From Candidatus Pullilachnospira intestinigallinarum (lineage in GTDB: Bacteria; Bacillota; Clostridia; Lachnospirales; Lachnospiraceae): a stretch of DNA of 64,000 nucleotides. A program made the translations under genes and the position numbers. The notes beneath the pieces were generated by a model. It was given only the letters and a program-made list of their open reading frames with translations, was not told the DNA's origin and ran no database searches. This document shows positions 1 through 64,000 of this stretch, piece by piece (positions within the stretch are counted from its first letter, which is position 1; each line of letters starts with the position of its first letter). The DNA lies in the NCBI GenBank assembly GCA_018711275.1, contig DVIN01000051.1:1-64000 (forward strand), written 5' to 3'.

Positions 1-235
1 CGGTTCCGGCGGGGCTTATTAAAGTGCCTCTATTCTTGGCACTGCCATTCTAGAACTCTCAAAAAAACGGCAGATTGGTACTTCGGGAAGACATACTCAT
101 CTTTTTATTGCAATTCGCGGAAACTCAAGGGGATGTTCCGCCGACGGGTTCCCGTTACAGTGAAGCCGGAAAGGCCGCACCGTTACGTTTCCATGGCCGC
201 GACGGGGCTTTTGATCTTTCCACCAGACGTCTGTC

Positions 236-2278
236 TCAGGATTTTTCCTTGATCCAGCGGGTGTAGAAGGTGGTATTCATGTAAGTAAAAGCGTCTGTCG
301 CTTCCCAGTCCAGCCCCGCGTTTTTAAAGGCCGCCGGAGTCATAAATCCCATATAATCGAAATCTGTCTTTCCTTCCGGCATGGTCAGCCCTTCCACGGT
401 TCTGGGCGTACCATTTTTCTGATAATCCTCCATAATCGCCCGGGCGGCTGCCACCGCTTCCTTGGCGTCGTCCAGATAGGAACTGTTGATGTTTTTCAGA
501 TATCTGGTCAGCGCGCCGTTTCTGGCCACCTCAAACTGCTGGTTCTGGTAAATCATACATTTCACGCTGGAGGGATATTCGGAACTGGCGCAGCGGTTCA
601 GCATCACCAGTGCCACTCCCGTCATACCGAGCATTTTCTGATTGCCTGCCTCCGCGTAGACGGCGGCGGCCAGAAGTTCATCATCGGACACCTGCGGGTC
701 GGTCAGTACCTGCCGTTCCAGCAGATAGTTTTTCCCGTTGACGGGATCCTTCATGGTCACATAACGGTCTTCCCTGCCTGTACATTTCCCATTTTCATCA
801 AAGGTATAAATGGAGTAGTTCAGACTGTACTGTCCATCCGCCACCATTCGTCCGTATTTGTCTATGTAATATCCGCCCACGCCGGTGGTTCCGATCCACT
901 GGCTGTAAGCTTTGCTTCCGTCGGAATTCAGATAATACCAGGTGCCGTTCAGTTTCAGCCATCCGGTCTTCATCCAGCCGGCATCATCAAAGTAATATTC
1001 CTTTCCGCCGATGGTCCTCCATCCGGATTTCGCATAGCTGCCATCCTTATACTGGTACCACCACAGACCGTTGGTGTTCATCCAGCCTTCCTGAAAAGTC
1101 TTTTTCTTTCCTTCTATCCAGGCGCCGCTGCCGTCCACATACCAGTCACCGATCCAGGTATCCGCCGCCATGGCTCCCGATGGCTGCAGATAATAATATG
1201 TACCGCCAATTTTCTGCCAGCCGGTGAGCATGTGACCGCTTCCATCCATGTAATACCAGCTTCCACCAATCTGCTGCCAGCCCGTAAGCATCTGGCCGCT
1301 TCCGTTCATGTAATACCATCTGCCGCCCAGGTATTGCCAGCCTGTAAGCATCCGGCCGCTTCCGTCCAGATAATACCACCTGCCGCCGATCTGCTGCCAG
1401 CCCGTGAGCATCCGGCCGCTTCCGTTCATATAATACCAGGCGCCGTTCACATACGCCCAGCCGGTGAGCATATGGCCGCTCCCATCCATGTAATACCAGG
1501 CGCCGTTCAGATACTGCCAGCCCGTAAGCATCTGACCGCTCCCGTTCATGTAATACCAGATACCGCCGATCTGCTGCCAGCCCGTGAGCATCCGGCCATT
1601 TTCATCCAGATAATACCAGCTTCCCCCGATCTGCTGCCAGCCCGTGAGCATCCGGCCGCTTTCATCCAGATAATACCAGATACTGCCAATCTGACGCCAA
1701 CCGGTCGCCATCCAGCCTTCCGCATCAAAATAGTACCAGCTTCCTTCCAGTTCTTTCCACGCAGACCGGGGATAACTTCCATCCTGATAACGATACCACC
1801 AGCGGTTTCCGGATCGTATCCAGCTCCCTTCCGGCTCCGTGCGCTCCTCCCCGGAAGCCGTCTTTTCTTCCGCCTGGCTTTCTTCCTGATCCCGAACCTC
1901 CGTCTCCGTCTCTTCTTCTGTCCGGGAAACACCGGCATCCGCATCCTGCCCCTCTGCCGTCACGTCTGCTGTGGGGGCGGGAGACTGCAGAGGCGGAACG
2001 GAAAAGGCATCCTGCTGTGCTTCTTCCGCGGGAACACCGGAATTGTTTTCCGGCTGCGCAGGACTTTCCTCCGTTTCCGAAGGGGATTCGGATTCCGTCT
2101 GCTCATCCTGTCCATTTTCCGGATTCTGTTTTTCCTCCGCAACAAGATCCGCGGCTGCCGCATCTTCCACAGCGGCCTGGGCTGCACAGGGAAGCAACAG
2201 CGACGCGGAAAGTGTAAACGCCAGAATCCTGGCCACTGTCCGTCTCTTCATATGTAATCTTCCTTTCCTGAATATCAC
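236..2278 (-). CDS. Secreted choline-binding-repeat (GW-type) protein with C-terminal SleB-like cell wall hydrolase domain
   Basis: 680 aa; signal peptide, acidic Glu/Pro-rich linker, about ten WYYLD.SGRMLTGWQQIGG repeats; C-terminal AAAVYAEAGNQ...GMTGVALVMLNR..SSEYPSSV typical of Hydrolase_2/SleB. Confidence 0.88.
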   Translation of the reverse strand: MIFRKGRLHMKRRTVARILAFTLSASLLLPCAAQAAVEDAAAADLVAEEKQNPENGQDEQTESESPSETEESPAQPENNSGVPAEEAQQDAFSVPPLQSPAPTADVTAEGQDADAGVSRTEEETETEVRDQEESQAEEKTASGEERTEPEGSWIRSGNRWWYRYQDGSYPRSAWKELEGSWYYFDAEGWMATGWRQIGSIWYYLDESGRMLTGWQQIGGSWYYLDENGRMLTGWQQIGGIWYYMNGSGQMLTGWQYLNGAWYYMDGSGHMLTGWAYVNGAWYYMNGSGRMLTGWQQIGGRWYYLDGSGRMLTGWQYLGGRWYYMNGSGQMLTGWQQIGGSWYYMDGSGHMLTGWQKIGGTYYYLQPSGAMAADTWIGDWYVDGSGAWIEGKKKTFQEGWMNTNGLWWYQYKDGSYAKSGWRTIGGKEYYFDDAGWMKTGWLKLNGTWYYLNSDGSKAYSQWIGTTGVGGYYIDKYGRMVADGQYSLNYSIYTFDENGKCTGREDRYVTMKDPVNGKNYLLERQVLTDPQVSDDELLAAAVYAEAGNQKMLGMTGVALVMLNRCASSEYPSSVKCMIYQNQQFEVARNGALTRYLKNINSSYLDDAKEAVAAARAIMEDYQKNGTPRTVEGLTMPEGKTDFDYMGFMTPAAFKNAGLDWEATDAFTYMNTTFYTRWIKEKS
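1190..1740 (-). repeat. 60-bp tandem coding repeats (20-aa choline-binding units) inside the 236..2278 CDS
   Basis: Repeating ...TAATACCA..CTGCCAGCCCGTGAGCATCCGGCCGCT... every 60 bp on + strand. Confidence 0.9.
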
Positions 2279-2367
2279 GTTTCTATTATAACTTTGTTAC
2301 AAATTTCTGTCAATTTCTTTGCGCATGGAAAATTTGTCCGTCGCAGCCGCCAGACTGCTCTGCTGTC

Positions 2368-2420
2368 ATCAAAAAAGAGCTGCCGGACCGGAACGAACCG
2401 GTACAGGCAGCCCTCTGTTT
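2368..2420 (-). terminator. Intrinsic terminator downstream of spoIVA
   Basis: Minus-strand GGCTGCCTGTACCGG-TTCGTT-CCGGTCCGGCAGCTCTTTTTT. Confidence 0.75.
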
Positions 2421-2454
2421 GTTTTATCACTCTACGGAAGTCTCCGGGATACTG

Positions 2455-3924
2455 TCAGATAATAATGCAGATCATTCCCCCCTTGCTGTCATTGACAATT
2501 TTCTGCATGGTATCCTGCAGTTTCACCTGGCTTTCCTCGCTGATCTGCGCAATTTTGGTGCGGATTCCATCCTCCACCAGCTGTTCAATGGATTTCCCGA
2601 AAATATTGGTTTTCCAGATTCCGCCCTCCTCTTTGGCATTTTCCCGGATAAAGGAAATCAGATCCTCCGCCTGCTCCTGGCTTCCCACAATGGGCGCGAT
2701 CTCCGTCTCGATGTTGGCCTTGATCATGTGAATGGAAGGGCTGGCAGATTTAATTTTCACACCGAACTTGCTGCCCTGCCGGATCACCACAGGATCTTCC
2801 AGGGTGATTTCACTCTTCTCCGGCACTACCACCCCATACCCGGTGCCCCGGACAGATTCCATGGCCCGCTGTACCTTTACATACTCGCCGCGCATCTGGG
2901 CCAGCTCCTTCAGGGTATGAATCAACTGATACTCTCCGGTGATGGGCACCCCGGTCAGTTCGCTCATCACCTGGTAATAATACTGCTGTCGGATGTCTAT
3001 CCGGGCCTTCACCACGCCGTTGGCCAGATTTACCTGCTCCAGCGAAACACCTTTGACATATTCACTGTCCACCTGCAGGTTTTCATTTTTCATATCCCGG
3101 ATGCAGGTCAGCTTTCCCATGATCGCCCGGATCTGCTGCAGCAGTTCCGCCTTCAGATAATGGGAAACGGGCAGCAGCTCCACCCATTTCGGTATGTAAA
3201 ATTCCACCTGGCTTACTGGAAATTCATACAGGATTTTTTCCAGAATCCGCAAAATATCCTCTTTTCTCAGCTGCTCACAGTTGACTGCCATAGCCGCCGC
3301 CTGGTACTTTTCCTGCAGCTTCGCCACCAGTTTTTCCGTTTCTTCCCGGTAAGGCCGCTGGGAGTTCACCAGAATCAGGAACGGTTTCCCCTGTTTTTTC
3401 AGTTCCTGAACCGTTCGGGCCTCGCTCTCCTCAAAATTCGCCCTGGGAATTTCGCCGAAGGAGCCGTCGGTGGTTACCACCAGCCCGATGGTGGAATGTT
3501 CCTGAATCACCTTCTGCGTACCGATCTCTGCCGCCTGGTGAAAAGGAATCTCCCGGTCAAACCAGGGGGTTTTCACCATCCGTTCTCTGTCATTTTCCAT
3601 GTTCCCCGCGGCGTCCGGCACCATAAATCCCACACAGTCGATGAGACGCAGCTTCACGGGGATATCCTCCCCCAGCGTCACATCCACCGCCTCCCTGGGA
3701 ATAAATTTTGGTTCCACCGTGGTGATGGTTTTTCCCGACCCGGACACGGGAAGCTGGTCCCGTACCTCAGCCTGCGTCTGCTCATCCATAGCCGGAAGCG
3801 CCAGAAGCTCCATAAATCGCCGGATAAATGTGGATTTGCCCGTGCGGACCGGTCCCACCACGCCCACCAGAAACTGTCCGTCGGTCCGGGCCTGTATATC
3901 CCTGTAAACAGCAAATGGTTCCAT
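2455..3924 (-). CDS. spoIVA: Stage IV sporulation protein A
   Basis: MEPFAVYRDIQARTDGQFLVGVVGPVRTGKSTFIRRFME, P-loop and characteristic SpoIVA sequence; ATG at 3924 preferred over upstream GTG. Confidence 0.93.
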   Translation of the reverse strand: MEPFAVYRDIQARTDGQFLVGVVGPVRTGKSTFIRRFMELLALPAMDEQTQAEVRDQLPVSGSGKTITTVEPKFIPREAVDVTLGEDIPVKLRLIDCVGFMVPDAAGNMENDRERMVKTPWFDREIPFHQAAEIGTQKVIQEHSTIGLVVTTDGSFGEIPRANFEESEARTVQELKKQGKPFLILVNSQRPYREETEKLVAKLQEKYQAAAMAVNCEQLRKEDILRILEKILYEFPVSQVEFYIPKWVELLPVSHYLKAELLQQIRAIMGKLTCIRDMKNENLQVDSEYVKGVSLEQVNLANGVVKARIDIRQQYYYQVMSELTGVPITGEYQLIHTLKELAQMRGEYVKVQRAMESVRGTGYGVVVPEKSEITLEDPVVIRQGSKFGVKIKSASPSIHMIKANIETEIAPIVGSQEQAEDLISFIRENAKEEGGIWKTNIFGKSIEQLVEDGIRTKIAQISEESQVKLQDTMQKIVNDSKGGMICIII

Positions 3925-4035
3925 AACCTGATATCTCCTCCTCACCTGTGCTGATACTATCTTATGCAGGGAAATCCAGGTACAGAACCATCTTCTGATC
4001 CGGGCGCGCCGGATATTCTCCGGTCTTTCCGATAT

Positions 4036-4524
4036 TTACTGTCCGTTCCTCTGATCCGGACAAATGCCGTACAGAGAATAGGGCGCCCGGCGCTCGCTGC
4101 TCTGAAAAGGAATCTGTGTCAGTCCTTTTTGGCCGCTGAGGGCGCACGAAATAAGTTTTTTGGTCAGATCCGGCACGTCTTCTCTCTCCAGGGCCTCCTC
4201 CGTATCCATCCAGACCACTTCACTGTTCTCATCACCATCGGAGTGGGCCCGCCCTTCCACATAGGAAGCGGAAAATGCCACATACCAGTCCTTTCTGTTA
4301 AACCGGATGGCAATCACATCCTCCGGCTCGGCCCGGACGCCCGTCTCTTCCCAGATCTCCCGGCGCACAGCGTCCTGCGGGGTCTCCCCCTGCTCCACAT
4401 AACCGCCGGGTACGATCAGACGGCCCTTTCCCGGGCCATAGGTGTGGCGGGCCAGAAGTACTTTTCCCTCCCGGATCACCACACCGGTCACGGACTGCTG
4501 CCAGTTGGTGTTTTCATGATTCAT
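4036..4524 (-). CDS. NUDIX hydrolase
   Basis: GGYVEQGETPQDAVRREIWEETGV Nudix box; ATG at 4524 overlaps the trmD 3' end. Confidence 0.85.
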   Translation of the reverse strand: MNHENTNWQQSVTGVVIREGKVLLARHTYGPGKGRLIVPGGYVEQGETPQDAVRREIWEETGVRAEPEDVIAIRFNRKDWYVAFSASYVEGRAHSDGDENSEVVWMDTEEALEREDVPDLTKKLISCALSGQKGLTQIPFQSSERRAPYSLYGICPDQRNGQ

Positions 4525-5329
4525 GGGGTTCGTCCTCCTTCCTGTCCGCATCCGCCGTTCTGCCGCAGACGGTTTTTCGGCCTTCTTCCTTCTCCTGTTC
4601 TTCCTGACGGATTTTTTCCAGATACTGCTGTTCCTTTTTGGTAAGCTTTGCATCTGCAAGGAGTTCCGGCCGTCTCTGCCAGGTGCGGAGAATGGACTGC
4701 TGCCTTCTCCAGATCTCCACGTTGGCATGGTGCCCGGACAGAAGAATCGGAGGCACTTCTTTCCCTCTCCAGACAGAAGGGCGGCTGTACTGGGGATATT
4801 CCAGCAGATTGTCCTGGAAGGACTCAAACTGGGCGGATTCCTCATTGCTGAGTACCCCCGGAACAAACCGGGAAATGGCATCGATCATCACCATGGCGGG
4901 CAGTTCTCCGCCGGTGAGCACATAATCTCCGATGGAAACGTAGTCCGTCACCACTTCCTCCAGCACCCGTTCGTCAATTCCCTCATAATGGCCGCACAGA
5001 AATACCAGGTCTTCCTCTTTCGCGAAATCCTCCACCATGGTCTGGCTGAAGGTCTGCCCCTGGGGGGTCAGATAAATCACCCTGGGTTTCCTTCCGATCG
5101 TATCTTCCACGGCCCGACAGGCCTGATACACCGGTTCTGCCTGCATCACCATCCCGGCGCCGCCTCCATAGGGATAATCGTCCACCTTTCCATAACGGTT
5201 TCCGGCGTAATCCCGAATATTGACCGCAGAAAGCGTAATGATGCCGGCCTCAATGGCCCGGCCGATAATGCTGGTATGAAGTCCCTGCTCGATCATTTCC
5301 GGAAACAGGGTGAGTACATGATAATGCAT
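4514..5329 (-). CDS. trmD: tRNA (guanine-N1)-methyltransferase
   Basis: MHYHVLTLFPEMIEQGLHTSIIGRAIEAG..., FLCGHYEGIDERV; ATG with AGGAGG upstream. Confidence 0.95.
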   Translation of the reverse strand: MHYHVLTLFPEMIEQGLHTSIIGRAIEAGIITLSAVNIRDYAGNRYGKVDDYPYGGGAGMVMQAEPVYQACRAVEDTIGRKPRVIYLTPQGQTFSQTMVEDFAKEEDLVFLCGHYEGIDERVLEEVVTDYVSIGDYVLTGGELPAMVMIDAISRFVPGVLSNEESAQFESFQDNLLEYPQYSRPSVWRGKEVPPILLSGHHANVEIWRRQQSILRTWQRRPELLADAKLTKKEQQYLEKIRQEEQEKEEGRKTVCGRTADADRKEDEPHES

Positions 5330-5330
5330 C

Positions 5331-5432
5331 GCAATCCTCCTAACGGATACCTTTATGGCCATCCGGCCATCTCTAATGAAATCCTAATGGATACCTCTAT
5401 GGCCATCCGGCCGTTTTTTAATGAAATCCTAA
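5331..5432 (+). repeat. Copy A of mini-repeat family (two tandem units, 44-bp offset), rimM-trmD intergenic
   Basis: GGATACCTTTATGGCCATCCGGCC and GGATACCTCTATGGCCATCCGGCC starting at 5345 and 5389. Confidence 0.75.
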
Positions 5433-5935
5433 ATCAGTCCGTCCATCAGATGGACTCGCATCCGGTTATTCTCCACGTCCACCTGCAGGATGCACTGATG
5501 AATGGCGGGAAGCAGCACCTCCCCATGCTCCTGTGTTTCCACACAGTACACATCATTGGCGCCGGTCTCCATCACATCCGTCAGCGTCCCGAAACGGGAG
5601 CCGTCCTCCAGATACACCTCCATACCGATGAGATCCGCCAGGTAATACTCGTCTTCCCCCAGCTCCACCGCCTGTTCTCTGGTAACGTAGAGACTCTTCC
5701 CTTTATATTTCTCAATATCATTAATATTGTCAATTCCCTTAAACTTCAGAATCACAAACTGTTTGAAATATTTGACTCCCTGAATGGCCAGTATCCGCTG
5801 CTCCCTTCCGGTATCCAGAATCACTTCTTCCAGATCCTCAAACCGGGCGGGATCGTCCGTGGTGGGAAATACTTTCACCTCGCCCCGGATCCCGTGAGTG
5901 CTGGATATAATGCCAACCTGTAAAATATCTTCCAT
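5429..5935 (-). CDS. rimM: 16S rRNA processing protein RimM
   Basis: MEDILQVGIISSTHGIRGEVKVFPTTDDPARF; operon position khpA-rimM-trmD. Confidence 0.92.
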   Translation of the reverse strand: MEDILQVGIISSTHGIRGEVKVFPTTDDPARFEDLEEVILDTGREQRILAIQGVKYFKQFVILKFKGIDNINDIEKYKGKSLYVTREQAVELGEDEYYLADLIGMEVYLEDGSRFGTLTDVMETGANDVYCVETQEHGEVLLPAIHQCILQVDVENNRMRVHLMDGLI

Positions 5936-5947
5936 GATCTCCTCACT

Positions 5948-5994
5948 TTCCGGCCGTATGGCCATAAAGGTATCCCCCTGCGGGGTCCCTGCTT
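5948..5994 (-). repeat. Copy B of mini-repeat family, just upstream of the rimM start
   Basis: + strand TTTCCGGCCGTATGGCCATAAAGGTATCCCCCTGCGGGG. Confidence 0.75.
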
Positions 5995-6202
5995 CCCCTT
6001 CCCGGCGCGGAACGGTTATTCCGCCCGACAAAACATCGGCGGACCGTTTCCCGGCCCCGGGACTGCAACGTAAAAGCAGAATGTTTTGCCTTACGGCTTC
6101 CCGGTCACAAGTACCAAAGGCTATGTGTTCCTTCACCGGAAACCGTTGTCTCTCAAAAGAAAGAAAAAGGACATAGCCCTTGGCTACATCCTCATTTTTC
6201 AG

Positions 6203-6436
6203 CTATTGCAGAATTTCCACAACGACCTTCTTGTCGCATTTGGAGGAAGCCGCTTTCACAACGGTGCGAATGGCCTTTGCGATACGTCCCTGACGGCCAA
6301 TCACCTTTCCCATGTCGGAGGGGGCCACTTTCAGTTCTACCAAAATCGCATTGCTCTCTTCTGCCTGTGTAACCACTACTTCTTCCGGATGGTCTACGAG
6401 GGATTTTGCAATTACTTCCACTAATTCTTTCATCAC
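6203..6436 (-). CDS. khpA: KH-domain RNA-binding protein
   Basis: 77 aa, MMKELVEVIAKSLVDHPEEV...GKVIGRQGRIAKAIRTVVKAA. Confidence 0.9.
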   Translation of the reverse strand: MMKELVEVIAKSLVDHPEEVVVTQAEESNAILVELKVAPSDMGKVIGRQGRIAKAIRTVVKAASSKCDKKVVVEILQ

Positions 6437-6482
6437 GCACCTCCACGTGTCTGTCGGTCATTCCTCCCAGAAGCTTCCGGCT

Positions 6483-6755
6483 TTATTTTTCAATACCGGC
6501 CAGTTTGAAGATCTTGCTCACTACGTCTGTGGGCTGTGCGCCGCATGCCAGCCACTTCTTCGCAGCCTCTTCATCTACAGTGTAAGCGCTGGGCTCACAG
6601 TTGGGATCGTAAGTACCGATCTCCTCGATGAATCTTCCGTCTCTGGGAGATCTGGAATCTGCAACGATGATTCTATAAACAGGAGCTTTTTTACGGCCCA
6701 TTCTTCTCAGTCTGATTTTTACTGCCATGATACATTCACCTCCTTGGAATTTCAT
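6483..6755 (-). CDS. rpsP: 30S ribosomal protein S16
   Basis: [42 protein letters not shown]. Confidence 0.96.
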
Positions 6756-6765
6756 AAAATATCTA

Positions 6766-8118
6766 TTAGAAGGGAAGTTTGAAACCTCCCATTCTACCGC
6801 CTTTTTTGCCTTTGCCCATCAGTCCGGGCATCTGCTTCATCATCTTTCTGGTCTGTTCAAACTGTTTGACCATGCGGTTCACCTCGGCGATATCCACACC
6901 GGCGCCCTGGGCAATCCGCTTCTTTCTGGAAGGATTCAGAAGTTCCGGGTTGGAACGCTCTTTCGGGGTCATGGAAAGAATGATGGCTTCTTTTCTTGCC
7001 AGATCCTTTTCATCGATCATCCCCTCGATATCCTTCATCTTGCCGCCAAGACCCGGCAGCATGTTGAGAACACTGGAAATGCCTCCCATGTTCTTCATCT
7101 GGTTCATACTCTCCAGATAATCGTCAAAGCCGAAGGTGGCCTTCTTGAGCTTCTGCTCCATCTCCCGGGCTTTGGTCTCATCGATGTTCTGCTGCGCCTT
7201 CTCAATCAGGCTCATCACATCGCCCATACCCAGTATTCTGGAGGCCATCCGGTCCGGGTAGAACTGCTCCAGATCGGAGAGCTTCTCTCCCATACCCACA
7301 TAAAGAATCGGCTTTCCGCTGATGGCTTTGATGGACAGAGCCGCACCGCCTCTGGTGTCGCCGTCCAGCTTGGTAAGAATCACGCCGTCAATGCCCACCT
7401 TCTCATTGAAGGTCTCGGACACATTCACCGCGTCCTGTCCGGTCATGGCGTCCACCACCAGGATCGTCTGATCCACCCGGACGTTCTCCTTGATCTCCTG
7501 CAGTTCCCGCATCATATCTTCATCCACATGAAGACGTCCGGCGGTATCCAGGATCACCACGTTAAAGCCATTATTTTTCGCATGTTCGATGGCTGCTTTG
7601 GCGATGTTCACCGGGCTGTTTTTGTCACCCATGGAGAACACTTCCACGCCCTGCTTTTCTCCGTTGATCTGCAGCTGTGTAATGGCTGCGGGACGGTAGA
7701 TATCACAGGCAACCAGCAGGGGCTTCCTGCCCTGGGACTTCAGCTTACCGGCAAGCTTTGCCGTCGTGGTGGTTTTTCCTGCTCCCTGAAGACCGACCAT
7801 CATGATGACGGTGACTTCATTGCCGGGGCGAAGGGCGATCTGAGTGGTCTCGCTTCCCATCAGAGCCACCAGTTCGTCGTTGACGATCTTGATCACCATC
7901 TGTCCGGGATTCAGTCCGTTCATCACATCCTGCCCGATGGCCCGCTCCTGCACCGACTTGGTAAACTGTTTTACCACCTTAAAGCTTACATCCGCCTCCA
8001 GAAGCGCCATCTTCACTTCCTTCAGCGCGGTTTTCACATCCGCCTCTGTCAGGCGGCCCTTGCTTCTCAGGTTTTTAAATACATTCTGAAGTTTCTCGGT
8101 CAGACTTTCAAATGCCAT
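6766..8118 (-). CDS. ffh: Signal recognition particle protein
   Basis: [46 protein letters not shown]-terminal Met-rich M domain. Confidence 0.96.
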
Positions 8119-8121
8119 GCA

Positions 8122-8472
8122 CTATAACTCCTCTAATATCTGATGGGAAATCGTCTCAACCGCAGCCATAACGGCGGCGATGTCCTTCCCTTCATAATTC
8201 TGTGTCAGCTGATGAATCTCGCCCACCTTCTCCCGGATGGAAACGAACCGTTCCACCAGATGAAGTTTTTCCTCGTAATCATTCAGCGTCTTCGTGCTGC
8301 GCTTCACCAGGTCGTGAATCCCCTGACGGCTGATGCCCTGATCCTGGGCGATCTCACTGAGGGAATAATCGTTGAGAACCACATCCTCATATACCCGGCG
8401 CTGGTGCTCCGTCAGAAGCTCCCCGTAAAAATCGTACAGCAGTGCCTGTCTCGCAAGTTTATCCATGTGCAT
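8122..8472 (-). CDS. ylxM: YlxM/p13-like SRP-associated helix-turn-helix protein
   Basis: MDKLARQALLYDFYGELLTEHQRRVYEDVVLNDYSLSEIAQDQGISRQGIHDLVKR; start ATG at 8472 or 8466. Confidence 0.9.
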   Translation of the reverse strand: MHMDKLARQALLYDFYGELLTEHQRRVYEDVVLNDYSLSEIAQDQGISRQGIHDLVKRSTKTLNDYEEKLHLVERFVSIREKVGEIHQLTQNYEGKDIAAVMAAVETISHQILEEL

Positions 8473-8482
8473 CACCTTGGAC

Positions 8483-8511
8483 ATGATACAACAGATTTTT
8501 TGGGGTGTCAA
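8483..8511 (-). promoter_or_regulatory. SigA-type promoter of the ylxM-ffh operon
   Basis: Minus strand TTGACA-N17-TATCAT. Confidence 0.7.
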
Positions 8512-8796
8512 GTGTTTTTTCTTGACAAGATAAAAATTTATTTTTTGATTTTGCGTTTTGCTTTTCGGCGGGCTTTTGAGGTGGACGTAACTTTGTCTTC
8601 AGTAATAGGGGATTTTGTTACTTTCTGATGTTCCTTCCTTTCCTGCCGCTGCAGATGAACTTTTGTCGATATTATGATATTATATGGATTGATTTTTGTA
8701 TTTTTATGGTAATGCTTCTTTATGATATGTTCGGGATGAACGGTTTACTTTCTGTTTTTTCTTTGTGGAAGCGTTCTATGGTGCTTAAAGCTGACG

Positions 8797-9010
8797 GAAC
8801 GGTTACCTCTTGTCTTTTCTCCCCTGGAACCGTTCCCCAGCACCTGGCCGAACGGTTACCTCCTGCAGTTTCCCTGCTAAAACCGTTCCCCGGCACATGA
8901 TCGAACGGTTACCTCCTGCAGTTTCTCTTCCAGAACCGTATCCTGATACCTGGCGGAATGGTTATTCTCCTAGATTTCTCATTTCTCTTACGAAACCATT
9001 TCTCAACCGT
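8797..9010. repeat. Array 1: four tandem 53-bp stem-loop units, 3' of larE
   Basis: GAACGGTT at 8797, 8850, 8903 and GAATGGTT at 8956; AACCGTTC partner arm in units 1-2, diverged in units 3-4. Confidence 0.85.
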
Positions 9011-9899
9011 GGTCTGCAGCGCTGCATTCCTCACTGCCATCCATTTTCAAAAATTCCGGCGTATACTCCTCCGCCTTCCCATCATCGGCCTCCGGGATGT
9101 CCATGCTTCCGGACCGGAATCCTTCCAGATCCAGGGTCACATAAGGAAAGCCCAGCGATTTCAGAATTCGGACAATAAAATCCTTCAGCTGCACTGCCAG
9201 AGCAAGTTTTTCCGGTTCCACCTCGATTCTGGCCACCGGCGCATGGTAGCGGACCCGTACCACGGGAAATCCCAGTTGGCGCACTGCCTCTTCCGCCGCC
9301 TCAATCCGCCGCAGAAACTGAAGATCCAGCCGGGCGCCGTAGGGAAGCCGGGTGGCCATGCAGGGAGCCGACGGGCGGCTGGCCACCTGAATCCCGGCTT
9401 CCCGGGCCAGCTGGCGCACCTCCGCTTTGGTGATCTGACACTGGGCCAGCGGGCTGTAAACGCCCAGCTCCCGCACCGCCTGCAGGCCGGGCCGGTATAC
9501 CGACAGATCGTCCTGGTTGGTTCCCTCCAGAAATGTGGAAATCCCCCGCTCCTTTCCAAACCGGATCAGCTGTTCAAAAAGTCCTTTCTTGCACAGATAG
9601 CACCGGTTTCTGGGATTGTCTGCGATCTCGGCAAATTCCAGTTCATTGACGGTAATTACTTTGTGAAGAATTCCCGCGTCCCGGGCCGACTGCCGGGCTG
9701 CCTCCAGATCCGCCGCCGGGTGCAGCACTGTGTCAAAGGTCACCCCGTACACTTTCGTTTGATTTTTGGCGGCATATTTTCCCGCCCACCAGGCCAGAAG
9801 GGCGCTGTCCACACCGCCGGACAATGCCAGGCAGACATCCTGCTTTGTATACTCGTCCATCAGGGCGGCCAGCTGCTGTTTTTTTTCTTCCAGTGTCAT
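9003..9899 (-). CDS. larE: ATP-dependent sacrificial sulfur transferase LarE
   Basis: MTLEEKKQQLAALMDEYTKQDVCLALSGGVDSALLAWW PP-loop; CYLCKKGLF; adjacent to larC and larB. Confidence 0.9.
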   Translation of the reverse strand: MTLEEKKQQLAALMDEYTKQDVCLALSGGVDSALLAWWAGKYAAKNQTKVYGVTFDTVLHPAADLEAARQSARDAGILHKVITVNELEFAEIADNPRNRCYLCKKGLFEQLIRFGKERGISTFLEGTNQDDLSVYRPGLQAVRELGVYSPLAQCQITKAEVRQLAREAGIQVASRPSAPCMATRLPYGARLDLQFLRRIEAAEEAVRQLGFPVVRVRYHAPVARIEVEPEKLALAVQLKDFIVRILKSLGFPYVTLDLEGFRSGSMDIPEADDGKAEEYTPEFLKMDGSEECSAADHG

Positions 9900-9904
9900 A
9901 TTTC

Positions 9905-9985
9905 CTCTCTTTCCGGCCGCATGGCCATAAAGGTATCCCCGCAGGGGGTTCCTCTCTTTCCGGCCGCATGGCCATAAAGGTATCT
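9905..9985 (-). repeat. Copy C of mini-repeat family (about 1.6 tandem units, 47-bp period), larC-larE intergenic
   Basis: TTCCGGCCGCATGGCCATAAAGGTATC at 9911 and 9958 on + strand. Confidence 0.8.
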
Positions 9986-9987
9986 GC

Positions 9988-11202
9988 TTATTTCCAGGCC
10001 TTCTCCGCCTCCCGGTATACCTGACCGAAAGGCACATCGGCCGCAAGGCTTAGCGCTTTCACATCCTCATACTCCGGATAGCCCCGCTGCTCCTCTCCCA
10101 GGCTGCACACCTTCACCCGCACATTCCCCCAGGGGGTCCGGGCCGTCGCCATGCGGCGGGGAAGCACCGTGCGCTGCACCGGATACCGGCGGATCCCGAT
10201 GGTGGTGGTTTCCCGGAAAATCAGACGCTCCAGTTTCTCCATATCTTCCCGGCGGCACAGCACCTGAAGCTGCCAGGCCGGACGGGATTTCTTCATAAAT
10301 ACCGGCAGATAACAGGCGTCCAGCGCTCCGCTATCCAGCAGCCGCTCCTGGACATATCCCAGTTGTTCTCCGGTACAGTCATCCACATTGGTCTCCAAAA
10401 CCCATACGGCGTCCCCGGATTCCTGCGGCGCTTTCTCTGCATCGGAGACGGTTTTCGGTTCCTCTTCCTCCTTTGCCGGACGCACCCACATGGCCCGCAG
10501 GATATTGGCATGTGTAAAATCCTTCTCCCCGGAACCGATGCCGATCTTTTCAATCACAAATTCCTCCGGAAGCCGGCAGTTGCCGCAGGCCGCCGCGATA
10601 GCCGCACCTGTGGGGGTAATCATTTCTCCCTGGGTATCGGTGATTTTCACCGCAAGGTGATACCGGGCGATCAGCTGCGCCGTGGCAGGCACCGGCACCG
10701 GCATCCTGCCGTGCTGGCACCAGGAAGTCCCCTGGCCCTCCCGGAGGGTGCCGATGGCGATCTTCTCCGCTCCCAGATCTTCCAGGCAGATGGCAACTCC
10801 CACAATGTCAATGATGGAATCCACCGCCCCCACCTCGTGAAAATGCACCTGCTCCGGAGTGGTGCCGTGAACTGCGGCCTCCGCCTCCGCCAGCACGCCG
10901 AAAATGGCCAGCGCCCGCTCCTTTACCCTGGACTCCAGCTGCGATTCCTCCAGCATCTGACGGATCTGCCGGTAATTCCGGGCAGGCTGCGGCTTTGCGG
11001 CGTCCATCTCCACGAAAAACGCGCAGGCGTCAATGCCGCATTTCTCCGTTCTTCCGATCACCAGGCGATACCCCTCCAGGGGCAGTTTCGCAATCTCTCT
11101 TTTCAGATATTCCCGGTCCGCTCCCAGATCCAACAGGGCGCTGACTGTCATATCCCCGCTGATACCGGAGCTGCCTTCCAGATATAAAATCCTGTCACTC
11201 AT
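9988..11202 (-). CDS. larC: Nickel pincer cofactor biosynthesis protein LarC
   Basis: MSDRILYLEGSSGISGDMTVSALLDLGAD, HFHEVGAVDSIIDIVG, ETNVDDCTGEQLGYV. Confidence 0.92.
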   Translation of the reverse strand: MSDRILYLEGSSGISGDMTVSALLDLGADREYLKREIAKLPLEGYRLVIGRTEKCGIDACAFFVEMDAAKPQPARNYRQIRQMLEESQLESRVKERALAIFGVLAEAEAAVHGTTPEQVHFHEVGAVDSIIDIVGVAICLEDLGAEKIAIGTLREGQGTSWCQHGRMPVPVPATAQLIARYHLAVKITDTQGEMITPTGAAIAAACGNCRLPEEFVIEKIGIGSGEKDFTHANILRAMWVRPAKEEEEPKTVSDAEKAPQESGDAVWVLETNVDDCTGEQLGYVQERLLDSGALDACYLPVFMKKSRPAWQLQVLCRREDMEKLERLIFRETTTIGIRRYPVQRTVLPRRMATARTPWGNVRVKVCSLGEEQRGYPEYEDVKALSLAADVPFGQVYREAEKAWK

Positions 11203-11999
11203 CTTTCTCCTCCGTTTCCATCCTCACGCTCTGCCCCATGGCCGGATAAGGTATTCCCATTTACCGCCAGCCGGTTAATCTGGGTTGCCATATAACCCGC
11301 CCCGAAACCATTGTCAATATTTACCACAGCGATTCCTTCCGCGCAGGAGTTCAGCATGGTAAGAAGCGGCGCCAGTCCGTGAAATCCCGCTCCGTATCCC
11401 ACGGATGTGGGTACCGCAATCACCGGATGTTCCACAAGGCCCGCCACCACACCGGGCAGCGCCCCCTCCATGCCGGCCACCGCCACGATGGCATTGGCCG
11501 CCCGCAGATCCTCCAGACGGGCAATCAGCCGGTGAATTCCCGCCACACCCACATCAAAAATCCGATTCACCCGGCTGCCGAAAAACTCCGCAGTCCTGGC
11601 CGCTTCCTCCGCCACCGGGATATCCGTGGTGCCTCCGGTGCAGACCACCACATTCCCGATCAGCTCCGGTTTCTCATACTGCAGGCAGATGGTCTGGGAA
11701 GCCTCCTCATAAACCGCCTCCGGAATCACCGCATGTACCGCCTCAAACTGTTCACGGCTGGCTCTGGTGGCCAGCACATTTTCCTGCCGACTGGCAAAAC
11801 TCTGAAAAATCCTGACCATATGCTCCAGGGTTTTCCCCGGGCTGTAAATCACCTCGCCAAAACCGGACCGGAGTCCCCGGTGATGATCAATTTTCGCGCA
11901 TCCGATATCTTCATAGGGAAGCTTCTTAAAATAATCCTCCGCTTCCGCCAGATCCACTTCTCCCCGCTGCACCTTCAGCAGCATTTCATGTACGTCCAT
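11199..11999 (-). CDS. larB: Nickel pincer cofactor biosynthesis protein LarB
   Basis: PurE-like: VVCTGGTTDIPVAEEAARTAEFFG, VAGMEGALPGVVAGLVEHPVIAVPTSVGYGAGFHGLAPLLTMLNSCAEGIAVVNIDNGFGAGYMA. Confidence 0.92.
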   Translation of the reverse strand: MDVHEMLLKVQRGEVDLAEAEDYFKKLPYEDIGCAKIDHHRGLRSGFGEVIYSPGKTLEHMVRIFQSFASRQENVLATRASREQFEAVHAVIPEAVYEEASQTICLQYEKPELIGNVVVCTGGTTDIPVAEEAARTAEFFGSRVNRIFDVGVAGIHRLIARLEDLRAANAIVAVAGMEGALPGVVAGLVEHPVIAVPTSVGYGAGFHGLAPLLTMLNSCAEGIAVVNIDNGFGAGYMATQINRLAVNGNTLSGHGAEREDGNGGER

Positions 12000-12261
12000 G
12001 TCAATCCTCCTTGCCTGTGCCGCGCAGACGCCTGCCTGCGGGCTGTCGATTCACTCAGACGGAAAACACCACGGAATCCTGTCGTTTCTGACGATAAAAA
12101 TCCACAGAGTACGCTTTCCATCCTATATTTTACTACGGTTCTATGGTATAGAAAAGAAATATTTGGCGAATGCCAGACCGGGCCTTCTGTCTGCCGGGAA
12201 AGGCCCAACTTTTAAACATATAGAAGGTGTGCAAAACAGGTCTTCTATTTGTATGTAATTA

Positions 12262-12292
12262 AGTGTACAGCCTGGAGTATACTCCAGGTCAA
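12262..12292 (-). promoter_or_regulatory. Candidate MerR-family-controlled promoter with 18-bp perfect palindrome
   Basis: Minus strand TTGACC-TGGAGTATACTCCAGGCTG(19 bp)-TACACT; CCTGGAGTATACTCCAGG at 12271-12288. Confidence 0.65.
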
Positions 12293-12519
12293 GGGAAATC
12301 AAACGACAATGGGACAAACTTTTGCTTTTCCGCGGGTGTGAAAGCGCACGATCTGTTTTTGGGGTGAAATGCAGGCAGGTTCTTCTGTGCTGTTGGGGGT
12401 TGCGAAAATGAAGCAATCTGTCATGGAGAAATACCATTCCACATAATGGAAACATCGTGAGCGAAGATCCGTAAAATTCAGAGTCATAATTTACAGCTGG
12501 TAAGACAGAGGGCTTTTTC

Positions 12520-12890
12520 TGCGGGGTTAAATTACATTTTCTGGTTTCTTGCCGTAGAATTGGACGGTTTTATACAGGTCTAAATCGCATTTCCTCATTT
12601 TTAGCCGTAGTTACAGGCTGGGTTATACGGTTTCAAATTGCGTTTCCTGGTTTTCAACCGTAGTTTTGACTGGTTTCCTACGGGGCTAAATTGCATTTCC
12701 TGATTTTCAACCGTAGTTACTGGCTGGGTTATACGGTTCCAAGTTGCATTTCCTGGTTTTCAACCGTAGGCATAAGCAGATTTATACGGTTATAAATCGC
12801 GTTTCCTAACTTCTAGCCGTAGGCATGGCCGGGGTCATACGGGGGCAAATCACAATTGTTGGTTTCCCGCCGCAGAACCGGACGTATTCT
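12520..12890. repeat. Array 2: seven tandem 53-bp stem-loop units between larB and glmS
   Basis: Unit starts 12520, 12573, 12626, 12679, 12732, 12785, 12838; TACGGTT...AACCGTA arms around a CATTTCCTG-like core. Confidence 0.88.
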
Positions 12891-13049
12891 ATGGTTTTAT
12901 TCACATAAACAAATTTTGTCTTGTAATTCCAGTCAAGCGGATCCCAATCCGGTTGTTTTCTGTTAAGTATTCTCACCCATCTCTCATCCGTTTCGCGGAT
13001 CATTTGTCTGCCGCAGATATCAAATATCCGTATCAAGTCGGAAATCTGT

Positions 13050-13102
13050 ATTTAAATGAAAGAGTGAGCAACCTTTAAAATTGCCCACTCTTTCATTAAG
13101 TA
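13050..13102 (-). terminator. Terminator hairpin downstream of glmS
   Basis: AATGAAAGAGTGGGCAATTTTAAAGGTTGCTCACTCTTTCATT on minus strand. Confidence 0.65.
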
Positions 13103-13168
13103 TCTTCTGCCTGCCATCGTGATCCTTGCGTCAAATGGGGCAGCTCATGTCTCTCATTTCCCGCAAAA

Positions 13169-15010
13169 TCACTCCACCGTCACGCTTTTGGCGAGATTTC
13201 TGGGTTTATCCACGTCCAGGCCTTTTGCCACGGATACATAATAGCCCATCAGCTGCAGCGGTATCACCGCCAGGGAGGTGGCAAAATGGGGATCTGTCCT
13301 GGGGATATACGTGACGAAATCCGCAGTATCTTCCATATTATAATTGCCATAGGATGTGAGTCCCATCAGATAGGCGCCGCGGCTCTTGCACTCCACCATG
13401 TTGCTGACGGTTTTTTCATACAGCTCGGGCTGGGTGGCCACTCCGATCACCAGGGTGCCGTCCTCAATGAGGGAAATGGTTCCGTGTTTCAGTTCTCCGG
13501 CGGCGTATGCCTCGGAATGAATGTAGCTGATTTCCTTCATTTTCAGGCTGCCTTCCATGCTGATGGCGTAGTCCAGCCCTCTTCCGATGAAGAACACATC
13601 CCGGGCATTCACCTGTTTGGCGGCGAACCACTGGAGCCGTTCTTTATCCTCGATGATCCGGCGGATCTTATCCGGCAGGGTCTTCATTTCCTGAATATAG
13701 CCTGCATATGCTTCCTGATCAATAGTCTGACGGATCAGGGCGAACTGGACAGCCAGCACATAAATGGCAATCAGCTGGGTGCTGTAGGCTTTGGTGGTGG
13801 CCACGGAAATCTCCGGTCCGGCCAGGGTATAAAATACATTGTCCGCCTCCCGGGCAATGGAGGATCCCACCACGTTGACGATTCCCAGGGTCCAGACGCC
13901 TTTCTCCTTCGCCTCCCGAAGCGCCGCCAGACTGTCGGCGGTCTCTCCGGACTGACTGATGATAATAGCCAGACTGCCCTCCGCTTCCAGAAGCGGTTTC
14001 CGGTAACGGAATTCGGAGGCCAGCTCCACACGCACCGGAATCCGGGTCAGATCCTCAAAAATGTACTGGGCCGCCATACCCACATGATAGGCAGAACCGC
14101 AGGCAACAATATAAATCTGACGAAGTTTCTGAATTTCCTCTTCCTCAAGGCCCAGATCCGTAAGATCAAAGGCATCGCCCTTCAGCACGGAATTCAGGGT
14201 ATCCTCCACGGCTTTGGGCTGCTCGTGGATTTCCTTCATCATGAAATGCTCAAAGCCGCCTTTTTCCGCTGCCTCCGCATCCCACTCAATGGTCTTCAGA
14301 TCCTTGGAGATTTCCTCACCGTCCAGATTGTAGAAAGTGATTTCCCCTTTGCGTACCCGGGCCATTTCCATGTTGCCGATGTAATAGACATTTCGGGTGT
14401 ATTTCAGGATCGCCGGCACATCGGAAGCCAGATAGGATTCCCCGTCCGCCACACCCAGAATCATGGGGCTGTCTTTTCTGGCGGCATAAATTTCCTCCGG
14501 GTAATCTTTAAACATCACCGCCAGGGCATAAGAACCGCGGATGCGGACCATGGAATGGTTGATGGCATCCACCGGGGTGCCCTCGTATTTCTTATAATAA
14601 TAGTCAATGAGTTTTACAGCCACTTCCGTGTCTGTCTCAGAGTAAAAGGTATATCCCTTTCTCAGCAGCTTATCCTTCAGCTCCTGATAATTCTCAATAA
14701 TGCCGTTGTGAACGGCGATGACATTTCCATCATCGCTGACATGGGGATGGGCGTTGCTCTCAGAGGGTTCTCCGTGGGTTGCCCAACGGGTATGGCCGAT
14801 GCCGCAGGTGCCGCCAACTGCCATCCCTCCATTGGTCTTTTCCGACAGAACCTTCAATCTGCCCTTTGCTTTGATAATCTCAGCAACCTTCTCCCCGTCC
14901 CGCACCGCGAGACCGGCAGAATCATACCCTCGGTACTCCAGTTTGGAAAGACCATCCAGAAGAATGGGGGCCGCCTGATGTGTGCCTGTAAAGCCAACGA
15001 TTCCACACAT
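13169..15010 (-). CDS. glmS: Glutamine-fructose-6-phosphate aminotransferase
   Basis: MCGIVGFTGTHQAAPILLDGLSKLEYRGYDSAG ... LAKSVTVE. Confidence 0.97.
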   Translation of the reverse strand: MCGIVGFTGTHQAAPILLDGLSKLEYRGYDSAGLAVRDGEKVAEIIKAKGRLKVLSEKTNGGMAVGGTCGIGHTRWATHGEPSESNAHPHVSDDGNVIAVHNGIIENYQELKDKLLRKGYTFYSETDTEVAVKLIDYYYKKYEGTPVDAINHSMVRIRGSYALAVMFKDYPEEIYAARKDSPMILGVADGESYLASDVPAILKYTRNVYYIGNMEMARVRKGEITFYNLDGEEISKDLKTIEWDAEAAEKGGFEHFMMKEIHEQPKAVEDTLNSVLKGDAFDLTDLGLEEEEIQKLRQIYIVACGSAYHVGMAAQYIFEDLTRIPVRVELASEFRYRKPLLEAEGSLAIIISQSGETADSLAALREAKEKGVWTLGIVNVVGSSIAREADNVFYTLAGPEISVATTKAYSTQLIAIYVLAVQFALIRQTIDQEAYAGYIQEMKTLPDKIRRIIEDKERLQWFAAKQVNARDVFFIGRGLDYAISMEGSLKMKEISYIHSEAYAAGELKHGTISLIEDGTLVIGVATQPELYEKTVSNMVECKSRGAYLMGLTSYGNYNMEDTADFVTYIPRTDPHFATSLAVIPLQLMGYYVSVAKGLDVDKPRNLAKSVTVE

Positions 15011-15251
15011 AGTTTTGTCTCCTTTCTGTCTGCGACGGCTTTGAACTTTTGAACGGGGAAATAGGGAAATGCTTTCCGGGGTTCGAAGCCAGTCACAATC
15101 AATCTGATATTTGTCTTTCACACGGACTTGAATTCCAGCAGCGCGGACTCCCCGCAGCGGCGAAATCCGCGCCAAGGCAGATTCCATTTTATCATGGGTG
15201 GGGGAAAATGGCAAGGAAGTGTTTTGGGCAGGGTGTTTCGTGTTGGTTATG

Positions 15252-15298
15252 TAAAAAGGTCCGATTCAGGCATCGCCGCCGTTGAATCAGACCTTTCA
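15252..15298 (-). terminator. Intrinsic terminator/hairpin
   Basis: Minus strand AAAGGTCTGATTC...GAATCGGACCTTTTT. Confidence 0.6.
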
Positions 15299-15310
15299 TC
15301 CATTTTTTAG

Positions 15311-15870
15311 TTATCCGTCAGGCCAAGAAGCCAGTCCCTGGCATTGATACGCCGTATCCCACCATTTTTTGACATACCAATCCAGCAGCATTTTGTCATC
15401 ATCTGCCAATTTACTCTTTCGTGTCTCAGCTCCATAGGCAATAAATGTCGTCTTTGGGCTTCTTCCTTTTATTCCTTTTCCGTCATAGCATTCATGAATG
15501 TATTGTTCGATGGTTTTGCTGTCACAAATAACCAGATCAGACCATTTGACCATCATCTGTTCTGATAATTTCCAATACTTTCTAATTGTCCGATTCCACT
15601 TTGCTCTTTTAAATTCGTGCCCGTCAGGGTTCAAGTATATCTTTCCCCCTAATTTATGTATCTTGTGATAATAATGCTTCATAAAAGGGCCAATACGGCA
15701 GGCCATAATATACACAATCGGATGAGGAATCTTATCCCGTTTGATAATCTCACAACTTTCATGGAGTGCCGCCACATCATAATAAATAGCCTGTGCCGGG
15801 CCGAGCTTTTCAAAGATTTTTACTCGAAAGCAATGGGCGTTATGATATGCAAACTCATGATCATTTATAA
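15311..15870 (-). pseudogene. Fragment of a DUF1972-type glycosyltransferase (rhamnosyltransferase-like)
   Basis: HEFAYHNAHCFRVKIFEKLGPAQAIYYDVAALHESCEII...PIVYIMACRIGPFMKHYYHKIHKLGGKIYLNPDGHEFKRAKWN...SDLVICDSKTIEQYI; both protein ends missing. Confidence 0.65.
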
Positions 15871-16238
15871 TCTTTGTAAAATACCGGCGCCATCTGCAAC
15901 AGCATTCCACTCCATTTCGCACCCCGGTTCTCCATCTGCCTGGCCGCGGCAATCGCTCCATTCACAGCAGCCCGCCGGAAATAGGACGGCACCTTCCCAA
16001 AAGGAAATTCCACCGGAGCACTCCTGCACCCCCTGGCCGGAACCACCATCTTTTCCATTTCCCGCAGAAGCCGCCCCGCCGGAACCTGCCCAAGAGAAGG
16101 CGTCTCAAAATAGATCTTCAGAAAAAACGATGCCAGCTGATTGTACAGATCCTTCGTTTTTTCAAATATCTGCTCTTCTCCGTTGAGAATCCGAAAACGG
16201 TATGTCAGTGTATAAAAGCCTTGAGGTATTTTCTCCAT
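15861..16238 (-). pseudogene. Truncated N-terminal fragment resembling an IS605/TnpB-family protein
   Basis: LTYRFRILNGEEQIFEKTKDLYNQLASFFLKIYFE...PSYFRRAAVNGAIAAARQ; catalytic half absent. Confidence 0.45.
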
Positions 16239-16799
16239 AACCGTTCCATCCTCTCCAGAGCTGTCTCATTTATTGGAAAATATGGCACGGACAATCTCCG
16301 CTACCGCCCCATATTATATCACTCACCTAAAGTGGATTCAAGGTTAATTGCGTCAAATTTCAAAGATTTCAGGGATGAATGGCGATTTACGGGGATGAAA
16401 AAGGCAGAAAATTTTGCTTTTTTATCGATATTTACCACGATATCAAAGAATATTAAAAAGAAATATACATTCAGATATTATTTTTTTCCGTTTCTAAAAA
16501 ATTGATGGTCAAAATCGTGGTCATTTCTGCGGAGGCTTCCTCCCTTGTTTTTTCTCACTGAATAATAAAAAAGAAAACATAAGACAAAACCTTTCGTGGT
16601 CAGAAGAATGGTTTTCATTGGCCAGACTGCCGCATTTATGGCGATCTGGCCTGTTTGTCGTATTTTCCAATAAATACGGTTCCCACCGTTTCCGATAAAA
16701 AGGCCCCGAATACATTCTGGCTCGCAGCACAGAATATACTCAGGGTCTTTATTTATGGCAATGGAAAGTTCACGCATCATGCCTTCCTTTTTTCTTTTC

Positions 16800-17453
16800 C
16801 TACACCGCCCACACCCCCAACGCCAGACAGAAAATCCCGCCATAATACATCCCCAGCGCCAGATGATCCAACCGTTTTGGCAGCTTCTCAAAAAAACCTT
16901 TCCCCACAAACATATCCGATACGGTAAACAGCACCGCTCCCACCGCCATCCAGGTATACTGCACTCCTCCGGTAAAAGGCAGCGCCACCGCCAGGGAAGC
17001 CATGGCCATCAAGACTGCCGGATACAGAATCATCAGGTACAGGGTCGGCTGCTCCTTACCACCGGACAGCTCTTTACGGAAAATCCGCAGCATCAAAACC
17101 ATAAGAATCACCCACACCAGCAGGCTGACCGGGGTATACCGTTTCTGTACTACAAACCATCCAATCAGCAGCAAATGCCCCAGCGCAAACACCGCCATTC
17201 CCGCGAAAAACTGCAGCTCCAACAGCGCATCCGCCGCCAGAAACAGTCCCAGCGCCGCAACAATCCATCCGGCATCTGCGGCATTTCCCCTCTGCAGTAC
17301 ACCTGCCAGTGCCGTACAGAAAATCATCCAGGTGGCCAGGCATTTCGGCAGAATATTCCACTTGCCGCCCACACTCTCCTTCAGTTTAAAATGCAGCACT
17401 GCTCCCGCTGTGATCACCGGAACCGCCGTCACAATCCACAAAATCCATTTCAT
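16800..17453 (-). CDS. YhhN-like (lysoplasmalogenase family) membrane protein
   Basis: Eight-TM-like; LGLFLAADALLEL.FFAGMAVFALGHLLLIGWF, ALGMYYGGIFCLALG. Confidence 0.7.
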   Translation of the reverse strand: MKWILWIVTAVPVITAGAVLHFKLKESVGGKWNILPKCLATWMIFCTALAGVLQRGNAADAGWIVAALGLFLAADALLELQFFAGMAVFALGHLLLIGWFVVQKRYTPVSLLVWVILMVLMLRIFRKELSGGKEQPTLYLMILYPAVLMAMASLAVALPFTGGVQYTWMAVGAVLFTVSDMFVGKGFFEKLPKRLDHLALGMYYGGIFCLALGVWAV

Positions 17454-17530
17454 AACGACCCTCCCCTCATTTTTTCAATGTCGTATCCTATATACACAGA
17501 TACCCTGCAGCCAAACTGCAGGGCATCTCC

Positions 17531-17785
17531 TCAGACCGTCGTCAGCATCCCGTTTTCCTCTAAGATCTTCTCCACCTGCTCCACAGTCAGGCCCATCTTC
17601 CTGGCGATCTTCTCCGGAGACATTCCATCCTCATAACGTGCCAGAATTTTGCCTGTTTTCATTCCTTTCTCCATGCCTTTTCTCTCCAGTTCTTCCAATG
17701 CCGTACACATATTCATTCTGCCTCCTCTCGACTCCAACGCCTGGCTGACGATCCCCTGGGATTCCGTAATCGTTCCGATCACCAC
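17531..17785 (-). pseudogene. Duplicated 3'-terminal fragment of the adjacent Rpn-family gene
   Basis: VIGTITESQGIVSQALESRGGRMNMCTALEELER..ARYEDGMSPEKIARKMGLTVEQVEKILEENGML near-identical to C-terminus of 17859..18713; 7-C run at 17785-17791 shifts frame. Confidence 0.7.
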
Positions 17786-17858
17786 CCCCCCAGATCCGCG
17801 TCAATTTCTTTATCGCCATAAATTTCCAGGATCTTTTCGTAATACTCCGGTAAATTCT

Positions 17859-18713
17859 TTAGGCCATTGTCAGCATCCCATTCTCCTCCAGGATCTTTTC
17901 CACCTGTTCCACAGTCAGACCCATCTTCCTGGCGATCTCCTCCGGAGACATCCCATCCTCATAGCGCGCCAGAATTTTTCCTGTTTCCATACCTCTTCTC
18001 TCCAGCTCCTCCAATGCCGTACACATATTCATTCTGCCTCCTCTCGACTCCAACGCCTGGCTGACGATCCCCTGGGACTCCGTAATCGTCCCGATCACCA
18101 CGCCCAGCTCCGCGTCAATTTCTTTATCGCCATAAACCTCCGACAACTTTTCGTAATCTCTCCGGTAAATATTTCTGCAAACTTCAAACACTGTCTGTAC
18201 ATCGGGATCCTGAAAACGAAGATGCCCGCTGTCTCTCACCTGAACCAGATTCATCGGATAATCATTGACCACATCCCGAAGTTCCTCCGGTATCTCCAGC
18301 ATGTCCGTCAGTTTCTGTGGCCCGTCCCACGCGTCCTCTCCATAGTATATGCAGATGGTCACCATGGGATGCAGCCGGTCCTCTCTGCGGAAACCGGATA
18401 AAAATTCTTCCTTACTGTCCCACCGGCCCTCCTTCTTATTCTTTCTGGCCGTCTCCTGATATTCCTTCAGATATCCGAAGGCATCCCCTAACAGAATCCG
18501 CAGCGGCATCCCGTAATGTACATGCTGCTGGTTTTCCAGTCCGAGAATCACAAAATCCACGCCCCTGGCGCTTTTCTTCACCACGTCCAGTATCTTCTGT
18601 ACCGTCTCCGCATACTCGCCTGTCTTCAGAAGGGAAGAAACATCCGTATCCATCTCCACCAGCTCTTCCGGCCGGATCACGCTTCTTCCTTCAAACAGCG
18701 CCGCGTTGAACAA
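17859..18713 (-). CDS. Rpn-family (PD-(D/E)XK, recombination-promoting nuclease/transposase-like) protein, possibly 5'-degenerate
   Basis: LFNAALFEGRSVIRPEELVEMDTDVSSLL... IVIYYGEDAWDGP-like segments; tracked start is TTG inside an apparently continuing coding sequence. Confidence 0.6.
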   Translation of the reverse strand: MFNAALFEGRSVIRPEELVEMDTDVSSLLKTGEYAETVQKILDVVKKSARGVDFVILGLENQQHVHYGMPLRILLGDAFGYLKEYQETARKNKKEGRWDSKEEFLSGFRREDRLHPMVTICIYYGEDAWDGPQKLTDMLEIPEELRDVVNDYPMNLVQVRDSGHLRFQDPDVQTVFEVCRNIYRRDYEKLSEVYGDKEIDAELGVVIGTITESQGIVSQALESRGGRMNMCTALEELERRGMETGKILARYEDGMSPEEIARKMGLTVEQVEKILEENGMLTMA

Positions 18714-19098
18714 ATCCGCAAACCGTCTGTTATCCTTCCAGAAATTTTTCAGTACCGTATCCGCTTTGATCTTCTTTTTTACAACCGTGACGACTCACCC
18801 TGCCCTTTCCGGTATAACCTAACTATAACACATTTTGCACCCGGCTTCTACCGCCGCCTTATCTGTTGTAAAAAATCAGGTAACAGTCAAACTTTCTGCT
18901 TCTGTGAAAGCGAAACTGCTACAAAATCAGAATAACAAAAAGGCTCTCTTTTTCCCACAGCGCATCCGCGAAATCCTTCCGGCTGGAAAGATTTTTGCCA
19001 AATCCGCATGTAAGAAAACAGATAGCCTTCTTGTCAAACTACCTATATGTAATTATAACGCAATATCTCTGTCATTCCCATGAAACAATTCCTAAGAA

Positions 19099-20571
19099 TT
19101 ATAAAATTTTTGGAAACAGCTCCCGCACTGCCGGATAAATCTGCGCGAATTTCCGATACTGCCGGTCATAGGCCGCCGCCAGCGCCGGATCGGGAGAGAT
19201 GGTCTCCTTCACCCTGACCACTCTTTCCGCGGCCTCTTTCACCGAAGCAAAGGTGCCGTCCGCCACCGCCGCCAGCATGGCCGCGCCCATGGCGGGTCCT
19301 TCCTCGATCTGCGGCACGTCCACCTGGATATTCAGCACATTGGCCATGATTTTTTTCCACAGGGGGCTTTTCGCCCCGCCGCCGCAGATCATGGTCCGGT
19401 CGATGGAAATCCCCAGCGATCTGGCCACTTCAAAGGAATCCCGGATGGCGAAAGCCACCCCTTCCAGCACTGCCTGGGTCATCTGGCCCCGGGTGGTATC
19501 CATGGTAAGGCCGATGAAGGTTCCCCTGGCATTCGGGTCATTATGGGGAGACCGCTCGCCCATTAAATATGGAAGAAAATATACATGATTCTCCCCCAGC
19601 TTCCCGATTTTCTCCTGCTCTTTGGCGTAGTCCTCTGTCTGGATAATTTCCTCCATCCACCACTTGTTGCAGGACGCCGCGCTGAGCATACAGCCCATCA
19701 GATGGTAATGGCCATCCGCATGGGCGAAAGCATGGAGGGCATTGTGGCCATCCATCCGGAAGTTGTCGCTGGAAATGAAAATGGTCCCGCTGGTTCCCAG
19801 GGAAAGATTGCATTTTCCCTCCCCGACGGTTCCCGTTCCCACCGCGGCGGCGGCATTATCTCCCGCTCCCGCGGCCACCAGACAGTCGCAGGAAAGACCC
19901 AGCTGACCGGCCACTTCCGGTTTCAGGGTTCCCACTTTTTCGTAGCTTTCATACAGCCGGGGCATCTGCTCCTTCCTCACGCCGCAGATTTTCAGCATTT
20001 CTTCCGACCAGCAGCGGTTTTTCACATCCAGCAGCAGCATGCCGGAGGCGTCCGAGTAATCGGTACAGAAAACGCCGGTCATCCGGTAGGCCAGATAATC
20101 CTTCGGCAGCATGATTTTGGCTATTTTGGCGAAATTCTCCGGCTCCTGCTCCCGCACCCACAGAAGCTTCGGGGCGGTAAATCCCGCAAAGGCAATGTTG
20201 GCGGTATTGCGGGCCAGGGTCTCTTTCCCCACCACCTGATTCAGATAATCCGTCTGGGCCGCCGTCCGGCCGTCATTCCAGAGGATGGCCGGGCGGATCA
20301 CCTGATCCGCCTCGTCCAGAATCACCAGTCCGTGCATCTGGCCGCCGAAGCTGATGCCGGCCACAAGATTTCCGTCAATACCGGAAAGCAACTCCCGGAT
20401 ACCATCCACGGTCCCGTTCCACCAGTCCTCCGGATTCTGCTGGGACCAGCCGGGCTTCGGAAAGTACAGGGGATATTCCCGGGAAACAATTTTTTCAATG
20501 GCGCCCCGGGCATTCATCAGCAGCAATTTTACCGCCGAAGTTCCCAGATCCACGCCGATGTAATATTTCAT
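19099..20571 (-). CDS. xylB: Xylulokinase
   Basis: MKYYIGVDLGTSAVKLLLMN...GISFGGQMHGLVILDEADQVIRPAILWNDGRT. Confidence 0.92.
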   Translation of the reverse strand: MKYYIGVDLGTSAVKLLLMNARGAIEKIVSREYPLYFPKPGWSQQNPEDWWNGTVDGIRELLSGIDGNLVAGISFGGQMHGLVILDEADQVIRPAILWNDGRTAAQTDYLNQVVGKETLARNTANIAFAGFTAPKLLWVREQEPENFAKIAKIMLPKDYLAYRMTGVFCTDYSDASGMLLLDVKNRCWSEEMLKICGVRKEQMPRLYESYEKVGTLKPEVAGQLGLSCDCLVAAGAGDNAAAAVGTGTVGEGKCNLSLGTSGTIFISSDNFRMDGHNALHAFAHADGHYHLMGCMLSAASCNKWWMEEIIQTEDYAKEQEKIGKLGENHVYFLPYLMGERSPHNDPNARGTFIGLTMDTTRGQMTQAVLEGVAFAIRDSFEVARSLGISIDRTMICGGGAKSPLWKKIMANVLNIQVDVPQIEEGPAMGAAMLAAVADGTFASVKEAAERVVRVKETISPDPALAAAYDRQYRKFAQIYPAVRELFPKIL

Positions 20572-20592
20572 ACGCTTCCTCCTGTCTGCCGG

Positions 20593-22059
20593 TCAGGCGA
20601 AGGGATTTTCCGTGGGATAACGCATGTTCTTCGGCTGATTGTAGCCGATGGCATCCGGCTCCACACCCAGATATTTGAACACCTCAAACAGTGTTTTCCC
20701 CACATGGCCGAAGGCCACCGCGCCGTGATGGGGGAATCCGCCCTCGATCAGCACATGGCGGTAAAATCTTCCCATCTCCGGAATGGCGAAAATTCCGATA
20801 CCTCCGAAGGAGCGGGTGGCCACCGGCAGCACCTCCCCGTTGGCAATGTAGGCCCGCAGCTGATTGTCCGCGGTGCTCTGCAGCCGGAAGAAGGTGATGT
20901 CGCCGGGTACAATGTCGCCTTCCAGCGTACCCTGGGTTACCTCCTGGGGCAGGCTTCTGGACATGATCAGCTGGTACTTCATGGTGCAGGAAGTCAGCTT
21001 GCCGGAAGTGGTATTTCCACAGTGGAAGCCCATGAAGGTATCCTTCTGGGTGTAGCCGTATTTTCCCTGAATTTCCGACTGGTACAGATCGGCGGGCACC
21101 GTGTTGTTGATATCCAGCAGAGTCACGGCGTCATTGCTTGCCAGGGTTCCGATGTATTCGCTGAGCGCTCCGTAAATATCCACCTCACAGGAAACGGGAA
21201 TACCCCGGCCGGTGAGACGGCTGTTCACATAGCAGGGTACGAAGCCGAACTGGGTCTGGAAAGCAGGCCAGCATTTTCCGGCAATGGCCACGTATTTCCG
21301 GCAGCCCTTATGGTCCTCGATCCAGTCCAGAAGGGTCAGCTCGTACTGGGCCAGTTTAGGAAGGATCTCCGGCTTTTTGTTGCCCTCGCCCAGTTCCTTT
21401 TCCATATCTGCCACCACCTGAGGGATTCTCTTGTCCCCGGCGTGTTTGTTGAATGCCTCAAACAGATCCAGCTCGGAATTTTCCTCGATCTCCACGCCCA
21501 GGTTGTGCAGCTGTTTGATGGGCGCATTGCAGGCCAGGAAATCCTGGGGTCTGGGGCCGAAGCTGATGATTTTCAGATTTTTGATCCCGATGACGGCTCT
21601 GGCAATAGGGACAAATTCTTCGATCATTTTTGCCACCTCTTCGGCACGTCCCACCGGATACTCCGGGATGTAAGCCTTCAGATTCCGCAGCTTCAGATTG
21701 TAGCTGGCGTTTAACATGCCGCAGTAGGCGTCGCCTCTGCCCTGAATCAGATCCTCTCCCGTTTCCTCCGCGGCTGCCACCACCATACAGGGGCCATGGA
21801 AATACTTCACCAGCAGGGTCTCCGCTGTCTCCGGTCCGAAGTTTCCCAGATAAACCACCAGCGCATTGCAGCCTGCCTCCCGCAGCTCCTGCAATGCCTT
21901 CTGCATGTCCTTCTCGCTCTCCACCACGGTGGGACATTCGTACAGTTCCCCCTCATAGGCGGCTGCCACAGCCTTTCTTCGGTTCTCCGACAGGGTGATC
22001 GGGAAGCAGTCCCTGCTTACGGCCACGATACCCAGCTTTACTTCCGGCATGTTGATCAT
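20593..22059 (-). CDS. L-fucose/L-arabinose isomerase-family sugar isomerase
   Basis: MINMPEVKLGIVAVSRDCFPITLSENRRKAV... IPVSCEVDIYGALSEYIG; co-oriented with xylB. Confidence 0.8.
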   Translation of the reverse strand: MINMPEVKLGIVAVSRDCFPITLSENRRKAVAAAYEGELYECPTVVESEKDMQKALQELREAGCNALVVYLGNFGPETAETLLVKYFHGPCMVVAAAEETGEDLIQGRGDAYCGMLNASYNLKLRNLKAYIPEYPVGRAEEVAKMIEEFVPIARAVIGIKNLKIISFGPRPQDFLACNAPIKQLHNLGVEIEENSELDLFEAFNKHAGDKRIPQVVADMEKELGEGNKKPEILPKLAQYELTLLDWIEDHKGCRKYVAIAGKCWPAFQTQFGFVPCYVNSRLTGRGIPVSCEVDIYGALSEYIGTLASNDAVTLLDINNTVPADLYQSEIQGKYGYTQKDTFMGFHCGNTTSGKLTSCTMKYQLIMSRSLPQEVTQGTLEGDIVPGDITFFRLQSTADNQLRAYIANGEVLPVATRSFGGIGIFAIPEMGRFYRHVLIEGGFPHHGAVAFGHVGKTLFEVFKYLGVEPDAIGYNQPKNMRYPTENPFA

Positions 22060-22200
22060 GATGAAATCCTCCTTTTCCTTACAGCAGAAAGCACCGGTGA
22101 CGGCAGACTATGATATCCATGATGTATGATGATGGAAAATCATGCAGCGTGTCTTCCATGGTATCCGTCAAAAGCTGCCCGCGCGGTGTGTTTTCTGCCA

Positions 22201-22221
22201 TTTGTTTATTTATTAAACTAA
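22201..22221. promoter_or_regulatory. Candidate XylR/ROK-type operator upstream of the isomerase-xylB genes
   Basis: TTTGTTTATTTATTAAACTAA, inverted GTTTA/TAAAC half sites. Confidence 0.5.
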
Positions 22222-22617
22222 GTACACTGTACCACTTGGATGATACTCCGTCAAGTAGATCGGGGTGCCTTTTAAAATAAATCAGTAAGTCTGCGTATAT
22301 GATTGCACGCAGGTTTTCATCTTCAGTTCTCCAAATTGCTGTTTCTGGTCATGGAATTAAGTGCCTCTGACCAGGAACAGCTTGCCGCCGATGAATACGT
22401 CACAGCCATTTCCAAACATCTCATCGAAAAGAACTGACCTGCTTACGAAATCCTTGCCAGACGAAGGAATGCTTTGGTTTCCTTGACATTAGCCTGTCCT
22501 CTTTGTTTTGCCGTGCGATATTTCTGGATTTTTCTTTATTTTCGTGCGATTTTTATTGATTTCATTCATTAAATCGCATATAATGAAATTGACCCTACAA
22601 GAAAGGAGGCGTCGTTC

Positions 22618-22845
22618 ATGATTGTTACCGCAACAGAATTTAAAACCAATTTTGGGAAATACCTTGAACTGATTGCAAGAGAGGATGTTTTTATCACCCG
22701 CAACGGGAAAATCATCGCAAAAGTAGTAAATCCTCAGATTTCTGCCGTGGATTCCCTCCGTGGAATACTAAAAGACGTACCTGCTGACCTGGACTTGGAT
22801 TCCATCAGAGAGGAGAGACTGACAAAATATGAAGATCATGTGTGA
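22618..22845 (+). CDS. Phd/YefM-family antitoxin
   Basis: MIVTATEFKTNFGKYLELIAREDVFITRNGKIIAKVVNP. Confidence 0.85.
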   Translation: MIVTATEFKTNFGKYLELIAREDVFITRNGKIIAKVVNPQISAVDSLRGILKDVPADLDLDSIREERLTKYEDHV

Positions 22846-23242
22846 TACCAATATCATCCTTGATGTACTGTTGGAGCGGGAACCGTTTGTTGATGATTCC
22901 TATAAAGTCCTAAGCCTCTGTGAAAAACACCGAATTGACGGCTTTGTATCTGCTTCCTCTGTTACTGATATTTATTATTTGGTCAGAAAGTACACCCACA
23001 GTACCGACCTTGCTTATAAAGCAGTAGGAAAGCTGCTGGAAATCGTAAAGGTATGCAGCGTCACAAATAATGACGTCCTTACCGCATTCCAGAAAAAAGC
23101 AAAAGATTTTGAAGACTGCCTCGTGGCAATCTGTGCAAAATCCATCCGCTGTGATTACATCCTCACACGCAATAAGAAAGACTTTGAAGAATTTGACATT
23201 CCACTTCTCACTCCTTCAGAGCTCCTGCAACAGATTTCATAA
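22829..23242 (+). CDS. PIN-domain toxin (VapC-like)
   Basis: CDTNIILDVLLEREPF...ASSVTDIYYLVRK...DFEDCLVAICAKSIRCDYILTRNKKDF; overlaps antitoxin. Confidence 0.88.
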   Translation: MKIMCDTNIILDVLLEREPFVDDSYKVLSLCEKHRIDGFVSASSVTDIYYLVRKYTHSTDLAYKAVGKLLEIVKVCSVTNNDVLTAFQKKAKDFEDCLVAICAKSIRCDYILTRNKKDFEEFDIPLLTPSELLQQIS

Positions 23243-23297
23243 CTCCTACAGGGCTGCGCTGAATAATGATTTCCGGACAGCCTTCAACTGTTACTGC

Positions 23298-23444
23298 AGA
23301 GTTACAGTTCAGCCTTCAATGTCCCGCGAGGTGTCCCGCTGCTTTTGCAGCGGGATCCCGAGGCCTGCGGGCGCCAGGCTGCGGGAAACGCAGCCTGTCT
23401 GCATGCTTTTGTGACAGTGAAGCCGGAAGGCTGAACTGTTACAC
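23298..23444. repeat. Highly structured palindromic element with inverted ends and two internal hairpins
   Basis: GTTACAGTTCAGCCTTC ... GAAGGCTGAACTGTTAC; internal CCCGCTGC-TTTT-GCAGCGGG and CAGGCTGCG-GGAAA-CGCAGCCTG. Confidence 0.75.
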
Positions 23445-23550
23445 TGCAGAACCTCAGGAAGTTTCCTATTCGTTTACTTTCCACCCAAACTGTTGTATAC
23501 TGGAAAAGAGAATGCAGCAGGCAGGCACCCGCCCGCCGGGAAGGAGAAGC

Positions 23551-24732
23551 ATGGTAACGGGAAGCAGGGAATTGATCCGCAGCATGAATCGGAGTCTGGT
23601 GCTGGAAACCATCATCAACCGGGGACCCATTTCCCGGGCCGAAACGGCAAAAGAGCTGGGGCTCACCAAGGCCACCGTCTCTGCCATCGTCCAGGATCTG
23701 ATCACCAGACAGTATGTGGAGGAAGTGGGGAGCGGCGACGCTTCCATGGGGCGCAAACCCATCCTGCTGAATTTCTGCCGGAAAAACGGCTACGTTCTTT
23801 CGGCGGATCTTCAGCCCTCCGGCATTTTCCTGCTCTCCTGCGATCTGGGATCCCGGGAGGGCCGGATATACACCCGCCGGGAGATGATCACCCGGAAAAC
23901 CATTGTTCCACTTCTTATGGAAATAATCCAGGAAGCCATGGCCGAAATCCCTTCCACACCTTTTTCCGTGGTGGGGATTACGCTGGCCATCCACGGAACG
24001 GTGGAGGATGCGGAGATCCTGTTCGCCCCCAACTATCCCCTGGCAGGCCTGCCCCTGGTAAGAACCCTGTCCGGCAGTCTTCACATTCCGGTGTGGCTGG
24101 AAAATGAGGCCAATCTGTCCGCGCTGGCGGAGGAGTATTTTGTCAGAAATCTCCCCAACCTGATTCACATCAATGTCCATACGGGCGTGGGCGCAGGCAT
24201 CCTCATCGACCACCGGCCATACCGGGGAAAAAACGGCAATGCCGGAGAACTGGGACACACCACGGTAGTGCCGGACGGACGGCCCTGCCCCTGCGGAAAC
24301 CGGGGCTGCCTGGAACAGTATATCTCAGACCCGGCCGTCCTTTCCACCTATGAAAAGCTCTCCGGCCGGCAGGACCCGACCATGGAGGAACTGACAAAGG
24401 GGTGGCTGGCCGGTGAACAGGCCGCCATTCAGACGGTGGACGGATTTGTCCGCTACCTGGCGCTGGGCGTCCATAACCTGGGAAACCTGTTCAGTCCTGA
24501 CTGCATCGTTGTCAACAGCCAGCTTACCGGCCGTCTGCCGGAGCTGATTTCCATTGTCAGAAGCTGTCTCCCCCCACAGCGTCATCCTTCCTTTGAGCTG
24601 AAGGCTTCTTCCCTGAAAGATGCTTCCACGCTTCTGGGCGGGGCTTATCTGGGGATCAGCAGGTTTCTGGGCATTGAGAAAATATTTTTCCGGGACTGGT
24701 CACTCCCGGCGCCGTCTGTTGACCAGACGTGA
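23551..24732 (+). CDS. ROK-family transcriptional regulator (XylR-like)
   Basis: N-terminal HTH GPISRAETAKELGLTKATVSAIVQDLI; ENEANLSALAEEYF; GELGHTTVVPDGRPCPCGNRGCLEQYIS. Confidence 0.9.
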   Translation: MVTGSRELIRSMNRSLVLETIINRGPISRAETAKELGLTKATVSAIVQDLITRQYVEEVGSGDASMGRKPILLNFCRKNGYVLSADLQPSGIFLLSCDLGSREGRIYTRREMITRKTIVPLLMEIIQEAMAEIPSTPFSVVGITLAIHGTVEDAEILFAPNYPLAGLPLVRTLSGSLHIPVWLENEANLSALAEEYFVRNLPNLIHINVHTGVGAGILIDHRPYRGKNGNAGELGHTTVVPDGRPCPCGNRGCLEQYISDPAVLSTYEKLSGRQDPTMEELTKGWLAGEQAAIQTVDGFVRYLALGVHNLGNLFSPDCIVVNSQLTGRLPELISIVRSCLPPQRHPSFELKASSLKDASTLLGGAYLGISRFLGIEKIFFRDWSLPAPSVDQT

Positions 24733-24812
24733 CCGCTACGCCTTACGGCTTCACTGTCACCGTTGAAGACCGAACGGCTACGACAGAATAAACTCAGATC
24801 AGGAGGATAAAA

Positions 24813-25922
24813 ATGGAACCATCAAAAGTATATTTTACGAATTTGCGTACCCACAACTCCATCAGCCTTCCGGAGAAGCTGAAACGGCTGATCAAAAAAG
24901 CGGGGATCGGAACCATTGATTTTGACAAAAAATTCGTTGCCATCAAAATTCACTTCGGTGAGCCCGGAAATCTGGCTTATCTGCGCCCCAATTACGCCAA
25001 AGCGGTGGCGGACGTGGTGAAAGAGCTGGGCGGCAAGCCATTTCTCACCGACTGCAACACCCTGTATGTGGGAGGCCGGAAAAATGCGCTGGATCATCTG
25101 GAAAGCGCCTATGAAAATGGATTTTCTCCTTTCTCCACCGGCTGCCATGTGATCATTGCCGACGGTCTGAAAGGCACCGACGAGGCGCTGGTTCCCGTGG
25201 AAGGTGGCGAATATGTAAAGGAGGCCAAAATCGGCCAGGCGGTGATGGACGCGGATGTGTTCATTTCTCTGGCGCATTTCAAAGGCCATGAGGCCACCGG
25301 CTTCGGCGGAACCCTGAAAAATATCGGCATGGGCTGCGGCTCCCGGGCAGGAAAAATGGAGCAGCACAGCGCCGGAAAGCCCCATGTGAACCAGGAGAAC
25401 TGCATCGGCTGCCGCCAGTGTACCAAGATCTGCGCCCATGACGCCATCACCATCACCGACCGGAAGGCTTCCATTGATCACAACAAATGCGTGGGCTGCG
25501 GAAGATGTATCGGCGTCTGTCCCCGGGATGCGGTGGAGCCCGCCTCCGACGAGTCCAACGATATCCTGAACAAAAAAATCGCCGAGTACACCAAGGCAGT
25601 GGTTCAGGGCCGTCCCTGCTTCTACATCAACATGGTCATCGATGTGTCTCCCTTCTGCGACTGCCATGCGGAAAATGACGCTGCCATCGTACCGGATGTG
25701 GGATTCTTCGCTTCCTTTGACCCGGTGGCTCTGGATATGGCCTGCGCCGACGCGGTAAACCGCCAGCCGGTGATCTCCAACAGTGTTCTGGGTGATCATC
25801 AGCATATCCAGGAGGGCGATCATTTCCACAAGGTCAGCCCGGATACCGACTGGATTGTGGCCATCGAGCATGCGGAAAAACTGGGACTGGGTACCAGAGA
25901 ATACGAAATTGTGGAGGTCTGA
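24813..25922 (+). CDS. DUF362 domain protein with two 4Fe-4S motifs
   Basis: CIGCRQCTKICAHDAI and CVGCGRCIGVCPRDAV; KIHFGEPGNLAYLRPNYAKAV. Confidence 0.9.
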   Translation: MEPSKVYFTNLRTHNSISLPEKLKRLIKKAGIGTIDFDKKFVAIKIHFGEPGNLAYLRPNYAKAVADVVKELGGKPFLTDCNTLYVGGRKNALDHLESAYENGFSPFSTGCHVIIADGLKGTDEALVPVEGGEYVKEAKIGQAVMDADVFISLAHFKGHEATGFGGTLKNIGMGCGSRAGKMEQHSAGKPHVNQENCIGCRQCTKICAHDAITITDRKASIDHNKCVGCGRCIGVCPRDAVEPASDESNDILNKKIAEYTKAVVQGRPCFYINMVIDVSPFCDCHAENDAAIVPDVGFFASFDPVALDMACADAVNRQPVISNSVLGDHQHIQEGDHFHKVSPDTDWIVAIEHAEKLGLGTREYEIVEV

Positions 25923-25967
25923 CGCCGCAATGCGGGATCTTCGCTGACCTGACATTCCAAAAAGCAG

Positions 25968-26058
25968 ATAATGGGAAGCACGCCGCATGAGCTTCCCATT
26001 GTTACGAAAAAGAGGAGACGCACTGCTTGTGAAAACAGTGCGTCTCCTCTTTTTCAGT
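25968..26058. terminator. Bidirectional terminator with two hairpins between convergent DUF362 gene and thiD
   Basis: AATGGGAAGC...GCTTCCCATT and AAAGAGGAGACGCACTG...CAGTGCGTCTCCTCTTT. Confidence 0.8.
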
Positions 26059-26085
26059 ATTTCGTCCGGCATATGCAGGGTATCT

Positions 26086-26919
26086 TTAATCATCCATTTG
26101 GCATCCTGCCCGATGTCTCGCCTCTTCCATATACACTCCATCCATGGCAAACCCATGGTTCATCGGGCCGCTGCCGTGCCCCAGATCCAGCATGGCCCCC
26201 AGAGCACCTGAGATATAGTCCTTGGCCCGCCGTACCGATTCCTCCATGGAAAATCCTTTGGCCAGATTGGCCGCGATGGCGCTGGACAAGGTGCAGCCGG
26301 TACCGTGGGTGTTGGGATTGGCAATGCGTTTTCCGGCAAACCACCGGAAGCTGCCCGCATGATACAGAAGGTCATTGGCGTCATTGAGCTGATGCCCGCC
26401 CTTTAGCAGCACCGCGCAGCCGCAGGCATCCCCGATAATCCGGGCCGCCCGTTCCATATCTTCGCCACTCTCAATGTTGCAATCTGCCAGCACCTCCGCT
26501 TCCGGGATGTTCGGGGTAAGGATATCCGCCATGGGAATCAGCTCCTCTTTCAGCACCGTCTCCGCTTCCCGGGCAATCAGCCGACAACCGCTGGTGGAAA
26601 CCATCACCGGATCCACAACGATGTGTTCCGCCTTATATTCCTTCAGCTTGGCAGCGATCATGCGGATCAGGTCCGCCGAAGATACCATGCCGATCTTCAC
26701 CGCATCCGGCCGGATATCCGTGAAAATACAATCCAGCTGATCCTGCAGAAATTCCGGAGTCGCCTCCAGAATGCTCTTCACCCCCGTGGTATTCTGTGCC
26801 GTCAGAGCTGTAATGGCACTCATGGCATACACGCCGTTGGCCATCATAGTCTTGATATCTGCCTGGATCCCCGCGCCTCCGCTGGAATCACTTCCCGCAA
26901 TCGTCAGTGCTGTTTTCAT
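26086..26919 (-). CDS. thiD: Hydroxymethylpyrimidine/phosphomethylpyrimidine kinase
   Basis: MKTALTIAGSDSSGGAGIQADIKTMMANGVYAMSAITALTAQNT. Confidence 0.95.
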   Translation of the reverse strand: MKTALTIAGSDSSGGAGIQADIKTMMANGVYAMSAITALTAQNTTGVKSILEATPEFLQDQLDCIFTDIRPDAVKIGMVSSADLIRMIAAKLKEYKAEHIVVDPVMVSTSGCRLIAREAETVLKEELIPMADILTPNIPEAEVLADCNIESGEDMERAARIIGDACGCAVLLKGGHQLNDANDLLYHAGSFRWFAGKRIANPNTHGTGCTLSSAIAANLAKGFSMEESVRRAKDYISGALGAMLDLGHGSGPMNHGFAMDGVYMEEARHRAGCQMDD

Positions 26920-27069
26920 CGCAGCTTCCTCCTTCTGTTTCTTCTTCCGGCAGGCTCCGTCTCCGGCTGCCTCCCGGTTGCTCCCTGTTTTGCTCGCGCC
27001 TGCCGGATCCCCGCAGACTTCTTCTGCCGAATGTTTTCCCCGGAAAATTCGCGCTCCGCCTTTTTCCGG

Positions 27070-27729
27070 TCAGATCCCGGCTTTTTTTCGGAACATCTCA
27101 AAATCCCCGTAATCCTTCAGATAAATATCTGCCGTCCGCGCAAGCTGCGCTTCCTGCCGGGCGTTCTGCGCATCCTTCACCGCCGCCACATGAAATCCCG
27201 CCGCGCGGGCGGTGGCAGCCGCATGGGGCGCATCCTCAAACACCCAGATTTCCTCCGGCACACCTTCCAGAATCTTTGCCGCCGCAAGAAAGATATCCGG
27301 CCGGTTCTTTCCGGCGCCCACCTGGGTGCAGGTGAGCATCCCGCGGAAATAGTTCCACAGCCCCAGCCGCTCAAGAGCTGTCCGGGCATTGTCCCCGTCG
27401 CCGGAGGTGGCGATCACCATGGGGATCCCCGCTCCCGAAAGACCTCTGAGGTAATTTTCCACACCCTTTTTTTTCGGAATCCGGCAGGCATAAGCGTCCC
27501 GCATCACCGCCGCCATCTCCTCCACCGCCTGTTCCACGGTTCTGGAAATGCCGTAATGCCGGATCAGCCAGGCCGCCCCTTCTTCCATGCTCATGGTTGC
27601 CAGCGTATCTGCCAGTCCTTCCCCGGCGCGGATCCCCAGGCAAGTCAGATACGTCTCGCCCAGCCGGTCCCATTCCTCCATGGAATCCAGCAGCACGCCG
27701 TCCACATCAAAAATCGCGCCTTTCATCAT
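27070..27729 (-). CDS. HAD-family phosphatase in the thiamine operon
   Basis: MKGAIFDVDGVLLDSMEEWDRLG; VIATSGDGDNARTALERLGLWNYF; IWVFEDAPHAA. Confidence 0.88.
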   Translation of the reverse strand: MMKGAIFDVDGVLLDSMEEWDRLGETYLTCLGIRAGEGLADTLATMSMEEGAAWLIRHYGISRTVEQAVEEMAAVMRDAYACRIPKKKGVENYLRGLSGAGIPMVIATSGDGDNARTALERLGLWNYFRGMLTCTQVGAGKNRPDIFLAAAKILEGVPEEIWVFEDAPHAAATARAAGFHVAAVKDAQNARQEAQLARTADIYLKDYGDFEMFRKKAGI

Positions 27730-28367
27730 TCCTGAAGCATCTCCAATGTCCGCGCCCGCAGGCTGCGGGCCGCCTCCTCCACATCCGGTTTGGCGAAAAT
27801 GGCGCTGATGACGGCAACCCCGCAGATCCCGCTTCCCTTCAGGGAAACCACATTGTCGGCGGTGATGCCGCCGATGGCGATCACCGGGATATCCACAGCC
27901 TGACAGATCCGGGCCAGCACCTGGTGATCCACCTCCACCGCGTCGTCTTTGGAACCGGTGGGGAACACGGCCCCCACACCCAGGTAATCGGCCCCCTGCT
28001 TCTGGGCCAGCAGCGCCTGCTCCACGGTCTGGGCAGATACGCCGATAATCTTGTCCTGCCCCAGAATGGAACGCACATCCCGGGCTTTCATATCGCTCTG
28101 TCCCACATGGACGCCGTCCGCTCCGATTTCTCTGGCGATTTCCACATTGTCATTGATCACAAAGGGAACGCCATACCGGCGGCAGAGCGCCTGAATCTTT
28201 CTGGCCTCTGCCAGAAAAGATTCCTGATCCAGTTTCTTTTCCCGCAGCTGCACAAAAGTGGCGCCTCCCCGGATGGCCGCTTCCACCTGCTCATACAGGG
28301 TATGCTCCCCCAGCCAGGTGCGGTCCGTCACCGCGTACAGCAGCAGATCCTTTTTATCGCAGTTCAT
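27726..28367 (-). CDS. thiE: Thiamine phosphate synthase
   Basis: LLLYAVTDRTWLGEHTLYEQVEAAIRGGATFVQLREK. Confidence 0.95.
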   Translation of the reverse strand: MNCDKKDLLLYAVTDRTWLGEHTLYEQVEAAIRGGATFVQLREKKLDQESFLAEARKIQALCRRYGVPFVINDNVEIAREIGADGVHVGQSDMKARDVRSILGQDKIIGVSAQTVEQALLAQKQGADYLGVGAVFPTGSKDDAVEVDHQVLARICQAVDIPVIAIGGITADNVVSLKGSGICGVAVISAIFAKPDVEEAARSLRARTLEMLQE

Positions 28368-29175
28368 ATCTGGCCCCTTTCTCCAGCTCCTCGCCGGTCA
28401 TATTGTAGATGGCGTCGATGATCCGGTTCCGGTAGGTGGAATTTCCTTCGCCCTCCTGCATCCGGCTCCATCCGATCTCCCCGGCCAGCCCCATCAGGCA
28501 GACGGCGGCAGCTGCCGCTTCCAGGCGATTATTCGGATTTGCCACCAGATAGGCGGTCATGATCCCGGAAAGCTGGCAGCCGGTTCCGGTGATTTTTCCC
28601 ATTTCCGGACGGCCGTTGCGGATCACATAGCACCGGCTTCCGTCGGATACCAGATCAATGGCTCCCGTCACCGCCACGATACAGCCCGCCTCCCGGGCAA
28701 ATCCCTTGACAAATTCCACTGCGGCGTCCAGATTTTCCTCCGTCACCGCGTCCGCCACATCGGCGTCCACGCCTCTGGTGGTGCCGCTGCCCGCGCTCAG
28801 AGTCCTGATCTCGGAGATATTTCCCCGGATAGCCGTAAGATGCAGCTCTTTCATCAGGCCCAGAGCCGTCTCCGTCCGCAGGCGGCTGGCTCCCGCTCCC
28901 ACCGGATCCAGAAGCACCGGGTGATTCAGCGCGTTGGCCTTTCTCGCGGCCCGGTACATTCCTTCAATGCTTGTCTTGTGAAGCGTACCGATATTAATAT
29001 TCAGTCCGCCGCAGACGGAGGTGATATCCTCCACATCCTCCGCCTCGTCGGACATAATGGGGCTTCCCCCACAGGCTAAAAGTACATTGGCCACGTCGTT
29101 GACCGTCACGTAATTGGTAATGTTGTGTACCAGCGGAACCTGCGTCCGCACCTGCTCGAGACATTCTTTCATCAT
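28354..29175 (-). CDS. thiM: Hydroxyethylthiazole kinase
   Basis: PLVHNITNYVTVNDVANVLLACGGSPIMSDEAEDVEDI. Confidence 0.95.
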   Translation of the reverse strand: MMKECLEQVRTQVPLVHNITNYVTVNDVANVLLACGGSPIMSDEAEDVEDITSVCGGLNINIGTLHKTSIEGMYRAARKANALNHPVLLDPVGAGASRLRTETALGLMKELHLTAIRGNISEIRTLSAGSGTTRGVDADVADAVTEENLDAAVEFVKGFAREAGCIVAVTGAIDLVSDGSRCYVIRNGRPEMGKITGTGCQLSGIMTAYLVANPNNRLEAAAAAVCLMGLAGEIGWSRMQEGEGNSTYRNRIIDAIYNMTGEELEKGARYELR

Positions 29176-29438
29176 GATCGTTTCCTCCGTTCTTCTGAAA
29201 CAGTCCTGCTGTTTTCCGACTGAAAAACCGAAAATCCGGGGCGTCCTGCGGGCTTATCGCACCAGCCTGGCGGCTCGCGGGCGGCGGCGAGTGGATGCGC
29301 AAGCGCACCTGTTCGCCTTATGCCTTCAAACGGGCAGCCCACGGCATTGCCGCTCGCTGTCCGCCGCCCGTCGGATGTCCGCATGTCTGTGCAAGCAAGC
29401 TTGCCCCTCCTTGCGGCCGCCCTCCAGGCTCATCGCGC

Positions 29439-29470
29439 AAAAAAAGGATATGCCTGGTCTGGGCATATCC
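29439..29470 (-). terminator. Riboswitch expression-platform terminator
   Basis: Minus strand GGATATGCCCAGACCAGGCATATCCTTTTTTT. Confidence 0.88.
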
Positions 29471-29494
29471 GTGTTATGTGGAATTATTTCTCCG

Positions 29495-29582
29495 CGTTCC
29501 CTACGTTGGCATTATCCAAATCAGGTATCTCCGGGTCTAGGCGAGGCAGCCTACTCTCAGCCTGCTTTGTGCAAGCTCCCCG
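29495..29582 (-). ncRNA. TPP riboswitch (THI element) upstream of thiM-thiE-HAD-thiD
   Basis: Minus strand GGCTGAGAGTAGGCT...ACCTGATTTGGATAATGCCAACGTAGGGAA, classical THI-box motifs. Confidence 0.95.
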
Positions 29583-29683
29583 TTTTCTTCAGTTTTCCAT
29601 GCGGCCGAAAGATATTCTTTGGACCGCTGCATTTTCTCTGTTCTTCTTCCGCAGCCGTATGGCCTTCCGGCTTTCCCGCTGCC

Positions 29684-30214
29684 TTATGCCTTCTGTCCCG
29701 CCGGTGTTTCCAGGTTGCCCAGATAGATGTCGAAAATCTTCATCTTTTTGGCAGCCGTCACCAGAAATACGGCCAGGATGGTGCCGCCCAGACTGGAGAC
29801 AAAGAACGGAAGCACGAAGCCGAACACTGCCGCCTTACTTCCCATCAGGAAAGTAGCCACGGGATAGCACAGGATTCCTCCGATGACAGAGGTTCCGAAA
29901 AGCTCGCCCGCATAGGCCAGCGGAAGGTGTCTCCCCGCGTATTTGTACAGCATTCCGCACAGAAACGCTCCGCACATGGAGCCCGGAAATGCCAGCAGGG
30001 TTCCCGTTCCCAGAAGATTTCTCAGCAGACTGGTGACAAACGCCATGGCCACCGCATAGGACGGCCCCAGAAATACTCCGCCGAGAATATTGATAAAATG
30101 CTGAGCCGGAGCACATTTGGACGCTCCCACCGGGATGGAAAAGGTGGAACACACCACGCCCACCGCCACGAGAATTCCCGCAAGAGCAAGTTTTTTTACG
30201 TTGACGTTCTTCAT
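29684..30214 (-). CDS. thiW: Thiamine-precursor ECF transporter S component
   Basis: ILVAVGVVCSTFSIPVGASKCAPAQHFINILGGVFLGP. Confidence 0.9.
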   Translation of the reverse strand: MKNVNVKKLALAGILVAVGVVCSTFSIPVGASKCAPAQHFINILGGVFLGPSYAVAMAFVTSLLRNLLGTGTLLAFPGSMCGAFLCGMLYKYAGRHLPLAYAGELFGTSVIGGILCYPVATFLMGSKAAVFGFVLPFFVSSLGGTILAVFLVTAAKKMKIFDIYLGNLETPAGQKA

Positions 30215-30445
30215 GTCAATCCCTCCTGTATGTACAGCTCTCTGCTGTACCCGCGGTCGATGCTCGCTGGCATCCTCTCACTCCGGAACACGGATTCCCT
30301 CGCTGCTGTTTTTGTACGCAGTACAGTGAAAACCCGAACGGCGCTCCCCGCCCGGGAAAACTTATGATGTCTTGTTACTCCGTCAGCAATTTTACCACAG
30401 AAAAGTACCAATGTAAAGCGGCAGATTCTTTCCCTTACTCCCCGG

Positions 30446-30904
30446 TTACAGCCGCAGCCCCTTGATATCCTTGATTCTGGATAAGATAGTATGGCAGCTG
30501 ATATCAAGAACGCCCGGCAGGGTATCCATTTCCTTTCGGATCAGCCGTTCCATCTCCTCACCGGACGCGGCCACCGCATGGACATGCAGCCGGTTCTTTC
30601 CCGTCACCCGGTAAATCTGCGTAATGCAGCTGTTCTCCTCAAGCCTTTCGATCACCTGCGGCAAAGTCTCCGGTGAAACTTCAATCTCAAAATAGCAGGA
30701 AACCGCACCGCTGATCTTCTGCGGATTGATGATGGTGGTGTATTCCTCAATGATTCCTTTCTTTTCCAGCGCCTGAATCCGCATCTTCACCGCCACCCGG
30801 GAAATTCCCACCTGCTGGGCAATGTCGGAATACGACATCCGGGCATTTTTTATCAGCAGCCGTACAATTTTCTGATCCATCTCATCCAGTCCGTCAAGAA
30901 ACAT
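30446..30904 (-). CDS. Lrp/AsnC family regulator
   Basis: LDEMDQKIVRLLIKNARMSYSDIAQQVGISRVAVKMRIQALEKKGIIEEYTTIINP. Confidence 0.9.
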   Translation of the reverse strand: MFLDGLDEMDQKIVRLLIKNARMSYSDIAQQVGISRVAVKMRIQALEKKGIIEEYTTIINPQKISGAVSCYFEIEVSPETLPQVIERLEENSCITQIYRVTGKNRLHVHAVAASGEEMERLIRKEMDTLPGVLDISCHTILSRIKDIKGLRL

Positions 30905-31043
30905 GGGATGCTCCTTTCCCTTGCCATCGGACCAATACCTCCGGCCAGATCCTCGTTTTCTCCTGCCACTATTATAGCAGGATTCCTCCCGCCAGGCAAG
31001 CAGGCCCCCTTCCGGTGATCCCGATTTTCTTTCCCATCCGCTT

Positions 31044-31205
31044 TCAGAACTGACTGTACACAAATTCCGGCGCAGTGGACAGATTCGCGTACATCAGATA
31101 CAGATACAAGGTCATAATCAGCACATAAAAAGCCGCCACAGTCAGCGCGAATCTAACCTTCGGCCTGCGTACCGTCTTCCTGATAAAATCGGTAAAGGAT
31201 TTCAT
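31044..31205 (-). CDS. Small membrane protein at dlt 3' end, DltX-like
   Basis: 53 aa MKSFTDFIRKTVRRPKVRFALTVAAFYVLIMTLYLYLMYANLSTAPEFVYSQF; single TM and C-terminal F-x-Y-x-x-F; overlaps dltD end. Confidence 0.65.
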   Translation of the reverse strand: MKSFTDFIRKTVRRPKVRFALTVAAFYVLIMTLYLYLMYANLSTAPEFVYSQF

Positions 31206-32352
31206 TGATTCTGGTCCACCCCTTTCCGGACGGATGGATACCGTCCTCAAAAAAGTATTTTGTATATTCTTCTCCGGAAAGATCCGCGTAGGATACCTGC
31301 TCCTCCTCCAGCAGTGTTCGGATTCTCTCATAGTATTTTGCACGGGCTTCCTTTCCGTAGCCGGTATAATCGTACCAGTAGCCGTTCACCGGCAGAATCA
31401 CCACCAGCGGCTCGATCTCCATCTCCCGGCACACTGCCAGGAAGGCTTTCAGGTCTTCCGTCTCTTCCCGGGATTTATACCCGTCGGTGACTGTGTCCCG
31501 CTTTACCTTTCCTTTTTGGATCAGCGCTTCCTTCTTTTTCCAGGCGGCCGGTTCCATATAATAAGGGTTCTGTTCCTGTGACTCTCCCTGTTCCTGGGCC
31601 GCCTGCCAAAGAGCGTTCCAGTCCGGCTGGCGGGACGTATTCTCTGTACCGGAGGAAGTCTGTTTCTTCACCGGAGGAATTCCCTCCAGTTCCTCCGCCA
31701 TCACCGTCTGACACAGGTCCTTCTCCTGGAGAAACCCTTTATAAATCTTCATGCAGGCCTTCTTCCAGACTCCGGTCTTTCTGCCGGAAGCCTCGCTGGT
31801 ATACTGTTCTACCCTGGCCAGCGTTTTCGGGTCTTTCGCCAGCAGCGTCTTTGTCCGCTCCACAAGATACTCCCTGGTTTCCCGGGAAATCCCGGAATTT
31901 TCCAGCATATGTAAAAACTGAATTTCCGAGAACCGGGAGGCGAATGCCTCCGCCTTTACTCCATGTCCCCGGAACCACTGGGGCGATAAAAGAAGAACCG
32001 CCTTTTTGCTTTTCACCCGGTCTTGCAGAGAGGCCAGGGTGATGGCATGATTCAGGCTCTGATAGTAACCGGCCCCGATCAGCATGGGCTGAAAGGAGGT
32101 GTTCGCAAACACCTGGGCGGGATGAAACCGGGAATTTCTTCCGTGCTGGATTTCCGAAGAGCCGAACACCGGCACCACCTGCGCATCCAGGTTGGCGGCC
32201 AGCCCCTGCCAGGAGAGAAATTTTTTCTCACTGGACCAGGTGGCAAAGGTATGAGAATCCCGCTGTACCCTTCCCCGGCAGAATCCGTGAATTCCCGCCG
32301 CGCTCCCGGCCGCAAGGAGGAGCGCCAGCAGAAATGCCATCAGTTTTTTCAC
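31153..32352 (-). CDS. dltD: D-alanyl-lipoteichoic acid biosynthesis protein DltD
   Basis: VVPVFGSSEIQHGRNSRFHPAQVF; dlt operon context. Confidence 0.92.
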   Translation of the reverse strand: MKKLMAFLLALLLAAGSAAGIHGFCRGRVQRDSHTFATWSSEKKFLSWQGLAANLDAQVVPVFGSSEIQHGRNSRFHPAQVFANTSFQPMLIGAGYYQSLNHAITLASLQDRVKSKKAVLLLSPQWFRGHGVKAEAFASRFSEIQFLHMLENSGISRETREYLVERTKTLLAKDPKTLARVEQYTSEASGRKTGVWKKACMKIYKGFLQEKDLCQTVMAEELEGIPPVKKQTSSGTENTSRQPDWNALWQAAQEQGESQEQNPYYMEPAAWKKKEALIQKGKVKRDTVTDGYKSREETEDLKAFLAVCREMEIEPLVVILPVNGYWYDYTGYGKEARAKYYERIRTLLEEEQVSYADLSGEEYTKYFFEDGIHPSGKGWTRINEILYRFYQEDGTQAEG

Positions 32353-32355
32353 CGC

Positions 32356-32592
32356 TTATCCCTGCTTTCTGCTCTCGGCCAGAGCCAGGATTTTTGCCGG
32401 AGTATCCATATCCGTCCGCTGGATCTCGGAGGGCGCAATCACAATCCCCAGCTCATCCTCCAGCCGGGCCAGCAGTTCCGCAAAGGCCAGAGAATCCAGA
32501 AGGCCGGACTCCACCAGTTCCAGATCCAGATCTGTTTTAACTTCCTCTTCCTCACATACTTCCGCCAGAATATTCAATAACTCTTCTCTCAT
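32356..32592 (-). CDS. dltC: D-alanine-poly(phosphoribitol) carrier protein
   Basis: 78 aa; DLELVESGLLDSLAFAELLARLEDELGIVIAPSEI. Confidence 0.93.
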   Translation of the reverse strand: MREELLNILAEVCEEEEVKTDLDLELVESGLLDSLAFAELLARLEDELGIVIAPSEIQRTDMDTPAKILALAESRKQG

Positions 32593-32626
32593 TTTGTTTA
32601 TTCATTCCTTTCTTTTCAATTCTGAT

Positions 32627-33781
32627 TTATCCAAACAGTTCCAGAAACCTCCCGGAAAAAATCAGGAAGCCGAACATCACCAGCTGCATGGTCACAAACC
32701 AGGAGACCGCCCGGTATACCGGGTGATTTTTATGGGTCTTGTAAAATTTTGATTTTTTCTGCCAGATTTCCGTCAACGCCAGCAGAGCCCCGTGATACAC
32801 GCCGTACAGCAGATAGGAGGCAGACAGTCCGTGCCACATTCCCATCACGGTCATGTTTACCAGAAATCCCGCCGACGCCCTGGAAAGCCGGGTGGCAAAC
32901 CACCGCTTTCGGGTGCATCGGATGATAAAACGGGAAAACAGGAAATCCCGGAACCAGTGGGACAAGGTGATATGCCACCGGTCCCAGAATTCCTTCATAT
33001 CCCGGCTCACAAAAGGCCGGCAAAAATTTGCGGGTGTCTCGATCCCCAGAAACTGTCCGCACCCGACGGCCATCAGGCTGTACCCCGCAAAATCAAAGAA
33101 CAGATAGCCGCCATAGGCATAGGCATACGCGGCTGCCATATACCACTCCTTTCCCTCTGCAGCCAGGTTCATTCCCCGGTAGAAAAGAGCAGCCAGTACC
33201 ACCTTGTATACCAGTCCCAGGCAGATTTTCCAGATACCGTCGCCTGCCAGGCGAAGGTACGCTTCCCGGGACAGTGTCCGTTGCCAGTCCCCGCCGAATC
33301 TGCGGCTCCGGTCAATGGGGCCGGAGCTGAACGTCGGGAAAAACAGCAGAAATCCGCTGTATTCCAGAAACGGCGCCGCAGTGATGACTCCGTCATAGAT
33401 CTCGATAATCATCTGCAGAGCCTTAAAGGTCAGATAGGAAACGCCAAGAAAGCCGAAGAAACTGCTGCCCCACAGTCCCGCGATCTTTCCGGCAGCCAGC
33501 GGAAAAAGCGCGGCAGCCATCACCAGTCCATACAGACCGCCCTTCCGTCCCATCCGCCCGCGCAGGATCAGATAGCCGCGAATCAGCGCGTACTCCCAGA
33601 AAAAGAAAACCGCCAGATAAAAAAGCTGCCGCGGAGAATCTTTCAGCACCAGAACAATCAGAAGAAGGGATACCGCCAGCGTATAATACCGCAGCGGCTT
33701 TTGGGCGATCCCCAGTGCCAGGGCTGCCAGCAGAACAGGAATCAGGCAGAGAAAAAACGGAAGGCCTTCAAAAAAGTTCAC
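32627..33781 (-). CDS. dltB: D-alanyl transfer MBOAT protein DltB
   Basis: FPTFSSGPIDRSRRF...FWDRWHITLSHWFRDFLFSRFI...MWHGLSASYLLYGVYHG. Confidence 0.95.
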   Translation of the reverse strand: MNFFEGLPFFLCLIPVLLAALALGIAQKPLRYYTLAVSLLLIVLVLKDSPRQLFYLAVFFFWEYALIRGYLILRGRMGRKGGLYGLVMAAALFPLAAGKIAGLWGSSFFGFLGVSYLTFKALQMIIEIYDGVITAAPFLEYSGFLLFFPTFSSGPIDRSRRFGGDWQRTLSREAYLRLAGDGIWKICLGLVYKVVLAALFYRGMNLAAEGKEWYMAAAYAYAYGGYLFFDFAGYSLMAVGCGQFLGIETPANFCRPFVSRDMKEFWDRWHITLSHWFRDFLFSRFIIRCTRKRWFATRLSRASAGFLVNMTVMGMWHGLSASYLLYGVYHGALLALTEIWQKKSKFYKTHKNHPVYRAVSWFVTMQLVMFGFLIFSGRFLELFG

Positions 33782-35370
33782 CGCGCCATTCCTCCCAGCG
33801 CTTTTCTGTCCGCTTTCCCGTTATTGGTCAGAGGCATCCGGGGCAGCACCACAATCTTTTTGGGAATCATATAGGAGGGCAGAAACTCCATAAGCTGCCG
33901 GCGCAGCATGGCTCCGTCCCCGCTTTGCTGCTCTTCCCCTTCGTCTCCCGTCAGGCTCTGATCCCGGGAAACAAACGCCGTCAGGCTGCGGATTTTTCCG
34001 CCCCTTTCTCTGGGAATCACCACCGCATGGGATATTCCCGGCAGCTTTCTCAGATTGCTTTCAATATCCTCCAGCTCGATCCGGTAGCCGTGCAGCTTTA
34101 CCTGCAGATCCATTCTTCCGCCGTAATACAGCATTCCATCTTTCAGGTATCCTGCGTCCCCGGTACGGTATCCCCGTATTTGTCTTTCCTGTTCCTTCCG
34201 TACAAAAAATGCCCTGGCGGTCAGATCCTCTCTTCCCAGGTATCCGGTACTCACCGTATCCCCCAGAATCACGATCTCTCCCTGTTCTCCTTCCGGCAGC
34301 AGCTCCCCCTTCTCATCCCAGATCTCAATCCGGGTGCCGGGCCGTATTTTTCCCACCGGAAGAGGTTTCTCCCCGTTGGCCATTTCATCGGTAATTTCCA
34401 CCTCGGTCACCGCCACCGTGGACTCGGTGGGACCATAGGTATTCACCACCGCCGCCTGCGGAAAACGGTTTTTCAGCCGGCAAACCGTCGCGCAGGGAAG
34501 CGTCTCTCCGCAGAAGAGGAACGTGCGAAGCCGCGGCAGCAGCCTTTCTCCAAAAGAAGGATCTGCCAGGCACAGTTCCGCGAAAGAAGGGGTGGACACC
34601 CAGACGCCGGCTCCGGAATTCTTCAGGGAGTCCATCAGGCTCTGATAATCTTCCTGCACCTCTTTTTCCAGACACCACAGCGTTCCGCCGCAGGCCAGGC
34701 AGGTATACAGATCCATCACCGACAGATCAAAGGAAAACGGCGCCTGATTCAAAAATACCGCTCCCTGCTTTTCTTTTTCCGGGCCGCCCAAATCCACCGA
34801 CCATTCCAGAAAATGGTTCAGGCAGTCCGCCGTTATTTTCACCCCTTTGGGCGTTCCCGTGCTTCCGGAGGTGAAAATAATATAGAAGGTATCCTCGCCA
34901 TTCACCGGCTGCATCCCGGAGGCGGCAGTTTTCCTGGGAGCTCCTTTGCCGTTTCTTTCCGCGCGCCCGCTTTCCGGCCGCTGCCCTTCCCCGATAATGC
35001 TGGCCAGACGGTCCGCGCCCCAGATCTCCTTCTCCGTTTTCACCGCAAGCTTCCCCGGCGCCAGCGCCACCGGAGAATCCAGACATTCCAGAATCGCTTC
35101 TGTCCGGACGTCCGGCACGGAACAGTCAATGGGACAATAGGCTCTCCCTGATTTCACACAGGCCAGAAAACATACCGGCATGTAAGCTTCTTTATGTCCA
35201 TAAACCGCCACCGGCTGACGATTATCGCCGCAGGCTTCCTCCAGCGCCGCCGCCAGACGGTCCGAAGCGGTCCACAGTTCTCCATAGGTCAGAGTCTGAC
35301 TTCGGTTCCGAAAAGCCACTCTCTCTGGCATGGTATCGGCACAATCTTTTATCTGTTTGAGAATATTCAT
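33778..35370 (-). CDS. dltA: D-alanine-poly(phosphoribitol) ligase
   Basis: FYIIFTSGSTGTPKGVKIT, adenylation domain; dlt context. Confidence 0.95.
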   Translation of the reverse strand: MNILKQIKDCADTMPERVAFRNRSQTLTYGELWTASDRLAAALEEACGDNRQPVAVYGHKEAYMPVCFLACVKSGRAYCPIDCSVPDVRTEAILECLDSPVALAPGKLAVKTEKEIWGADRLASIIGEGQRPESGRAERNGKGAPRKTAASGMQPVNGEDTFYIIFTSGSTGTPKGVKITADCLNHFLEWSVDLGGPEKEKQGAVFLNQAPFSFDLSVMDLYTCLACGGTLWCLEKEVQEDYQSLMDSLKNSGAGVWVSTPSFAELCLADPSFGERLLPRLRTFLFCGETLPCATVCRLKNRFPQAAVVNTYGPTESTVAVTEVEITDEMANGEKPLPVGKIRPGTRIEIWDEKGELLPEGEQGEIVILGDTVSTGYLGREDLTARAFFVRKEQERQIRGYRTGDAGYLKDGMLYYGGRMDLQVKLHGYRIELEDIESNLRKLPGISHAVVIPRERGGKIRSLTAFVSRDQSLTGDEGEEQQSGDGAMLRRQLMEFLPSYMIPKKIVVLPRMPLTNNGKADRKALGGMAR

Positions 35371-35572
35371 CCAGCTGTCACTTCCTTTTCAAAAAATTGC
35401 TATCATACCGTACCATGAAAAACGATAGTCATACAAGAGCGTTCTCTAAATTATAAGGTTAATTAAGATTTTCTTCTTTTTTGTAAGAAAATTCACAGAA
35501 AATCGACTTAAAATATTAAGAAACGCTGGCGATTTTGCGTACCGGAAACGCTGGAATCCATGTAATTATCAG

Positions 35573-35601
35573 TTGACACTTCCCCTGTATACTGATAAAA
35601 T
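35573..35601 (+). promoter_or_regulatory. SigA-type promoter for the MATE gene
   Basis: TTGACA-N17-TAAAAT. Confidence 0.75.
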
Positions 35602-35650
35602 TGATTACGATTCGTAAGTTTAAAATTTCGTTTAGAAAGAAGGAGTAAAA

Positions 35651-37000
35651 ATGGCACAGACAACAGCCGGCGATCTGACCCGGGGGCCGGTATTGAAAAC
35701 CATGATGAAATTTGCCGTTCCCATGATCCTGGGAAATCTGCTGCAGCAGTGTTACAACGTGGCGGATACCCTGATTGTGGGCCAGTTTATCGGATCGGAC
35801 GCCCTGGCGGCCGTGGGCTCCGCCTACACCCTGATGACCTTTCTCACCTCCATTCTGCTGGGACTTTGCATGGGAAGCGGAACTGTCTTTTCCATCCGGT
35901 TTGGCCAGAAGGATGAGGAAGGGCTGAAAGAAGCCCTGTGGACCTCTTTTGTTCTCATCGCCGGACTGGCCGTTCTGCTGAATCTTTTCACCTTCGCGGG
36001 GGTGGATCTGATCATCCGTCTGCTGCAGGTCCCTGCGGAGATTTGTGGGATGATGAGGGAATACCTGGTGGTGATTTTCGCCGGCATCCTGGCCACTTTT
36101 CTCTACAACTATTTTGCTTCCCTGCTGCGGGCTGTGGGGAATTCCGTAACACCGCTGGTTTTCCTTGCTTTTTCCGCCCTGCTGAACATTGTGCTGGATC
36201 TCTGGTTTGTCATCGGTCTGAAACGGGGGGTGGCCGGCGCCGCGGAAGCCACCGTAATCTCCCAGTATGTATCCGGCCTTGGTCTTATGGCCTATACCTG
36301 GATCCGTTTTCCCCAGTTTCGCTTTTCCCATATTACCTGGCGGCTTCGCCGGGAATGTATCCGGGAGATCACCGGCTTTTCCCTGCTCACCTGCGTCCAG
36401 CAGTCCGTGATGAATCTGGGAATTCTGATGGTTCAGGGTCTGGTGAACAGTTTCGGCACCACGGTCATGGCGGCCTTCGCGGCGGCAGTGAAAATTGATT
36501 CCTTCGCCTATATGCCGGTGCAGGATTTCGGAAATGCCTTTTCCACCTTCATCGCTCAGAATTTCGGCGCAAAAAAAGAGGACCGGATCCGCCGGGGACT
36601 GCGGGACGCCGTCCTGGTATCCGTCCTGTTCTGCCTTGTGATTTCCGCTCTGATCTGGATCTTTGCCCGGCCGCTGATGCTGCTGTTCGTAAATGCCGCA
36701 GAGACCGCTATCCTGGCGGAAGGCATCCGCTATCTCCACATTGAAGGGAGCTTCTACTGCGGTATCGGCTGCCTGTTCCTGCTGTACGGCCTGTACCGGG
36801 CGCTGGGGAAGCCGGGAATGTCGGTGGTACTCACCGTCATTTCTTTAGGCACCCGTGTGGCCCTGGCCTATCTTCTTTCTGCCATCCCCGCCGTGGGCGT
36901 GGTGGGAATCTGGTGGTCCGTACCCATCGGGTGGGCGCTGGCGGATCTTACGGGGCTTGTATATTATCGATGGAAAAAGGGAACCCTGCTGAAGATGTGA
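35651..37000 (+). CDS. MATE-family efflux transporter
   Basis: PVLKTMMKFAVPMILGNLLQQCYNVADTLIVGQFIGSDALAAVGSA. Confidence 0.93.
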   Translation: MAQTTAGDLTRGPVLKTMMKFAVPMILGNLLQQCYNVADTLIVGQFIGSDALAAVGSAYTLMTFLTSILLGLCMGSGTVFSIRFGQKDEEGLKEALWTSFVLIAGLAVLLNLFTFAGVDLIIRLLQVPAEICGMMREYLVVIFAGILATFLYNYFASLLRAVGNSVTPLVFLAFSALLNIVLDLWFVIGLKRGVAGAAEATVISQYVSGLGLMAYTWIRFPQFRFSHITWRLRRECIREITGFSLLTCVQQSVMNLGILMVQGLVNSFGTTVMAAFAAAVKIDSFAYMPVQDFGNAFSTFIAQNFGAKKEDRIRRGLRDAVLVSVLFCLVISALIWIFARPLMLLFVNAAETAILAEGIRYLHIEGSFYCGIGCLFLLYGLYRALGKPGMSVVLTVISLGTRVALAYLLSAIPAVGVVGIWWSVPIGWALADLTGLVYYRWKKGTLLKM

Positions 37001-37288
37001 AACAGAAAACCGTTTCCCGTGAAATGAAAAATTCCGGCCGGAACGCTTCCCCGCCGCAGCGCCGTCCATGCGGAGTAAACCGCGCTGCGCCAGAGGATGC
37101 TTCCTGCCGGAATCTTTCTTCCTGCCATTTAATCTTTGCATAAAATTCGGTCACAAGGTGCAGAAACGGTGCGTCATCCCGTCTCACACATTCCATAATT
37201 CTATTCCTGCATTGTCCGGACATCCGGAAAGGAACCGATCCTCGCGGAACGTTTTCATTTCACAGGAAAACCGTTTTTTTGTGAAATG

Positions 37289-37322
37289 AAAAAATGTCTG
37301 CTTTCGTGGAAAGCAGACACTC
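37289..37322 (-). terminator. Intrinsic terminator following the cobalamin riboswitch
   Basis: Minus strand TGTCTGCTTTCCACGAAAGCAGACATTTTTT. Confidence 0.88.
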
Positions 37323-37377
37323 CTTATCAATATGCAGGGATGCAAAACTTTACACGGAAGTTTTCACCTTTTCATAA

Positions 37378-37550
37378 TGAGCAGGTTTCCTGGCTCGCAG
37401 ATCATCGTCCGGCTTCTCCTTCTCATACCTTATGGTACAATGGAAACTTTTGAAGCCTTACTCCCTGCTTACAGTGACCGGATCGCTCAGGACTCGCACC
37501 TGATTCCCTCTCTCACCGGCCGATTTTCTCTGCCGGTGCACTCATCATGT
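37378..37550 (-). ncRNA. Cobalamin riboswitch
   Basis: Minus strand GAGAGAGGGAATCAGGTGCGAGTCCTGAGCGATCCGGTCACTGTAAGCAGGGAG...GCGAGCCAGGAAACCTGC (B12 box). Confidence 0.92.
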
Positions 37551-37574
37551 TTCTATGGAATTTTATACAACACA

Positions 37575-37603
37575 CTTATATCACATTGTTATCAAATTGT
37601 CAA
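37575..37603 (-). promoter_or_regulatory. SigA-type promoter upstream of the cobalamin riboswitch
   Basis: Minus strand TTGACA-N17-TATAAG. Confidence 0.78.
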
Positions 37604-37674
37604 GAATCCGGCAGATATATTGATGATTTCTCGTGACAGGGAAGCCGGAAGGCTGAACTGTTCGATTTCTCCGC

Positions 37675-38319
37675 TCACCGTCCTCTCTCAAACAGTTTCA
37701 GCGAAATCCCATAGCAGACCGCCACAATCAGCGCAGTAAGCGCCAAACAGCCTCCCCAAAGAAGAACCGGATTTTTTGACAGCACCTGCAGCACCGGCGC
37801 ATCCAGCCAGACCACCAGTATATAAACGGCCATTCCCGCCAGAATGGAAATCATATAGAATACTGACGTCACCGTCACATTGCCCAGGAAGGATACCACC
37901 AGGTTCATCGCCATATAAATCCATCCGATCATCAGACTGGCCAGTCCCAGCTGCAGGTAACCCAGAGGCGTACAGGTATGCCGCCACAGCGCGTCGATGA
38001 CAAGAAGCGCCAGCACCAGGGCCATATCCCACAGTCCATCCAGAAGAGACGCGCAGAATCTGGCCTGTACGATCTCCTTCCGGCTGCAGGGAAGGGTCAG
38101 CAGATATCTGGTGTATGCCTGACCGGAATCAATTTCCTTGATCATCACCGGAAGATTTGCCGTTCCCATAGGCAGAATCAGCAGGGTCACCAGGGTAAGT
38201 CCGATGCCCTTCGGTATCAGCAGAAACGCCGCCACGCAAATCAAATAACTGAAATATCTGGAAAATGCACTCATTCTTCTTCTGTAGGCCAGACGGTCTG
38301 CCATCACCAGTCCACTCAT
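37675..38319 (-). CDS. ABC-2 type transporter permease
   Basis: Six-TM-like; GQAYTRYLLTLPCSRKEIVQARF; paired with ATPase. Confidence 0.8.
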   Translation of the reverse strand: MSGLVMADRLAYRRRMSAFSRYFSYLICVAAFLLIPKGIGLTLVTLLILPMGTANLPVMIKEIDSGQAYTRYLLTLPCSRKEIVQARFCASLLDGLWDMALVLALLVIDALWRHTCTPLGYLQLGLASLMIGWIYMAMNLVVSFLGNVTVTSVFYMISILAGMAVYILVVWLDAPVLQVLSKNPVLLWGGCLALTALIVAVCYGISLKLFERGR

Positions 38320-39179
38320 ATTCTTTCCCCCTTAATATAAAATAACATGATATCCTCGATGGAGGCCCGGTCAATGGCCAGATCGCGAATATGCTCCTGC
38401 AGCTCTCTCCGGTTGTTCACCAGCACCCGGTACTCATAATCGCCCCGGATATAGGCCTCCACGTCCTCCTCATTCAGCGCCTCAAAAGTCTCCTTCCCGC
38501 AGTGAAGCACCCCGTAATTCAGATCCAGTTCCTCCTTTGTCTTCTGGAACATCACCCTGCCCTCATGCAGCAGTACGATGTGATCCGCAATCTTATCCAG
38601 ATCACTGGTAATATGGGTGGACATCAGCACCGCATGATTTTCATCCTCCAGAAATTCCTGCAGAATCTCCAGAATCTCATCCCGCATCACCGGATCCAGG
38701 CCGCTGGTGGCTTCATCCAGAATCATCAGCTCCGGCCGGTGGGAAAGGGCCGCCGCGAAGTTGAACTTCACCCGCATTCCTTTGGAATAGTCCTTGATTC
38801 TTTTCTCTCCGGGAAGGTTAAACCGGTCCATGTACCTCTTGAAAAGTTCTCCGTCCCATCTTCCCGGAAACATCCGGCTCATGATTTTTTCCACATCCTT
38901 CGGATAGTACATCAGATACGGATCCAGACCGTCGATGATCACTCCCATCCGTTCCTTGGCCTTACGGGCCGTCTTTTCATGGCTCTGCCCGAAAATCTCG
39001 ATATTCCCCTCATCCAGAGAAATCAGATCCAGCAGTGCGGAAATGGTAGTGGACTTCCCTGCTCCATTTTCCCCGATCAGTCCCAGGATCATGCCCCTGG
39101 GGACCTGAAAACTCACATGATCCAACGAAAATTCCTTGTAATGTTTGGTGATTCCCTCCACCCTGACAATCGCGTCCAT
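38316..39179 (-). CDS. ABC transporter ATP-binding protein
   Basis: GLIGENGAGKSTTISALLDLISL; YSKGMRVKFNFAAALSHRPELMILDEATSGLDP. Confidence 0.93.
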   Translation of the reverse strand: MDAIVRVEGITKHYKEFSLDHVSFQVPRGMILGLIGENGAGKSTTISALLDLISLDEGNIEIFGQSHEKTARKAKERMGVIIDGLDPYLMYYPKDVEKIMSRMFPGRWDGELFKRYMDRFNLPGEKRIKDYSKGMRVKFNFAAALSHRPELMILDEATSGLDPVMRDEILEILQEFLEDENHAVLMSTHITSDLDKIADHIVLLHEGRVMFQKTKEELDLNYGVLHCGKETFEALNEEDVEAYIRGDYEYRVLVNNRRELQEHIRDLAIDRASIEDIMLFYIKGERI

Positions 39180-39180
39180 A

Positions 39181-39555
39181 TTAATCCTCCTCATAGAATA
39201 CTTTCAGCGCCTGAATCAGCCGGGAAAGTTCAATCCCGTGGGTCTTTCCGATATCGGCTGCTTCCTGCAGTTTTTCTTCCGCGATTCTAAGCTGCTCTTC
39301 TCTGAGGAAGTCTTTGTTCTGCGCAGCAACAAATGCTCCCTTGCCCGCCACGGTCTCGATAAACCCCTCTTTCTGCAGATCCTCATAAGCGTGCTGAACT
39401 GTAATCACACTGACGTGAAGCGATTTGGCCAGGCTTCTCATCCCCGGAAGCCCGTCCCCGGTTTTCAGTTCACCGCGCATCACCTTCGCTTTGATCTGCG
39501 AGGCAATCTGCTCATAAATAGGTCTGGCGGAACTGTTGCTTAGAATAATTTCCAA
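39181..39555 (-). CDS. GntR-family (YtrA-type) regulator
   Basis: PIYEQIASQIKAKVMRGELKTGDGLPGMRSLAKSLHVSVITVQHAYEDLQKEGFI. Confidence 0.92.
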   Translation of the reverse strand: MEIILSNSSARPIYEQIASQIKAKVMRGELKTGDGLPGMRSLAKSLHVSVITVQHAYEDLQKEGFIETVAGKGAFVAAQNKDFLREEQLRIAEEKLQEAADIGKTHGIELSRLIQALKVFYEED

Positions 39556-39671
39556 AACATCTCACCTCATTTCCGGGTACCTCTGTATGTACTGTACTGT
39601 TTTGTTAAGTACAGTATAGTTGAGTATCTCCCGATTGTCAACAGCAAAATTTAAAAAATAATTCCCGTAGA

Positions 39672-39718
39672 AAAACGGCCCGGACATCTGCAGTTCTTCT
39701 GCCGCAGATGTCCGGGCC
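39672..39718 (-). terminator. Intrinsic terminator of ilvA
   Basis: Minus strand GCGGCCCGGACATCTGCGGCAGAAGAACTGCAGATGTCCGGGCCGTTTTT. Confidence 0.88.
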
Positions 39719-39739
39719 GCTGTCCGGTTCTGATATTTC

Positions 39740-40951
39740 TTACAGACTGGGACGCACCAGTTTTACCCGATAGCCTTCCTTCTCCAGTCGATGTACAATT
39801 TTCTCCTTGTGCTCGGTTCCAAAAGCCTCCATGGTGATTCTCAGCTCCACCGCCGCATTCCGGTTGGTGCTGTAGAACTGGTTGTGATCCAGCTTGATGA
39901 CATTGCCCTGCTCTTCGGCAATCAATCCGGATACCCGGCTCAGTTCGCCGGGACGGTCCGGCAGAAGGACGGAAACCGTAAAGATCCGGTCTCTCTGAAT
40001 CAGGCCCAGCTGCACCACAGATGCCATGGTGATCACATCCATATTTCCTCCGCTGAGCACAGACACCACTTTTTTGTCTTTTACATTCAGATGCTTCAGA
40101 GCGGCCACCGTCAGAAGGCCGGAATTCTCCACGATCATCTTGTGATTTTCCACCATATCCAGGAAGCAGACGATCAGCTCATCATCCTCCACGGTGATGA
40201 TTCCGTCCAGGTTTTCCTGAAGATAGGGGAATACATGCTCTCCGGGCGTCTTAACCGCCGTACCGTCAGCGATGGTGTTGACAGTGGGAAGGGTGGTCAC
40301 CGCTCCTTTGTCCACGGATACCTGCAGACAGTTGGCTCCTGCGGGCTCCACGCCGATCACCTGGATATGGGGATTGAGAAGCTTCGCCAGTGTGGATACA
40401 CCGGTGGCCAGTCCGCCGCCGCCCACGGGCACCAGAATATAATCCACCAGGGGCAGTTCCTTGATAATCTCCATGGCGATGGTTCCCTGGCCGGTGGCAA
40501 CGGCAAGATCGTCAAAGGGGTGGATAAAGGTATACCCGTTCTCCTCAGCCAGTTTCAGGGCATACTCGCAGGCCTCGTCGTACACATCCCCGTAAAGCAC
40601 CACCTCAGCCCCGTAGCTTTTCGTGCGCTCCACCTTGATCAGCGGTGTGGTGGTGGGCATGACAATGACAGCCTTTGCCCCGTAAGCCTTGGCGGCATAA
40701 GCCACACCCTGGGCATGATTGCCGGCGGAAGCCGTAATCAGTCCCTTGTCTCTTTCTTCCTGAGACAGTGTGCTGATCTTATAGTAAGCGCCTCTCAGCT
40801 TGTAGGCTCCCGTTCTCTGCATATTCTCCGGTTTAAAGTACACCTTGTTTCCGGTATTTTTGCTGAAGTAATCACTGTATATCAGCTTGGTCTCCTGAGT
40901 GACCTGTTTTACGATCTCTGAGGCTTCTTCAAATTTATCCAGTGTCAACAT
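39740..40951 (-). CDS. ilvA: Threonine ammonia-lyase with C-terminal ACT-like domain
   Basis: YFKPENMQRTGAYKLRGAYYKISTL; SAGNHAQGVAYAA; C-terminal regulatory segment. Confidence 0.9.
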   Translation of the reverse strand: MLTLDKFEEASEIVKQVTQETKLIYSDYFSKNTGNKVYFKPENMQRTGAYKLRGAYYKISTLSQEERDKGLITASAGNHAQGVAYAAKAYGAKAVIVMPTTTPLIKVERTKSYGAEVVLYGDVYDEACEYALKLAEENGYTFIHPFDDLAVATGQGTIAMEIIKELPLVDYILVPVGGGGLATGVSTLAKLLNPHIQVIGVEPAGANCLQVSVDKGAVTTLPTVNTIADGTAVKTPGEHVFPYLQENLDGIITVEDDELIVCFLDMVENHKMIVENSGLLTVAALKHLNVKDKKVVSVLSGGNMDVITMASVVQLGLIQRDRIFTVSVLLPDRPGELSRVSGLIAEEQGNVIKLDHNQFYSTNRNAAVELRITMEAFGTEHKEKIVHRLEKEGYRVKLVRPSL

Positions 40952-40993
40952 TTTGTCTTCCTCCTCTGTCCTGTTTCCGTACTGTTGCAAATG

Positions 40994-41941
40994 TTACGCT
41001 CCCTGCTCCTGTCCCCGCACGTCAAACAATGCGTTGACGAACTGGTCGGCGTCAAATTTCTGCAAATCGTCGATGCTTTCTCCCACGCCAATGTATTTTA
41101 CAGGGATATCCAGCTCTGACTGGATGGCCACGGCAATTCCTCCTTTGGCGGTTCCGTCCAGCTTGGTGAGAATAATGCCGGTGACATTGGCCACCTCACT
41201 GAACTGACGGGCCTGGGCCAGCGCGTTCTGTCCGGTGGTTCCGTCCAGCACCACCAGGGTCTCCAGGTATGCCTCCGGATATTCCCGCTCCAGCACCCGG
41301 TAGATCTTTCTCAGCTCTTCCATCAGATTCTTTTTGTTGTGAAGCCGTCCCGCCGTATCGCACAGCAGCACGTCCGCGTCCCTGGCCTTTGCGGCAGCCA
41401 CCGCATCATAGACCACAGCCGCCGGATCCGCTCCCGGCTGTCCGCCGATGAGTTCCACACCGGCCCGGGAAGCCCACTCGCTGAGCTGTTCCCCCGCGGC
41501 GGCCCGGAACGTATCTGCGGCAGCCACAATCACTTTCTTTCCCTGATCCTTCAGTTTGCCCGCCAGTTTTCCTACCGAAGTGGTCTTTCCCACACCGTTG
41601 ACTCCGATCACCAGCACCACGGACCGGCGGTTTTCAAACTCATAAGCGGTATCCCCCACTTTCATCTGCTGCTTGATACTGTCAATCAGCAGCTGTTTGC
41701 ACTCGGAAGGTTCTTTGATTTTCCGCTCTGCCACCTCTTTTTTCAGATTTTCTATAATGGCGGTGGTGGTGGCAATGCCGATATCTCCCATCACGAGAAT
41801 TTCCTCGATTTCCTCGTAGAAATCCTCATCGATACTGGAAAATCCGCTGAAAATCGAATCAATGCCCGCTACAATATTGCTTCTTGTTTTCGCAAGGCCG
41901 TCCACCAGCCGTCTGAAAAAACCTCTCTTTTCCTCTCCCAT
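40994..41941 (-). CDS. ftsY: SRP receptor FtsY
   Basis: [43 protein letters not shown]. Confidence 0.96.
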
Positions 41942-41977
41942 AGAAACTCCTCATTTCTTTCCTTATTAGGGTTTATC

Positions 41978-44900
41978 TTACTTATCCAGCTGATTTTCTA
42001 TCAGGCTGACAGAAACCAGCGTAGACACGCCTTTCTCCTGCATGGTGATTCCATACAGGCGGTCTGCCGCATTCATGGTTCCTCTTCTATGTGTTATAAT
42101 AATAAACTGTGTATTTTTTGTCAACTTGTGCAGGTACTGGGCGAATCTGGTCACATTGGAATCATCCAGGGCCGCCTCAATCTCATCCAGCAGACAGAAA
42201 GGCGACGGTTTCAGATTCTGAATGGCAAACAGCAGCGCGATGGCGGTCAGTGCCTTCTCACCGCCGGACAGCTGCATCATATTCTGCAGCTTTTTGCCCG
42301 GGGGCTGGGAGATAATGCGAATCCCCGCTTCCAGCACATCTTCCTCTTCCGTCAATTCCAGCGTTCCTTTTCCGCCGCCGAACAGCTGTTTGAACACCCG
42401 GTCGAACTCCTGGCGGATCTGGGCGAATTTTTCGGTAAACTGCTTCCTCATTCCTTCATCCAGCTCTGTAATGATTTTCTTTAAGCTCTCTGCCGCTTTC
42501 ACCAGATCCTCATGCTGACCGCTCAGGAAAGTATGTCTCTCCAGAAGCTCTTTGTACTCCTCGATGGCGTTCACATTCACGTTCCCCAGCTTTCGGATCT
42601 CATCCTTCAGTTTTCCGATCTGCTGGCGAAGCTGGCTTCTGTCCCGGCTCTCTTCCATCTGGTATTCTCTGGCCTGCCCGGGCGTCATCTGATACTCCTC
42701 CCACAGATAATCTGTCTGAGCATCCTGGCGCTCCTCCAGCTTTTCCCGCTGGCTGGTGAGACGGAAACATTCCTTATCCATCAGATTCACCTGCTGAGAC
42801 AGTTCATCCCGTCTGGTGAAAAAGCTTTTATGCTGCCGGTTCAGTTCTTCCTTTTCCTGCCGGCTGCGGCTGGCCTGCTCTTCATCCTCCTTCATGATCC
42901 GTTCCGCTTCCCGGATCGTGGCAAGCGTCTCCTGAATATGGGCCTCCTTCCGGAGAATTTCCTCCTCTTCCTTCCTGCCGGAATCGGCAATTTCCTCTGC
43001 TTCCTGTCTGAGAGCCGCCTCCTCCTGCGCAATACGTTCCATGTTCTGTCGGATAAAGGTCTGTTTCTGCTCCAGAGAAGCGTATTCCACCTGCAGACGG
43101 CTGCTCTCTGTCCCATATTCCTCTTCCCTGGCCTGGTATTCCTCCAGCAGCTTCTGCTGTTCTTCCACCGTCTGCTGCTGTTCCTTTTCCTGATCCTGGT
43201 AACGGCCGATCTCCTCCTGAATGGAACTGCTGTTCTGACGGATCTCAAGGATCTGGTTTTCGATTTCCCGGCCTTCCGACCGCAGAGAACCATATCCGGT
43301 ACGAATCTGACGGATTCTGCTCTCCGCCTGGGAAATTCCCAGCTTCTCCGTATTCTGCTCCAGCTGTTTCTTCTGCAGCTGCTCCATCAGACGGCTCATC
43401 TGCTCCCGGAGTGCGTTTCTCTGCTTCCGGTTGGATGCTACCGCCTCCTGGGCTTTCTTCATGTCCTGGGCCAGTGCCTTCACACTGCCCTCCAGTTCTT
43501 CAATCTCCCGCCTTCTTCCCAGAAGATTGCTGCTGCTGCGGAACGCACCTCCTGTCATGGAGCCGCCGGGGCTTAAGGATTCTCCCTCCAGGGTGACGAT
43601 ACGCAGCGTATGGTGATACTTCTGAGCAATGGCAATGGCGTGATCAATATGATCTACCACCAGCGTCCGGCCAAGAAGCTGAGACAGCAGCATCCGATAC
43701 CGCTCCTCTGCCTCCACCAGCGTATCCGCCACCCCGATCACTCCCGGCTCCTTCAGGGCGGCCGGCGTGGAAAAGCTGCTCTTTCTCATATTGGTCAGCG
43801 GCAGGAAGGTAGCCCTCCCGTACCGGTTCTTTTTCAGAAACTCAATCAGATGCTTGGCGGTCTGGGCGTTGTCGGTGACAATATTCTGTATACTGCCGCC
43901 CAGGGCAGTCTCCACCGCAGTCTCGTACTTTTTCTCTGTCCGGATCAGATCCGCCACCACGCCGTGAATACCCGGCCTGCGGTTTTTCTGCTCCATCACC
44001 CGGCGGATACTGCTGCCGTAGCCGTCATACCGCTCCGCGATGTTTTTCAGAGATTCCAGCCGGGACGCTTCCCGGTGGTAGGCGGTCTGCCCCACCTCCA
44101 TCTGGCGCATCTGCTCGTCGATCTGCCGTCCCAACGCCTGTACCTGGGTTTCCGCTTTCCGGTATTCCCGGTTCAGGCCGTCCAGTTCCCCGCTGATCTT
44201 CGCGAACTGTTCCTGGTGTCCCGCGATGATTTCCTCCTGCTCGGACTCCTCGCTTTTCAGCTTCAGGATCCGCTGGCTCAGTTCCGCCTTGCGGATTCCG
44301 ATCTGTTCCAGCATGGCGTCATACCGCTGCATCTTTCCTTTGGTCTGCGCCCGCTGGTTCAGGATCTGAATCAGTTCATTTTTTCCGGAATCAATTTTTT
44401 CCATGCAGGCGCGGATCTCCTCCCGGAGAGCATCCAGTTTTTCCTGCTGCTCTTTGCGTTTCCGCGTGGCCTCGTCGAGAAGTGCCTGCTGCGCTTTCCG
44501 CTGTTCCTCAAAATCTTCCATCTGGCGGCTGCGTTTTTCAAGCTCCTGGGCAATGGTCTGCTGTCTCTGCCGGTAGTGATCTCCGCTGACCTTCGACGCA
44601 CGGATCTGTTCCTGGTATAGCTTGACGCTGTTTTCCAGTTCCTGCTTTTTCAGCGCATTCTGCGATGCCTTTTGGGTGGCCGCACTGATCCTTTCATCAA
44701 GCTCCTCCATGTTCTTTTCCAGCGTCTCATACTCCGCTTTGGTTTTCTCAAAATCCGCGCGGGTCTGTTCCAGCTGCTCTTTCGCCAGGGTCAGCTTTTC
44801 ATCCACCTGCCCCATCTGCTCACGGATATGGCCGGTCTCCAGAAGGAACATATTCACATCCAGATTCTTCAGTTCTTCTTTTTTCTTCAGATAAATCTTC

Positions 44901-45535
44901 GCCGTCTCCGACTGGCGCTCCAGAGGCGCCAGCTGACGGGTCAGCTCGGAGAGAATATCCGTCACCCGGACCAGGTTTCCCTCCTCCTCCTCCAGTTTTT
45001 TCAGAGCCGTATTTTTCCGCCGCTTAAACTTCACAATTCCTGCCGCTTCGTCAAACAGCTCCCGCCGCTCCTCCGGCCGTCCGCTGAGGATTTTGTCGAT
45101 CTGTCCCTGACCGATGATGGAGTATCCTTCCTTTCCGATACCCGTATCGTAAAACAGCTCGTTGATATCCTTCAGGCGGCAGGGAGAACCGTTGAGAAGG
45201 TATTCGCTCTCACCGGAACGATACAGTCTTCGGGTGACGGTCACCTCCTCATAGGAAATATCCAGCTTGTGGTCAGAGTTATCCAGGGTAATGGCCACGG
45301 AGGCAAACCCCAGAGGCCTTCTGGTCTCCGTACCGGAAAAAATCACGTCCTGCATATTGCCGCCGCGGAGCTGCTTGGCGCTCTGCTCTCCCAGCACCCA
45401 GCGAACCGCATCGCCCACGTTGCTCTTGCCGCTGCCGTTGGGCCCCACGATGCCTGTAATGCCCTTGTGAAATTCGAAGACGATTTTATTGGCAAAGGAT
45501 TTGAACCCCTGTACCTCAATACTCTTTAAATACAT
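41978..45535 (-). CDS. smc: Chromosome segregation protein SMC
   Basis: MYLKSIEVQGFKSFANKIVFEFHKGITGIVGPNGSGKSNVGDAVRWVLGEQSAKQLRG; 1185 aa with coiled coils. Confidence 0.97.
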   Translation of the reverse strand: MYLKSIEVQGFKSFANKIVFEFHKGITGIVGPNGSGKSNVGDAVRWVLGEQSAKQLRGGNMQDVIFSGTETRRPLGFASVAITLDNSDHKLDISYEEVTVTRRLYRSGESEYLLNGSPCRLKDINELFYDTGIGKEGYSIIGQGQIDKILSGRPEERRELFDEAAGIVKFKRRKNTALKKLEEEEGNLVRVTDILSELTRQLAPLERQSETAKIYLKKKEELKNLDVNMFLLETGHIREQMGQVDEKLTLAKEQLEQTRADFEKTKAEYETLEKNMEELDERISAATQKASQNALKKQELENSVKLYQEQIRASKVSGDHYRQRQQTIAQELEKRSRQMEDFEEQRKAQQALLDEATRKRKEQQEKLDALREEIRACMEKIDSGKNELIQILNQRAQTKGKMQRYDAMLEQIGIRKAELSQRILKLKSEESEQEEIIAGHQEQFAKISGELDGLNREYRKAETQVQALGRQIDEQMRQMEVGQTAYHREASRLESLKNIAERYDGYGSSIRRVMEQKNRRPGIHGVVADLIRTEKKYETAVETALGGSIQNIVTDNAQTAKHLIEFLKKNRYGRATFLPLTNMRKSSFSTPAALKEPGVIGVADTLVEAEERYRMLLSQLLGRTLVVDHIDHAIAIAQKYHHTLRIVTLEGESLSPGGSMTGGAFRSSSNLLGRRREIEELEGSVKALAQDMKKAQEAVASNRKQRNALREQMSRLMEQLQKKQLEQNTEKLGISQAESRIRQIRTGYGSLRSEGREIENQILEIRQNSSSIQEEIGRYQDQEKEQQQTVEEQQKLLEEYQAREEEYGTESSRLQVEYASLEQKQTFIRQNMERIAQEEAALRQEAEEIADSGRKEEEEILRKEAHIQETLATIREAERIMKEDEEQASRSRQEKEELNRQHKSFFTRRDELSQQVNLMDKECFRLTSQREKLEERQDAQTDYLWEEYQMTPGQAREYQMEESRDRSQLRQQIGKLKDEIRKLGNVNVNAIEEYKELLERHTFLSGQHEDLVKAAESLKKIITELDEGMRKQFTEKFAQIRQEFDRVFKQLFGGGKGTLELTEEEDVLEAGIRIISQPPGKKLQNMMQLSGGEKALTAIALLFAIQNLKPSPFCLLDEIEAALDDSNVTRFAQYLHKLTKNTQFIIITHRRGTMNAADRLYGITMQEKGVSTLVSVSLIENQLDK

Positions 45536-46227
45536 ACGTCACCGTCCTGCCGCTTCATTTTGCAGATGGCATGGTAGGCGGCCGCCTGCTCGGCGGCCTT
45601 TTTGCTGTGGCCTTTGCCCTGCCCGAAGCATACTTCTCCCACCCACACCTGGGCCAGAAAGGTTTTGTTGTGGTCCGGGCCTTCCTCTCCCACAAGCCGG
45701 TAGGAGATCTCTCCGGGGAGATTTCCCTGCACCATCTCCTGGAAGATAGTCTTGCTATCGAAAAAGAGCTTTTTATGTTCGATATCGTTGAGCACGAAAC
45801 GCTGTATAAATTCTTTTGCATTAGCAAATCCACCATCCAGGTAGATCGCCCCGATCAGTGCCTCCAGGGCGTCCGACACGATGGAATCTCTTCCTCTTCC
45901 GCCGGTCAGTTCCTCTCCCTTTCCCATGCTCAGATACGCTCCCAGATCCAGCTGTCTGGCACAGAGGGCCAGGGTAGGCTCGCAGACCAGGCTGGCCCGC
46001 AGACGTGTCAGCTCTCCTTCCGGCATCTTCGGGTCGTTCTGAAACAGGAACTCGCTGCTGGCCAGCTCCAGCACCGCATCTCCCAGAAACTCCAGACGTT
46101 CATTACAGTCCAGCCGGTTCATCCGGTGCTCATTGGTATAGGAGCTGTGCCGCAGCGCCATCTGAAGCAGACTGCTGTCCTGAAACCGATACCCGATCTT
46201 TTTTTCTATCTCTTTCCAGTCTTTCAT
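45526..46227 (-). CDS. rnc: Ribonuclease III
   Basis: NERLEFLGDAVLELASSEFLF; C-terminal dsRBD. Confidence 0.95.
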   Translation of the reverse strand: MKDWKEIEKKIGYRFQDSSLLQMALRHSSYTNEHRMNRLDCNERLEFLGDAVLELASSEFLFQNDPKMPEGELTRLRASLVCEPTLALCARQLDLGAYLSMGKGEELTGGRGRDSIVSDALEALIGAIYLDGGFANAKEFIQRFVLNDIEHKKLFFDSKTIFQEMVQGNLPGEISYRLVGEEGPDHNKTFLAQVWVGEVCFGQGKGHSKKAAEQAAAYHAICKMKRQDGDVCI

Positions 46228-46283
46228 AGATCCTCCTTTTTTACGGAAACGATAAGGGGACGTTTTCACATCCCCTTACCTTT

Positions 46284-46514
46284 TTATCCGACAATCTTCC
46301 GGATCGCCTGCACCGCGTCCCCCACGGACACGATTTTCTCTGCCTCCTCCGGATCAATTTCAATGCCAAATTCCTCTTCCACACCCATCAGGATCTGAAA
46401 CACATCCAGGGAATCCGCTCCCAGATCGTCCACAAAGGTGGTCTCCATGGTCACCTCTGAGGCGTCCACATTCAGTACATCAGCGATAATGGCCTGCAGT
46501 TTTTCCAGTTCCAT
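46284..46514 (-). CDS. acpP: Acyl carrier protein
   Basis: FVDDLGADSLDVFQILMGVEEEFGIEIDPEEAEKI. Confidence 0.95.
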   Translation of the reverse strand: MELEKLQAIIADVLNVDASEVTMETTFVDDLGADSLDVFQILMGVEEEFGIEIDPEEAEKIVSVGDAVQAIRKIVG

Positions 46515-46517
46515 CCT

Positions 46518-47540
46518 CTACGCCTCCTCTTTTTTCTCCGTTGTAATATGATCTCTGATCTTTCCGCAGATATCCTCTTTTGTAAAAGTAATACACTGCA
46601 GAATCGCATTATGAATCTCCCGGGCGTCGGAACTGCCATGGCTTTTCACCACCAGCCCTTTAAGGCCCAGAAGCGGCGCGCCTCCATACTGGCTGGCATC
46701 AAAGGACTTCAGTGTTTCCTTCAGCGCCGGTTTCACCAGAAGGGCTCCGATCTTGCTGCGCAGCGAGGACATCATGCCGCTTTTAACTTTGGAAATCAGT
46801 GTGCTTCCCACTCCCTCATACAACTTGAGAATCACATTTCCCACAAAGGCCTCGCAGACAATCACATCGCAGACGCCTTTGGGAATATCTCTGGCCTCCA
46901 CGTTTCCGATAAAATTGATGTCCCTGCACTCCTTCAGCAGCGGGAAGGTTTCTTTCACCAGGGCATTGCCCTTCTCCTCCTCCGCTCCGATATTCACCAG
47001 GCCCACCCGGGGGTTTTTGATACCCACCACATTCTCCATGTAAATGGAACCCATGCGGGCGAACTGCACCAGATGAGAGGCTCTGGCGTCCACATTGGCG
47101 CCGCAGTCGATCAGAAGCGCCACCCCGTTGGCCGTGGGAATCAGCGGCGCCAGCGGCGCCCGCTCCACGCCCCGGATCTTTCCCACCAGCACCTGACCGC
47201 CCACCAGAACGGCCCCTGTGCTTCCGCAGGATACGAAAGCCGATGCCTCTCCCTTGCGCACCAGCTTCAGCGCCTTCACTAAAGAAGATTCCTTCTTCTT
47301 CTGAATGGCCTGCACCGGCGGCTCCCCGGTCTCAATCACCTCCGGGGCGTCCACCACCTGAATTCTTTCGGCAGGATAGGTGTACTTATCCAGCTCCCGC
47401 CGGATCTCCGCCTCCTTTCCCACCAGCCAGACGAATAATTCCGGGCTGTCATTGACCGCGTCCACCGCGCCTTTCACCGGCTCCTGGGGCGCATAATCTC
47501 CTCCCATGGCATCCACTGCCACTTTTATCCATTCACTCAT
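46518..47540 (-). CDS. plsX: Phosphate acyltransferase PlsX
   Basis: IKVAVDAMGGDYAPQEPVKGAVDAV. Confidence 0.95.
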   Translation of the reverse strand: MSEWIKVAVDAMGGDYAPQEPVKGAVDAVNDSPELFVWLVGKEAEIRRELDKYTYPAERIQVVDAPEVIETGEPPVQAIQKKKESSLVKALKLVRKGEASAFVSCGSTGAVLVGGQVLVGKIRGVERAPLAPLIPTANGVALLIDCGANVDARASHLVQFARMGSIYMENVVGIKNPRVGLVNIGAEEEKGNALVKETFPLLKECRDINFIGNVEARDIPKGVCDVIVCEAFVGNVILKLYEGVGSTLISKVKSGMMSSLRSKIGALLVKPALKETLKSFDASQYGGAPLLGLKGLVVKSHGSSDAREIHNAILQCITFTKEDICGKIRDHITTEKKEEA

Positions 47541-47623
47541 GATGTTTCCTTTCTTTTCTGTCTTGCCGCACGGCATAAAACTATACTTATGATACTAGAC
47601 ATTGGCCTAAAATGCAAGCAAAA

Positions 47624-47656
47624 GTAAAACCGGGGGAATCGCTTCCCCCGGTCCGT
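47624..47656 (-). terminator. Intrinsic terminator
   Basis: Minus strand ACCGGGGGAAGCGATTCCCCCGGTTTTACTTTT. Confidence 0.75.
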
Positions 47657-47677
47657 CTTTTCCTGTGTACCGACCGC

Positions 47678-48478
47678 CTACTGCATCACTCCGTCCGATC
47701 CCAGATGGTACCCGTCCACATCCGTATCGCGGACCATGGCGCCGTCATCGTTCAGATAGTACCATTTATCCCCGTCCTGGAACCAGCCGGTGCGCATATA
47801 GCCGTTTTCATCAAAAGCATACCACTTACCGTCAATCTCTTCCCAGCCGTCCCTGGTATAACTGCCGTCCGCATGCTCATACCACCAGCCGTCGTCACTC
47901 TGCTGCCAGGTTCCGTCTGAATCCGAAGCGTCTGAAGTCTCCTCCTGAACCGGATCCGCGGATTCCTGCGTTTCGGCCGAGGCGTCCTCGCCGGATCCCT
48001 CTTCCACGGTTACCGACTTGGTGGCGCTGGTAGACATCTGAATGGCATTGTCCACGGTATTGGTTACCACCACATAATAGTACATCGTACCCGGCTCCGT
48101 CGTCGGCGGCGTAAAGGATGCGCCGGTTTCGCCCTCCAGCGCGGTTCCGCCCCCGTTGGAATCCACATTATTGGAATACCACTGATAAGAAAGCGTGCCG
48201 CCGTCGTCCACGGAAGCCTCCACTGTGATGGGCTCCGCCTCGGCGTTCATGGCATAGGTCACCGGATCCCCCGGCCCCGCAGTGATGGAAGGCGCCTCCA
48301 CACTGTCATCTACCACCGGCGTATTCTCCTGTACCGTCTGTGTTTTCTCTTCTGTATCCTCTGTCTGTTCCTCCCCGTTCCAGAGAATACCCAGCGTCTC
48401 CCGGAAAGAGCATCCGGCCAGCATAGGCATACAGCAGATCACCATACCTGCAAGCAGTCCCTTCGTCATCCGTCTCAT
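47678..48478 (-). CDS. Lipoprotein with Ig-like region and choline-binding-type repeats
   Basis: Lipobox-like MLAGCS; SYQWYSNN...TPPTTEPGTMYYYVVVTN; GWWYEHADGSYTRDGWEEIDGKWYAFDENGYMRTGW. Confidence 0.8.
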   Translation of the reverse strand: MRRMTKGLLAGMVICCMPMLAGCSFRETLGILWNGEEQTEDTEEKTQTVQENTPVVDDSVEAPSITAGPGDPVTYAMNAEAEPITVEASVDDGGTLSYQWYSNNVDSNGGGTALEGETGASFTPPTTEPGTMYYYVVVTNTVDNAIQMSTSATKSVTVEEGSGEDASAETQESADPVQEETSDASDSDGTWQQSDDGWWYEHADGSYTRDGWEEIDGKWYAFDENGYMRTGWFQDGDKWYYLNDDGAMVRDTDVDGYHLGSDGVMQ

Positions 48479-48654
48479 CGTGAATTACCCCTTTTCAAGT
48501 CTGATATTATTGTCCCTCTTGCTACTGAAATATTACAATTTTATTGCAACTTTGTTTCGTATTATAACACAGGCTCCCCCTGCCGTCAACAATGGAACAT
48601 GCGCTCCGCCATTCGCCCATTGTCATGAATACCGAAACCTCCGGCGGCCGCAGC

Positions 48655-49974
48655 TTATACCTGTGCCATCACAAAAATATCATAGATGGCACGGATGGCC
48701 GTCTCAAAATCCCGGTTCTCCACACCGATGATGATATTCATCTCGCTGGAGCCCTGATCGATCATCTTCACATTCACATGCGCATGGGCCAGAGCCGCAA
48801 AAATCCGGGCCGCAGTCCCACGGTTTCTTCTCATGCCTCTTCCCACCACGGCAATCAATGCCAGATCGGATTCCAGATCAATAAAATCCGGATTTACCGC
48901 CCGGTGGATACCGGCAATAATATTCTGTTCCTTGCTTTCAAACTCGGACTGATGCACATAGATCGTCATGGTGTCAATCCCGGAGGGCATATGCTCAAAG
49001 GACAGATCGTTTTCCTCGAACACTTCCAGCACCTTTCTTCCGAAGCCGATCTCCCCGTTCATCATATCCTTTTCAATATTTATGGAAGCAAAGCCCTTCT
49101 TTCCCGCAATACCCGTGATGGTATATTTCGGTTTGTTGCAGGTGCTTTCCACAATCATGGTACCCGGATCCAGCGGCCGGTTGGTGTTGCGGATATTGAT
49201 GGGGATTCCCTCCTTACGGATGGGGAAGATCGCGTCTTCATGCAGCACGGTGGCTCCCATGTAGGAAAGTTCCCTGAGTTCTTTGTAGGTGATGGTGGAA
49301 ATCACTGCCGGATTATCCACGATCCGGGGATCTGTCACCAGAAATCCGGAAACATCCGTCCAGTTTTCATAAATATCTGCCTGAACCGCACGGGCCACAA
49401 TGGAACCGGTCACGTCTGAACCGCCTCTGGAGAAGGTTTTTACCTTTCCGTCCCAGGAGGATCCGTAAAATCCGGGGATCACCGCCCGTTCCACCTCAGC
49501 CAGCTTGGCGCCGAGACATTCATCGGTCCGCTCCAGATCCAGATTTCCTTTTTTGTCGAAGAAAATATACTGTGCCGGATCCAGAAATTCATATCCCAGA
49601 TATTCCGCCATCACGATTCCGTTCAGATACTCTCCCCGGGACGCTGCATAATCTTCCCCTTCCTGATTCTCAAAGGCTTCACGGATCACGGCAAATTCAT
49701 CATCCAGCGTCAGCGTCAGGGACAGTCCCTCAATGATCTCCTGATACCGTTTCTGAATCAGAAACAGCTTTTTATCAATGGCTTCCCCGGCTGCCGCTGC
49801 CCGGTAGCAGTCGTACAGCATATCGGTTACCTTAATGTCCGCGTCATACCGCTTTCCCGGAGCAGAAGGCACCACATATCTGCGGCCTTCGTCAGAACGG
49901 ATAATGTCACCTGCTTTTTTAAACTGCTCCGCGCTTGCCAGAGAGCTTCCTCCAAATTTAACTACTTTTTTCAT
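48655..49974 (-). CDS. lysC: Aspartate kinase
   Basis: MKKVVKFGGSSLASAEQFKKAGDII; FSRGGSDVTGSIVARAV; C-terminal ACT region. Confidence 0.92.
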   Translation of the reverse strand: MKKVVKFGGSSLASAEQFKKAGDIIRSDEGRRYVVPSAPGKRYDADIKVTDMLYDCYRAAAAGEAIDKKLFLIQKRYQEIIEGLSLTLTLDDEFAVIREAFENQEGEDYAASRGEYLNGIVMAEYLGYEFLDPAQYIFFDKKGNLDLERTDECLGAKLAEVERAVIPGFYGSSWDGKVKTFSRGGSDVTGSIVARAVQADIYENWTDVSGFLVTDPRIVDNPAVISTITYKELRELSYMGATVLHEDAIFPIRKEGIPINIRNTNRPLDPGTMIVESTCNKPKYTITGIAGKKGFASINIEKDMMNGEIGFGRKVLEVFEENDLSFEHMPSGIDTMTIYVHQSEFESKEQNIIAGIHRAVNPDFIDLESDLALIAVVGRGMRRNRGTAARIFAALAHAHVNVKMIDQGSSEMNIIIGVENRDFETAIRAIYDIFVMAQV

Positions 49975-50043
49975 AATATCCTCCTGTATCCATACCCGGT
50001 TTCTCAACGATTATATACCATAACCCGCGACTTTGCCAGCAAT

Positions 50044-50122
50044 TTTGGCAAAAAAAAGCGGAAAAACCACGTTTCTCCGCATATGGACGGGGCGAAAAAC
50101 GCCCCGTCCTGCTGTGATTTTC
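50044..50122 (-). terminator. Two consecutive hairpins, the second with a T-run, after the PHP-domain gene
   Basis: Minus strand GGACGGGGCG-TTTTT-CGCCCCGTCC then GCGGAGAAACGTGGTTTTTCCGCTTTTTTTT. Confidence 0.82.
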
Positions 50123-50153
50123 CCTCTTCCGGCCGCCTTTTTCAAAAGAATTA

Positions 50154-50942
50154 TCAGTGGAGGTTCTCCAGTTCTTTCTCCCGCTTTCTTCTCCGGATCC
50201 GTTCCCCGCCTTTATTATATACATAGAAGGAACCCACCAGCACCCGATTCAGCTTTCCCAGCTTGTCCTTGGTGGTCCGGTCATACCGTGTGCCGCCGCA
50301 GGTGATATAAGGAGTGGATTTTACATAGCGGATCAGATCCGACTCACACCGGATATCGTCCGGCAGACTGGTATATCCCATTCCGATGCAGTCCGGCCGG
50401 TGAGCATCGCTGCCGCCGAATCCCGGCTTGTGGTACATCCTTGCCAGCTGTCTGGCCTTCTCATTGGATTCCTCCGATTCACAGGCATTGAAAATCTCCA
50501 CAAAATCAAACTGATTCATCAGACTTTTTATCCGTTCTTCATGGAATTTTTTTCTGGCCTGTGTCTTTATCAGACTGAGATATTTTTCTCCGTAAGGATG
50601 CGCCGGCCCTACGATGCCTCCATAATGGTGCACGGTCATCAGGAGGATCTGCGCGGGAAGCCCCCGCAGCTCCAGAAGCTTCAGTTTTACCCCTTCCGGC
50701 ATAATCACCAGCATATGCCCGCAGTCGATGGTATCGTATTCAACCCCCTTTAACACCACAAAATCCGTATGTGTCTTTCCCTTTATGGAGTCTCTCCATT
50801 CCCGGTAGCCGTTGTAGGAATTATGGTCGGAGACCAGCATCCCCCCGAACCCCTTTTCCTTCAGTACCCGGATATACTCTTCTATCATTACCTTGCCGTC
50901 CATGGAGCCTTCTCTGGTATGGCAATGCATATCGAACTTCAT
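50154..50942 (-). CDS. PHP-domain metal-dependent phosphoesterase
   Basis: MKFDMHCHTREGSMDGKVMIEEYI...DHNSYNGY; GGSDAHRPDCIGMG. Confidence 0.85.
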   Translation of the reverse strand: MKFDMHCHTREGSMDGKVMIEEYIRVLKEKGFGGMLVSDHNSYNGYREWRDSIKGKTHTDFVVLKGVEYDTIDCGHMLVIMPEGVKLKLLELRGLPAQILLMTVHHYGGIVGPAHPYGEKYLSLIKTQARKKFHEERIKSLMNQFDFVEIFNACESEESNEKARQLARMYHKPGFGGSDAHRPDCIGMGYTSLPDDIRCESDLIRYVKSTPYITCGGTRYDRTTKDKLGKLNRVLVGSFYVYNKGGERIRRRKREKELENLH

Positions 50943-51055
50943 ACCCTCACCTCTTTGTCTTTCGATTCGATATTCTTATTATACCCCATTTTTCTTCCGG
51001 ATACAAATGAAAACCTTGTTAAATAAAACTAACCAAAGTGGAAATTCTTTCCTTT

Positions 51056-51940
51056 TCACCGGAAAATCTGCATGCTCCCTGCGGATATGCCGCATCTTGC
51101 GCCAATGGGGATGGCACGGGAATCCATTCCGTGACCGGCCAGACGGGTTGCGGCCACCGGAAACCGGTAATCCCGGATCGCCTCCAGCACCAGCTTGCGC
51201 ACATCGGGGCAGGCATGGGAGTTTTCCATTTCCGTAAAAGTTCCCAGCAGAAGTCCGCGGATCCGGGAAAATACGCCCATCTGGCGAAGCTGTGCCAGAA
51301 GGGAAGCCGTCACTCCCACCCCGCCGCCCATACTTTCCAGAAACAGTATCTTTCCGGTCAGATCCGGGAAATATTCCGTACCGGCCAGCTTCAGAAAGCA
51401 GCGGATATTTCCTCCCAGCACGACTCCTTCCATCCGATCTCCCCGGATGAATTCCCAGTCGTCGGGAAGCAGCCCGTCTCCGCCGTCAAAAACCGTATCC
51501 GCAAACCGGATGGTCTGTTCCTCCTCATACGCCTGTACCAGATTTCTTGTCTGGTACAGCCATCCCCTGTTTCCCGTTTTTGTCCAGATACCATTCAGCA
51601 GGACCGTAAGATCACTGTAGCCCCAGAAGGGTTTGGGGAACGCCCGGATGGTATCAAAATCCAGGTATTCCAGAATCTGGTTCGCAAGATTTCCTCCGCT
51701 CACATCGAAAATCATCCGGATCCTGGGATCCCGGTAGCAGTCCAGCAGGATATGAGCCCTTCGCTCTGCTGTCCCGGCAAAGATGGTTTCTCCCCTGGCA
51801 AGGCAGGGACTTACCACCGGTTCCAGACCCATGGCCATCAGTTTCCGGCAGAGCAGTTCCGTCTGCCGGCACGCCTGTTGGCCCAGGCCGTCGGAGCAGC
51901 AGACGACGGCTGCCTGTCCTTTCTTTTCTTCATATTCCAT
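51056..51940 (-). CDS. S66-family LD-carboxypeptidase-like protein
   Basis: RIRMIFDVSGGNLANQILEYLDFDTIRAFPKPFWGYSDLTVLLNGIW; VVLGGNIRCFLKLAGTEYFPDLTGKILFLE. Confidence 0.85.
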   Translation of the reverse strand: MEYEEKKGQAAVVCCSDGLGQQACRQTELLCRKLMAMGLEPVVSPCLARGETIFAGTAERRAHILLDCYRDPRIRMIFDVSGGNLANQILEYLDFDTIRAFPKPFWGYSDLTVLLNGIWTKTGNRGWLYQTRNLVQAYEEEQTIRFADTVFDGGDGLLPDDWEFIRGDRMEGVVLGGNIRCFLKLAGTEYFPDLTGKILFLESMGGGVGVTASLLAQLRQMGVFSRIRGLLLGTFTEMENSHACPDVRKLVLEAIRDYRFPVAATRLAGHGMDSRAIPIGARCGISAGSMQIFR

Positions 51941-51967
51941 TCTGAAATCCTCCTCCTTTTCCTCTTT

Positions 51968-52861
51968 TCACCGGCGCAGAGGATTGATCCGCCTGCCCGC
52001 GATAATCAGAAGAAGCGCCGACAGAAACAGCTGTATGGCAATGGCCCCCGGAAGCATATACCGCACCCCCGGATTTCGGGTGAAATCGCCGAAGCAACAG
52101 CATACATTCATCAGCTCGCTGCCGCTTCCCACCTGATGGCTGAGCAGTCCGTAAAAGGTTACCAGCGGATTCAGATACAACAGGTAAATCCATCCGCCCA
52201 CATCCGGCGCCCGGTATACCTCCATCTGATCTGCCTGCACCCCCAGCACATAGTGAATCACCGCCACCAGCGCAATGGTTCCCAGTACCAGAAACAGTAC
52301 AATCACATAGGATAAAATGGTGGCGACGGTGGTCTTGCGGCTGACGGCGGAACAGAACACGCCGATGCTTCCAATAAAAATCCCGGAAACCACCAGAATG
52401 GCCACCAGCGCCAGCAGATCTGCCAGACCGATGCCGCCGTAGATCAGTACCAGCGAGATCACCGGAAGAGAGGAACACGCCAGCATGAAAATCACACAAA
52501 GAGACGCTTCCAGCTTGCCGACGATAATCTTCCAGGGGCTCAGATGAGTGGTCAACAGAATATCCAGTGTTCTCCTCTCCCGTTCTATGGCAATCGACCC
52601 GCCGGCGATTCCCGGAACCAGAAGGCAGATCAGAAGAAACAGTACATACGCCATGATCATATAGCACTGAACCGGAAAACGGTACTGCGCAGCCGCCATA
52701 TAATCTCTCCCGGCCCCTGTGCCGAAACAGGTCACCACCGCCACCAGAGTCAGAAGAAGATTGCCGCCGAAAATCATCCAGGAAACCTTCATGGAACGCA
52801 TATTTCTCCGGATTTCATTTTCCAGTACAGGATTTAATTTTATCATGCTTCTCCTCCTCAC
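51968..52861 (-). CDS. ABC transporter permease
   Basis: Multi-TM; SIAIERERRTLDILLTTHLSPWKIIVGKLEAS; adjacent ATPase. Confidence 0.85.
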   Translation of the reverse strand: MRRRSMIKLNPVLENEIRRNMRSMKVSWMIFGGNLLLTLVAVVTCFGTGAGRDYMAAAQYRFPVQCYMIMAYVLFLLICLLVPGIAGGSIAIERERRTLDILLTTHLSPWKIIVGKLEASLCVIFMLACSSLPVISLVLIYGGIGLADLLALVAILVVSGIFIGSIGVFCSAVSRKTTVATILSYVIVLFLVLGTIALVAVIHYVLGVQADQMEVYRAPDVGGWIYLLYLNPLVTFYGLLSHQVGSGSELMNVCCCFGDFTRNPGVRYMLPGAIAIQLFLSALLLIIAGRRINPLRR

Positions 52862-52927
52862 AACCGGCGGCGTCCCTGTTTACAGATCCGCCGCCGCAAT
52901 AAACATAATACGTCCCTCCTGCATGCT

Positions 52928-53854
52928 TCAGGACTGTTCCGGTTCCACCAGATTGAAAAAGACCGATTCCAGACTGTTATGTTCCCGGGTAAAGGAGGTG
53001 ACCAGCACGCCGGCCTCCATAATTTCCCGCAGAAGAAGCGCTTCCTCCTCCCTGCTTCCGGAAAACAGAATGGATATCACATTCCGGTCGATGGACATCC
53101 TGGTCACCAGCGGATGGCGTCTCAGCAGACTCACCGCTTTTTCCATCTGGCTGTATACAGTAATCAGCACCGGGTTGGAACTGTCAATGGACAGCATAAT
53201 ATCCTCAATCTCTCCCTGCAGCACCATCTTTCCCTGATTGATAATTCCGATATTGGAACACATATCTGCCAGATCGGAAAGTATATGGGAACTGATCAGC
53301 ACCGTATATCCTTCCTGGCACAGATGCTGCAGCACATGTTTGAATACTCTCCTTGCCCCCGGATCCAGTCCGGAAGCCGGCTCATCCATAACCAGAAGCT
53401 GCGGCCTGTGGATCAGGGCTCTGGCCAGACACAGCCGCTGCTGCATGCCTCTGGACAGTTCGTCCACAAACCGGTTCTCCATGGAGCCAAGTTCCACCTG
53501 ATCCAGCACGCAAAGGGCCCTTGTCCTGGCCTCTTTTCCGGCAATTCCATAGGCGCTGCCATAAAACTCCAGATATTCCATCACCGTCAGATTATCGTAT
53601 ACGCCAAAGAAATCCGGTACATAGCCGATTTTGCTTTTCAGCGGCTTCACGTCTTTTCCCACCGGAATCCCGTCAATTCTCACCTCTCCCCCGGTGGGTC
53701 TTAAAAGTCCCGCCACAATTCGGATCGTGGTGGTTTTTCCCGCTCCGTTGGGTCCCACAAAGCCGTAAAGCTGTCCTTTTCTGATTTCCATATTCAGTCC
53801 GTTAAGGGCCAGCAGGGAGTCGTATTTTTTATAAAGATTTACAATCTGAAGCAT
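52928..53854 (-). CDS. ABC transporter ATP-binding protein
   Basis: GFVGPNGAGKTTTIRIVAGLLRPTGGEV; LSRGMQQRLCLARALIHRPQLLVMDEPASGLDP. Confidence 0.95.
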   Translation of the reverse strand: MLQIVNLYKKYDSLLALNGLNMEIRKGQLYGFVGPNGAGKTTTIRIVAGLLRPTGGEVRIDGIPVGKDVKPLKSKIGYVPDFFGVYDNLTVMEYLEFYGSAYGIAGKEARTRALCVLDQVELGSMENRFVDELSRGMQQRLCLARALIHRPQLLVMDEPASGLDPGARRVFKHVLQHLCQEGYTVLISSHILSDLADMCSNIGIINQGKMVLQGEIEDIMLSIDSSNPVLITVYSQMEKAVSLLRRHPLVTRMSIDRNVISILFSGSREEEALLLREIMEAGVLVTSFTREHNSLESVFFNLVEPEQS

Positions 53855-53855
53855 T

Positions 53856-56015
53856 CTATCTGTCCGCCTTTCTGACCGCGCTGATATAGGGAAGCAGCCT
53901 GGTTTTCTGTTCCTGTCCGTCTCTTTCCCGCGTCGTCTGCCGGTACTGCACCCGGAGGACTCCTTCGCCGGACAGGTAAGGCTCCAGCTCTTTTCTCAGA
54001 AAAGTTCTCTGCCAGTTTTCCACTTCCACATAAACTCCCTGGCTCCAGGAATAGAACGCTACCGCACCGTCAAAGGAATGATAATACGATCCTTCCTGCC
54101 GGTCTCCGGCAGAAAAAGTCAGAGATTCCGCCGTCCCTGCCGGATAATTCACCACTATCTCCTGTTCATACAGCACATTATCCATTTCATAAAAGATTCC
54201 GTCCTCCGACGTCCCGTAAATCTCCAGATTGGGACAGTAAGTATATCCTTCGCTGCTCCAGTCCGCCTGCACATCGACGTTGGCCGTCACTGTGCCGTAG
54301 ATTTTATATCCGGAATTTTCCTGAAAGCTCAGATCGGGATTTTTCACAATCCCGAAAAGTATCATCTCTCCGTCTTCCAGTCCGTACATGGCTTCCACCA
54401 TCATCTGTGAAAAATATTCCTCCTGGTAAGCCGGGAACGGATACTCGGAAAAATCGAAATGATCTTTCACAAAATCCTCCATTGAGATCGGATTGCAGGC
54501 TTTAAGCGGAAGATTCTTCACCTTTACGGATTCTCCTGCGGCAATGGTTCCCGCCACGGCCGCCCGGTTTTTCATCAGGAATACGGCGCAGTCAATGGTA
54601 TAGGGGGTCTGGTTGGCGATTGTTCCTTCCACCGCCTGATCCGTTCCCAGAAGTTCTGCCGTAATCCCCGTTTTTTCTTCGTTCCGCCTCTCTTTCTGCA
54701 GCGTAAAGAAATTTTGCCGGAAAGAAGGAACGTGGCTGATGGTAATCTTATTTTTTTCCTGCCCCATGCGGATATCTATCTGCTCCGCGAAATCACTGTC
54801 GGTCAGTCTGGCGCCGTCCGTACCGACCTCCCAGGGCCGCAGCCGGTAATCGGCGTCCAGATACAGCTGATATTCGCTGTTGTAAGGCGCCTGAATTCCC
54901 AGTTCAAGCTGTTCCTTCCAGAGATTATCCCGCTGGATATAGGAGCCGTTGCAGGTGAGAACCGGCGCTCTCACACTGGTCTTTCTGCCCAATACCGCCA
55001 TCAGTGCCACAAACGCCACTGCCAGACAGCAGATGGCAATCCAGAGGTACTTTCTGCGGTTTTTTCGTTTTAAAATGAGGTAAATTCCGGGTCCCGCAAG
55101 AAATACATAGATGAGCAGAAGAATAAGATATTTCATCATCGAAGGGCTCTGTCTGACAGGGACGGCGCCGAGCGTACCCGTTTCACCGAAAGTATACGTT
55201 CCCGCATTGTTCAGTTTCTCATAAAAAGTCTCCTGTCCTTCCCCGTAAATCAGCGCTTCCGTCATTTCCACGCAGGACCTCTGGTCTTTTTTCAGATAGT
55301 ATCCGCCCTCCTGCCGCCAGGTGTCAATCGCCAGCTGCTGGTCGGGGGTAAAGGCGGTATCCTCATCGGCGATCAGGATGTCCAGATGGCCCAATGCCTG
55401 GGGATCCGGATAAATATCCTCCGCCTCCAGAGAAATAGCCCGCACAAATGCTTCCTGCGGATAATCGCCTTCCAGGGTCACCTGCAGGCCGTCCAGTTCC
55501 TCCAGTTCTTTCGGATCTGCCGCGATCACCCCCACCAGAAGACGCTGCTGATTTTCCGAGGTATTTATCGCCAGAGAAGCGGTTCCCAGCGTTCTGTCTC
55601 CCTCCGTCACGGTGACGTACAGGTAACTTTCAAATACCGGCAGTTCCAGATAAAACGTTTCTTCCAGCGTCTCCTCTGCTTTTATGGAAATCTCTTTTTC
55701 ATAAGCGTAAACCCGGCTGCCGGCGGCCTGCCCGTACTGGCTGTTTCCCATCCACAAGGCGTCCCCCAGCGCCTGGTTTTCCCCCTGCACCGGAATCTCA
55801 ATGGTCAGCATCCCGGAAAAATCCCGTCCATGGTTGGTCATGGACACGGTGAGCGGGACGCTGCTTCCGCTTTTTATGTTTCCCGCAAACCCATAGGAAA
55901 GCTGAAGCTCCACCGGCATTTTTTCCTCCGCCTTCGGGGAAACCGGCAGCAGAAAGAAAAGCAGGAAGAACCAAAGGAGGGCACGGAAGAAGTTTTCTTT
56001 TCCCGCTGTTCTCAT
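53856..56015 (-). CDS. Large exported membrane protein associated with the ABC/two-component cluster
   Basis: Signal peptide, large extracellular region, TM segments near SPSMMKYLILLLIYVFLAGPGIYLILKRKNRR and LWIAICCLAVAFVALMAVLG. Confidence 0.7.
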   Translation of the reverse strand: MRTAGKENFFRALLWFFLLFFLLPVSPKAEEKMPVELQLSYGFAGNIKSGSSVPLTVSMTNHGRDFSGMLTIEIPVQGENQALGDALWMGNSQYGQAAGSRVYAYEKEISIKAEETLEETFYLELPVFESYLYVTVTEGDRTLGTASLAINTSENQQRLLVGVIAADPKELEELDGLQVTLEGDYPQEAFVRAISLEAEDIYPDPQALGHLDILIADEDTAFTPDQQLAIDTWRQEGGYYLKKDQRSCVEMTEALIYGEGQETFYEKLNNAGTYTFGETGTLGAVPVRQSPSMMKYLILLLIYVFLAGPGIYLILKRKNRRKYLWIAICCLAVAFVALMAVLGRKTSVRAPVLTCNGSYIQRDNLWKEQLELGIQAPYNSEYQLYLDADYRLRPWEVGTDGARLTDSDFAEQIDIRMGQEKNKITISHVPSFRQNFFTLQKERRNEEKTGITAELLGTDQAVEGTIANQTPYTIDCAVFLMKNRAAVAGTIAAGESVKVKNLPLKACNPISMEDFVKDHFDFSEYPFPAYQEEYFSQMMVEAMYGLEDGEMILFGIVKNPDLSFQENSGYKIYGTVTANVDVQADWSSEGYTYCPNLEIYGTSEDGIFYEMDNVLYEQEIVVNYPAGTAESLTFSAGDRQEGSYYHSFDGAVAFYSWSQGVYVEVENWQRTFLRKELEPYLSGEGVLRVQYRQTTRERDGQEQKTRLLPYISAVRKADR

Positions 56016-57817
56016 ACTGTTTCCTCCGTCTTCTGTTTTATGGGCAGGGTCACTTCGAAAACAGTCCCTTCAAGGTCGCTGCGGACCGACACGCTTCCGC
56101 TGTGAAGCTGCGCAATCTGTTCCACAATCGCCAGCCCCAGCCCGGTCCCGCCCGTATCCTGTGAGCGGGAATGTTCCACCCGGTAAAATTTTCGAAACAG
56201 CTTTTCCAGTTCCTCCGGCGGAATCACATATCCGTAATTGATCACCCGGGTAACCACCGTCTGATCTTTTTGTTCCATCTCCACCCGGATCATCTTTCCG
56301 TCTTTCCCATATTTTACCGCGTTATTCAGAAGATTTTCAAACATTCTCGCCAGAAGATTTCCATCCGCCGTTATGGGAATGGATTTTTCACGGCAGAAAA
56401 AACCGGCCGTAAGCCCCTGCCGCTCAAACGCCGGCGCGTTTTCATCCATCAGCTGGGCCATCAGCTGGACGATATCCAGCTTTCCCATATGAAGGGGCAT
56501 TTCCCGGTGTTCCAGTTTTACAAAGCCAAACAGCTCGTTGGTCATCTGTTCCAGATGCCGCGCCTTCCGGTAAGCGATATCCAGGTATTTTTTCCTGGTC
56601 TGCGCGTCCAGTTCCTCCTGCTCCCGCACCCAGCCAAGATAACCGATGATGGAGGTGAGCGGTGTCCTCAGATCATGCGCCACGCTGGATATCAGATCGT
56701 TCTTTGTATACTCCGCCAGCCGCTCCCGTTCCATGATCACTTTGATATTGGCCTCCATCTGATTCAGATAGCCCGCGATCTGGCCGAATTCGTCCAGAGA
56801 ACGCACCGGGATCTCTTTGTCAAAATTCCCCTGGGCGATATCCCGGATCCCGTTGGTGATGATACGGACATATTTCATATACCGGCGGATCAGAGCATAA
56901 AAACAGATCACAAATACCACCAGTCCAAGAAACAGCATCAGACCCCACCGGACGCCGGGATTCAGTCCGTCAGGCCCCATCATGACGCTCCTGTAGCCGC
57001 TGTAGCGCAGCCGTTCGGAAACCCGGCGGATCAGATATCCCAGCGCGCATTCAAAAACCGCCGTAGCCGCGGCGCTGACCAGAATATAAAAAGCCATCCG
57101 TTCCTCAAAGGTTCTGATAAATTTATTTGTCAATTTTATATCCCACCCCCCAGACGGTTGTGATAATCTTGTCTGTCCTGGTATCATCTTTCCTCTGAGT
57201 CTGCGAATATGAACCATCACCGTGTTGTTGGCTTCGTAGACTTTCTCGTGCCACACCTGCTCAAAAATCTCATCGGTGCTGAAAACCTTCCCGGGATTGG
57301 ATGCCAGAAGATGCAGGATATCAAATTCAATGGGCGTAAGCTTGATACTTTCTCCATCCACAAATACCTGATGGGTTTCCCGGTTAATCACCAGATTTTT
57401 CAGTTCGATCACCGGTGTCTCTTTCTTCTGATCCCTGGCGGGATTCAGATCCCGGTACCGTCGCAGCTGTGATTTTACCCGGGCCATCAACTCCAGGGGA
57501 TTGAAGGGTTTCGTCACATAATCGTCCGCCCCGCTGGTCAGCCCCACAATTTTATCCAGATCCTGAGTCTTTGCGCTGACCATAATTACAGGAACGTTGT
57601 TCTCCGCACGGATCCGGCGGCACATCTCCAGGCCGTCGATCTCCGGCATCATGATATCCAGCAGCACCAGATCGACCTTCTCCTCCTTCATAATTCTGAG
57701 CCCCGTATGAGCATCGTATGCTTTCAGAACGCGGAATCCGTCGCTGACAAGATACAGTTCCAGCAGATCCGCGATTTCCTTTTCGTCGTCCACCACCAAA
57801 ATATTCGTTTCTTCCAT
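56012..57817 (-). CDS. OmpR-type response regulator fused in frame to a histidine kinase by an apparent frameshift
   Basis: Receiver ILVVDDEKEIADLL plus winged-helix domain, then TM, HAMP, VAHDLRTPLTSIIGYL and GGTGLGLAIVEQIAQLHSG with no stop between. Confidence 0.85.
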   Translation of the reverse strand: MEETNILVVDDEKEIADLLELYLVSDGFRVLKAYDAHTGLRIMKEEKVDLVLLDIMMPEIDGLEMCRRIRAENNVPVIMVSAKTQDLDKIVGLTSGADDYVTKPFNPLELMARVKSQLRRYRDLNPARDQKKETPVIELKNLVINRETHQVFVDGESIKLTPIEFDILHLLASNPGKVFSTDEIFEQVWHEKVYEANNTVMVHIRRLRGKMIPGQTRLSQPSGGWDIKLTNKFIRTFEERMAFYILVSAAATAVFECALGYLIRRVSERLRYSGYRSVMMGPDGLNPGVRWGLMLFLGLVVFVICFYALIRRYMKYVRIITNGIRDIAQGNFDKEIPVRSLDEFGQIAGYLNQMEANIKVIMERERLAEYTKNDLISSVAHDLRTPLTSIIGYLGWVREQEELDAQTRKKYLDIAYRKARHLEQMTNELFGFVKLEHREMPLHMGKLDIVQLMAQLMDENAPAFERQGLTAGFFCREKSIPITADGNLLARMFENLLNNAVKYGKDGKMIRVEMEQKDQTVVTRVINYGYVIPPEELEKLFRKFYRVEHSRSQDTGGTGLGLAIVEQIAQLHSGSVSVRSDLEGTVFEVTLPIKQKTEETV

Positions 57818-57833
57818 CTGTCCTGTCTCCTCC

Positions 57834-57908
57834 TTTTTGGCCGAAGGGCCATCGAGGTATCCCCTTGCGGGATTTCCTCCTTTTTGGCCAAACGGCCATC
57901 GAGGCATC
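57834..57908 (-). repeat. Copy D of mini-repeat family (about 1.6 tandem units, 47-bp period)
   Basis: TTTTTGGCCGAAGGGCCATCGAGGTATC at 57834 and TTTTTGGCCAAACGGCCATCGAGGCATC at 57881. Confidence 0.8.
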
Positions 57909-58007
57909 TCCGGCCTCCCTGCGGCTATTGTACCATACTTTCCCCGGGAAATCTTTACAGATTGCTTACAAAAAAGGAAAGGCTGTTTCCATCCTCCCGC
58001 ACACGCC

Positions 58008-58054
58008 AAAAGGGAACCGCCGGCGGTTCCAGTCCGCCGGTGATTCCCTTCTTT
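58008..58054 (-). terminator. Terminator hairpin downstream of ppk
   Basis: Minus strand AAGGGAATCACCGGCGG-ACTGGAA-CCGCCGGCGGTTCCCTTTT. Confidence 0.65.
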
Positions 58055-58110
58055 TCCATAAGCGATTTTCTGTTGTTCCATCTGCCGGAAGTTTCCGGCG
58101 CTTCTTTCGG

Positions 58111-60246
58111 TCACTCCACCGGCTCTGCGGGGATAAATACCCGGCCGTCCAGCGGCGCCGCCGGTTTTTTCGCCCGCTCGACGGCTTCCTGGCAGAAATA
58201 GTCCTGGGCGCAGATCAGGGTCTTTCCTCTCTTGTCCGGCTTTACATAGGTTCCGTCGGGCTGCATCTGGTGCGCCTTCACGTTGTCGGCCAGCTGGATT
58301 TCCAGGATGTGCTTGAGTTCTTCTTTCAGCCGTTCGTCCTCCACAGGGAAAATGATTTCCACCCGCTTGTCCAGATTTCGCGGCATCCAGTCCGCGCTTC
58401 CCATATAGATTTCTTCCTGTCCGTTGCTGTAGAAATAGAAAATTCTGGCATGCTCCAGGAAATTCCCCACGATGGAGCGGACGGTGATGTTCTCGCTGAT
58501 GCCCGGAATACCGGTTTTCAGACAGCAGATTCCCCTCACGATCAGGTCAATCTTCACCCCTGCCGCGGAAGCCGCATACAGAGCGGCGATCACATCCCGG
58601 TCGCACAGGGAGTTCATCTTGGCAATGATATGGGCTTTCTGTCCCTTTCTGGCATGTTCCTCCTCCATGGCGATCAGGTGCAGGAAACGATTTCTCATCC
58701 ACAGCGGCGCTACCACCAGCTTATTCCATGTGCTGGGTTCCGAATAACCCGACAGCATATTGAACACCGCGGTGGCGTCCTGTCCGATCTTCTCCCGGCA
58801 GGTCAGAAGTCCGCAGTCCGTATACTGCTTGGCAGTGGAATCGTTGTAGTTGCCGGTTCCCAGATGTACATACCGGCGGATACCCATCTCCTCCCGGCGC
58901 ACCACCAGCGTAATCTTACAGTGAGTTTTCAGGCCCAGAAGTCCATAGATTACATGGCAGCCGGCTTTCTCCAGCATCTTTGCCCACACGATATTGTTCT
59001 CCTCATCAAAACGGGCCTTCAGCTCCACCAGCACGGAAACCTGCTTGCCGTTCTCCGCTGCCTGGGCCAGCGCCGCTATGATGGGGGAATTTCCGCTGAC
59101 CCGGTACAGTGTCTGCTTGATGGCCAGGACATTGGGATCCTTAGATGCCTGACGGACAAAATCCACCACCGGGTCGAAAGACTGGTAGGGATGATGCAGC
59201 AGGATATCGCCCTTTCGGATATTGGCGAAAATACTGTCCTCGTTCTGCAGCGCCGGTACCGGCTGGGGAATATATTTTTCCGTTTTGTAAGCTTCAAAAC
59301 CGTCCAGTCCGTACATTTTCATCAGGAACGTAAGATCCAGCGGTCCGTTGATGGAAAAGATATCCTCATCCTTGATATGGAACTCCATTTTCAAAATTTT
59401 CAGCAGACGCTTATCCATACCGTCTTCCACTTCCAGACGGATCACCTCGCCCCACTGCCTCTTTTTCAGCTGTTTCTGGATCTCTTTCAGAAGATCTGCC
59501 GCCTCGTCCTCGTCGATGCTCAGATCCGCATTCCGCATGATCCGGTAGGGATGTGTGCAGACCACATCATAACTCAAAAACAGCTTTCCGATATTCCGCT
59601 CGATCACTTCCTCCAGGAGAATCAGTGTCCGCTCTCCGTTCTTTCCTTTGGGGAGTTCCACAAACCGGGGCAGCACGGAGGGAACCTGCACCGTGGCAAA
59701 TTCCAGTACCTCTTTATTCTTTTTGCTGTCCTTCTTTTTAATCAGGGAACCCAGATTCAGCGTTTTATTGCGGATCAGCGGGAAGGGCCGGGAGGAATCC
59801 ATCGCCATGGGCGTGAGCACCGGATAAACATTCTCCTCAAAATATTCATCCACATAGGCGGCCTGTTCCTTCGTCAGATCCTCATGGCGTCCCACAATAT
59901 GCAGCCCCACCTTTTTCAGTGCCGGCAGCAGTGAGCGGCTGTAAACCCGGTACTGAGACTCCACCAGTTCATGGGTTTTCCGGCTGATGGCCTTCAGCTG
60001 TTCCCTGGGAGTCATGCCGGCAATATCCGGCTTCTCATAGCCCGCATGTACCATATCTTTCAGCGAAGCCACCCGGATCATGAAAAATTCATCCAGGTTG
60101 GAGGCAGTAATGCTGAGAAATTTCAGTCTCTCAAACAGAGGGATGTTTTTATCCTTCGCCTCGCTCAGAACTCTTTCGTTGAAGCCGATCCAGCTCAGCT
60201 CCCGGTTCCAGTAGTATTCCGGTTTCTTATATTCCGTGTAGTCCAT
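58111..60246 (-). CDS. ppk1: Polyphosphate kinase 1
   Basis: YYWNRELSWIGFNERVLSEAKD; DILLHHPYQSFDPVVDFVRQASKDPNVLAIKQTLYRVSGNSPII. Confidence 0.96.
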   Translation of the reverse strand: MDYTEYKKPEYYWNRELSWIGFNERVLSEAKDKNIPLFERLKFLSITASNLDEFFMIRVASLKDMVHAGYEKPDIAGMTPREQLKAISRKTHELVESQYRVYSRSLLPALKKVGLHIVGRHEDLTKEQAAYVDEYFEENVYPVLTPMAMDSSRPFPLIRNKTLNLGSLIKKKDSKKNKEVLEFATVQVPSVLPRFVELPKGKNGERTLILLEEVIERNIGKLFLSYDVVCTHPYRIMRNADLSIDEDEAADLLKEIQKQLKKRQWGEVIRLEVEDGMDKRLLKILKMEFHIKDEDIFSINGPLDLTFLMKMYGLDGFEAYKTEKYIPQPVPALQNEDSIFANIRKGDILLHHPYQSFDPVVDFVRQASKDPNVLAIKQTLYRVSGNSPIIAALAQAAENGKQVSVLVELKARFDEENNIVWAKMLEKAGCHVIYGLLGLKTHCKITLVVRREEMGIRRYVHLGTGNYNDSTAKQYTDCGLLTCREKIGQDATAVFNMLSGYSEPSTWNKLVVAPLWMRNRFLHLIAMEEEHARKGQKAHIIAKMNSLCDRDVIAALYAASAAGVKIDLIVRGICCLKTGIPGISENITVRSIVGNFLEHARIFYFYSNGQEEIYMGSADWMPRNLDKRVEIIFPVEDERLKEELKHILEIQLADNVKAHQMQPDGTYVKPDKRGKTLICAQDYFCQEAVERAKKPAAPLDGRVFIPAEPVE

Positions 60247-60261
60247 CTTCTGCTACCTCCC

Positions 60262-61797
60262 TTACAGCTTCCGTTTTACTTTCAGCACCGGCCGCACGCC
60301 GAATACTTCTTCAAAAAACTCGATTTTCTCACCCAGCAGACCTTTCTCCAGGGTGTAGTCTTTCTTTGTTTCCAGATTCAGCACCAGTTTTCCGTCCCGC
60401 ACCGCTGCCCGCAGCCGTTCGATTTTCTGCAGATGGCTGCGGTCCATGGCATTGGACAGCCGGAGAATAGCCGCAAGCTTGGTGATTGTCAGATAATCCT
60501 CCAGCGTCAGATCCGTCCACCGGCTGACCCGCTCATAGGATTCCATGGGAAGGGTATTAAACCGGACTGTCTGGGCGATCATTTCCCTCTCCCTGTGGGA
60601 CAGGCCGATGATTTCCGTGGCCATGATGATCTGACAGGTACACTCCACGGAGTTCACCAGACTGATAAATTTCCCGCAGTCATGGAGATAGACCGCGCAT
60701 TCCAGCAAAAGACGTTCTCTGGCTCCCAGGCCGTGAACCTTTTTCATGCTGTCAAAGATCGGCAGCGCGATATCCGCCACCGCCTGTACATGTGATTTGC
60801 TGACGCCGTACCGCTTACCGATGTTCCTGCAGGCCATAACGATATCATTGTCAAAATTATGGGAGGAGCGGAGCATTTTTTTGCTTTCTGCGTAATCATA
60901 AGCCATGCCGTCCGTCAGCACGATGCCCGGAGCCCAGATGGTATCCGCCCCCAGTTCATCCAGAAAACACCGGTAAATAATGGCTGCCGGCATCAGCAGC
61001 GTGGCGTTTTCCAGCGGAATGTTCATAATCATGGCCAGTTCGATCGGAGAACGGCTGATGATTTTCTGATACAGCTCCATAAATTTGTCCTTGCTGATCA
61101 CCTGCCGGTCACCGGTTTCATGTACCAGAAGGCGGGGCAGATAATCCCCGATCAGAATCACATTTTCAATTTTCCGGTCCTTCAGATGAATCTTTTTAAA
61201 GCTGACAATCTCATTTCTGATAAATTCCTCCACCAGCACCTCATAGTGGCGGGCTTCATTTTCCAGTCCCTGCAGCCGCTCCCGGAGGCGGAGACTTCCC
61301 ACCCGGATATTCTGGGTGGTCACCAGCATGTCTTTGTCAAACAGGGAGATCTGAGAACTTCCGCCTCCCACATCGATGACAGCGGTTCCTTTCTCAATAA
61401 TCTGGGGAAAGGCCGCAACGGAGGACGCTATGGACTTATATCCCACAAACCGCTGCTCCGAATTGCTTAACACATGAACCTTCAGACCGGTGTTCTGATA
61501 TATTTTTCCAAGGACAATCTCTACATTCTGTGCTTCCCGCAGGGCACTGGTGGCACAGGCCCGGTAATCGTCCACCTGATATTCCTCCATGATGCGTTTG
61601 AAATCATTGAGTACCTGGCACAGCTCCTTTACCATCTCATTGCCGATTTTTCCGCGGGCATATGTGTCGCGTCCCAGTTCCATCCGGTAATCCACCTGGT
61701 TCAGCGATTTCAGTCCTGTTTTCCGTGTGATCTCAAAGATCTCCATGGTGACATTGTATGCACCCACATCGATGGCCGCAAATGTCAGTATCTGCAT
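60262..61797 (-). CDS. ppx: Ppx/GppA-type exopolyphosphatase with HD-like C-terminus
   Basis: AAIDVGAYNVTMEIFEI; GTAVIDVGGGSSQISLF; adjacent to ppk1. Confidence 0.9.
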   Translation of the reverse strand: MQILTFAAIDVGAYNVTMEIFEITRKTGLKSLNQVDYRMELGRDTYARGKIGNEMVKELCQVLNDFKRIMEEYQVDDYRACATSALREAQNVEIVLGKIYQNTGLKVHVLSNSEQRFVGYKSIASSVAAFPQIIEKGTAVIDVGGGSSQISLFDKDMLVTTQNIRVGSLRLRERLQGLENEARHYEVLVEEFIRNEIVSFKKIHLKDRKIENVILIGDYLPRLLVHETGDRQVISKDKFMELYQKIISRSPIELAMIMNIPLENATLLMPAAIIYRCFLDELGADTIWAPGIVLTDGMAYDYAESKKMLRSSHNFDNDIVMACRNIGKRYGVSKSHVQAVADIALPIFDSMKKVHGLGARERLLLECAVYLHDCGKFISLVNSVECTCQIIMATEIIGLSHREREMIAQTVRFNTLPMESYERVSRWTDLTLEDYLTITKLAAILRLSNAMDRSHLQKIERLRAAVRDGKLVLNLETKKDYTLEKGLLGEKIEFFEEVFGVRPVLKVKRKL

Positions 61798-61821
61798 CTG
61801 TTTTCACCTCTCGCTTTCTTC

Positions 61822-63132
61822 TTAGTTTCTGTATTCCTGTTTTTCTTTCCCTCGAATGTAATCAATAAACTGCTGGGCGGTTCTTCCGGACAGACCTCCG
61901 TGATTCAGTTCCCAGCGGTTTGCCTCCAGCAGCAGTTCCTCCTGGGGCATCCGGATGCCGTACCGGTCTGCCAGTACCTGGACAATGTTCTGGAACTGCT
62001 TTTTGTCGGGCGCTCCAAAGAAAATGGTGACGCCGAACCGGTATACCAGCGACAGTTTTTCCTGAACCGTATCCGAAGCGTGCAGATCGTCTCTTCTGCC
62101 CTCCTTGTCGGAAAACTGCTCTCTCACCAGATGACGCCGGTTGGAGGTGGCGTAGATCAGAATATTGTCCGGCTTCCTCTCCAGGCCGCCCTCGATTACC
62201 GCCTTCAGATACTTGTATTCAATCTCAAATTCCTCAAAAGAAAGATCGTCCATGTATATGATAAACCGGTAATTCCTGTTCTTGATCTGAGCTATCACGT
62301 CGTTCAGATCCTTAAACTGATGTTTGTAAACCTCGATAATCCGAAGGCCCTTTTCATAATACCGGTTCAGAATCCCCTTGATACTGGAAGATTTTCCCGT
62401 ACCCGCATCTCCAAACAGCAGGCAGTTGTTGGCCGGGCGTCCCTCCACAAAAGCCTCCGTGTTGTCAATCAGCTTTTTCTTGGCGGTTTCATACCCTACC
62501 AGATCCTCCAGCTGCACATGCGCGATATTGGTGATGGGAACGATCCTGGCCGGCGTCACCGTTCCATCCACCCGGAACGCTTTGTGAAGCCCCAGCTTTC
62601 CAACACCGAATTCCTTGTAAAACTGTACCATATCCGCCATAAATTCTTTCGTATCGGCTGCGCATCCCAACCGCAGAGCCAGCTGGCAGATTCTGTCCCG
62701 GATCCGTTTGTTGAAAACCTTGCTGCTCTCATTGATATTTCTGTAATCCGTAATCAGCCGCACATCCAGAGACGGATAAATCTCTTCAAACAGGCTGAAA
62801 TCAAAATCGAACAGTTCCTTGAAAATTGAAAAATCATGGGCTGCCATGGCATTAATGCTTCCTTCCACCGGCCCCACAATCTCGCAGGCCGTGCTGAAAG
62901 CATTCTCATTGTTTACCAGCAGATACGTCAGGTAATTATGCCACAGATTTCCGGAAAAGCCGTACGCTCCGGCCATCTCTACCAGCTGGTGAACACAGGC
63001 AAAATAATCCCCCTCCCTGCCGGAAAGCACCTTGGGATGGGTAATATCCTCCATCAGTTCTGTCATAACCGCAAGGATTTCTCCCTGCTCAAAATCTCTG
63101 TATAAAATACATCTGTCTGTCTTTCTCATCAA
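61822..63132 (-). CDS. DUF815-family AAA-type ATP-binding protein
   Basis: NNCLLFGDAGTGKSSSIKGILNRYYEKGLRIIEVYKHQFKDL; FIIYMDDLSFEEFE. Confidence 0.88.
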   Translation of the reverse strand: MMRKTDRCILYRDFEQGEILAVMTELMEDITHPKVLSGREGDYFACVHQLVEMAGAYGFSGNLWHNYLTYLLVNNENAFSTACEIVGPVEGSINAMAAHDFSIFKELFDFDFSLFEEIYPSLDVRLITDYRNINESSKVFNKRIRDRICQLALRLGCAADTKEFMADMVQFYKEFGVGKLGLHKAFRVDGTVTPARIVPITNIAHVQLEDLVGYETAKKKLIDNTEAFVEGRPANNCLLFGDAGTGKSSSIKGILNRYYEKGLRIIEVYKHQFKDLNDVIAQIKNRNYRFIIYMDDLSFEEFEIEYKYLKAVIEGGLERKPDNILIYATSNRRHLVREQFSDKEGRRDDLHASDTVQEKLSLVYRFGVTIFFGAPDKKQFQNIVQVLADRYGIRMPQEELLLEANRWELNHGGLSGRTAQQFIDYIRGKEKQEYRN

Positions 63133-63275
63133 ACTCGCCTCAATTTTACCTTATTTATCTTCCGCCGAACAGGCGGCATACGTTCAGGGAGGTCATTCCC
63201 CACAACGTTCCTTGTCTGTCTGCCGCCAGACAGGCGTCCTGCGTTCAGGGAATCCGGCCCTGCACGGCGCCCCGA

Positions 63276-64000
63276 TCAGTAGTTTCCCAGAATCCGCATG
63301 CTTCCGGCCTCCTGCTGGATGCCGTAGAGCGCATTCTTGACACTGTCCTCACTGAGATTCCCCTCAAAATCCACAAAAAACCGGTATTCCCAGTTCCGTT
63401 CCGGAATGGGACGGGACTCAATCTTTGTCATATTCAGATTGTTGAAAATAAAGTGCGACAGAATATTGTACAGGCTTCCGCTTTCATGGGGGATTTCAAA
63501 ACAAATACTGATTTTTCCCGCGTTCTCCGTATAGATATTCTTCCCGGAAACGATGATAAACCGGGTAGAATTACTCTGGCTGGAGAATACATGGGGCTTG
63601 AGAATCTGCAGGCCGAAACACTGAGCCGCATAGGGGCTGGCAATGGCGGCCTGGGTCAGATCGCCGTCTTCCTTCACTTTCTTAGCCGCCGTGGCAGTAT
63701 TCAGCCAGGGCACCTGTTTCCACTGGGGATGACCGTCCAGGAATTTTTTGCACTGAGCCAGTGCCTGGGGATGGGAATACACTGTGCGGATATCCTCCAG
63801 CCGGCTGTTCTTGGGCGCCATCAGCGCGTGATCCACCTGAATGATCTGTTCTCCCACAATGCTGTGATGATACTGCACCAGAAGATCGTAGATATCAGCC
63901 ACAATTCCCGCCGTGGAATTTTCAATGGGCAGCACCGCATAATCCGCTTTCCCTTCGGAAATGGCGTCCATGGCATCTTTCCAGGTGGCCACATGGAAGT
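63276..64000 (-). CDS. pheA: Prephenate dehydratase (5' end beyond window)
   Basis: YAVLPIENSTAGIVADIYDLL; ACT segment KISICFEIPHESGSLYNILSHF..NLNMTKIESRPIPERNWEYRFFVDFEG. Confidence 0.92.
   Translation of the reverse strand, partial: FHVATWKDAMDAISEGKADYAVLPIENSTAGIVADIYDLLVQYHHSIVGEQIIQVDHALMAPKNSRLEDIRTVYSHPQALAQCKKFLDGHPQWKQVPWLNTATAAKKVKEDGDLTQAAIASPYAAQCFGLQILKPHVFSSQSNSTRFIIVSGKNIYTENAGKISICFEIPHESGSLYNILSHFIFNNLNMTKIESRPIPERNWEYRFFVDFEGNLSEDSVKNALYGIQQEAGSMRILGNY

Follow-up and report, generated by a model that had tools for sequence, protein, structure and literature searches.

The two inverted-repeat arrays in this 64-kb window (the whole stretch of DNA analyzed) belong to a dispersed family of intergenic repeats, and arrays of the same design lie beside a gene for a PD-(D/E)XK-like protein whose lineage matches the half-site of the repeat. 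We consider it likely that the arrays are a chromosomal population of phased dyad binding sites for this one cognate protein. We read array and protein as a two-part system, similar to REPIN-RAYT with unrelated chemistry, in which binding and a biological role are predicted from the features described below.

Two arrays of one design flank larE, larC, and larB

Both arrays follow the blueprint ACGGTT-N23-AACCGT-N18 with a period of 53 bp (Table 1), at the places and with the geometry given by an earlier sequence-only reading of this DNA, which also set them on either side of larE, larC, and larB; profile matches identify all three genes. Ten unit matches with at most two mismatches occur in the window, against 1.31 expected, and none of 100 shuffles reached 10. 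The same reading had described the loop cores of arrays 1 and 2 as related, which did not hold up: they are 35% identical, a value that 79% of array pairs in the family equal or exceed and that lies below the family mean of 42%. The loop feature common to arrays 1 and 2 is an A-rich center, which is found family-wide.

Table 1. Arrays and neighboring genes in the 64-kb window
Feature	Positions	Strand	Description
Array 1	8799..8939	.	Three exact units ACGGTT-N23-AACCGT at 53-bp steps: 8799-8833, 8852-8886, 8905-8939
Array 1 margins			Degenerate unit 8740-8774; decayed half-sites as far as ~9006
Example half-site ACGGTT	8799..8804	+	Inverted partner AACCGT at 8828-8833
larE	9003..9899	-	TIGR00268, E 1.1e-79; neighbor only, outside the system
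larC	9988..11202	-	TIGR00299, E 1.1e-60; neighbor only, outside the system
larB	11199..11999	-	NF033503, E 3.3e-87; neighbor only, outside the system
Array 2	12574..12820	.	53-bp steps; mismatches per unit: 12574 (3), 12627 (0), 12680 (2), 12733 (0), 12786 (1)
Array 2 margins			Decayed copies from ~12520 to 12890

A functional link to the lar genes had been left open. larB is present in most tested genomes, whether array bearing or not; in four other array-bearing genomes, larB has no ACGGTT array nearby, and the remaining arrays adjoin genes unrelated to lar. The distribution of larB and the position of arrays away from it elsewhere do not support lar-linked regulation, which was rejected.

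ACGGTT arrays are dispersed in intergenic DNA

Searching for the same geometry elsewhere, as the earlier reading had advised, yielded many arrays. The source genome (2.84 Mb) carries at least 13 arrays of three or more units and 84 single units, compared with 4 for a reversed control pattern. Across 84,980 scanned species genomes, 101 array stretches were found; wherever the record title was viewed, the source was a member of the Lachnospiraceae or a close relative, without exception. ACGGTT arrays are present in 5 of the 397 genomes in our family sample. The arrays recur genome-wide and in other genomes, which supports the single repeat family that had been proposed, and ACGGTT is one specificity of a wider design. 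No description of such arrays was found in the literature covered, which leaves aside subscription journals and preprints.

All arrays are intergenic. The orientation of adjacent genes shows no clear bias, with codirectional, divergent, and convergent counts that rest on an incomplete codon-bias gene caller (it skipped the partner gene described below). Arrays at orthologous loci are vertically inherited. A phage or plasmid origin was rejected because no two-unit ACGGTT match was found in IMG/VR and neither plasmids nor phages gave a DNA match to the arrays. The arrays of Eisenbergiella-type genomes are embedded in a mobile-looking element of ~500 bp with terminal inverted repeats (GTTACTTTTCAYGGGGC), 8 copies of which have both ends; no such ends were found around the arrays of the source genome.

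A PD-(D/E)XK-like protein is encoded beside an array

The sequence-only reading had also suggested looking for a protein that co-occurs with the arrays, and inspection of the rpsI locus in genomes seemingly without arrays brought up a strong candidate. In the source genome, this protein is 264 aa long, has a PD-(D/E)XK nuclease-like C terminus, and is encoded outside the window (G000:C65:103011-103802), 215 bp behind an ACGGTT array that itself follows rpsI. The protein has no named family in Pfam or NCBIfam; its family occurs in 116 of the 397 sampled genomes (~29%).

The AlphaFold model of this protein has a pLDDT of 91, and its fold matches DrdV, BamHI, Card1, and phage endonucleases at moderate strength (best PDB match, E 0.02, probability 0.97). 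The motifs P191-D192-F193 and Y205-W206-E207-H208 are invariant in 28 relatives, and the C-terminal domain is similar to the end of the PADLOC models PDC-S68 (E 2.9e-25) and PDC-S69 (E 3.4e-7). By fold and acidic motif, the modeled C-terminal domain resembles members of the PD-(D/E)XK superfamily and is a predicted nuclease. The N-terminal region has no recognizable DNA-binding fold, and a Pfam scan of 28 partner proteins returned no transposase or ParB family. No relatives were confirmed in IMG/VR, and the matches among plasmid proteins are AAA ATPases, hit in their nuclease domains. A relative with 32% identity is present in an unannotated 4.2-kb record titled "Bacteriophage sp."

Likeness of the half-site to YAACNG had raised a Myb protein as a possible binder; this was rejected, as PF00249 is found in 0 of 24 genomes. 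LytTR-type regulators, raised by a similar likeness, are too numerous for a presence test.

Half-site class follows the protein lineage

Each of the independent loci at which the partner gene first came to light has an array beside it, and in two of them (L185 and L192) the half-sites are other than ACGGTT. An array of ~53 bp period lies upstream of the gene at 33 of 43 loci and downstream at 5 of 43 (Fisher p = 1e-9), with further upstream periods of 64 bp at four loci and 75 bp at one; at about a fifth of partner-gene loci, no array near period 53 is visible. The gene family is present in each of the five genomes of the 397-genome sample that have ACGGTT arrays.

The half-site differs between genomes and changes fast between genera, and its class follows the tree of the partner protein. 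The TGAC class requires 1 change on this tree compared with 5.4 in shuffles, and four half-site classes together require 4 compared with 11.6 (0 of 1000 shuffles as low in either case).

We next used the half-site read beside the gene as a prediction, seeking dispersed arrays of that type genome by genome. The pattern TACGTAY-N23-RTACGTA has 90 matches in genome G335 and 19 in G042, against 0 to 2 in 25 other genomes; matches to the TGACYGCA type number 8+13 in G008 and 11+11 in G194, spread over several distinct loci, and 0 to 2 elsewhere. Dispersed arrays were seen for ACGGTT and these two further half-site types only: G193 has no array of its type beyond the gene-proximal one, and no second array occurs in 220 kb of G259 or in 180 kb of G045. 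G385, which is rich in ACGGTT arrays, has a second, broken copy of the partner gene with an ACGGTT array in front of it, and in three cases the partner gene is broken although arrays are present. A copy that appears intact is found in the cultured Blautia strain An81, at G029:C34.

Rigid half-sites and spacing fit sites on double-stranded DNA

The loop is 23 nucleotides long in 93% of cases and the spacer 18 in 92%; where the spacing changes, ~10 bp is added, or about one helical turn. The center of the dyad carries an A-tract. At orthologous places, half-sites are 92 to 100% identical (a range somewhat inflated, since the ACGGTT-array loci were collected by exact pattern), while loop identity falls to 41 to 83%. 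Within one array, identity is 96% for half-sites, 73% for loops, and 67% for spacers; loops and spacers are thus alike, not unrelated as in a CRISPR array, and that identification was dropped.

Loop and spacer pairs showed no covariation among 39 independent array types, the half-sites of 429 units contained no double change of a compensatory kind, and no Rfam model scored above its gathering threshold across positions 8400-13300. Judged by this pattern of change, the arrays do not behave as RNA hairpins. Rigid half-sites and spacing combined with diverging loops fit phased binding sites on double-stranded DNA. At codirectional loci of the source genome, the A-rich strand is the coding strand in nearly all arrays (the exception is C65:78374); the bias does not extend to the arrays overall, which show no consistent strand (17:8 and 1:5).

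Discussion

Our model begins with binding: we infer that subunits of the partner protein would occupy the inverted half-sites, which lie 29 bp apart center to center across the A-tract and then 24 bp apart. Since the 53-bp unit is close to five helical turns, every unit would lie on the same face of the helix. Expression of the partner gene may be controlled by binding at the array ahead of it. If the predicted nuclease nicks or cuts at arrays, subsequent repair could cause units to be gained, lost, or copied, and array length would then vary, with occasional arrival at new intergenic places. The fullest form of this reading, which we give about an even chance, is that the protein recognizes half-sites particular to its lineage and is responsible for maintaining, copying, and lengthening the helically phased dyad arrays across the chromosome, its specificity changing together with theirs, as a double-stranded DNA counterpart of REPIN-RAYT.

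The protein might instead serve chromosome structure or regulation, coating the phased arrays in an architectural or insulator role, with an idle or secondary nuclease domain and arrays kept by selection. Vertical inheritance at orthologous loci with conserved half-sites, intergenic placement without clear orientation bias, rigid phasing, and the A-tract at the dyad center are consistent with such a role. We nonetheless regard it as unlikely: the nuclease motif is invariant, and the patchiness of arrays (5/397) and gene family (116/397), the broken gene copies, and the fast change of half-sites between genera better fit a dispensable system.

Somewhat less likely still is a defense nuclease that attacks incoming DNA, with arrays that regulate it, titrate it, or mark self. 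Gain, loss, and breakage of partner-gene copies and the likeness to the phage defense candidates PDC-S68 and PDC-S69 speak for it, but that likeness is confined to the nuclease domain, no methylase or other defense gene lies beside the partner gene in the loci read, and the chromosome-wide dispersal of the same arrays would be left unexplained. It is improbable that the arrays are ordinary interspersed repeats (BOX- or MITE-like) hitchhiking beside the gene by accident. The Eisenbergiella-type element does spread on its own; however, accident predicts neither a half-site that follows the protein tree, nor its identity with the half-site dispersed in the genome, nor the upstream/downstream asymmetry. 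Transcribed RNA hairpins (a terminator, riboswitch, or attenuator, possibly controlling lar) are very improbable, for although ACGGTT and AACCGT can pair in these intergenic arrays and the coding-strand bias of the source genome would suit a transcript, covariation, compensatory change, and Rfam matches are lacking, the strand is inconsistent over all arrays, and there is no lar link.

The preferred reading, a cognate protein with its phased sites, is best compared with REPIN-RAYT, in which each REP sequence is one imperfect palindrome that folds into a hairpin in single-stranded DNA, and the partner is the RAYT tyrosine transposase, of the Y1/HUH type (Bertels and Rainey 2011, PMC3116915). 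As in that system, a usually single gene is flanked by a repeat copy (here the upstream array at 33/43 loci), the same repeat is dispersed extragenically (here in G335, G042, G008, G194, and the ACGGTT genomes), and repeat class is matched to protein lineage with mainly vertical inheritance. Unlike REPs, the repeats here are tandem phased dyads with no sign of hairpin selection, and the partner is PD-(D/E)XK-like, with no Y1 (HUH) transposase family in the Pfam scan.

The sopC locus of the F plasmid, bound by SopB, is a tandem array of 12 repeats of 43 bp, every one of which contains an inverted repeat. It shares with our arrays a fixed tandem period of inverted protein-binding sites (predicted here) near the cognate gene; however, sopC is a single plasmid locus, whereas our arrays occupy many intergenic places on the chromosome, and sopC works through a ParB-type protein that is partnered by ParA, whereas the partner here is not ParB-like. 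BOX, MIRU-VNTR, and MITE repeats are likewise intergenic and variable in unit number, sometimes within an element with terminal inverted repeats; such an element was found in the Eisenbergiella-type genomes but not for the arrays of the source genome. We know of no cognate protein of matching specificity for them; half-site and spacing here are strictly constrained and differ by protein lineage. PDC-S68, PDC-S69, and HEAT_CxxC_PD-DEXK have a related PD-(D/E)XK C-terminal domain; PDC-S68 models span ~1200 positions, of which the match covers the nuclease part only, and no array association is known to us for any of the three.

To our knowledge, dispersed bacterial intergenic repeats rarely have an identified protein, REPIN-RAYT being the main known case. 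A second repeat-protein pair, chemically unrelated to the first, appears here, and its protein partner is unnamed in Pfam and NCBIfam despite its frequency in the sampled family genomes. In draft assemblies of common gut bacteria, the arrays probably also cause breaks. The natural series, in which an aligned protein family is paired with roughly a dozen DNA half-sites or more, makes a recognition code directly testable and offers a system for studying how the specificity of a protein changes jointly with that of dozens of chromosomal sites. If our reading is true, these bacteria carry an undescribed kind of repeat-protein system.

Results

The two arrays that the sequence-only reading placed beside larE, larC and larB, which do flank them, were recovered by pattern matching with the claimed geometry, that is, inverted half-sites around a 23-nt gap with an 18-nt spacer, and decayed unit copies lie at both ends of each. 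ACGGTT-N23-AACCGT has 10 matches in the window against 1.3 expected, and the source genome (G000) holds 84 units versus 4 with the reversed pattern, and 13 arrays of at least three units each. As that reading had suggested it might, the geometry recurs elsewhere, with 101 stretches holding two exact units in a scan of 84,980 species genomes. Chance as the source of the arrays is ruled out in the window, in the source genome and across species. Judged from the titles of the fetched loci, all hosts are Lachnospiraceae or close relatives (Blautia, Mediterraneibacter, Eisenbergiella, Drancourtella, Roseburia and similar), and many of these records originate from poultry gut; ACGGTT arrays occur in just 5 genomes of the 397-genome family sample. 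Arrays in the source genome lie near the ends of contigs C6, C8, C54 and C70; the repeats probably break draft assemblies, and MAG array numbers are therefore probably underestimates. Two of the source genome's arrays (on C54 and C67) share approximately 190 bp of flank, so a larger segment was duplicated; the G000 assembly contains no copies of it beyond these two.

Features and their locations
Feature	Location	Description
Array 1	window:8799-8939	3 exact units
Array 2	window:12574-12820	2 exact and 2 near-exact units
rpsI-locus array	G001	half-site CTAC[GT]G[CT]AG
rpsI-locus array	G385	half-site CTACRGYAG
rpsI-locus array	G008	half-site TGACYGCA
Partner gene	L143:8512-9306 in G000	264-aa reading frame behind rpsI-locus array
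Arrays with common flank	L141:7932-8473; L145:7985-8503	G000 contigs C54, C67
Eisenbergiella-type element	L041, L043, L052, L056, L072, L074, L117, L039	array-cored element
Tandem repeat	window:1203-1693	60-bp repeat, in frame, within 680-aa minus-strand frame (236-2278)
Direct duplication	window:9900-9985	approximately 40 bp (cctctctttccggccgcatggccataaaggtatc), larE-larC gap

Across 39 independent array types, the half-sites are near full information. In the loop, positions 3 to 4 after ACGGTT are AA, a TT mirrors them more weakly, and the dyad centre sits in an A-tract. A gap of 23 was seen in 93% of cases and a spacer of 18 in 92%; single-base losses are occasionally tolerated and other changes are rare. 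The 53-bp unit corresponds to about five helical turns. One spacer of the Eisenbergiella-type element is 27 to 28, about one turn longer, and upstream of distant partner-gene copies the array repeats with a full period of 53, 64 (four loci) or 75 bp (one locus), in steps of 11.

At orthologous arrays of related species, half-sites are 92 to 100% identical while loops drop to 41 to 83% and spacers to 40 to 86%, the half-site figure being subject to the caveat that these loci were retrieved with an exact two-unit pattern; values for close pairs are higher. Of 224 internal units, 176 match perfectly, and 13 deviate at two or three of the 12 positions. Unit number varies, from three to seven at one locus.

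An RNA element was rejected: loop and spacer pairs showed no covariation across array types, no compensatory half-site pair was found among 429 units (one-sided changes were many), Rfam gave no match, and the 89 non-redundant arrays, all outside predicted genes and in all gene orientations, had no consistent strand. The natural reading is that the arrays are protein sites on double-stranded DNA.

A candidate for that protein, whose co-occurrence with arrays the sequence-only reading had thought worth seeking, lies at the rpsI locus, which carries an array in the source genome. The same-genus relative G001 had no ACGGTT arrays on first look in the family sample; reading of the locus revealed same-design arrays with other half-sites there and in two further genomes, G385 and G008. 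Wherever a search of all fetched loci turned up the partner gene, an array adjoins it: an ACGGTT array 55 to 283 bp away, except in L185 and L192, where the array in front of the gene has a different half-site.

The AlphaFold model of the partner protein is confident (pLDDT 91). Its C-terminal half resembles PD-(D/E)XK nucleases in the PDB (DrdV, BamHI and Card1; E 0.02 and weaker), as well as phage endonucleases and the terminal nuclease part of the PDC-S68 defence candidates. The motifs PDF and YWEH do not vary among 28 relatives. The N-terminal 133 residues form a helix, a beta hairpin and a long helix, for which no clear relative was found; the protein has no name in Pfam or NCBIfam.

A profile built from seven members detected the family in 116 of the 397 genomes, including all five with ACGGTT arrays. 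Of 43 assessable loci, 33 have an array with a period of about 53 upstream of the gene and 5 have one downstream (p = 1e-9), while shuffled sequence gave 1; the loci with upstream periods of 64 and 75 bp are additional to the 33. Half-sites beside the gene include TACGGTT, CTACGG, TTACGG, CTACGTA[CT], CTACGRAT, TACGATTAT, TGACYGC, GTTGAC, TTGACTG, TACTGT, TTACAACTG and CAGTCGG. In the protein phylogeny, a single clade (support 100/99) contains the TGAC class, and CTACG types group in a second one, an order equalled by 0 of 1,000 label shuffles. Because half-site class follows protein lineage, the partner protein is likely the reader of the half-sites.

If the gene-side array shows the specificity, copies of that half-site would be expected at other places in the genome that carries it. 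TACGTAY-N23-RTACGTA has 90 matches in G335, 19 in G042 and 0 to 2 in 25 other genomes; in G335 at least six contigs or contig regions carry arrays of their own. The TGACYGCA type matches at seven loci in G008 and on four contigs in G194, with 0 to 1 elsewhere except G193. Two results limit this agreement: G193 showed the gene-proximal array without dispersed ones, and no second array was found in 220 kb of G259 or 180 kb of G045. G385 contains ACGGTT arrays although its rpsI-locus array is of another type, and an ACGGTT array precedes its second, broken partner gene copy.

Other repeats were noted. Eisenbergiella-type genomes have the array at the centre of a non-coding, dispersed element of approximately 490 to 520 bp with terminal inverted repeats (GTTACTTTTCAYGGGGC...), present at 35 loci in the genome scan; a second hairpin-like repeat (GTTACTGTTCAGCC...GGCAGAACAGTAAC) recurs beside it (e.g., L054, L071 and L041). 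The tandem repeat in the window resembles a repeated 20-aa surface-protein module.

Discussion

The closest known case at the population level is REPIN-RAYT, in which repeats flank the RAYT gene and are also dispersed in extragenic space (PMC3116915). The arrays lack the hairpin signature and the partner protein is no Y1 transposase, which excludes membership. We found no published description of the array-protein system in the open-access literature; one may exist elsewhere.

For a mechanism whose observed parts are gene-array pairing, phasing and conservation, we propose that the partner protein would bind the inverted half-sites as a dimer, that bound dimers would line up along the array on one helix face, that the upstream array may let the protein control its own gene, and that nuclease action could drive unit gain, loss and occasional copying.

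Partner gene copies are disrupted by an internal deletion and frame change in L279 (G385:C4) and L275 (G029:C11) and by a frameshift near codon 88 in L227 (G388:C79), and in all three genomes arrays persist despite the broken copy. Such broken copies beside persisting arrays suggest a cycle in which the partner system is gained, performs a service or is parasitic, and then decays.
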